This document shows positions 1 to 32,195 of a stretch of DNA of 32,195 bases, piece after piece (within the stretch, counting starts at the first letter, position 1; every line of letters begins with the position of its first letter). The stretch spans positions 1-32,195 of the forward strand of contig CAKZKA010000303.1 in assembly GCA_937120965.1 (NCBI GenBank). The letters run 5' to 3'. The notes beneath the pieces were generated by a model, which saw nothing but the letters and a program-made list of their open reading frames with translations, was not told the DNA's origin and did no database searches. Made by a program: the position numbers and the translations under genes. This DNA comes from an uncultured Chloroflexota bacterium. GTDB taxonomy: Bacteria > Chloroflexota > Chloroflexia > Chloroflexales > Chloroflexaceae.

Positions 1-78
1 GCCTGAAGCGATTTCAGGCGTTGTGCTGCCCAGCGTGGCAATCCACAATCCAAAATCTAAAATCCAAAATGGTATAAA
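1..78. repeat. AT-rich heptamer repeat module, copy 1
   Basis: A GC-poor patch in GC-rich DNA. It opens with a hairpin (GCCTGAA at 1-7 pairing with TTCAGGC at 13-19), passes through a shared block (TTGTGCTGCCCAGCGTGGCA), and ends in tandem heptamers ATCCAAA/ATCTAAA and ATGGTATAA. A second copy lies at 26483-26559, close to 80% identical by eye. Heptamer arrays of this kind resemble the short tandemly repeated sequences described in filamentous cyanobacteria; that resemblance is only in form. Confidence 0.75.
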
Positions 79-82
79 ACCC

Positions 83-111
83 GTAGAGGCGCAGCGGCGC
101 TGCGCCTCTAC
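83..111. repeat. Perfect 12-bp stem hairpin (GTAG...CTAC family)
   Basis: GTAGAGGCGCAG (83-94) pairs fully with CTGCGCCTCTAC (100-111) around a 5-nt loop. Related hairpins lie at 4923-4951, 5036-5064 and 32033-32061, with paired changes in the arms. It is followed at 137-150 by TATGTTCACCTCAG, the recurring boundary motif of the spacer repeats. A TACAAT box at 159-164 could serve as a -10 for the next gene, but I see no convincing -35. Confidence 0.7.
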
Positions 112-200
112 TCCCAAACCCTCCCGCGCGCGGGCTATGTTCACCTCAGCCCGGATGGTACAATAGATTATCAACGTATTCGCCTGCGTGAGGAGTCTCC

Positions 201-1289
201 ATGGATCGCCCCCTCCGCGATGAGCTTGTTGCGCTGACCACCGATCTGGTGCGCTTCGAGTCGACCGCCGACCGGCCCGATCAGCTTGTGGCCTGCATGG
301 ACTATGTGGCCGCCTATCTGGCGGCGATCCCTGGCCTTATCGTTGAACGTAGCGAGTCTGGCGGCAAGCCGGCCATCGTTGCAACCCTGCGCGAGACGCG
401 CACCCCCGCGCTGATGTTGAATGGCCACCTGGACGTGGTTGTGGGCCGGCCGGAGCAGTTTGTTCCGCAGGTGCGCGACGGACGGATCTACGGCCGGGGC
501 AGCCAGGATATGAAGGGCAGTTGCGCGGTGATGCTGCGCCTGCTGCGCGACCTGGCGGCGCTTTCTGAGCGGCCCGATGTGGGGTTTCAGTTTGTCAGCG
601 ATGAGGAGATCGGCGGCGCTGCGGGCACGGGCCGCCTCCTCGCCGAAGGGTGGCGCTGCGCGATGATGCTCTGCCTTGAGCCGACCGACCTGGGGATCCT
701 CTACGCGCACAAGGGCTGCATGTGGGTCGAACTGGCGCTCCCCGGCAGCCCGGCCCACGGCTCGCACCCCTGGGAGGGCCACAATCCCATCGGCGACCTC
801 GTGCGCGGCATCCTGGCGGTTGAGGCGCGCTATCCTCCACCCGCCGGCCCCGATGAGTGGCGCACCAGCGTCACCCCGACCGCGCTCCAGGCGGGCGCCG
901 GGTCGCGCAATCAGGTGCCTGCCTCCGCCTCGGTCACGTTTGATATTCGCTACACCGCCGATGAAACCCCCGACGCGGTGCTCGCCGCGCTCACGGAGTG
1001 TTTTCCTACCGCAACGCCAGTGGTGGTTGAGACCGGCGCGGCGCTGTACACCGACCCCGCGCATCCCGCGGTGGCGCGGCTGGCAAGCCTGCTCGAGCGG
1101 CGCCTGGGGCGTCCGCCGCAGCTCTTTCGTGAGCACTACGCCACCGACGCGCGCTACTACACCAGCGCGGGCATTCCCGCGGTCTGCGTCGGGCCGGTCG
1201 GCGCGGGCCTTCATTCAGATGAAGAGTGGGTGAGCATCGAGAGTCTGGTCGAACTCTACCATCTGCTGCTGGCCTACGTGACGAGCTGA
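201..1289 (+). CDS. M20 family metallohydrolase (ArgE/DapE-like deacylase)
   Basis: The 362-residue product is a cytosolic zinc-dependent amidohydrolase of the peptidase M20 family, which removes acyl groups from amino acid derivatives or cuts short peptides. Expected metal-site residues are visible: H76 and D78 in GHLDVV, D103 in the GRGSQDMKG block, the E135-E136 pair (catalytic Glu and ligand), E160 in CLEPT, and H338 near the C-terminus. Length fits ArgE/DapE enzymes (about 360-400). The ATG at 201 is preceded by AGGAG at a normal distance. No arginine or lysine pathway gene is adjacent, so acetylornithine deacetylase, succinyl-DAP desuccinylase and a general peptidase all remain possible. 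The family call is firm; the substrate is open. Confidence 0.9.
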   Translation: MDRPLRDELVALTTDLVRFESTADRPDQLVACMDYVAAYLAAIPGLIVERSESGGKPAIVATLRETRTPALMLNGHLDVVVGRPEQFVPQVRDGRIYGRGSQDMKGSCAVMLRLLRDLAALSERPDVGFQFVSDEEIGGAAGTGRLLAEGWRCAMMLCLEPTDLGILYAHKGCMWVELALPGSPAHGSHPWEGHNPIGDLVRGILAVEARYPPPAGPDEWRTSVTPTALQAGAGSRNQVPASASVTFDIRYTADETPDAVLAALTECFPTATPVVVETGAALYTDPAHPAVARLASLLERRLGRPPQLFREHYATDARYYTSAGIPAVCVGPVGAGLHSDEEWVSIESLVELYHLLLAYVTS

Positions 1290-1317
1290 ATGGCGCCTCC
1301 GGCAACGTCGCCCGGGT

Positions 1318-1600
1318 ATCCGCCTTCGGGTCAGTGCGGCTGCGCCGCACACTAAGCTGCGCCCTCCCCAACCTTACCCCTCAGGGAGGGGGATGGGCAA
1401 ACCCGGTTTCCCCGTTCCCCAACCGGTGTTGGGGGCGCCCGGCGCCCCGGCAGGCCGGGATAGGGAAATCCGGTTTCCCCATTCCCCAACCGGTGTTGGG
1501 GGCGCCCGGCGCCCCGGCAGGCCGGGGTGCGGTTCGACAGGCTCACCGCAGGTGGGGAAACCCGGTTTCCCCATATTCATCGCAGAAACGTGAATGGACT
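1318..1600. repeat. Spacer repeats with GGGGAAACCCGGTTTCCCC palindromes
   Basis: No gene is visible here. Three palindrome copies occur: imperfect at 1395-1413 and 1463-1480, perfect at 1554-1572. A unit starting AACCGGTGTTGGGGG repeats with a 67-bp period (1421 and 1488). A block with GGTTCGACAGGCTCACC (about 1529-1550) recurs at 28335-28365 and, inverted, at 20467-20500. The open frame running through these repeats into the next gene is repeat-derived and not a plausible N-terminus. Confidence 0.8.
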
Positions 1601-2692
1601 ATGCTCTACGCCTTGCAAACTGTACCGGGTCTGGGGATGCTCGCCTGGCGCGAGGCAGAAGAGGTGCTGTCGCGTGTACCTGCGCCGGCTCCGCCGCGCC
1701 TGGCGGGGATCAAAGCGGTGCCGGGGCGCGACGACATTGTGCTGCTTGATCACCAGGGCGGCCCGAAGCCGCTGCTGAGTCTGCGCACCGTCGAGGATGT
1801 GTTCGTAGTGGCCGCGCGGGCCTTTCGTGTCGCTGCCGATGAACGCGGGCTGCGGCAGATCTACGCCGCAGTGCGCTCCTCAGAAAGCGCCGGCCCGGCC
1901 CTTAACGCCTGGCGACGGGTGAGCGGAGCGCGCACGGGCCACGGCACCTTCCGCGTGATCGCTCGCACCGTCGGGCGTCAGCAGTACCTGCGCCGCGATG
2001 TGGGGCGCGCCGTTGCCGATGCCGTCAGAGACGGGTGGCCCGGTCCCTGGCGCCCGGTTGAAGAAGGGGAAGATATGGAGGTCTGGGCCACGCTGGTGGA
2101 CCAGGAGCTGCTCTGCGCCACTCGGCTCTCCGACGCCTCTATGCGCCAGCGGGGCAAACTCCGCCACCTGCCCGCCTCGTTGCGCCCGGCACTCGCTGCG
2201 GCTATGGTCGCGCTCACTCACCCCGCGCCCGACGATGTGTTTCTCGACCCGATGGCCGGCGCCGGCACCCTGCTGGTCGAGCGGGCTGCCGCCGGTCCCT
2301 TTGCCGAGTTGCACGGCGGTGACATCAGCGACGCAGCGGTTGATGCCATGCGCGCCAATCTGCGCGGAGTGGGCGGTCGGGTCGTCACCAGCCGCTGGGA
2401 CGCGCGCCGGCTGCCGCTGGAGGATCGGAGCGTGGACAAGGTGGCGGTCAACCTGCCCTTCGGCAAGCAGATTGGCGATCCGAGCGGGTTGCCCGAGCTT
2501 TACCGGGAGGTGATGGCCGAAATTGCCCGCGTCCTCCGCCCCGGCGGGCGCCTGGTGGTCCTGGTGGGCGACGCACGACTGCTGGAATCCGCCCGTACCG
2601 GCGCAGCTCGCTCCCTGCGCCCCGGCCCGCGCCACCGGGTCTTCGTGCTTGGCCAGCCGGCGATGATCTGCGAGTACACGCAGTCGCCGTGA
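1601..2692 (+). CDS. THUMP-domain class I RNA methyltransferase (TrmN/UPF0020-like)
   Basis: The 363-residue product combines an N-terminal THUMP-like RNA-binding region (about 1-165) with a C-terminal Rossmann methyltransferase (about 185-360). SAM-binding motif I is DPMAGAGT (216-223), an acidic residue after strand 2 is D241 (GGDIS), and the catalytic-type motif IV is NLPFGKQ (284-290). This last matches the N-P-P-F/Y-G pattern of base N-methyltransferases. Archaeal and bacterial relatives methylate guanine N2 in tRNA, so tRNA (guanine-N2) methylation is the best guess. I chose the ATG at 1601 because everything upstream in frame is intergenic repeat; its Shine-Dalgarno is weak. It is followed by a convergent S9 peptidase gene after 97 bp. 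Confidence 0.82.
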   Translation: MLYALQTVPGLGMLAWREAEEVLSRVPAPAPPRLAGIKAVPGRDDIVLLDHQGGPKPLLSLRTVEDVFVVAARAFRVAADERGLRQIYAAVRSSESAGPALNAWRRVSGARTGHGTFRVIARTVGRQQYLRRDVGRAVADAVRDGWPGPWRPVEEGEDMEVWATLVDQELLCATRLSDASMRQRGKLRHLPASLRPALAAAMVALTHPAPDDVFLDPMAGAGTLLVERAAAGPFAELHGGDISDAAVDAMRANLRGVGGRVVTSRWDARRLPLEDRSVDKVAVNLPFGKQIGDPSGLPELYREVMAEIARVLRPGGRLVVLVGDARLLESARTGAARSLRPGPRHRVFVLGQPAMICEYTQSP

Positions 2693-2789
2693 TCAGGATA
2701 GGGCCAAGGCAGGCGCCCCCGTCGCGGACACGGAGGCGGCAGGCGGGTCGGCAAATGCGTCCGGCCTGACGCCCGCCCTGAACTCCGGG

Positions 2790-4682
2790 TCACGCAAACA
2801 CCACATACTGCCGCAAGAAAGCCTCGAGAGCCGTGTAGTAACGCTCGATCGTCTCGGCGCGGCGCCAGCCGTGACCTTCGCCGGGGAAGAGATGGTAGAC
2901 GTGGGGCACTCCCCGGCGCCGCAGGGCGGCAACGATGGCTTCGGCCTGAGCCGGTGGCACCACGCGGTCTTCTTCGCCCTGGAAGATCGCCAGGGGCGCG
3001 TTGATCTTTTCAGCGTGAAAGAGCGGCGAGCGCTCGCGGTAGCGCGCAGCCGCCGCGGGCAGCGGCCCGACCAGCCAGTCGGTGTAGTGGGCCTCAAACT
3101 TGTGGGTCTCCGCGGCAAGACTGAAGAGATCAGTCACGGCGTAGAGGCAGACCCCTGCCCGGAACACGCCCGGCGCCTGGCTCAAGGCCTCCAGCACCGT
3201 GTAGCCGCCAGAACTGCCGCCCATCACCACGATCCGCTCCGGGTCGGCGATGCCTGCCGAGTCCAGGTAGCGCGCCGCGGCCACCGCATCGGCGACATCG
3301 AGCACCCCCCACTGTTCACGCAGGGCCTGGGCATAGGTGCGCCCGTAGCCGGTGCTGCCGCGGAAGTTCACCTCCAGCACAACATAGCCGCGGGTCGCCA
3401 GAAACTGCACCTCGGTGCCGTAGCTCAGCACCGCCTGGCCCGTCGGCCCGCCGTGGACACGGACAATTGCCGGGGGACGGGGACCAGGCCCGCCTGGCAC
3501 ATACCCCGGCGGCAGGTAGAGAATGCCGTAGACCGTCTCCGTGCCGGGGGCGGGCCAGGTGACTGGCAGGGCGCCGGCCAGTTGCGCCGCCGGGATCAGC
3601 TCACCGGCGCTGCGCCGCAGCACCCGCGTCCGCTGGCCGTCGGCCACCAGCACCCGCGGGGGGATAGTCGGCGCCGAGGCGATGCCCACCACGGCATCAG
3701 CCGTAGCCGAGGCAGCCGGCTGCACGAACCAGGTGTAGCCCTCGCCGTCACTCAGACTCTGCGCCGGGCCACCATCAACCGGTTGCACAAAGACACGCCG
3801 CTGGCCGCCCTCGTTTCGCAGGTAGTAGATCCGGTGCCCGCCGCGCGACCAGGCCAGCGTGCGCATCCCCTGGGCCCAGGCGGGCTGGCCGTGCTCAGCG
3901 GCGCCGCTGGTGAGGCGGCGCTGGGCAGCAGTCGCCAGGTCGTGCAGGTAGATGTGCCACCAGCCATCAGCGTCGGAGACGTAGGCCAGAAAGCGCCCGT
4001 CGGGCGAAAAGGCAGGCTGAAAGATGCTCGTCGCCGGACCGCCAGCGATCTGCTCGACAGCCTGGACAACAGGGGTGGGGCCGGAGCGGTCGAGCCTGGC
4101 CAGGTACAGCAGACTGCCATCCCAGGGCATGCGCGGGTGATCCCAGGCGACGCAGGCAACCTGATCACCAGAGGGATGCCAGACCGGCCACATGTAGAAA
4201 TCGTGACCGGTCAGCAACCGCTGAGGCCACTGGCGTCCCTCGGCGTCAACCAGGGCGACGCAATCCTCATCCTCATAGGTATGAACAAAGAGCAACCAGC
4301 GGCCATCGGGGGAGCAGGCCGGCGCAGCAGCGGCGCCAAAAGCCGGTGTAACGGGACGCGGGCGGCCTCCGGCCAGGCTCTGGCGAAAGAGCCGCCCCGA
4401 GCTTGCCTCGGCAAAAAAGACCGTGCCGCCGCTGACGGAGAACTCACCGCCACCGTAGCCAACACGGCCACGCACACTGAGATCGCCGGGCGTCAACTCA
4501 CGGGGCGCCTCATCGGTGGCAGTATCGGCACACCAGAGACTGCCACGACCGTCCCGCGACTCGAGCCAGACGACATGTCGCCCGTCGCTGTCCCACTGCA
4601 CATCGTCGAACCGCAGCGCAGTGGTCATCGCGCGCGGCGTGAAAGGACTCGGCCAGAGCCCGAAGGGATAGCTGGCGTTCAT
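2790..4682 (-). CDS. S9 family peptidase (prolyl oligopeptidase/acylaminoacyl peptidase type)
   Basis: The 630-residue serine peptidase has an N-terminal seven-bladed beta-propeller (about 20-370) with repeated SPDGR/W-type TolB-like blades. A C-terminal alpha/beta hydrolase domain follows (about 385-630). The catalytic triad is readable: S490 in GGSSGG, D572 in GEEDRVVP and H604 in GEGHGW. There is no signal peptide, so it is probably cytosolic, degrading oligopeptides. Length fits S9C acylaminoacyl peptidases. The ATG at 4682 lacks a clear Shine-Dalgarno; an in-frame ATG 18 codons later (4628) is an alternative that would not touch the domains. The exact cleavage preference (dipeptidyl, prolyl or acylaminoacyl) cannot be told from sequence. 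Confidence 0.92.
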   Translation of the reverse strand: MNASYPFGLWPSPFTPRAMTTALRFDDVQWDSDGRHVVWLESRDGRGSLWCADTATDEAPRELTPGDLSVRGRVGYGGGEFSVSGGTVFFAEASSGRLFRQSLAGGRPRPVTPAFGAAAAPACSPDGRWLLFVHTYEDEDCVALVDAEGRQWPQRLLTGHDFYMWPVWHPSGDQVACVAWDHPRMPWDGSLLYLARLDRSGPTPVVQAVEQIAGGPATSIFQPAFSPDGRFLAYVSDADGWWHIYLHDLATAAQRRLTSGAAEHGQPAWAQGMRTLAWSRGGHRIYYLRNEGGQRRVFVQPVDGGPAQSLSDGEGYTWFVQPAASATADAVVGIASAPTIPPRVLVADGQRTRVLRRSAGELIPAAQLAGALPVTWPAPGTETVYGILYLPPGYVPGGPGPRPPAIVRVHGGPTGQAVLSYGTEVQFLATRGYVVLEVNFRGSTGYGRTYAQALREQWGVLDVADAVAAARYLDSAGIADPERIVVMGGSSGGYTVLEALSQAPGVFRAGVCLYAVTDLFSLAAETHKFEAHYTDWLVGPLPAAAARYRERSPLFHAEKINAPLAIFQGEEDRVVPPAQAEAIVAALRRRGVPHVYHLFPGEGHGWRRAETIERYYTALEAFLRQYVVFA

Positions 4683-4722
4683 ACGAATCGTGCTTTCAGT
4701 TCTGGGAGATGTTCAGCGGCAC

Positions 4723-4900
4723 TGAGGTGAACATACGGGGAAACCGGGTTTCCCCAGGCCCCTGCCTGTGGGGGCGCCAGCCGCTCCCACCAGCGGTTGG
4801 GCAATGGGGAAACCGGGTTTCCCCATCCCCCTCCCTGTGGGGGTGCCAGCCGCTCCCACCAGCGGTTGGGCGATGGGGAAGCCGGGTTTTCCCATCCCCC
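4723..4900. repeat. Two 69-bp tandem repeat units with palindromes
   Basis: Starts with the boundary motif in reverse (CTGAGGTGAACATAC at 4722-4736) followed by GGGGAAACCGGGTTTCCCC at 4737-4755 and again at 4806-4824, with a decayed copy near 4875-4893. The sequence between them (GTGGGGG-cgccagccgctcccaccagcgg) repeats with an exact 69-bp period. The same unit is present four times at 20505-20770. Confidence 0.85.
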
Positions 4901-5107
4901 TCCCTGGGGTGAAGGTTTGAGCGTAGCGACGCAGCGGCGCTGCGTCTCTACCTATGAATATGGGACAAACCGGTTTCCCCTCAGCCCCTCCACGCATCGT
5001 TTCCCCGCGCCCCTCCCTGGGGTGAAGGTTTGAGCGTAGCGACGCAGCGGCGCTGCGTCTCTACCTATGAATATGGGACAAACCGGTTTCCTCTCAGCCC
5101 CACCACG
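4901..5107. repeat. 113-bp tandem duplication reaching into a gene 3' end
   Basis: Bases 4901-5013 and 5014-5107 are near-identical direct copies with a 113-bp offset. Each holds the GTAG...CTAC hairpin (4923-4951 and 5036-5064) and an ACAAACCGGTTTCC palindrome remnant. The right copy ends inside the last codons of the gene at 5094-5684; the left copy carries a mutated stump of the same last codons, including its stop triplet. Confidence 0.85.
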
Positions 5108-5684
5108 CATAGTGCGCCCAGGGCTGGGCAGGATAGACCTTCTGAGGGCGAAGCGGATTAATCCGCACCGGCACCACGGCGCCGATACGCATCCACGCGA
5201 GGCCGTCCTCCTCGACAATCCAGGCCACCTGCGCCTCGTAGGGGCGACCATTGGGCGGTTGCACCCAGAGCACCAGCTTGAGTTCGGCGGCGCGCAGCAG
5301 GATCTGGCGCTTCAGATTGGCATTCTGCATAACGCGCAGAACCTCGGCGCGGGCAGGCACAGCCTTCGCCAGATCCGCTTCTGCGGCCTGTTCCGCTCGA
5401 CGCGCCTCAGCTTCGCGCTTGCGCAGCAGCACATACGCGGGGATCGTTAGAGCCGCAGCGGTAAGCGGGATGGCGCGAAACGCCACCTGATCCGGAGCCA
5501 CGGTGAAAGCCTGGCCCTCATCGGTAATACAACGGTAGTGCAGACCATGAACGCGCGGACCGGGCTCGAGGGTCCCTGTGCAAACCAGCGGCCCGGCAAT
5601 ACGACCCAGGTCAGGGAGTAAGGTGAGGCTGAAGGTGCTGAGGACGAAGCCGAGGACCAGCGAGAGAAAACAGCGACCGATCAT
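5094..5684 (-). CDS. Hypothetical membrane protein with two membrane segments
   Basis: I do not recognise the family of this 196-residue protein. An N-terminal hydrophobic stretch (about 4-24) looks like a membrane anchor or uncleaved signal. A second segment lies at about 71-87 (rich in Ala, Leu, Ile), giving a loop of about 45 residues on one side containing two Cys (C35 and C52). After the second segment come a charged, Ala/Glu/Arg-rich helix (about 88-112, probable coiled coil) and a C-terminal basic region. Codon use matches neighbouring genes, supporting a real gene. The last codons lie within the tandem duplication just described. Its role is unknown. Confidence 0.65.
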   Translation of the reverse strand: MIGRCFLSLVLGFVLSTFSLTLLPDLGRIAGPLVCTGTLEPGPRVHGLHYRCITDEGQAFTVAPDQVAFRAIPLTAAALTIPAYVLLRKREAEARRAEQAAEADLAKAVPARAEVLRVMQNANLKRQILLRAAELKLVLWVQPPNGRPYEAQVAWIVEEDGLAWMRIGAVVPVRINPLRPQKVYPAQPWAHYAWWG

Positions 5685-5799
5685 AGGACGGCTCCGCGGG
5701 AGGTAAGACTGGTTGTAACGTTACGTAAATCGTACCAGGCGCTTATTACCAGCACAAGACCAATTGCCCTGCCCGATCGCGGTGGCAAATGCCCACCTC

Positions 5800-5978
5800 G
5801 GGCAGAGGGATGGGGAAACCCGGTTGCCCCATCCCCCAACTGGTGGTGGGGGCGCCTGGCAGCCCAGCAGGCAGAGGCGCGGGGGAACCCGGTTTCCCTA
5901 CACCCCAACTGCCGTTGGAGGCGCCAGGCGCCCCACAGGTAGGGGGATGGGGAAACCCGGTTTCCCCGTATGTTCACC
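5800..5978. repeat. Palindromic spacer repeats ending in TATGTTCACCTCAG
   Basis: Three palindrome copies occur: GGGGAAACCCGGTTGCCCC near 5813, a decayed one near 5883, and a perfect one at 5949-5967. The boundary motif TATGTTCACCTCAG occupies 5969-5982 and its TCA forms the stop codon of the flavin reductase gene on the minus strand. Confidence 0.8.
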
Positions 5979-6452
5979 TCAGGCCGCCAGGCTGCGATAC
6001 GATCCACGGTAGTAGATCAGTGGTGCGGCGCCCTCATCGGCGCGCCGTAGGGCCTCCACTCGCCCGATGACGATCAGGTGATCGCCGCCGTCGAGCACCC
6101 GCTCCACTGCGCAGACCAGTGCGGCCATACTCTCCTCGAGCACCGGCGCGCCTGCCAGCTCGGCAAAGCGCGGCTCGAGCGCAGCGTCCGGGCGCCCGGC
6201 AAAGTGACGCGACAGGGCCTCCTGATCGGCGCGCAAAATATTAACCGCAAAACGCTCCGCTTCGACGATGACCCGGGCCATCCGCGCCCGGCGATCCACG
6301 CATACCAGGAGCAGCAGCGGATCGAGCGAAACCGAGGTCACCGCATTGGCGGTCATGCCGCGGGTCTCCTCACCGGCCCGCGCGGTGATGACGGTCACTC
6401 CGGTGGCAAACAGGCCCATTGTGGTACGGTATTCGCGTTGGTCAACAGCCAT
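5979..6452 (-). CDS. Flavin reductase-like FMN-binding protein
   Basis: The 157-residue product fits the flavin reductase (split-barrel FMN-binding) family. These either reduce free flavin with NAD(P)H for a partner monooxygenase or act as small diaphorases. The N-terminal MGLFATGVTVITA (about 12-24) and GMTANAVTSVSLDPLLLLVCVDR (about 32-54) are the family's usual flavin-binding strands, and the C-terminal LIYYRGSYRSL (about 144-154) is also typical. No monooxygenase partner lies next to it. The ATG at 6452 gives the expected N-terminus. The stop codon is contributed by the TCACCTCAG end of the adjacent spacer repeat, so the original C-terminus may have differed slightly. Confidence 0.88.
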   Translation of the reverse strand: MAVDQREYRTTMGLFATGVTVITARAGEETRGMTANAVTSVSLDPLLLLVCVDRRARMARVIVEAERFAVNILRADQEALSRHFAGRPDAALEPRFAELAGAPVLEESMAALVCAVERVLDGGDHLIVIGRVEALRRADEGAAPLIYYRGSYRSLAA

Positions 6453-6496
6453 TGGTCTGAATGTCTTTCCTTGTTTTGATGTTCTGTTCTTTTTTA

Positions 6497-6525
6497 ATTA
6501 TGCGACAGTTTTGGGATTTTGTCGC
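6497..6525 (-). promoter_or_regulatory. Candidate promoter with overlapping dyad for the flavin reductase gene
   Basis: Read on the minus strand: GCGACA (6520-6525), 17 bp, CATAAT (6497-6502), placing the start about 40 bp before the ATG. The -35 hexamer GCGACA pairs as an inverted repeat with TGTCGC next to the -10 (GCGACA at 6502-6507 on the plus strand), so a repressor could sit across the promoter. This is inference from pattern only. Confidence 0.4.
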
Positions 6526-6530
6526 CTGCG

Positions 6531-6782
6531 GCGCGCACAAACACCCGGGGCGCCCCGGCTGCCCCGCGCCCCCGCCCGCGGCGCGCACAAATACCCGGGG
6601 CGCCCCGGCTGCCCCGCGCCCCCGCCCGCGGCGCGCACAAATACCCGGGGCGCCCCGGCTGCCCCGCGCCCCCGCCCGCGGCGCGCACAAACACCGGCAT
6701 CGAGCCAGCTATGCCCTTGCCCGGTCAAGTGCCCCGTGCCCCCGCCCGCGGCGCGCACAAACACCCGGGGCGCCCGGGGTGC
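6531..6782. repeat. 50-bp GC-rich tandem array (five units)
   Basis: Units begin GCGCGCACAAACACCCGGGG and continue with CGCCCCGGCTGCCCCGCGCC and CCCGCCCGCG. Units start at 6531, 6581, 6631, 6681 and 6751. The first three are almost identical. The fourth is diverged and 20 bp longer; the fifth is partial. The unit length is not a multiple of three, so the frame changes from copy to copy, and the open frames crossing it are artefacts. Confidence 0.9.
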
Positions 6783-6883
6783 TTCAAAGCGTATCACGAG
6801 ACCATCGCGTTCACGGCATGCGAGGATCAGGCGCTCGTACTCGCGCGGCTGCTGGTTTGGCGCGCCTCCCTGGAAGAGTCAGG

Positions 6884-6975
6884 CACACCGTTCGCATTCG
6901 TTTATTCGTTTCCCATTCGTTCGTTGGCGGATTTAAGCGTATTGCCGCACCAGGAAGCCCATTCCAGCGCAGGTG
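6884..6975. repeat. Dispersed repeat (CATTCGTTTATTCGTTTCCC type), copy 1
   Basis: About 90 bp starting near TTCGCATTCGTTTATTCG and ending ACCAGGAAGCCCATTCC...AGGTGA is repeated in the same orientation at 32110-32195. Apart from this, 6783-7135 holds only a weak palindrome (GGGATGGGAAACGGCGGTTTCCCATCCC region near 7028-7056); I see no gene. Confidence 0.7.
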
Positions 6976-7135
6976 AAACCCTTTGCAGCCCTGGGCGCTT
7001 CTCGCCCGGTTCCCCTGCATAGGCAAAGGGATGGGAAACGGCGGTTTCCCATCCCCCGGAAGTTTGCCGCGGGGAGGACCACGCTCACGCGCCGTCCCTC
7101 CCCGCGGGGTTGACCCGGATCACCAGGCCAGGTCG

Positions 7136-8572
7136 CTAGCCGGCCTGCGAGGTTTCCATCTCGTTGCGCGCGGGGTGCAACTCGACCTCGTCATCGGCCA
7201 TCTTGCCCGCGGTCTCTCTGAGGAAGATCGAGCCGACCACGAAGGTCATCAGGGCAATTGCGATCGGCCAGATCAGACCACTGTAGATATTACCGGTTGC
7301 GGCAACCAGCGAGGCGCCGATCAGCGGCAGGAAGCCACCGAAGTAGCCGTTGGCCACGTGGTAGGGCAGTGACACCGAGGTGTAGCGAATACGGGCGGGG
7401 AAGGCTTCGACCAGGAAGGCTGCGATTGGCCCGTAGACCATACCCACCCAGATCAGCAACGTGAAGATCAGGATGGTCAGCATTACCGGATTGGCGCTGG
7501 CGGCCACCGCGGGGGTCACCACCTTGTCGCCCTCCATCACCGCCGGGGTGATCGGGCCGGCGAAGTAGTGCAGCGCCTTGTAAGTAGGATAGAGCGCCAG
7601 GGCGCCGAGGAGGTTCCCGGCCATCATCACCTTCTTGCGACCGATGCGATCGGAGAGCCAGCCGAAGAAGATGAACAGCGGCAACCCGAAGGCCAGAGCG
7701 ACGGCAACGATCACATTGGCCTTGACGAACTCGACCTTGAGCGCGGACTGCAGGAAGTAGAGGGCATAGAACTGCCCGACGTACCAGATCACCGCCTGAC
7801 CGGCAGCGGCGCCAAACAGCACCACCAGAATGGTCTTCCACTGGGCTTTGCTGCCAAAGCTATCGCGGATAGGACTCTTGCTCGTCTTGCCCTGGGCCTT
7901 GAGCTTGGCAAACAACGGCGACTCGCTCATGCGCGTGCGGATGTACACCGACAGACCCACCAGGAAGATCGAGAGCAGGAAAGGAATGCGCCAGCCCCAC
8001 TCGTTGAAGGCTTCCCGCGACATCGAGAGCCGCACACCGACGATCACAGCCAGCGAAACAAACAGACCGAGCGTAGCGGTCGTCTGGATAAAGCTGGTGT
8101 AGTAGCCGCGCCGATGGCTGGGCGAATGCTCGGCGACATAGACGGCTGCGCCGCCATACTCGCCACCGAGGGCCAGACCCTGGAGAATACGAATGGTGAA
8201 GAGGATGATCGGCGCCAGCAAGCCAATCTGGTGGTAAGTTGGCAAGAGGCCGATCAGAGTGGTCGCGCCGCCCATAATCAGCAGCGTAACCAGGAAGGCG
8301 TACTTTCGACCGACCAGGTCGCCGATGCGCCCGAAGAAGAGCGCGCCGAAGGGCCGCGCGGCAAAGCCGGCGCCAAAGGTGGCCAGCGTGGAGAGGAAGG
8401 CCGCCGTCGGGTTAGTCTCCGGGAAGAACTTCGTGGCGATAATCGCCGCGAGACTCCCGAAAATGTAAAAGTCGTACCACTCGATCATCGTGCCAAGCGA
8501 GGAGGCGATGATCACTTTCCAGATGTTACTGGGCGACTCGACGGTCGCCGGCGCCGTATACGCCTTTGCCAC
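7136..8572 (-). CDS. MFS transporter, metabolite:H+ symporter (MHS) type
   Basis: The 478-residue product should be an inner-membrane proton symporter with twelve membrane segments. Family marks are the N-terminal GTMIEWYDFYIFG (about 30-42), the GRIGDLVGRK loop between segments 2 and 3, LQGLALGGEYGGA in segment 4, and the second-half loop WLSDRIGRKK. This pattern is that of ProP/KgtP/ShiA/citrate-type symporters, which carry organic acids, betaines or similar solutes. The start is GTG at 8572, with GAAAGGA upstream; no ATG fits better. It sits alone on the minus strand, 1.1 kb beyond the formate dehydrogenase operon. It shares an upstream regulatory module with that operon, which hints at a substrate linked to formate or to the same growth state. 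Confidence 0.9.
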   Translation of the reverse strand: MAKAYTAPATVESPSNIWKVIIASSLGTMIEWYDFYIFGSLAAIIATKFFPETNPTAAFLSTLATFGAGFAARPFGALFFGRIGDLVGRKYAFLVTLLIMGGATTLIGLLPTYHQIGLLAPIILFTIRILQGLALGGEYGGAAVYVAEHSPSHRRGYYTSFIQTTATLGLFVSLAVIVGVRLSMSREAFNEWGWRIPFLLSIFLVGLSVYIRTRMSESPLFAKLKAQGKTSKSPIRDSFGSKAQWKTILVVLFGAAAGQAVIWYVGQFYALYFLQSALKVEFVKANVIVAVALAFGLPLFIFFGWLSDRIGRKKVMMAGNLLGALALYPTYKALHYFAGPITPAVMEGDKVVTPAVAASANPVMLTILIFTLLIWVGMVYGPIAAFLVEAFPARIRYTSVSLPYHVANGYFGGFLPLIGASLVAATGNIYSGLIWPIAIALMTFVVGSIFLRETAGKMADDEVELHPARNEMETSQAG

Positions 8573-8939
8573 GGTGCGATCCTTTCGTTCAACGTATCTG
8601 CTGACCAGTATCGCAACGAGGTTTCTCCGTTTTGCGCGGCGACGCTGCGCTGCACCGGGAAGGGGATTATTCGGAGGCTTGCGGCCCTCTCAACCCTCGC
8701 CAGGATAAACTCTCGTTGTAGTACTGGAACCCGGCCCGCACGACAGGTAGGGACGAGCAAACCAGAACGCTTCCTACATCCACACTCCTCTCTGGCAATC
8801 ATCAAGGCGACGCCGGTCTCCCTCTACGCGCTCCACCCCGCGCCCGCGCGATGACCATGGAACGCGCCGGCTGCGCAGAGGCGAACCATGGCCAGCCCAC
8901 GAACAACCCGGCAGGGTGTTTGTTGCACACCCTTAGCAA
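8573..8939 (-). promoter_or_regulatory. Long untranslated leader of the MFS gene
   Basis: If transcription begins at the promoter near 9010, the MFS mRNA has a leader of more than 400 nt. I see no gene in it on either strand. Near its 5' end two hairpins follow each other: CCGGTGT/ACACCGG (8941-8961) and AGGGTGT/ACACCCT (8913-8933). Both have GTTGC in the plus-strand loop. No U-rich terminator tract follows them, and I do not recognise a riboswitch class. Confidence 0.4.
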
Positions 8940-9172
8940 CCCGGTGTCGTTGCTACACCGGTGGGTTGTGGCACAGGACCTTCGAACACATAGGGAAGTT
9001 GTTAGCGGCATCCTACAGGAACCAGGAAAAAAATGGAGTGATTTTTTCGTAAACCGGAAGTAAATCTTTCGCAACTCCAAGGTTCAGGAATCAGAAGATC
9101 AAGGCATAGAATTATTTCCTTATCAACCAGGAGTAGATCTTTGGCAACGATTGGGGTGGAACAGCGTCGCTC
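8940..9172 (-). promoter_or_regulatory. Conserved regulatory module upstream of the MFS transporter (module A)
   Basis: This 233-bp noncoding stretch matches 16384-16611, upstream of the formate dehydrogenase operon, in the same orientation relative to the gene. Read on the minus strand it contains two operator-like sites. Site 2 (9116-9148) has GTTGC-N6-TCTAC-N6-TTGAT; site 1 (9045-9075) has GTTGC-N6-TTTAC-N6-TTTAC. The sites are 73 bp apart. Then come a -35-like CTCCAT (9033-9038), 17 bp and a -10-like TAGGAT (9010-9015) embedded in the conserved TGTAGGATGCCGCTAA. A hairpin, CCGGTGT/ACACCGG (8941-8961), follows. Homology and spacing are seen directly; the promoter and operator roles are inferred. 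Confidence 0.75.
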
Positions 9173-9188
9173 ACGCCCTGGATGGCGC

Positions 9189-9203
9189 ATACACTACGTG
9201 TAT
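9189..9203. promoter_or_regulatory. Perfect ATACAC/GTGTAT dyad
   Basis: ATACAC-TAC-GTGTAT is a short perfect inverted repeat flanked by GCGC on one side and AGCGC on the other. It lies just upstream of module A and is followed by a GGCGCAG/CTGCGCC hairpin. It could be an operator or a decayed repeat; nothing decides. Confidence 0.3.
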
Positions 9204-9279
9204 TAGCGCATAAGGCGCAGCGCCACTGCGCCTCTCCTCCCAATCCTCACGGTGCTGAGGGCGTCTATTCCGGGAGGTA

Positions 9280-9704
9280 GAGGACCGGGGAAACCCGGTT
9301 TCCCCGGATTCATATCAGTCATCCATGCGGCTGCGCCGCACAACGACAAGATGAACATGGGTTTTTCTTGGGAGGGCTACGCCCTCCCAAACCCTCCCAT
9401 CAGGGAGGGGTTTGGGGAAACCCGGTTTCCCCAACCTCCAACCGCCGTTGGGGGCGTCTAGCATCCCAGCGAACAGGAGCGGAGGGAACCCCGGGTTCCG
9501 TATGCCGCGATGAACATAGGGTATCTCTGGGAGGGCCGCCCCCTCCCTGGCCCTCCCCCGCTGAGGGAGGGAACCGGGCTCCTCCCCTCAGGGAGGGGGT
9601 TGGGGAAACCCGGTTTCCCTATTTCCCAACCGCTGGTGGGAGCGGCTGGCGCCCCCTCAGGCAGGGGCCTGGGGAAACCCGGTTTCCCCGTATGTTCACC
9701 TCAG
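9280..9704. repeat. Cluster of spacer palindromes and hairpin modules
   Basis: Perfect GGGGAAACCCGGTTTCCCC copies lie at 9287-9305, 9414-9432 and 9671-9689, with a near copy at 9602-9620. At 9320-9388 a module carries two hairpins (GCGGCTGCGCCGC and GGGAGGGC...GCCCTCCC). It recurs almost unchanged at 31926-31995 and, inverted, at 17737-17815 and 26750-26830. The cluster ends with TATGTTCACCTCAG (9691-9704), 6 bp from the fdhD stop codon. Confidence 0.85.
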
Positions 9705-9710
9705 GCGGGG

Positions 9711-10520
9711 TTATGAAACAGCCTGCACTGCCGGGGAGTCGAAACCTAGCCGCTCGGGGGCACTGTAGAGGTGCATACGTCGGCCACGCACGTAGCCGCA
9801 GAGGGTAATCCCCCATTCGCGGGCCAGGCGAACGGCTGGTTCGGTAGGGGAATTGCGTGAAGCCACCAGCGGAATGCCCAGTCGGGCAGCCTTGTGAACC
9901 ATTTCAGTCGAAACCCGACCGGTGATGAGCAGCACGCCGCCTGCTGTAGGAACCCCGCGCATCAGGCCCAGGCCAGCAAGCCTGTCCACAGCGTTGTGGC
10001 GTCCTACATCGTACGCGCTGAGCAAGAGGGTATGCCCATCGCTCAGGGCGGCCACGTGAAAGCCACCCATATCATTGTAGAGGTCTGCCGTCTGGGCAAG
10101 CATACGGGCCATTTGATCGTAGATCTGCGCTGGCGTCAGACGCAGGCCGCCGGCTAACTGGTATCTGGCCTGAATCCGATCCAGAAAGGTAACCCCACCA
10201 ACGCACGCCGATGGCAACAGTGGTCGTCGAGTCAACGTAATATGACGCCGCTTGAGACGGATCGCCACACTGGCCTCTCTATGGCGGTGGACCTTGAGGT
10301 CAACAACATCATCCAGGGCGTCGATCAGCCCCTCGGTGCGCAGGAAGCCCAGGGCCAGGGCCTCGAGATCGGAAGGCGTGCAGAGCAGGGCAACCCACTT
10401 CCGGCCATTGATGTAGATGGTGCAGACCGTTTCTCGAATGATCGGCTTATGACCAGGAGTTGCGGCGCCATCGCCTACTTCGAGATAGGTCAGATTGTGG
10501 TCGGTCCAGGTAGCAATCAT
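9711..10520 (-). CDS. fdhD: FdhD-like formate dehydrogenase accessory sulfurtransferase, CxxC incomplete
   Basis: The 269-residue product matches FdhD, the protein that transfers sulfur from IscS to the Mo-bisPGD cofactor and so activates formate dehydrogenase. Family motifs are clear: SAYDVGRHNAVDRL, LLITGRVSTEMVHKAARLGIP and the C-terminal CGYVRGRRMHLYS. In the mobile loop, however, the usual C-x-x-C is C106-V-G-G109, so the second Cys is missing. The other FdhD in this window has the full motif (C120, C123). It is the last gene of the FDH operon and overlaps fdhE by 4 nt (ATGA). A role in the adjacent FDH is likely; whether one Cys is enough, or it works in another way, is open. Confidence 0.88.
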   Translation of the reverse strand: MIATWTDHNLTYLEVGDGAATPGHKPIIRETVCTIYINGRKWVALLCTPSDLEALALGFLRTEGLIDALDDVVDLKVHRHREASVAIRLKRRHITLTRRPLLPSACVGGVTFLDRIQARYQLAGGLRLTPAQIYDQMARMLAQTADLYNDMGGFHVAALSDGHTLLLSAYDVGRHNAVDRLAGLGLMRGVPTAGGVLLITGRVSTEMVHKAARLGIPLVASRNSPTEPAVRLAREWGITLCGYVRGRRMHLYSAPERLGFDSPAVQAVS

Positions 10521-11338
10521 ACGCTTTGATAGCCCGACGAGATGGCCATCAGGTCCATTCCAACGGTGAGGATACGCTCGGCGGGAAGCTGGACCGGACG
10601 GGCCAGTTCGCGCAGGTCAATTGTCTTCAGATAGCGCCGGCAGGTGTCGCAGGTATATAGCCGGTAGGCGCCATCCTGGCTGGCTATGTACCCCAGATGG
10701 CCCGGTCTGGTTTCGCTGCAGAAGGGGCATGCACCCCGGGGCGCCTGCCACTCAGCATCACAGCGCGCGCACAGAAGCTGCCGCGCGCCTCCGGCGGGGA
10801 GGAGTGCCGCCATATCGGCTGGCCCGCCACAGATGGGGCACCACGAACGGTACCACGTCTCGCGGCTCGCCAGGGATTGCCAGGCCCGCGCATAGGCGCT
10901 GAGGAACGGGTGCAGGGTCTGATTAAGAGTGAAATCTAACAGTGTAGCGCCACCGGGCACGGCGCTGGCTGGTCGGCGTACCGGGTGCGCCCGGTTTGCC
11001 AGATGCTCCGTGATGGCCTCACGCAATTCGTCAGGATTATCGGCCAGTTTAGCCAGCTCGCGCAGCGCATCAGCCTCATCAGGACGATGAGCAGCAGCGG
11101 CGTTGCAGATCCCTGTGAAGATACGCGCCAGGTCGTTCCAATTCGGCGTCAGGGTCACAGCATTCAGCAGCGGCTCACCCTGCGCCAGCCTCGTCTCCGC
11201 CACGCCAAGGGGCAATGACGGAGGCGCCGGTGGGTCAACCGTGGCACGTACCTCCAGCAGCGCAATGTGCAACTCCAGGGTCTCGCGCAACTCAGGATGC
11301 CGAGGCAGCGCCTCACGAAGATAGTCAATCGTGTGCAT
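10517..11338 (-). CDS. fdhE: Formate dehydrogenase accessory protein FdhE
   Basis: The 273-residue product is FdhE, a rubredoxin-like iron-binding chaperone needed for maturation of respiratory, Tat-exported formate dehydrogenases. Its C-terminal half has the four CxxC pairs of the family: C167/C170 (CPIC), C190/C193 (CARC), C204/C207 (CPFC) and C230/C233 (CDTC). The N-terminal 150 residues are helical, as expected. I chose the ATG at 11338 because it lies 4 bp after the gamma-subunit stop. A longer in-frame start at 11443 would overlap that gene by 101 bp and adds an unrelated sequence. It is translationally coupled to fdhD by an ATGA overlap. Confidence 0.92.
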   Translation of the reverse strand: MHTIDYLREALPRHPELRETLELHIALLEVRATVDPPAPPSLPLGVAETRLAQGEPLLNAVTLTPNWNDLARIFTGICNAAAAHRPDEADALRELAKLADNPDELREAITEHLANRAHPVRRPASAVPGGATLLDFTLNQTLHPFLSAYARAWQSLASRETWYRSWCPICGGPADMAALLPAGGARQLLCARCDAEWQAPRGACPFCSETRPGHLGYIASQDGAYRLYTCDTCRRYLKTIDLRELARPVQLPAERILTVGMDLMAISSGYQSV

Positions 11339-11342
11339 AGCG

Positions 11343-12053
11343 TCACTCGTCCCTGCAACGCCGGTAGACACGCTCCTGCTCCTGTTCGGCCAGCCACTTG
11401 CCGTGATGCTCGCGGGCAAATTCTTCAGTGACGGTACCTTCAAACATCGCCGTGATCGACTCGCGCATCAGAGGATGCACGGCCACCAGGTAGATGTGCA
11501 GGATGAAGAGCGCTACTGTGGCGATGACCGATAGATCGTGGACGATCACGCTCCCCACAAAGATCGCCGGCGATACGACACCCCGACCGAACCACATAAT
11601 CAGGCCACTGACTACGAACAGGATGAAGGTTATGATCTGCGTCAGCGCATTGAACTTCTGACCGGCGTTGTACTTACCCTGGGGAGGCATGCGAGCGGTA
11701 TCGCCGCGAGTGTAGTAGCCCCAGGCTGCCCGTAGCCAGCCCAGGTCGTCGGGTCCCCAGGTAAGGGCTTCACGCAGGCTGTAGAAGAAGTCGCGCGGCG
11801 ACCAGATCAGATACACCAGGGGCGCGGCCATGAAGAGGACTGCCGCTGCGCGATGGGCCAGGCGGCTGGCCTCACCGGCTTCGCCGACCGCAAATGGCCG
11901 CAGAGCGGGCATGTACAGGAACATGCCAGTACCCAGGAGGATGGTGAAGGCAATGAAGTGCACCCAGTGGGCAACGCGTTCGCCAGCCGTGAAACGCATG
12001 ACCAGCACCTGGCGCCGGTCTTTGCAAGGTTTGCTTGCAGTTGAGGTGGCCAT
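11343..12053 (-). CDS. fdhC: Formate dehydrogenase gamma subunit, cytochrome b556
   Basis: The 236-residue product is a membrane diheme cytochrome b of the FdnI/FdoI type, which takes electrons from the FeS beta subunit and reduces quinone. Four membrane segments lie at about 30-48, 68-85, 136-155 and 173-193. Candidate heme ligands line up with the E. coli FdnI set: H29, H67, H172 and H186, with the last two 14 apart as in FdnI. H32 and H193 are extra. It is fourth in order from... the promoter side it is the third gene, with a 5-bp gap to beta and a 4-bp gap to fdhE, so the operon is tightly coupled. Confidence 0.93.
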   Translation of the reverse strand: MATSTASKPCKDRRQVLVMRFTAGERVAHWVHFIAFTILLGTGMFLYMPALRPFAVGEAGEASRLAHRAAAVLFMAAPLVYLIWSPRDFFYSLREALTWGPDDLGWLRAAWGYYTRGDTARMPPQGKYNAGQKFNALTQIITFILFVVSGLIMWFGRGVVSPAIFVGSVIVHDLSVIATVALFILHIYLVAVHPLMRESITAMFEGTVTEEFAREHHGKWLAEQEQERVYRRCRDE

Positions 12054-12058
12054 AGCTT

Positions 12059-12886
12059 TTATGCCTCACTTTCCTCAGTTGCATCCGGCTCGACGGCCTC
12101 GATGTTGCTCAGGCGGGCACGACGGGTCGCCAGCCAGTTGAAGGCCAGGCCGAGAGTTGTGGCGGCAACGGCGAGGTAACCCAGGGGCTGAACGACCTGC
12201 TGCCAGCTCGCCACCAGAGTGGAGTACTGAGGATTGACGGGCAAGCCATAGGCTTCGGGCGGCGCAGTGAGCACGAACAGTCGCCCCAGGCCGCCGAGTT
12301 CCGTTTCACCATACACCTGAGCCTGGTCGTAGCCCCGACTCTGCAACCACTCCACCCGCGCGTGGGCCTTTTCGAGCAGCGCATCACGCTCGCCCCATTC
12401 CAGCGCACCAGGGGGACAGGTCTTAACACAGGCGGGAGTCAGGCCATTGGTCGCGCGATCCTGGCAGAAGGTGCACTTAGAGGCCCGGGCTTCGCCCGTC
12501 AGCAAGTTAACCGTCTCCATCCGCGGCACCTTGAACGGACATGCCTGGCTACAGTAGCCGCAGCCGTTGCACAACTCGCGCTCGAGCGATACGAACCCCA
12601 GCGCATTGTGCTTGAGGGCGCCGGTAGGGCACACGTCTACACACGCTGCCTGGGTACAATGCACACAGCCCCAGGCCAGGAACAACCACTGAAACTGGCC
12701 ATTCGCCTCGTACTCGTGAAACGTGACCCGCGCCCACGTGTTCGGTTCCAGGTCGGTGGGGTTTTCATACGTGCCGACCTGGGTCGTCTCACTGGCCGGC
12801 AGGCCCCACCATTGCTTGCAGGCTACCTGGCAACTTTTGCACCCGATGCACCTGGATGCATCGAACAGCATCGCCAGTCTGCTCAT
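12059..12886 (-). CDS. fdhB: Formate dehydrogenase beta subunit, four [4Fe-4S] clusters
   Basis: The 275-residue electron-transfer subunit is of the FdnH/FdoH type. Sixteen Cys are arranged in four groups: C13/16/19/23, C74/77/82/86, C106/109/112/116 and C138/141/153/157. This fits four [4Fe-4S] clusters wiring the alpha-subunit active site to the cytochrome b. A single hydrophobic segment near the C-terminus (about 234-257) should anchor the protein in the membrane, as in E. coli FdnH. There is no Tat signal of its own, so export is expected by hitchhiking on the alpha subunit. The gap to alpha is 12 bp. Confidence 0.95.
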   Translation of the reverse strand: MSRLAMLFDASRCIGCKSCQVACKQWWGLPASETTQVGTYENPTDLEPNTWARVTFHEYEANGQFQWLFLAWGCVHCTQAACVDVCPTGALKHNALGFVSLERELCNGCGYCSQACPFKVPRMETVNLLTGEARASKCTFCQDRATNGLTPACVKTCPPGALEWGERDALLEKAHARVEWLQSRGYDQAQVYGETELGGLGRLFVLTAPPEAYGLPVNPQYSTLVASWQQVVQPLGYLAVAATTLGLAFNWLATRRARLSNIEAVEPDATEESEA

Positions 12887-12898
12887 ACGTGACCTCCT

Positions 12899-15800
12899 TT
12901 AGAGCTTCCGCACGTCGACCAGGAAGGCCTTGTATTCAGGGATGTTCGTGTTACCATCGCCGACGTGAGGGGTGAGATCATTGGCGCTGGCGCCGCGGGC
13001 AATGCCTTGCCACGCGAAATGCCAGGGCATACCGATGTGGTGGACCAGGCGGCCATCAATGGTGTACGGTTGCCAGCGAGCAGTGACCATCGCTATGGCC
13101 TTGATCGCGCCTCGTGCGCTCACAACCTCAATCAGGTCGCCGTTGCGAATGCCGCGTTCGGCAGCCAGAGCTTTAGAGATCTCGACGAACATGCCCGGCT
13201 GGGCTTCAGAGGGCCAGGGGAGGTAACGGGTCATAGCTCCTGACTGCCAGTGTTCGGTGAGGCGGAAGGTTGTACAGACGATGGGGAAGCGGTCCGGCGC
13301 GCCCACATTGTCGCCGATATCCTGGCCGCGGTTGGTGTCGAACACCTTGACCACAGGATTGAACTGGGTGTGCGAGAGTGGGTTGGCGACAGGGGCCTCG
13401 AGCGGCTCATAGTGCTCCGGTAGCGGGCCTTCATTCAAGCCAGACGGCGCAAACAACCATGCTTTCCCGTCGGGCTTCATGAGGAAGGCGTCGGTGCCAG
13501 ATTGAGCAGCCAGGCTGGTGCCGGCCGGGTTACCCTGCGCGTCCGGCGCCTTGGTGATGGGAAAGTCGGGCACATCGTAGCCGGTCCACTTCTTCTGGGT
13601 GGCATCCCACCAGATCAGCTTCCGGGCTTCCGACCATGGTGTGCCATCGGGACGGGCCGAGGCGCGGTTGTAGATGATGTGCCGGTTTGCAGGCCAGGTC
13701 CAGGCCCAGTAGGGGTGGGTTCCGACCCCGCCAGGATCGTTCTGCCCGCGCCGCCGGGCGGCAGGCATAACCACGCCGGTGCCATCATCGGCGGGCGCCC
13801 AGTAGCCGCTGTAAATCCACGCCCCACAGGCAATGGCCTCGGGGTTAGCGGCACTGGCAATGGTGGCGAACGAGGGCATCACTCCACCAGCAGCTACCAG
13901 TACCTTGTCCGAGGTATCCTTGACGTCCTCCAGCGCATAGCCATTCATCTCACGGGCTACCCGCTCGGCCTGGGGCGGATCGCCGTAGTCCCACACCAGG
14001 TCGAGGATAGGCCGGTCTTTGGCGGCAGTACTGCCCTGGTACACAGCCTTGATGGCCCGCATCATCCGGTCAAGGATCCAGATGTCTTCCTTCGCCTCCC
14101 CGGGCGGGTTAGCCACCTTGTTGCGCCACTGAATGACGCGCCCACTGTTCACCACGCTCCCGGCCTTCTCCATCGCAGCGGCCGCAGGCAGGAGAAACAC
14201 CTCGGTCTTAATCGCCGCACTGTTTACCCCTGGAGCGCGCCAGAACGACGCGGTCTCGGTATCAAACAGCTCCATAACGACCAACCAGTCGAGGTTGGCG
14301 AAAGCCTCTCGTTCGAAGCGGGCGTTTGGTCCACTAACGAACGGGTTCTGGCCCATAACGAACATGCCTTTGATGATCCCCTGGTGCAGCGCTTCAAACA
14401 TCGGCATGAAGGAGTAGTCGCCGGAGCGCTTGGGAATATAGTCGTAGGCGAAGTTGTTCTGACTGTTCGCTTTGTCGCCGAACCAGGCTTTCATCATGCT
14501 GTTGAAGAAGCGTGGTCCGTTTGCCCAGAAACTGGTCTTGCTGTACTTGGCGACAAAGGTCTGGTAATCGGGCTGCTTGACGGTGGGAAGGCCGAGGTAC
14601 CCGGGTAGATCCTGGTAGAGCAGGCCCATATCCGTCGAACCCTGGACGTTTGATTCGCCGCGCAGGGCGTTCACCCCCCCACCTGGAATACCGATGTTAC
14701 CAAGCAGGAGCTGCAAGATGGCGTAAGCGCGGATATTCTGAGCGCCGACCGTGTGCTGGGTGGTACCCATTGCATAGAGGATCGTCCCGGCCTTGTCGGG
14801 AGCGCCGGTCGCGCAGTATATACGCGCCACCTCGAGGAAACGCTCCCGAGGCGTCCCGCAGATCCGTTCGACCATCTCAGGAGTGTAACGAGCGAAGTGG
14901 CGCTTCAGGATGGAAAAGACTGTGTGGGGGTCCTCCAGCGAGGCAGCCTGCTTGGGGACGGTCGCTTCTTTTTCGACCTCAACCTCGTTGCCGGAGGCGT
15001 CGCGTTCTTTGACCTTGACCCTGACCTTCTCGGTCTGATACTGCCAGGTCGCCGGGTCATAGGTGCGTTTTTCCGGATCGTATCCCGCAAACAGCCCATC
15101 GAGTTCATCAGGCCCCTGGTAATCGGGATGGATGAGGGTCAGAGCGTTGGTGTAGGCCTTAATGTACTCCTCGTTGTAGAGCCGGTTCTGGATGGTGTAG
15201 TTGATCAACCCGCCGATGAAGGCAATATCGGTGCCGGAGCGGAATGGCACGTAGAGATCAGCTCTGGCGGCTGAGCGGGTAAAACGCGGGTCAGCAACGA
15301 TAAGCCTGGCCCCACGTTCCTCCATCGCTTTGGTGATCCAGCGAAAGGAGATGGGGTGGTTCTCGGCAGGGTTGCTCCCAATAACCAGGAACACGTCGCT
15401 GTTCTTGAGGTCCACCCAGTGATTGGTCATCGCACCGCGGCCAAAGGTTGGCGCCAGAGCACCCACGGTCGAGGAGTGGCAGAGACGTGCCTGATGCTCG
15501 AGATATACAATGCCCAGGGCGCGTGCGAATTTGGAGGCAAGGTAGCAGTCCTCGGTATTATTGGCCGCGCCCCCTAACCAGGCGATGCCCTCCGTGCGAT
15601 TGACTGTCACCTCACCGTCTTTTTCGCGGAAGGTGGCATCACGAGTGGCCTTGACACGTCTGGCAATCCGGGCGATCGCCCAGTCCCACGATTTTTCTTC
15701 CCAGGTGGTACTGTAGGGGGCGCGATAAAGGACCTTGCGGAGGCGTTTGGGATCAGTGGAGAGCTGGGTAATCGATTGAGCCTTGGAGCAGAGCGTACCG

Positions 15801-16048
15801 CGGTTATGCACATTGTCCGGGTCGCCCTCGGTATTAACGATGTGACCGTAGACATCGGTGGCAACCAGCACGCCACATCCCACACTACAGTAAGGGCAGA
15901 CGCTTGTTGCTTCTCCCATACGCTTGTGGAGGGGAAAGATAGTTGCTGTTGCACCCGCCGCAGCGGCTGCCGCGCTGCCGGTAGGTAATAGCAAACCACC
16001 TGCGACCACGCCGGTCGCTTTCAGAAAGTCGCGCCTCGACACTTTCAT
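12899..16048 (-). CDS. fdhA: Formate dehydrogenase alpha subunit, Tat-exported, Cys-type
   Basis: The 1049-residue molybdopterin oxidoreductase oxidises formate to CO2 at a Mo/W-bisPGD centre. The N-terminus has a twin-arginine signal (SRRDFLK, 4-10, then a hydrophobic Ala/Gly stretch), so the enzyme acts outside the cytoplasm. One [4Fe-4S] cluster is bound by C51, C54, C58 and C87. The metal ligand is C190, followed by H191 (ARLCHSSTV). E. coli FdnG has selenocysteine here, so this is the Cys form and no Sec insertion is needed. Length is close to FdnG (1015). A strong GGAGGAAG precedes the ATG. It is the first gene of the five-gene operon, with a roughly 400-nt leader and a conserved upstream module. 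Confidence 0.96.
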   Translation of the reverse strand: MKVSRRDFLKATGVVAGGLLLPTGSAAAAAAGATATIFPLHKRMGEATSVCPYCSVGCGVLVATDVYGHIVNTEGDPDNVHNRGTLCSKAQSITQLSTDPKRLRKVLYRAPYSTTWEEKSWDWAIARIARRVKATRDATFREKDGEVTVNRTEGIAWLGGAANNTEDCYLASKFARALGIVYLEHQARLCHSSTVGALAPTFGRGAMTNHWVDLKNSDVFLVIGSNPAENHPISFRWITKAMEERGARLIVADPRFTRSAARADLYVPFRSGTDIAFIGGLINYTIQNRLYNEEYIKAYTNALTLIHPDYQGPDELDGLFAGYDPEKRTYDPATWQYQTEKVRVKVKERDASGNEVEVEKEATVPKQAASLEDPHTVFSILKRHFARYTPEMVERICGTPRERFLEVARIYCATGAPDKAGTILYAMGTTQHTVGAQNIRAYAILQLLLGNIGIPGGGVNALRGESNVQGSTDMGLLYQDLPGYLGLPTVKQPDYQTFVAKYSKTSFWANGPRFFNSMMKAWFGDKANSQNNFAYDYIPKRSGDYSFMPMFEALHQGIIKGMFVMGQNPFVSGPNARFEREAFANLDWLVVMELFDTETASFWRAPGVNSAAIKTEVFLLPAAAAMEKAGSVVNSGRVIQWRNKVANPPGEAKEDIWILDRMMRAIKAVYQGSTAAKDRPILDLVWDYGDPPQAERVAREMNGYALEDVKDTSDKVLVAAGGVMPSFATIASAANPEAIACGAWIYSGYWAPADDGTGVVMPAARRRGQNDPGGVGTHPYWAWTWPANRHIIYNRASARPDGTPWSEARKLIWWDATQKKWTGYDVPDFPITKAPDAQGNPAGTSLAAQSGTDAFLMKPDGKAWLFAPSGLNEGPLPEHYEPLEAPVANPLSHTQFNPVVKVFDTNRGQDIGDNVGAPDRFPIVCTTFRLTEHWQSGAMTRYLPWPSEAQPGMFVEISKALAAERGIRNGDLIEVVSARGAIKAIAMVTARWQPYTIDGRLVHHIGMPWHFAWQGIARGASANDLTPHVGDGNTNIPEYKAFLVDVRKL

Positions 16049-16383
16049 TGTGGCTTCCTCCTCACGTGGAGCATGGGTTGTTTAGAGCGCTGGCGTGATG
16101 GTACTCCTCTAGCTCACCAATCGAAATCCATACTGATAGTAGTTGGGGTGTGGAGAGCACCCCATCCTTCTATCCCCGGAGCGAGCGAACTTCCATCCGG
16201 ACATTCAGTAGGAACAAACCCGCCAGACGCAGCAGTACGGCTTGCCAGCCATCAGGCACTGGCTTGAGCTGCCGCTACGTGTGCTGCCACGCACCGATGC
16301 GATGCTCCGCAGGGTGCGCGAAAGCAGGGTTGCACGCTACAGCCAACCCCGAGCGACTCGGCAGTCGTGCGTACTCTCTCCAG
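16049..16383 (-). promoter_or_regulatory. Long untranslated leader of the formate dehydrogenase operon
   Basis: If transcription begins near 16449 the leader is about 395 nt. I find no gene here on either strand. The part nearest the hairpin is not obviously conserved with the MFS leader. No Moco- or tungsten-cofactor riboswitch could be recognised by eye, although such a regulator would make sense upstream of this gene; a covariance-model search for the Moco RNA motif would settle that. Confidence 0.35.
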
Positions 16384-16611
16384 CCCGGTGTAATCGTACA
16401 CCGGTGTGGGTAGAACTTCAGGCTTCAGAGCAGGTGGTGTTTAGCGGCATCGTACAGGAAACCGCAAAAAATGAAATAACTGTTTCGTAAACTAGAGGTA
16501 AATCTTCTGCAACTGAAGGTTTCGCGAGCGGGATATTCGAGCTGTAGAATTGTGTTTTTATCAACTATGCGTGGATTTTGTGCAACAGTCGAGATGGAAC
16601 AATGTCCGCTC
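16384..16611 (-). promoter_or_regulatory. Conserved regulatory module upstream of the formate dehydrogenase operon (module B)
   Basis: This is the counterpart of 8940-9172. On the minus strand, site 2 (16555-16586) has GTTGC-N6-TCCAC-N6-TTGAT and site 1 (16483-16513) has GTTGC-N6-TTTAC-N6-TTTAC. They are again 73 bp apart. A -35-like TTTCAT (16471-16476), 16 bp and a -10-like TACGAT (16449-16454) follow, then GCCGCTAA and the hairpin CCGGTGT/ACACCGG at about 16384-16403. Order, spacing and orientation equal those of module A while the filler sequence has diverged, which suggests selection on the sites. Confidence 0.78.
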
Positions 16612-16737
16612 TACATCGCGCCAGGAGGGGCGCGGTCTAACCCATTGCCCCTCCCGCGCTCTCCCACGACCACCCCACCGCGAGGCGCGGTTAGAAAGGG
16701 AGGTTACCTTATGTGAACAGCGTCGCACGCCCAGCTT

Positions 16738-16766
16738 TTGACGCAGCACCCGGCGTAAGGTACGAT
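16738..16766 (+). promoter_or_regulatory. Sigma70-type promoter of the first crotonase gene
   Basis: TTGACG (16738-16743), a 17-bp spacer and TACGAT (16761-16766) form a near-consensus promoter. Transcription would start about 45 bp before the ATG at 16820. The region between module B and this promoter has no visible gene. Confidence 0.7.
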
Positions 16767-16819
16767 AAGGACTATCCTGCTCGCGCCGCCAGCGTGCGGT
16801 CGAACCAAGGGGAGGCTTT

Positions 16820-17596
16820 ATGTCCGACGAGCAACTGGTGCTCTCTACCACCGATGGTCACGTAGCAACCCTGACCCTCAACCGCCCGAAGGCGCTCAAC
16901 GCCCTCAATTCGGCCCTGATTGACGCGCTGATCGCGGCCCTGGAGCAGTGCGAGGCCGATGCGCAGATCCGCGTCGTGGTGCTGACCGGCGGGCCGCGCG
17001 CCTTCGCTGCCGGGGCGGATATCAAGGCGATGGCCGAGGCATCGCCTATGGGCATGCTTACCAGTCGCGCCATCGAGCGGTGGGCGCGCATTGCCGCCTT
17101 TCGCAAGCCGCTGATCGCCGCGGTGAGTGGCTATGCGCTAGGCGGCGGCTGCGAACTGGCGATGATGTGCGATATGATCGTCGCCAGCGAAACCGCGCAG
17201 TTTGGACAGCCGGAGATCAACCTCGGGATCATTCCCGGTGCAGGCGGCACCCAGCGCCTCACGCGCGCCATCGGCCCTTACCGCGCGATGGAGCTGGTCC
17301 TCACCGGCGCGACGCTCTCGGCCCGGGAGGCCTATCAGTATGGTCTGGTCAACCGCCTGGCGCCAGTGGAGAGCTTTCTCCAGGAAGCGCAGCGCCTGGC
17401 TGCCCAGGTGGCTGAGAAGGCGCCCCTCGCGGCGCAACTGGCTAAAGAGGCTGTGCGGGCCGCTGCTGAGACGACGCTGCGCGAGGGGTTGGCGATTGAG
17501 CTGCGTAACTTTTACTTGCTCTTCGATACCGAGGACCAGAAGGAAGGCATGCGCGCTTTTATCGAGAAGCGTCCGCCAACGTTCCAGGGTCGTTGA
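16820..17596 (+). CDS. Enoyl-CoA hydratase (crotonase family)
   Basis: The 258-residue cytosolic enzyme should hydrate trans-2-enoyl-CoA to 3-hydroxyacyl-CoA in fatty acid or amino acid breakdown. The oxyanion-hole segments are AAGADIKAM (63-71) and GYALGGGCELA (104-114). Both catalytic glutamates of true hydratases are present, E112 and E132, with the 20-residue spacing of rat mitochondrial hydratase (E144/E164). GRGGGAGG-type Shine-Dalgarno (GGGGAGG) precedes the ATG and a good promoter lies 55 bp upstream. The stop codon is followed directly by the palindrome GGAGAAACCGGGTTTCTCC. No acyl-CoA dehydrogenase or thiolase gene is adjacent, so the pathway is not fixed. Confidence 0.92.
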   Translation: MSDEQLVLSTTDGHVATLTLNRPKALNALNSALIDALIAALEQCEADAQIRVVVLTGGPRAFAAGADIKAMAEASPMGMLTSRAIERWARIAAFRKPLIAAVSGYALGGGCELAMMCDMIVASETAQFGQPEINLGIIPGAGGTQRLTRAIGPYRAMELVLTGATLSAREAYQYGLVNRLAPVESFLQEAQRLAAQVAEKAPLAAQLAKEAVRAAAETTLREGLAIELRNFYLLFDTEDQKEGMRAFIEKRPPTFQGR

Positions 17597-17815
17597 GGAG
17601 AAACCGGGTTTCTCCACGCCTCTGCCTGCCGGGGTGGCAGGCCCTCCGTATCGGGAGGGTTTGCAGCGTTCTGCCCCTCCCAGCCTCCCCCCGCCGGGGG
17701 GAGGCGCCCGGTTCCCTCCTCCAGGGGGGAAGGTGTGGGAGGGCTGCGCCCTCCCAAAAATAAACCTGTTTTCGTCTTGTCTGTGTGCGGCGCGGCCGCA
17801 GGGACGGCTGGCACA
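17597..17815. repeat. Spacer repeats between the crotonase genes
   Basis: The palindrome GGAGAAACCGGGTTTCTCC (17597-17615) abuts the stop codon; relative to consensus it has a paired change in both arms. At 17737-17815 lies a two-hairpin module: GGGAGGGC-TGC-GCCCTCCC followed by AAAAATAAACCTGTTTT, then GTGCGGCGCGGCCGCA. A close relative lies directly in front of gnd (26750-26830). The first hairpin could end transcription of the upstream gene. Confidence 0.75.
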
Positions 17816-17835
17816 ATAAACGAAGGGACCCCCAT

Positions 17836-18612
17836 ATGGATACAACCGTCCTCTACGCGGTCTCAGACCGTGTTGCAACCCTGACGTTGAACCGCCCTGA
17901 GGTGTTCAACGCGCTGAACGCGCACCTGCACGCCGATCTTCTGGCGGCCCTGCAGCAGGCCGAGCGCGACCCGGAGGTCCGTGCCGTGGTGATCACCGGT
18001 GCGGGGAAAGCGTTTTGCTCAGGTCAGGATCTGCGCGAGTTTCCGACTGAGGGCGCCGCAACGCTGATCGGCCAGCGTCTGCGCCAGAGCTACAACCCGC
18101 TGGTTACCAAACTGCGCACCCTGCCGAAACCGGTGATCGCGGCCATCAATGGCGTGGCCGCCGGGGCCGGTCTCAGCCTGGCCCTGGCGTGCGATCTGCG
18201 CCTGGCCGCCGAGGGGGCGCGCCTGGTGGTGGCTTTTGCCCGCATCGGCCTGATCCCCGATTGTGGGATGACCTACACCCTCCCCCGGCTGATCGGCCAG
18301 GCCCGCGCCTTTGAACTGGCAGCCCGCGGCGGTGAACTCGATGCCGCCACCGCGCTCCAGTGGGGCATGCTCAATCGGGTGACGCCCGATGCGGAGTTGC
18401 CGCAGGCGGCCCGCGACCTCGCCGCCGAGCTGGCCCGGGGTCCCTCCCTGGCCATCAGTCTCATCAAGCGCAGTCTTGAGTTTTCGCAGCACACCACGCT
18501 CGAAGCGGCCCTGAACTACGAGGCCATGGCCCAGGAGGCCGCCGGGGCCCATCCAGACTTCACCGAGGGGGTGGCCGCCTTCCGCGAGAAGCGCCAGCCA
18601 CGGTTTGGCTGA
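17836..18612 (+). CDS. Crotonase-family isomerase, PaaG-like
   Basis: The 258-residue crotonase-fold enzyme differs from its neighbour. The first catalytic Glu position is Ser (GAGLSLALACD, S114) and the second site reads IGLIPDCG with D142. This Asp-only arrangement is that of PaaG-type 1,2-epoxyphenylacetyl-CoA isomerases and related enoyl-CoA isomerases. Either an isomerase in aromatic acid breakdown or a delta3-delta2-enoyl-CoA isomerase is plausible. No other paa gene is present in the window. The ATG at 17836 has AAGGGA upstream; an in-frame ATG 51 bp earlier lies inside a repeat hairpin and was rejected. The next gene starts 29 bp after its stop, so the two may be cotranscribed. Confidence 0.85.
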   Translation: MDTTVLYAVSDRVATLTLNRPEVFNALNAHLHADLLAALQQAERDPEVRAVVITGAGKAFCSGQDLREFPTEGAATLIGQRLRQSYNPLVTKLRTLPKPVIAAINGVAAGAGLSLALACDLRLAAEGARLVVAFARIGLIPDCGMTYTLPRLIGQARAFELAARGGELDAATALQWGMLNRVTPDAELPQAARDLAAELARGPSLAISLIKRSLEFSQHTTLEAALNYEAMAQEAAGAHPDFTEGVAAFREKRQPRFG

Positions 18613-18641
18613 TCTCCTTTTGATTGCCCGGAGCTACCCCG

Positions 18642-20444
18642 ATGCACCAGCGTGTCCCTGAGCGCAATGAGATTCCCGTTGAATACACCTGGGATGCTGC
18701 CAGCGTCTTCGCCAGTGAGGCCGACTGGGCCGCGGCAGTGGGCAGGGTCACCAGTCGGATGGAGGAGCTTGCCATCTACCGTGGTCGCCTCGCTGACGGC
18801 CCGGCAACCCTGGCCGACTACCTCGCCCTGGCCGAGGAGTTGCTCCGCACCACGGCGCAGATCGGTGTCTACGCCCGCATGTTCTACACCGTCAACACCG
18901 CCGACGCGGCGGCCCAGGCTCGCGTGGATCGGGCCACGACGCTCACGGCGCGGCTGGGGGCCGCGCTGGCCTTTGGCGAGCCGGAAATGCTCGCCATCGG
19001 GGCGGAGCGGCTGCGCGAATGGACCAGGAGCGAGCCGCGCCTGGCCCACTATGCGCACCACTTCGAGCGTCTTGCCCGCCGCGCCGCCCACGTGCGCTCG
19101 GCTGAGGTCGAGGAGTTGTTGCGCCAGATCGGCGAACCTTTCGTGGCCGCCAGCGCCACCCACGCAATCCTCGCCAATGCCGATCTGCGCTTCGCTCCGG
19201 CTCAGGATACGCAAGGCGAATCCTTCGAGATTGCTCAGGGCACCATCAACGCGCTGCTGACCCACCCCGACCGACAGGTGCGCCGCAGCGCCTGGGAAAG
19301 CTACGCCGATGCCCATCTGGCGCTCAAACACACCCAGGCCAGTTGCCTGGCCACGGGGGTCAAGCAAAACGTCTTTATCGCCCGCGCGCGGCGCTACTGC
19401 TCGGCGCTCGAAGCCGCCCTGGCGCCCAACGATATTCCGCTGGAGGTCTTTCACAACCTGATCGCCACCTTCCGCCAGCACCTGCCGGTGTGGCACCGCT
19501 ACTGGCGCCTGCGCCGCAAGGCTCTGGGGCTGGATGCGCTCCAGGTGTATGACATTAAGGCGCCGCTGACCGCAGCGCCGCTCCACGTGCCTTATCCCCA
19601 GGCTGTCACGTGGATCTGTGATGGGATGTGGCCGCTGGGTGAGGAGTACGTGGCCGTGATGCGCCGCGGTCTCACCGAGCAACGCTGGGTGGATGTGTAC
19701 CCCAACCGGGGCAAACGCGCTGGCGCCTTCTCGATGGGATCGCCGGGGACCCACCCGTTCATTATGATGTCGTACAACGACGACATCTTCAGCCTCAGCA
19801 CCCTGGCCCACGAACTGGGCCACTCGATGCACTCCTACTACACGCGGGCCACCCAACCCTTCGTCTATGCCAATTATGGCCTCTTTCTCGCCGAAGTTGC
19901 CTCGAACTTCAACCAGGCCCTCGTGCGCGCCCATCTCCTGACCCGGCTTCAGGAACGCCACGCGCAGATCAGCATCCTCGAAGAGGCCCTCTCAAACTTC
20001 CATCGCTACTTCTTCGTTATGCCCACCTTGGCTCGCTTTGAACTCGAGATCCACGAACGGGTTGAACGGGGTGAGGCCCTCACCGCCGACAGCCTGATCG
20101 CCCTGATGGCCGACCTCTTCGCCGAGGGCTACGGCGATGAAGTGGTTATGGATCGCGAGCGCGTCGGCGCGACCTGGATGCAGTTCTCCACCCACCTCTA
20201 CGCCAACTTCTACACCTACCAGTACGCCACCGGTATCTCCGGCGCCCACGCCCTCGCCGAAGGGGTGCTGGCCGGCGTTCCCGGCGCCGCCGAACGCTAC
20301 CTGGACTTCCTGAAGGCCGGCAGCTCGCGCTACCCCCTCGACATCCTGCGCCACGCCGGGGTGGATCTGGCTTTCCCTGAACCCGTGCAACGGGCCTTTG
20401 CCGTGCTCGAAGGGTACATCGCGCGGCTCGAAACACTGATGTGA
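18642..20444 (+). CDS. pepF: Oligoendopeptidase F (peptidase M3B)
   Basis: The 600-residue cytosolic zinc metallopeptidase of the M3 family cleaves peptides of about 7-20 residues. The zinc site is H390-E391-x-x-H394 in [10 protein letters not shown] with the third ligand E418 (LAEVASNF). The [14 protein letters not shown] block (about 352-365) and a late Tyr-rich [12 protein letters not shown] block (substrate binding) are typical. Length matches PepF (about 600). I preferred the ATG at 18642, with GGAG upstream, to a TTG 18 bp earlier. The stop TGA lies within the boundary motif of the following spacer repeat, so the last two residues (Leu-Met) are probably repeat-derived. Confidence 0.93.
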
Positions 20445-20790
20445 ACATACGGGGAAACCCGGTTTCCCCACCTGCGGTGAGCCTGTCGAACCGCACCCCC
20501 GCCTGTGGGGGCGCCAGCCGCTCCCACCAGCGGTCGGGACATGGGGCAACCGGGTTTCCCCATCCCCCTGCCGGTGGGGGCGCCAGCCGCTCCCACCAGC
20601 GGTCGGGACACGGGGCAACCGGGTTTCCCCATCCCCCTGTCGGTGGGGGTGGCAGCCGCTCCCACCAGCGGTCGGGACATGGGGAACCCGGGTTTCCCCA
20701 CATCCCCGCCTGTGGGGGCGTCAGCCGCTCCCACCAGCGGACGGGACACGGGGAAACCCGGTTTCCCCATACTCCCGCCTATGGGGCGGC
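20445..20790. repeat. Four-unit 69-bp tandem array with palindromes
   Basis: A perfect palindrome follows the pepF stop (20451-20469). After a GGTGAGCCTGTCGAACC block comes a unit containing CTCCCACCAG at 20521, 20590, 20659 and 20728, an exact 69-bp period. Each unit carries a palindrome whose arms vary (GGGGCAACCGGGTTTCCCC, GGGGAACCCGGGTTTCCCC), ending with a perfect copy at 20750-20768. From 20790 to 20870 only degenerate repeat sequence is seen. Confidence 0.9.
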
Positions 20791-20874
20791 AAGCCCTCCC
20801 CACCGGGAAGGTTTGGGAGGGCGTAGCCTGCCGCCTGCCCGAGGAGAGCCTTCGTGGGGCGCCTGTCGTACCCT

Positions 20875-20903
20875 TTGAACCCCTACTCGACCGGTTGTAG
20901 CAT
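20875..20903 (+). promoter_or_regulatory. Candidate promoter of the expansin gene
   Basis: TTGAAC (20875-20880), a 17-bp spacer and TAGCAT (20898-20903) lie about 100 bp before the ATG at 21003. An AAGGGAG Shine-Dalgarno precedes that ATG. The intact promoter-like signal suggests the broken gene was functional until recently. Confidence 0.45.
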
Positions 20904-21002
20904 TGGAGAGGACCATGGTACCAGGCGGACGGCATGCGCGCGCCGCCGAAATGTGCTTAACTGGGGCATGCTGTGGTTAAAAAGAGTTAAGGGAGATCGT
21001 CA

Positions 21003-21773
21003 ATGCCCCATACGCTACGTGTCGTTCTCCTCGTGATAGCTGCGCTGTCAGCGCTGGGCAGCCTGGCCGCAATCGTGGCTCAACCGCGTAACGCCGTCCA
21101 TCTGCCGCTGGTCACTGCCGGCGCCCGCCCGCAGAACGAGTTGCGCACCGGGCGCGCAACGTACTACGCGGCCACCGGCGACGGAAACTGCTCGTTTGGC
21201 CCCTCGCCCGGCGATTTGATGGTCGCCGCAATCAGCCATCAGGACTATGGCAACCCCGACCCCGAAGGCAACCCGTCCGCCGGTCCGGCTGCGGTATACT
21301 GCGGAGCCTATGTCGAGGTCTTCGGAGAACTGGGCAGCGTCGTGGTGTGAATCGTTGACAAGTGCCCCGACGCCGTGTGTACCCGCGGCCATCTCGACCT
21401 CAGCCCGCAGGCCTTTGCCCGCATCGCGCCTCTTGAGAAGGGCATCGTGCCGATCACCTGGCGCGTGATCAGCCCTGAGCTGGGGCGCAATGTCGCGTAC
21501 CACGTCAAAGAGGGCAGCAACCGCTGGTGGACAGCCATCCAGGTGCGCTACCACCGCAACCCGCTTGTGAAGCTGGAGTACCGCAACGCCGCCGGGCAAT
21601 GGCTGCCGCTGGTGCGGCAAGACTACAACTACTTCGTCGGGCGCGATATGGGGCCTGGCCCCTACACGCTGCGCGTGACCGACGCCTACGGTAACGTCAT
21701 CACCGACAGCGGCATTGTCCTCGGCGATGGCGTCGAGACGCCGGGACAAAGCCAGTTTCCGCCCGGGCCGTAG
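21003..21773 (+). pseudogene. Bacterial expansin (EXLX1/YoaJ-like) interrupted by one in-frame TGA
   Basis: Two open segments in the same frame are separated only by TGA at 21348-21350. Together they span 257 codons (stop included) and match bacterial expansins. These are secreted, non-hydrolytic proteins that loosen cellulose and other wall polymers. A signal peptide or anchor covers about 1-26. Domain 1, a double-psi beta-barrel, has T53 (RATYY), D119 (IVDKCP) and D132 (HLDLSPQAF), equivalents of EXLX1 T12, D71 and D82. Domain 2 (CBM63) keeps the aromatic surface: WW in SNRWWTAIQV and Y in QDYNYF. The TGA falls at codon 116 between conserved strands and no other damage is visible. This suggests a recent nonsense mutation (for example CGA to TGA), a sequencing error, or readthrough. 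Confidence 0.85.
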
Positions 21774-21925
21774 GGGCGGGCTGCGCCCTCCCAAACCCTC
21801 TCACCAGGGAGGGGTCTGGGGAAACCCGGTGGCCCCGTCCTCCAACCGCTGTGGGGGCGCCAGGCGCCCCGGCAGGCAGGGGCGTGGGGAAACCCGGTTT
21901 CCCTATATGTTCACATCAGGCTCAT
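21774..21925. repeat. Spacer repeats with two palindromes
   Basis: A hairpin (GGGGCGGGCTGCGCCCTCCC region) is followed by two palindrome copies, GGGGAAACCCGGTGGCCCC near 21820 and GGGGAAACCCGGTTTCCCT near 21886. The boundary motif variant TATGTTCACATCAGG ends the block at about 21906-21920. Confidence 0.75.
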
Positions 21926-21952
21926 TGCGGCGCTCGTCTGCTATTACGCCCC

Positions 21953-21980
21953 TCTAACATCGGTTAGACGTTCATCTAAC
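21953..21980 (+). promoter_or_regulatory. Triple TCTAAC/GTTAGA operator candidate upstream of hsp20
   Basis: TCTAAC (21953-21958), GTTAGA (21963-21968) and TCTAAC (21975-21980) give two overlapping inverted repeats (gaps 4 and 6 bp). The two outer half-sites are exactly 22 bp apart, about two helical turns. It lies 89 bp before the hsp20 ATG. It is not CIRCE (TTAGCACTC-N9-GAGTGCTAA). A repressor or activator of the heat shock gene is plausible; no regulator gene is nearby. Confidence 0.5.
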
Positions 21981-22069
21981 ACTTCCGCGTTACAGTAGCG
22001 CCAGAACGAAGGCGCTGCAAGTGCAGCAATGGACTGCCAGAGTAACGCACACACAAGTGAGGTGGCAAG

Positions 22070-22510
22070 ATGACGAACCTGACCCGTTGGGATCCCTTCC
22101 AGGAGGCGATGACGCTGCGCGAGGCGGTAAACCGCCTGTTTGAGGAGAGCTTCGTGCCGATGGCGCCCGCGCGCGAGGGCAGCTTCGTGCCCGCACTCGA
22201 TCTGAGCGAGACGCCCGAAGCCTACATCGTTGAGCTGGCCGTGCCCGGGATGAAGGCTGAGGACTTGAATGTGACTATCGAGAACGGTGTGCTCTCGATC
22301 AGCGGTGAGGTGAAGAAGAGCGTTGAGGAGCAGGAGCGCAACTACCATCGCATCGAGCGCCGCTATGGCCGCTTCTGCCGCACCGTCACTCTGCCGAGCA
22401 CGGTTCGTGGCGACGCCATCGAGGCCCGCCTGGAGCACGGCGTGCTGACCCTGCGCGTGCCGAAGGCCGAGGAGGTGAAGCCGCGCAAGATCACGATCAA
22501 CGTCGGCTGA
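22070..22510 (+). CDS. hsp20: Small heat shock protein, Hsp20/alpha-crystallin family
   Basis: The 146-residue ATP-independent holdase chaperone binds unfolding proteins in the cytosol as large oligomers. The N-terminal region (1-40) begins MTNLTRWDPFQEAMTLREAV, a very common Hsp20 start. The alpha-crystallin domain covers about 42-135, with VELAVPGMKAEDLNVTIENGVL in the middle and GVLTLRVPKAEE near its end. A short C-terminal tail contains ITINV, a possible I-x-I/V contact motif. GAGGTGG precedes the ATG. A triple-site operator candidate lies upstream and a strong terminator downstream, so it is a single-gene unit. Confidence 0.95.
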   Translation: MTNLTRWDPFQEAMTLREAVNRLFEESFVPMAPAREGSFVPALDLSETPEAYIVELAVPGMKAEDLNVTIENGVLSISGEVKKSVEEQERNYHRIERRYGRFCRTVTLPSTVRGDAIEARLEHGVLTLRVPKAEEVKPRKITINVG

Positions 22511-22532
22511 TCGCGTGGCGTAGACGCAGTGG

Positions 22533-22565
22533 AATGGGAGGGGTTCGCCCCTCCCATTTGTGTTT
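22533..22565 (+). terminator. Intrinsic terminator of hsp20 with UUCG tetraloop
   Basis: AATGGGAGGGG (22533-22543) pairs perfectly with CCCCTCCCATT (22548-22558) around a TTCG loop. TGTGTTTG follows. An 11-bp stem with a UUCG loop is very stable; the U tract is short, but position 22 bp after the stop codon fits. Confidence 0.85.
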
Positions 22566-22599
22566 GCGCCAGACATCCGTGCGGCTGCATCGCGCGCCG

Positions 22600-22819
22600 C
22601 CTCCCCGGGCAGGGGTATGGGGAAACCCGGTTTCCCCTCGCTCCTTCGAGCGCGTCGTGGGCGGGCTACACCCTCCCCCATCCTCCCGCCAGGGAGGGGG
22701 GTGGGGAAACCCGGTTTCCCCACGCTCCTTCGAGCGCGTCGTGGGCGGGCTACGCCCTCCCCCATCCTCCCGCCAGGGAGGGGGGTGGGGAAACCCGGTT
22801 TCCCCATATGTTCAGGTCA
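22600..22819. repeat. Two 84-bp tandem units with perfect palindromes
   Basis: Perfect GGGGAAACCCGGTTTCCCC copies lie at 22619-22637, 22703-22721 and 22787-22805. The sequence between them (CTCCTTCGAGCGCGTCGTGG and a CGCCCTCCCCCATCC block) repeats with an 84-bp period. The boundary variant TATGTTCAGGTCAG ends at 22820 and its TCA is the stop codon of the second fdhD. Confidence 0.9.
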
Positions 22820-23668
22820 GGATGAACCGCTCGTCGCGTCTACCCGTTCCACCCCTGCATAGACGTTGAAGCGCGCGCCACGGATGAACCCGATCAGGGT
22901 CATTCCAAACTCGCGGGCCAGGTGCACCGCCAGGCTGCTCGGCGCCGAAACGGCGCACACAATCGGGATGCCCGCCACCAGGGCCTTCTGCACGATCTCG
23001 TAACTGGCCCGGCCACTCACCAGCAACACCCCGTTGGTCAGCGGCAGGCGCCCTTCGAGGAGCGCCCAGCCAATCAGTTTGTCCAGGGCATTGTGACGCC
23101 CGATGTCCTCGCGAGAGGCCAGCAACGCGCCCGCCGGGTCGAAGAGCGCAGCGGCGTGCAGCCCTCCCGTGCGGCTGAACAGCCCCTGGGCAGCATGGAG
23201 TTGCTGCGGCAGCGCTGTAATCACCTCAGGGCGGATCGAAGGCCCCGGGGCCAGTGGCGTACAGCCACGCCCCCGCAGCGTATCCAGCCCCGCGCGGCCA
23301 CATACCCCGCAGGCGCTCCCCACCGTGAAGTGCCGGGTGAAGGTTGCCAGATCGGGCACGTCATCCTGCCGCAACACTACCTGGACGATGTTGTAGCGTT
23401 GCTCGCCGTCTAGCCGGGGATCCACGCAGTAGGCGATCTGCGCGATAGCATGGCGATCGGCGATAAGCCCCTCGCTAAAGAGGAAGCCCGCAGCCAGTTC
23501 GAAGTCGTTGCCAGGCGTGCGCATGGTGATGGCCAGGCTGCGCTGCGCCCCTCCTGCGCGCACCCGAAACTCGAGCGGTTCTTCAACCGCCAGTTCGTCA
23601 CGGCGAGAGCGCCCGACGGCGTCTTCGAATGTCCAGACGATAGTTCGCTGAGCTCCGCGCCTGGTCAT
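22817..23668 (-). CDS. fdhD: FdhD, formate dehydrogenase accessory sulfurtransferase (CxxC type)
   Basis: The 283-residue classical FdhD has the sulfur-carrying loop GSACGVCGRAGLD with C120 and C123. It also has DIGRHNALDKLIG, LLVSGRASYEIVQKALVAGIP and the C-terminal GFIRGARFNVYAG. It should move sulfur from a cysteine desulfurase to the Mo/W-bisPGD cofactor. It lies downstream of the FdhF/YdeP-type oxidoreductase on the same strand, 304 bp apart, so it probably serves that enzyme. Identity with the operon FdhD is low by eye, so the two are old paralogs rather than a recent duplication. The stop codon lies in a spacer repeat end. Confidence 0.93.
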   Translation of the reverse strand: MTRRGAQRTIVWTFEDAVGRSRRDELAVEEPLEFRVRAGGAQRSLAITMRTPGNDFELAAGFLFSEGLIADRHAIAQIAYCVDPRLDGEQRYNIVQVVLRQDDVPDLATFTRHFTVGSACGVCGRAGLDTLRGRGCTPLAPGPSIRPEVITALPQQLHAAQGLFSRTGGLHAAALFDPAGALLASREDIGRHNALDKLIGWALLEGRLPLTNGVLLVSGRASYEIVQKALVAGIPIVCAVSAPSSLAVHLAREFGMTLIGFIRGARFNVYAGVERVDATSGSS

Positions 23669-23734
23669 GAACCTCCCCTCCCTGCGGCGGGAGATCTGCT
23701 CTCGCTGCCGCCGAGTTCCTCCTCAGTTATTGCC

Positions 23735-23890
23735 GTGATCATCGGCGTTGGCATGCTCGCTGGAGCGTTCATGGGTTGGGCCGTGGCCCTGGTGGTTAAT
23801 GAGCTGGTGGCGCCCCAGGTGCAGGAGGTTCTGAGGCGACGGCGCGACCGTGTGTATCCGGCCCCGTCTCAAACGAGGCCAGGATTTTGA
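23735..23890 (+). CDS. Possible small single-pass membrane protein
   Basis: In the gap between the second fdhD and the oxidoreductase gene, one plus-strand frame reads like protein. It has a hydrophobic segment VIIGVGMLAGAFMGWAVALVV, then NELVAPQVQEVLRRRRDR and a short tail ending at TGA 23888-23890. A GTG at 23735 gives 51 residues; an ATG at 23762 would cut into the membrane segment. The same frame is open upstream into DNA antisense to fdhD, and there is no good Shine-Dalgarno, so the start is not settled. It could be a gene remnant. I recognise no family. Confidence 0.35.
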   Translation: MIIGVGMLAGAFMGWAVALVVNELVAPQVQEVLRRRRDRVYPAPSQTRPGF

Positions 23891-23972
23891 TACCCTGGCA
23901 AGGTCACCCGCTTCCCGGGGTGAGTTCGTCAAATGGCGCCCTGGCCCGCTACGGCGAGCCGGGGCGCTCGAC

Positions 23973-26195
23973 TCATGCGCGTTCGACCCGTACCAGAGCG
24001 TTGTAATCAGGTATGCCGGCCTCAGGCGAGCAGGTGTCACGGCTGAGCAGATGATTGGCTTCGGGCCAGTGAACCTGGAGGTTGCCCGGGCGCAGGGGCG
24101 CCAGCAGCACCCGGCCCCGATACTCGCCGCGTTCATTCACCAGCCGCACGGCGTCGCCGTCGCGCAGCCCGAGGCGCGCAGCGTCAGCGGCGTTCATCAG
24201 CACTGCGTCGCGGGTCGCGCCGTTGAGCGCGTCACGCTGCTCGTGCACGATGGTGTTGAACTGCTTCCCCCGGCGGGTGCTCAGGCGGAACATGCCCTCC
24301 GGCACGACGGTGCGCGGCGGCGTCACGGGCGTAAACCGCGCCTTGCCGTCGGGCGTGGGAAAGCGCCAGCCTGCGCAGAGGCGCGGCCCGCCGTACTGAA
24401 ACTGGTCGCCCTGCCGGCGCAGATACTGAATGCCGTCGTAGAAGGGGATCACCCGGGCGATCTCTTCGCGGATCGCCGCCATCCCCCGGTAGCGCAGCCG
24501 GTGGGCCAGATCAGGGCGCACACGGGCGGCCAGATCGGCGAAGACCTCGGCCTCGCAGCGGGCCTGCGGCACACGCGGGCCAGGGATCTCCGGGCTGAAA
24601 ATTACCCGCCGCTCGGTGCTGGTTTCGGTAACGCCGCCGGGGATCTCGTAGCGCGTGGTTGCGGGGAGGAGCAGCACCGTATCGGCCGGCTCGATCAACA
24701 TCTGGCTGGAGAGCGCGATGTCCATGTGCACGCGCAGCGGAATGCGCTCCAGAGCCGCGCGGGTATGCTCCGGATCAGGCATCACCTCCACAAAGTTGCC
24801 GCCGGCAGCGAAGAGCACATCGAGTTCGCCCCGTGAGGCGGCCGCGAGCATCGCGGGGGTGGTCATACCCGGTTGGGTGGGCGGACGGAATCCCCACAGC
24901 GCCTCCAGGCGTCTGGCGGCGGCTTCGCTGATCGGCTCGCCGCCGGGGAACACCGTCGCGTAGGCGCCCATCTCCGCGCCACCCTGCACCCCCGAATGGC
25001 CGCGGATGGGCATCACGCCGCAGCCCGGGCGCCCGACGAAGCCTTTGCTCAGCGCCAGGTTGAGGATCGCTCGTACCCCGTCCTCGCCGTGCGCGTGCTG
25101 GGTCACCCCCATGCTCCAGACAAACACGGCCCGCTTTGCGTCGCGCACCAGTTCGGCCATCTGGCGCATCTCGGCCCGGCTTATGCCCGCCTCGGCCTCC
25201 AGCTCGTCCCAGTGTTGCTCGTCGAGACAGGCACGTAGCGCCGCAAAGCCGCTGGTGCAGCGGCGCACGAAGTCGGCGTCGTGCCACTCTTCGGCGAAGA
25301 TGTGTTTGAGTACGCCGTTGAGAAAGGCTACGTCGCCACCGGTATTGATGAGAAAGAAGGTCTCGGCCAGTTTTGTGCCGAAGAGCGCGCTGTCGCCGAT
25401 AGAAGGAATCCAGTAACGTTCCATCCCCGGCTCACGGTAGCTGTTCACGCAGACGATGCGCGCGCCGTTGCGCCGGGCATGGTAAAGGTATTTGGTGGCG
25501 ACGGGCTGGTTGTTGGCCACGTTCGAGCCAATGAACACGATCAGGTCGGTTTCCAGCCAGTCGCTGTAGGAACAGGTGGTAGCGCCTACGCCCAGGCTAC
25601 CCTTGAGCGCCACGGTGCTGGGCGCGTGGCAGAGCCGGGCGGCATTGTCAATCGAGTTCGTGCCCATAGCCCGCACGGCCTTCTGGGCCATGTAGTAGCT
25701 CTCGTTGGGCATTCCGCGACTGGTAAGGTAAAATCCCAGACGCTCGGGCGCGCTGCTGCGGATGTGCGCGGCCACCAGATCCAGCGCCGCGTCCCAGCTC
25801 AGCGGCTGGAAGCCGGCCTCGCCACGCCGGCGCACCAGCGGGCATGGCAGCCGGCCCAGGGCGCGCAGATCGCCGCTGGACGCGCCGGTGAGCGTTCCCA
25901 CGTCGGCCAGGAGCGAAGGGGCGAAGGGTGGCATGGTGTTGAGGCGCAGCAAGCGCAGGCGGATATTGCACAGATGCACCCCGCTCAAGGTCCAGTCGCT
26001 CAGGCCCGCCGTGCCAAGGGCGCAACCATCACAGACGCCCTGGCTGAGGATGCGCCAGGCGTAGGGCAACTGGTCGCGGTTCTCCACCAGCGCCTTCCAG
26101 ATCTCCAGGTAGTTGTTCGGGCGCTGCTCGCCCATGCCAAAAGGCTTCAGGCTGACCCAGAGAGACGGGTCCCAGCCGCGTCGCGTGTGGGCCAT
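23973..26195 (-). CDS. FdhF/YdeP-type molybdopterin oxidoreductase, putative formate dehydrogenase alpha-like
   Basis: The 740-residue cytosolic Mo/W-bisPGD enzyme has no Tat signal. The N-terminal GVCDGCALGTAGLSDWT...HLCNIRL block (53-80; C55, C58, C76) is the mark of the YdeP-like branch (TIGR01701 type). It lacks the regular C-x2-C-x3-C-x27-C spacing of FdhF. The metal ligand is C189 followed by H190 (AARLCHAPST). A C-terminal molybdopterin-binding domain (about 620-740) includes NTIVHEQRDALNGA and HWPEANHLL. The branch is often annotated as formate dehydrogenase but its substrate is rarely proven; E. coli YdeP is linked to acid resistance. I chose the ATG at 26195, preceded by AGGA; the longer frame upstream is repeat sequence. 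It probably works with the downstream CxxC FdhD. Confidence 0.88.
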   Translation of the reverse strand: MAHTRRGWDPSLWVSLKPFGMGEQRPNNYLEIWKALVENRDQLPYAWRILSQGVCDGCALGTAGLSDWTLSGVHLCNIRLRLLRLNTMPPFAPSLLADVGTLTGASSGDLRALGRLPCPLVRRRGEAGFQPLSWDAALDLVAAHIRSSAPERLGFYLTSRGMPNESYYMAQKAVRAMGTNSIDNAARLCHAPSTVALKGSLGVGATTCSYSDWLETDLIVFIGSNVANNQPVATKYLYHARRNGARIVCVNSYREPGMERYWIPSIGDSALFGTKLAETFFLINTGGDVAFLNGVLKHIFAEEWHDADFVRRCTSGFAALRACLDEQHWDELEAEAGISRAEMRQMAELVRDAKRAVFVWSMGVTQHAHGEDGVRAILNLALSKGFVGRPGCGVMPIRGHSGVQGGAEMGAYATVFPGGEPISEAAARRLEALWGFRPPTQPGMTTPAMLAAASRGELDVLFAAGGNFVEVMPDPEHTRAALERIPLRVHMDIALSSQMLIEPADTVLLLPATTRYEIPGGVTETSTERRVIFSPEIPGPRVPQARCEAEVFADLAARVRPDLAHRLRYRGMAAIREEIARVIPFYDGIQYLRRQGDQFQYGGPRLCAGWRFPTPDGKARFTPVTPPRTVVPEGMFRLSTRRGKQFNTIVHEQRDALNGATRDAVLMNAADAARLGLRDGDAVRLVNERGEYRGRVLLAPLRPGNLQVHWPEANHLLSRDTCSPEAGIPDYNALVRVERA

Positions 26196-26205
26196 GGGTA
26201 GTCCT

Positions 26206-26345
26206 TTTTTCCTGAGGTGAACACGTGGGGCAACCCGGTTGCCCCACGCCCATTCCGATGGGCAGGGTCTGGCCCTCTGGCGCGCAGCCGGGCAGTGCCG
26301 GGTAATGGCGCTGCCCGGCGCCCTGCCCGGTGAGAGGGCGCGGGA
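26206..26345. repeat. Compensated palindrome and nested hairpins upstream of the oxidoreductase gene
   Basis: The boundary motif in reverse (CCTGAGGTGAACACG, 26211-26225) leads into CGTGGGG...CCCCACG (26224-26248), whose core GGGGCAACCCGGTTGCCCC has a paired change in both arms relative to consensus. Further hairpins follow (CCGGGCAG...CTGCCCGG). No gene is seen. Confidence 0.75.
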
Positions 26346-26387
26346 AGACCCGACCTCCTGCAAACACCCTGTCGCATTCATTGGAGC

Positions 26388-26401
26388 TATGCTGTAGCAT
26401 A
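26388..26401. promoter_or_regulatory. Perfect 14-bp palindrome TATGCTGTAGCATA
   Basis: TATGCT-GT-AGCATA lies about 190 bp upstream of the oxidoreductase start on the minus strand. It could be an operator, or its TATGCT half a -10 element; I see no matching -35. A second small dyad CCACAGGTGG follows at 26403-26412. Confidence 0.35.
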
Positions 26402-26435
26402 CCACAGGTGGTGCGAGGCTGCACCCGAACGGTAC

Positions 26436-26648
26436 GTGTTCACATGTGGGGTAATACCACTTACCGTTGATGATGCCGCATTGCTTGAAGTGGTTTCAGG
26501 GGTTGTGCTGCCCGGCGTGGCAATCTACAATCCAAAATCCAAAATCTAAAATGGTATAAGGCGTCACCCCGGGTGCGCGGGCGTCCCGCCCGCAATGGCC
26601 TGGATGCGGGCAAGATGCCCGCGCGCCCAGGAGAAGTGTGAACACGGA
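26436..26648. repeat. Composite repeat: nested-hairpin element containing the heptamer module
   Basis: GTGTTCACATGTGGGGTAA (26436-26454) and GGCGTCACCCCGGGTGCGCG through GATGCCCGCGC...GAACACG (26560-26648) match, in inverse orientation, one continuous element at about 31665-31772. Here they are separated by 105 bp (26455-26559) that hold the second copy of the AT-rich heptamer module (26483-26559). The outer element forms strong hairpins (GCGGGCGTCCCGCCCGC, GCGGGCAAGATGCCCGC). Confidence 0.8.
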
Positions 26649-26667
26649 CACCCGAACAGTGTATAAT
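26639..26667 (+). promoter_or_regulatory. Promoter candidate for gnd
   Basis: TGAACA (26639-26644), a 17-bp spacer and a perfect TATAAT (26662-26667). It overlaps the right end of the composite repeat (GTGTGAACACG), which supplies the -35. The transcript would have a leader of about 180 nt made largely of spacer repeats, including a two-hairpin module at 26750-26830. Confidence 0.6.
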
Positions 26668-26854
26668 GCCCTGCTGTGAAGATCGGGGAAACCGGGCTTC
26701 CCCACCTGTGGTGAGCTTGCCGAACCACGACCCTGCCCGGGGGAGGACCTGGGAGGGCTGCGCCCTCTCAAAAACAAACCTGTTTTCCCCTTGTCAATGT
26801 GCGGCGCAGCCGCATGGGCATCTGGCGCGGGTAACACATCATTCAGGAGCACAT

Positions 26855-27757
26855 ATGGAACTCGGCTTGATCGGCCTGGGCCGGATGGGGGCAAACATGG
26901 CCATCCGGCTGCTGCGGGGCGGCCACCGCGTGGTGGTCTACAACCGCACTTTCGAGAAGGCGCGCGAGCTAGCAGATGCCCACGGCGCCGTGGCGGCGCC
27001 CACCCTGGAGGAGCTGGTTCAGGCCCTGCCCGCGCCCCGGGTCGTCTGGTTGATGCTGCCGGCCGGGAGCGCCACCGACGAGTATATTGACCGGCTCATC
27101 CCGCTGCTGCAACCCGGTGATATACTGATCGACGGCGCCAATAACAACTACCGCGCCAGCATCGCCCACGCCGCGCAACTGGCGGCCCACGGCATTCGCT
27201 TCCTCGATGCCGGCGTCAGTGGCGGCATCTGGGGCCTGGAACTGGGCTACTGCACCATGGTCGGCGGCGACCCCGACACCTTCGCCTATATCGAACCGGT
27301 GTTGAGGACCCTCGCCCCACCCGATGGCTATATGCTCTGCGGGCCCCATGGCGCCGGCCATTTCGTCAAGATGATCCACAACGGCATCGAGTACGGCATG
27401 ATGCAGGCCTACGCCGAGGGTTTCGAGATCCTCCGCCAGTCGCGCTACGATTTTGACCTGCAACGTATCAGCCACCTGTGGAACCAGGGCAGCGTGGTGC
27501 GCTCGTGGCTCCTGGAACTGGCCGAACGGGCCTTCGCCCGGGACCCCGGTCTGGATACCATTCGCGGCTATGTGGAAGATAGCGGCGAAGGCCGCTGGAC
27601 GGTCCAGGAGGCGATTGACCTGGATGTGCCGGCGCCGATCATCACCCTGTCGCTCCAGATGCGCTTCCGCTCGCGCCAGGAGGACAGCTTCAGCGCCAGG
27701 GTGCTCGCAGCCCTGCGTCAACAGTTTGGCGGGCATGCGGTAAAGACGCAGGAATGA
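26855..27757 (+). CDS. gnd: 6-phosphogluconate dehydrogenase, decarboxylating, short form
   Basis: The 300-residue cytosolic enzyme oxidatively decarboxylates 6-phosphogluconate to ribulose 5-phosphate. The Rossmann motif is GLGRMGANM (6-14) with NRT after strand 2, substrate loop GVSGGIWGLELG, and catalytic K172 and N176 in GHFVKMIHNGIEYG. The protein is of the short (about 300 residues) GndA/YqeC-like type rather than the 470-residue E. coli form. The ATG at 26855 has CAGGAG 7 bp upstream; in-frame sequence upstream is repeat-derived. It lies upstream of zwf and opcA in the same direction, completing most of the oxidative pentose phosphate pathway. No phosphogluconolactonase gene is in the window. 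Confidence 0.93.
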   Translation: MELGLIGLGRMGANMAIRLLRGGHRVVVYNRTFEKARELADAHGAVAAPTLEELVQALPAPRVVWLMLPAGSATDEYIDRLIPLLQPGDILIDGANNNYRASIAHAAQLAAHGIRFLDAGVSGGIWGLELGYCTMVGGDPDTFAYIEPVLRTLAPPDGYMLCGPHGAGHFVKMIHNGIEYGMMQAYAEGFEILRQSRYDFDLQRISHLWNQGSVVRSWLLELAERAFARDPGLDTIRGYVEDSGEGRWTVQEAIDLDVPAPIITLSLQMRFRSRQEDSFSARVLAALRQQFGGHAVKTQE

Positions 27758-27769
27758 AACAGGATTGTT

Positions 27770-28400
27770 CTCGGAGGGCGCAGCCCTCCCACGCCCTCCC
27801 GCGGGCGGGCTATGTTCACGTTAGACGGTCATGCGCATGGCGCACAACGCCAGAATGAACATAGTATTGTTCCTGGGAGGGCTGCGCCCTCCCAAACCCT
27901 CCCCGCGGGCGGGTTGGTTCCTGGGAGGGGGCAGGGGCGCGGCGCCGCCGCGCCCCTACGCCCAAAACCTCCCGCGGGCGGGCTATGTTCACGTTAGACG
28001 GTCATGCGCATGGCGCACAACGCCGCGATGACCATGGGGTATCTCTGGAAGGGCCGCCCCCTCCCTGGCCCTCCCCCGCTGGGGGAGGGAACCGGGCGCC
28101 TCCCCACAGGGAGGGGGAATGGGAAACCCGGTTTCCCCATATGTTCACCTCAGGCCCCATGCGCGGGGCGCACAACACCGTGAATGGGGTATCTTTGCGA
28201 GGGCCGCCCCCTCCCTGGCCCTCCCCCGCTGGGGGAGGGAACCGGGCGCCTCCCCGCAGGGAGGGGGGTGGGGAAACCCGGTTTCCCCATTTCTCAACCA
28301 CTGGTGGGAGCGGCTGGCGCCTCCACAGGCAGGGGTGCGGTTCGACAGGCTCACCGCAGGTGGGGAAACCCGGCTTCCCCATATGTTCACCTCAGAGCAC
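27770..28400. repeat. Dense spacer repeat block between gnd and zwf
   Basis: No gene is seen. Two near-identical segments end in CTATGTTCACGTTAGACGGTCATGCGCATGGCGCACAACGCC (about 27808-27852 and 27980-28024). Two more carry GGGCCGCCCCCTCCCTGGCC plus CTGGGGGAGGGAACCGGGCG (about 28050-28115 and 28200-28262). Palindromes lie at about 28119-28137, 28270-28288 (perfect) and 28362-28380. Boundary motifs TATGTTCACCTCAG lie at 28140-28153 and 28382-28395, the last 9 bp before the zwf start codon. The hairpin GGGGCGCGGCGCCGCCGCGCCCC sits near 27933. Confidence 0.85.
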
Positions 28401-28404
28401 CGCA

Positions 28405-29940
28405 ATGAATGACGGCGTCGCCACCCCTCTCGAGAACCCGCTACGGGCAGGTCTGCGGCTCTGGCGCACGCCGGAACCATGTACGGTGGTCATTTTTGGC
28501 GCCAGCGGCGACCTGACCAGTCGCAAGCTGGTGCCGGCGCTCTACAACCTGGCCCGCGAGCGCCGCCTGCCGGGGGGCTTCTCCGTGGTGGGCTTCGCCC
28601 GCCGCGCGTGGGACGACGCGACCTTTCGCCAGGTGTTGCTCGAGGGGGTGAACGCGAACTCGCGCGCACGCCCGGTCGAGGAGGCCCTCTGGGCCAGCTT
28701 CGCTGAGGGCATTTTCTACCACCGGGCCAGTTTTGATGATCCCGCAGGCTACGCGCGGCTCGCCGCGCGTCTGGCCGCCATTGACGCCACACGCGACACC
28801 GGCGGCAACCGCGTCTTCTACCTTGCCACGCCGCCCGAAGCCTACCCGGAGATTATCGCCCAGCTCGGCGCCCACGGCCTCAATCGCTCGCCCGAAGGCG
28901 GCTGGACGCGGATCATCATCGAAAAGCCCTTCGGACGCGACCTGGAAAGCGCCCGTGACCTCAACCGGCAGGTCCTCGCCGTCTTCGATGAAGGCCAGGT
29001 GTATCGTATTGACCACTACCTCGGCAAAGAGACGGTCCAGAACCTGCTGGTCTTCCGCTTCGCCAACGGGATCTTCGAGCCGATCTGGAATCGGCGTTAT
29101 GTAGACCATGTGCAGATCACTGTGGCCGAGAGCCTGGGGGTGGAAGACCGCGGCGGCTACTACGACCGCGCCGGCGCCCTGCGCGATATGATCCAGAACC
29201 ACCTCACACAGTTGCTCACCCTGACAGCGATGGAGCCGCCGGTGGCCTACGATGCCGATGCAGTGCGCGACGAGAAGGTCAAGGTGCTGCGCGCGATCCA
29301 GCCGATCGCTTCCGAAGCGACTGTGCGTGGTCAGTACGGCCCCGGCAGCGTCAGCGGGCGCCCCGTGCGCGGTTACCGCGACGAGCGCGGCGTGGCCCCA
29401 GACTCGCAGACCGAGACCTACGTGGCGTTGAAGCTGTTCGTCGAGAACTGGCGCTGGGCCGGGGTGCCGTTCTACCTGCGCAGCGGCAAGGCCCTGCCCC
29501 GCCGGGTGAGCGAGATCGCGGTGCAGTTTCGCCGCGTGCCGACGCTGCTCTTCGCCAGCACGCCCGTGAACGATATCGAACCGAACGTCCTGGCGATCCG
29601 TATCCAGCCTGACGAGGGCATTACGCTGAAGTTCAGCTCCAAGGTGCCCGGCCAGGCCCAGATCCGCCCGGTGACGATGGATTTTCGCTACGGCACGTCG
29701 TTTGGGGTCGCCTCACCCGAGGCCTACGAGCGGCTCTTGCTCGATTGCATGCTCGGCGACAGCACGCTCTTCACGCGGCGCGATGAGGTCGAGGCGAGCT
29801 GGGCGCTCCTCACGCCCATTCTGGAGAGCTGGGCCGCCGGCCCGGCGCAGGCGTTCCCCAACTACGAGGCCGGCACCTGGGGCCCCGCCGCCGCCGATGC
29901 GTTTATCGCCCGCGATGGCCGCGCCTGGCGCAGACTATGA
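28405..29940 (+). CDS. zwf: Glucose-6-phosphate dehydrogenase
   Basis: The 511-residue enzyme makes 6-phosphogluconolactone and NADPH from glucose 6-phosphate. It shows the nucleotide-binding [10 protein letters not shown] (32-41), EKPFGRD (173-179) and the active-site RIDHYLGKE (201-209) with H204 as substrate contact and K208 in the signature. Length is usual for Zwf (about 490-510). The ATG at 28405 follows the boundary motif of the spacer repeat at 9 bp, with only a weak Shine-Dalgarno (CAGAG); the open frame upstream is repeat sequence. The stop overlaps the opcA start (ATGA), so the two are translationally coupled. Confidence 0.96.
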
Positions 29941-31124
29941 GTACGCTTCCCTTTGTTGATAGCGCCACAATTGAGGGCGAGTTGCAGCGACTCTGGCAGG
30001 AGACCGCCGAGACGGCGACGGGCGGCCAGGCGGTAACCCGCGCGCTGACCCTGAACCTGATTGCCCGCGCCACCGACCCGGCCATGGCCGAGCGGATAAG
30101 CGCCGTTGTGCGCGACCTGGTGGCAAGCCACCCCAACCGCACCCTGCTGGCGATCTGCCGCCCCGAGGACGGACCACCGCGGATTGACGCCTGGGTGCAG
30201 GCCAACTGCCTGCTGAGCGCCCCCGGCGTGCCCCAGGTCTGCGGTGAGCAGATCAGCATTGACGCCCACGGCGCAGTCACGGCGCAGATCGCCTCGCTGA
30301 TCCTGGCCCTGCTGGCGCCCGACCTGCCGGTGGTCCTCTGGCTGCCTGGCCCGGCGCCCTTCGACGACCCGCTGCTCCCCCGCCTGCTCGGAGTGATCGA
30401 CCGGCTGATCATCGACTCCCGTGACCTGAGCAATCCCGTGCGCGACCTGGGGCGCATGGCCGCTTTCGACCGTGACCCGGGAACCCCGTCGGGCGCGGCG
30501 CGCCGGGCCGCTTTGAGCGACCTGGGCTGGGCGGCGCTCACCCCCTGGCGCGAACTCATCGCCCAGTTCTTCGACACGCGCCCATTGCTGCCGCACCTGC
30601 GTCGGCTCGACCAGGTGGACATCGGCTACGTGCCCGTTGATGGCCGCCCCGATCCCCTCCCGGGCCTGCTGGTAGCCGGCTGGCTCGCCGCCTGTCTCGA
30701 CTGGACGCCGCTGGAGGACGCGGTGAGCATCGAAGGCGCGGCGCTTCGCCTGCACCTGCGCCGCCCGGCCGTGGGCGTCGGCCCGCGGGCCATTCGCCTG
30801 GTAACGATCATTATCACGCCGGTCACCCCTGCTGCCGACGCCGCGCCGGGCCTGGCCACGTTGCGCCTGCGCGCCCTCGACGGCGTGGCCGCCGATTTTC
30901 AGGTGCAGCGCGCCGATGAGCAGGGGCACATCCTCACCAGCGCAGAGGTGGCCGGTCACCCCCCGGTGCGCCGGCTGACCCGCTGTGTCGCGCCATCACT
31001 GGCCGACCTGCTCGCCGCCGAGCTGCGGCTCCTGAGCCGCGACGCCATGTTCAGCGCCGCGCTCCAGACGGCAGCGCTCTTCGCCGCGCAGATCGAGCGT
31101 CTGGGGGAAGCTATCGAACCGTAG
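29937..31124 (+). CDS. opcA: Glucose-6-phosphate dehydrogenase assembly protein OpcA
   Basis: The 395-residue product fits OpcA, first known from cyanobacteria, which binds Zwf, promotes its oligomerisation and activates it, including redox control there. The N-terminal domain (about 1-160) has [14 protein letters not shown] and [12 protein letters not shown]-like strands ([14 protein letters not shown] at about 128-141). The middle (about 150-240) holds DSRDLSNP and [19 protein letters not shown], the most conserved OpcA block. The last 130 residues form the second domain. It starts inside the zwf stop codon, the usual zwf-opcA arrangement of cyanobacteria, Actinobacteria and Chloroflexota. 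A repeat hairpin follows 8 bp after the stop. Confidence 0.93.
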
Positions 31125-31129
31125 GCTAA

Positions 31130-31232
31130 ACAAGGGGAAAGCAGATTTCCCCATACCCCTTCCCGCAGAGGATGGCAAGCCCTCCTCGCGGGAAGGGTTT
31201 GGAGGGCAAAGCCCTCCCAGGAACGTCCTGCC
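31130..31232. repeat. Degenerate palindrome and hairpins after opcA
   Basis: GGGGAAAGCAGATTTCCCC (about 31132-31150) is a decayed palindrome copy, followed by a hairpin (GGGAAGGGTTTGGAGGGCAAAGCCCTCCC region, about 31190-31219) that could end opcA transcription. Confidence 0.55.
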
Positions 31233-31270
31233 ATTGAACATCGCGCGCGATACGCCCACAGGCACAACCC

Positions 31271-31645
31271 ATGCTTGACACCAGTCTGCTCGCCGCCGGC
31301 ACCTTCCCCTACGTCTTTCTGCTCGTCTCGATCGTCATTGATGGACTGATGCTCTTTCAAACCAGGTGGGCAAACCTCCGCGGCAGTTTTCGCGACTCAC
31401 TGATCGCGAATCTGATCTCCGCAGTGGTGCTGGTGCTGCTCAGCCAGTTGATCCTCAGCGTTCCGAACATCTTCCTGGCCTTGCTGCTGGCGCTGCTGAT
31501 TGCCTGGATCGTCGAGGGCTTCGTGCTGGTGCTGCTGCGACACACCACCTTTTCGCGCGGTTACCTGGCGGCGCTGCTGGCGAATTTTTCGGCGTTTATT
31601 TTTGCCTATGCGTATGTGTTGACCTTCGCGCTTACTCCGTTCTAG
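31271..31645 (+). CDS. Hypothetical integral membrane protein
   Basis: I do not recognise the family of this 124-residue protein. It is almost wholly hydrophobic, with four likely membrane segments: about 12-30, 43-64, 66-89 and 96-120. A short basic/polar loop (RWANLRGSFRDS, about 32-43) lies after the first and RHTTFSRG (about 90-97) before the last. Positive charges in these loops suggest they face the cytoplasm. It follows opcA by 146 bp in the same direction but is separated by a hairpin, so cotranscription is uncertain. Codon use agrees with the other genes. Confidence 0.7.
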   Translation: MLDTSLLAAGTFPYVFLLVSIVIDGLMLFQTRWANLRGSFRDSLIANLISAVVLVLLSQLILSVPNIFLALLLALLIAWIVEGFVLVLLRHTTFSRGYLAALLANFSAFIFAYAYVLTFALTPF

Positions 31646-31664
31646 GGCATGGTCCCTGCGAGGT

Positions 31665-31772
31665 ACGTGTTCTCACCTCTCCTCGGTGCGCGGGCATCTT
31701 GCCCGTATCCAGGCCATTGCGGGCGGGACGCCCGCGCACCCGGGGTGACGCCTTACCCCACATGTGAACACT
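31665..31772. repeat. Nested-hairpin element without the heptamer insert (inverse copy)
   Basis: This is the reverse complement of the outer parts of 26436-26648, about 90% identical by eye. At the junction CGCCTTACCCCACATGTG (near 31750-31767) the 105-bp heptamer-bearing segment found in the other copy is absent. Internal hairpins: GCGGGCATCTTGCCCGT and GCGGGCGGGACGCCCGC. Confidence 0.8.
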
Positions 31773-31799
31773 TACCCCTGCGAGGGCTGCGTCTCCCAA

Positions 31800-32195
31800 A
31801 CTCTCCCCTCAGAGAAGGTCGTGGGGAAACCCGGTTTCCCCCTCCCCCAACCGGTGGTGGGGGCGCCTGACACCCCGGCAGGCAGGGGCCCGGGGAAACC
31901 CGCTTTCCCCGTATGTTCACCTCAGTCATCCATGCGGCTGCGCCGCACAACGACACGATGAACATGGGTTTTTCCTGGGAGGGCTTCGCCCTCCCAAACC
32001 CTCCCCGCGGGCGGGTTGGTTCCCGGGAGGGCGTAGGGGCGCGGCGGCGCCGCGCCCCTACCACGCCCACACCCTCCCGCGCGCGGGCTATGTTCACCTC
32101 AGGGTTAGACACGCCGCTCGCATTCGTTTATTCGTTTCCCATTCGTTGGCCCATTTCCCCTCGGCGTCCCAGGAAGCCTATCCCGGAGCAGGTGA
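31800..32195. repeat. Spacer repeats at the right window edge
   Basis: No gene is seen. A perfect palindrome lies at 31823-31841 and a near copy at about 31892-31910, followed by TATGTTCACCTCAG (31912-31925). The two-hairpin module recurs at 31926-31995. GTAGGGGCGCGGC/GCCGCGCCCCTAC (32033-32061) is a 13-bp perfect stem. Another TATGTTCACCTCAG lies at 32088-32101, and 32110-32195 is the second copy of the CATTCGTTTATTCG repeat found at 6884-6975. Confidence 0.8.

Follow-up and report, generated by a model that had tools for sequence, protein, structure and literature searches.

Two-component control of acetate use has been described in Gammaproteobacteria, where the CrbS/CrbR (MxtR/ErdR) system is associated with the ACTU motif (PMC5715377). 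It controls acs together with an ActP-type symporter via a short, imperfect inverted repeat just upstream of the promoter; the regulator CrbR belongs to the LuxR family, and the sensor CrbS is a kinase fused to a symporter domain. In Sinorhizobium, RpuS/RpuR controls a pyruvate symporter (PMC9100948), likewise with a LuxR-family regulator and a fusion of kinase and symporter domain, but via an imperfect direct repeat known from one target operon.

Among regulators of the OmpR family, two actinobacterial proteins are relevant in the context of promoter architecture. MtrA of Streptomyces recognises KTRACC-N5-GTKAC, and its described targets in this genus are developmental (PMC5650626). GlnR, a nitrogen regulator with acs and prpE among its targets, recognises consecutive boxes of gTnAc-n6-GaAAc-n6 repeats (PMC10704036, PMC6023979).

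Little seems to be known about the control of organic-acid use in Chloroflexota. This group includes anoxygenic phototrophs as well as abundant sludge filaments. Here, we analyse a stretch of 32,195 nucleotides (the “window”) from an uncultured Chloroflexota bacterium of the family Chloroflexaceae, together with related genomes. Judged by sequence, the repeated blocks it contains are a real DNA control element that is common to the order Chloroflexales and placed before genes for the import and activation of acetate-like acids. A limited search of the literature on Chloroflexus and Roseiflexus returned no description of this promoter, regulon or system.

Phased Blocks in the Window

A first-pass annotation of the window had proposed two modules, each with two sites of the form GTTGC-N6-TYYAC-N6-TTKAY, 73 bp apart. 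Both modules carry this arrangement exactly, and within every site the blocks start 11 bp apart on the minus strand (Table 1). With at most one mismatch, the pattern is matched five times in the window, compared with 0.01 matches expected from shuffled sequence; in the whole 5.18-Mb genome, exact matches are confined to these four places, with 0 for the control. However, the two modules, one at 16445-16586 before a formate dehydrogenase (FDH) operon and one at 8991-9148 before an MFS transporter gene, are homologous to each other and, thus, their agreement alone proves little.

The near site had also been described as ending 6 bp from a -35 element. This is not confirmed, as a -35 consensus is missing and the constant distance is that to the -10 (32 or 33 nt). 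At the FDH promoter, the usual -35 position is occupied by a further 11-bp-phased block. A sigma-70 scan around the MFS module gave no site at the presumed promoter, and an Rfam search of the window gave no match.

Table 1. Coordinates of modules, target genes and further features in the window
Feature	Position	Strand	Remark
Far site, MFS module	9122..9148	-	GTTGC/TCTAC/TTGAT, 11-bp phase
Near site, MFS module	9049..9075	-	GTTGC/TTTAC/TTTAC
Fourth 11-bp step, MFS module	9038..9042	-	ATCAC, weak form of order-wide TTAW
Inferred -10 TAGGAT, MFS module	9010..9015	-	from sequence and orthologue alignment; 33 nt past near site
Far site, FDH module	16560..16586	-	GTTGC/TCCAC/TTGAT
Near site, FDH module	16487..16513	-	GTTGC/TTTAC/TTTAC
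Fourth 11-bp step, FDH module	16476..16480	-	GTTAT, fits order-wide TTAW
Inferred -10 TACGAT, FDH module	16449..16454	-	32 nt past near site
MFS metabolite/H+ symporter (target gene)	7136..8572	-	2A0106-like, below curated cut-off
FDH-N-type alpha subunit (target gene)	12899..16048	-	cysteine form
FDH operon, iron-sulfur beta subunit	12059..12886	-
FDH operon, cytochrome b gamma subunit	11343..12053	-
FDH operon, FdhE-like accessory protein	10517..11443	-	below curated cut-off
FDH operon, FdhD sulfurtransferase	9711..10520	-
Hairpin	16385-16404 and 8941-8961	-	also L018, L061, L020
GGGGAAACCCGGTTTCCCC repeats, examples	4722-4925, 9584-9709, 20436-20853, 28234-28395

Conservation and Gene Context within the Genus

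The 73-bp spacing is kept in all three further genomes of the genus that possess the module (G002, G003, G004). In G002 and G004 the module was identified by exact pattern, and in G003 by homology, with the variants GTTGT and TTGAA. Pairwise comparison of the five modules from four genomes of the genus yields identities of 97% for the near blocks and 88% for the far blocks, 78% and 55% for the N6 gaps, 63% for the whole spacer between the sites (57% for its distal part, the last 29 bp), and 28% for the ungapped upstream flank. The 11-bp phase, whose conservation in orthologous promoters had been named as a check, is confirmed. Outside the genus, a search with the full module returned short, weak matches only.

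While the window genome has one module before the FDH operon and another before the MFS gene, G003 has a single module followed by the MFS gene and then the whole FDH operon; in G002, the module precedes FDH and the MFS transporter is absent, and in G004, it precedes the MFS gene, with no FDH at the locus. The module accompanies FDH, MFS or both, as expected for a control element. Gene order thus differs among these four genomes, and the control module has been duplicated or lost along with FDH or MFS. In the fifth genome of the genus (G001), searches found neither the module nor FDH nor the MFS transporter.

The alpha subunit gene of the window FDH is free of in-frame TGA codons, and the same holds across this genus. 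Elsewhere in the order, an in-frame TGA, probably for selenocysteine, is present in the majority of the FDH alpha genes found; G017 is another genome without it.

An Order-Wide Promoter Type

The promoter-near half of the window modules belongs to an order-wide promoter type. Among 82 Chloroflexales genomes searched, TTTAC-N6-TTTAC-N7-TTAW-N21-TANNNT gives 50 matches in 39 genomes, compared to 0 for the reversed pattern and 0 when TTAW is slid by one base. All matches fall into two families of the order, and none lies elsewhere among the 158 genomes of the class. The looser TTTAC-N6-TTTAC-N32-TANNNT gives 66 matches in 44 of the 82 genomes, versus 5 for its reversal. Conservation extends to positions that the search did not impose (AAA within the first gap, TTA at 24-26, and T and A at 35 and 37, respectively). 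The resulting consensus reads TTTACcrAAACTTTACAcaAanCTTAwynTnnnnTgAaAaannnctgnTAcaAT, and its 11-bp steps fall at 1, 12, 23 and 34. GTTGC is a genus-level addition outside this core. Tandem direct half-sites in a 10-11-bp phase upstream of the -10 are typical of OmpR/PhoB-type operator arrays, and this is what the promoters display. Three matches of the looser pattern (G047, G053, G055), with neither TTAW nor a relevant gene, were set aside, as was an exact match to TTTAC-N6-TTTAC shared by four genomes, which falls into the first part of the coding region of a Clp-ATPase-like gene.

Regarding the genes served, with target families assigned on representatives of the annotated sites, 34 of 38 sites precede either VC_2705/ActP-like Na+/solute symporters (TIGR03648) or acetate/propionate-CoA ligases (AcsA/PrpE); in the lineage of the window, annotated targets also include the MFS transporter and FDH. 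As a further reading, a phosphate (PhoP) regulon was considered; neither pst nor pho genes are among those at the annotated sites, and nitrogen-assimilation genes were found at none of the 38.

At acs and symporter genes, this genus has one near-type array per promoter, again 32 nt from the -10. In the FDH/MFS near arrays, the N6 gaps deviate from the order-wide consensus and the matrix score is low; hence, they could be the targets of a paralogous regulator. The MFS module departs further from the order-wide form by its weak fourth block and by 33 instead of 32 nt to the -10.

The Far Array

Far arrays are confined to the FDH/MFS modules of this genus and to one MFS promoter in another genus (G014). 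There, the promoter of the MFS orthologue carries TTTAC-N6-TTTAC twice, the near copy 32 nt from TATGAT; it is the sole TTTAC double array among the 82 genomes, and inspection of the sequence before the order-wide sites revealed no second array. Given this restricted occurrence, their poorer match, and the lack of a -10 at the corresponding distance, the far arrays are probably auxiliary. In the MFS promoter of G044, which has one TTTAC pair, the distance to the putative -10 is 107 nt and a near array could not be placed.

The 73 bp between the sites had been read as close to seven helical turns. The distance is constant within the genus, but in G014 it is 76 bp, about a quarter-turn away; as the five genus modules share descent, seven turns are no more than a possible basis of the 73 bp.

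A Candidate Regulator Encoded with a Symporter

In G005, a site-driven symporter is adjoined by genes for an OmpR-type response regulator, a histidine kinase and a fused small-plus-large symporter. The best models for this response regulator are MtrA, YycF and PhoB, and the nearest solved relative of the candidate is MtrA (2gwr); on the MtrA equivalog model, the G005 orthologue scores 247.7 bits and does not pass the cut-off of 300. Regulator, histidine kinase and fused symporter constitute a conserved operon, with kinase and symporter as separate genes. The window genome encodes it at C249, on a contig different from that of the modules; the response regulator gene occupies L311:7827-8513 on the minus strand.

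Of the 82 genomes of the order, 51 encode an orthologue of the regulator (at least 67% identity). Among these 51, 39 carry the TTAW-containing site, versus 0 of the 31 without the regulator, counts that are confounded by shared ancestry and uncorrected for it; outside the family of the window, the corresponding figures, equally uncorrected, are 7 of 10 and 0 of 31. Among the twelve regulator-bearing exceptions, G010, G015 and G026 have close site variants and G011 has a site without TTAW; in G023, G025, G035, G064, G069 and G072, the search did not find a second target symporter, with G006 and G071 as the remaining two.

Gene linkage points in the same direction. In at least four genomes (G005, G011, G013, G017), the regulator adjoins site-driven genes or lies within a few kb of them, with regulator, kinase and site-driven symporter clustered in the latter three. 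The distant G037 encodes, consecutively, a 60%-identical regulator, TTTAC-N6-TTTAC, a symporter and two acs genes, and in G044, an MFS gene with a TTTAC pair upstream precedes a gene for a PrpE-like ligase, at a distance of 3 kb from a 59%-identical regulator. Speaking against the candidate, a site upstream of its own operon was seen in none of ten genomes checked, and in the window genome it is not on the contig of the modules.

The first-pass annotation had offered an OmpR/PhoB-type activator as one hypothesis. Although the annotation misplaced the -35, the hypothesis is supported: the 5-bp/N6 layout is that of MtrA and GlnR boxes, and the candidate matching best by distribution and neighbourhood is MtrA-like and of the OmpR/PhoB type. 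Such a response regulator is the most likely reader of the element.

Proposed Mechanism and Alternatives

Starting from the observed element with its geometry, conservation, gene context and co-occurrence with the regulator, we consider it about 65% probable that each module is an activator-dependent promoter driven by the MtrA-like OmpR/PhoB-type response regulator upon a carboxylate signal. Phosphorylated dimers of the regulator would bind the tandem 5-bp half-sites, whose 11-bp spacing places them on the same face of the helix. With the array extending through the would-be -35 position, the bound regulator would substitute for a -35 and recruit RNA polymerase to the -10 set 32-33 nt after the last TTTAC. 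Activation is suggested by the location of the arrays, where an OmpR-type activator would contact the polymerase, and by the phased block in place of the -35. As far as the target genes indicate, the histidine kinase would probably sense a short-chain carboxylate outside the cell (acetate, propionate or formate), possibly jointly with the fused symporter encoded in its operon. The ActP-like symporters and the acetate/propionate-CoA ligases would form the core of the regulon, joined under the same control in this genus by FDH and the MFS transporter, whose second array 73 bp upstream probably aids the loading of the regulator.

The same promoter class might also be read by another OmpR-fold activator, i.e., a GlnR-like orphan, a SARP/AfsR-type regulator or a paralogous response regulator. 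GlnR has the same 5-bp/n6 block layout, and its targets in Mycobacterium smegmatis include acs and prpE (PMC10704036, PMC6023979); SARP regulators are reported with heptameric direct repeats, and many of the genomes encode paralogous response regulators of about 50-57% identity to the candidate. However, site distribution and gene linkage track the specific MtrA-like orthologue, which makes another activator rather unlikely. That the arrays serve as repressor operators, or as an architectural element without activating function, is improbable: OmpR-class proteins are capable of repression, and Streptomyces MtrA has been proposed to repress bldD via a site overlapping the -10 (PMC5650626), whereas the present arrays keep a constant distance upstream of the -10 and, instead of a -35 consensus, show a phased block.

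Finally, the repeats could be functionless, due to chance or to the shared descent of two duplicated promoters, a view to which the homology of the two modules lends itself. It is effectively refuted by the null controls, by the better conservation of the blocks than of gaps and spacer, and by the recurrence of the geometry before non-homologous genes across the order.

Relation to Known Systems

With the MtrA-like regulator as the preferred reader, the system would work like CrbS/CrbR, sharing two-component control of acs and acetate-type symporters, a short motif immediately before the promoter, and a symporter tied to the sensor. However, it is not a member of that system, given its OmpR/PhoB-type candidate regulator, its direct repeat, and its separate genes for kinase and symporter. 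It has in common with RpuS/RpuR the two-component control of a monocarboxylate symporter via direct repeats, in contrast to the regulator family and the domain fusion. Actinobacterial MtrA is the nearest characterised relative of the candidate by profile and solved structure; block length and phase of its site are the same, while the bases are partly different, and the candidate is encoded with a symporter rather than linked to developmental targets. The likeness to GlnR concerns the OmpR family, 5-bp blocks with n6 in consecutive boxes, and acs and prpE as targets, but the block sequence is another one. The element is best described as a putative OmpR-class operator, and the whole as a new regulon type in Chloroflexales.

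On balance, we favour a two-component system for acetate/carboxylate control that evolved independently in Chloroflexales. It would consist of a kinase and an MtrA-like regulator, possibly with the free-standing symporter as co-sensor, and would read an 11-bp-phased array in place of a -35; one genus would have widened its reach to formate oxidation and gained another array some seven helical turns upstream. If the candidate pair reads the element, this would be a newly recognised acetate switch, with sensor and regulator encoded beside an acid-importing pump. The parallel with CrbS/CrbR suggests that the pairing of sensor and symporter for acetate control arose with different classes of regulators. 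Furthermore, the promoter rule is specific enough for genome-by-genome prediction of the regulon, with a candidate regulator named, and the gain of formate oxidation and a second operator array under the same control in one lineage provides an evolutionary case.

Further Features of the Window

In the leader downstream of the -10, all five FDH/MFS modules contain a hairpin, CCGGTGTA-loop-TACACCGG. Its loop length is variable and some pairs are changed to G-U, with no double changes; an RNA hairpin appears more likely than an operator. In addition, intergenic stretches of the window harbour many interspersed repeats built on GGGGAAACCCGGTTTCCCC, in places arranged in tandem with a period of 67-69 bp.
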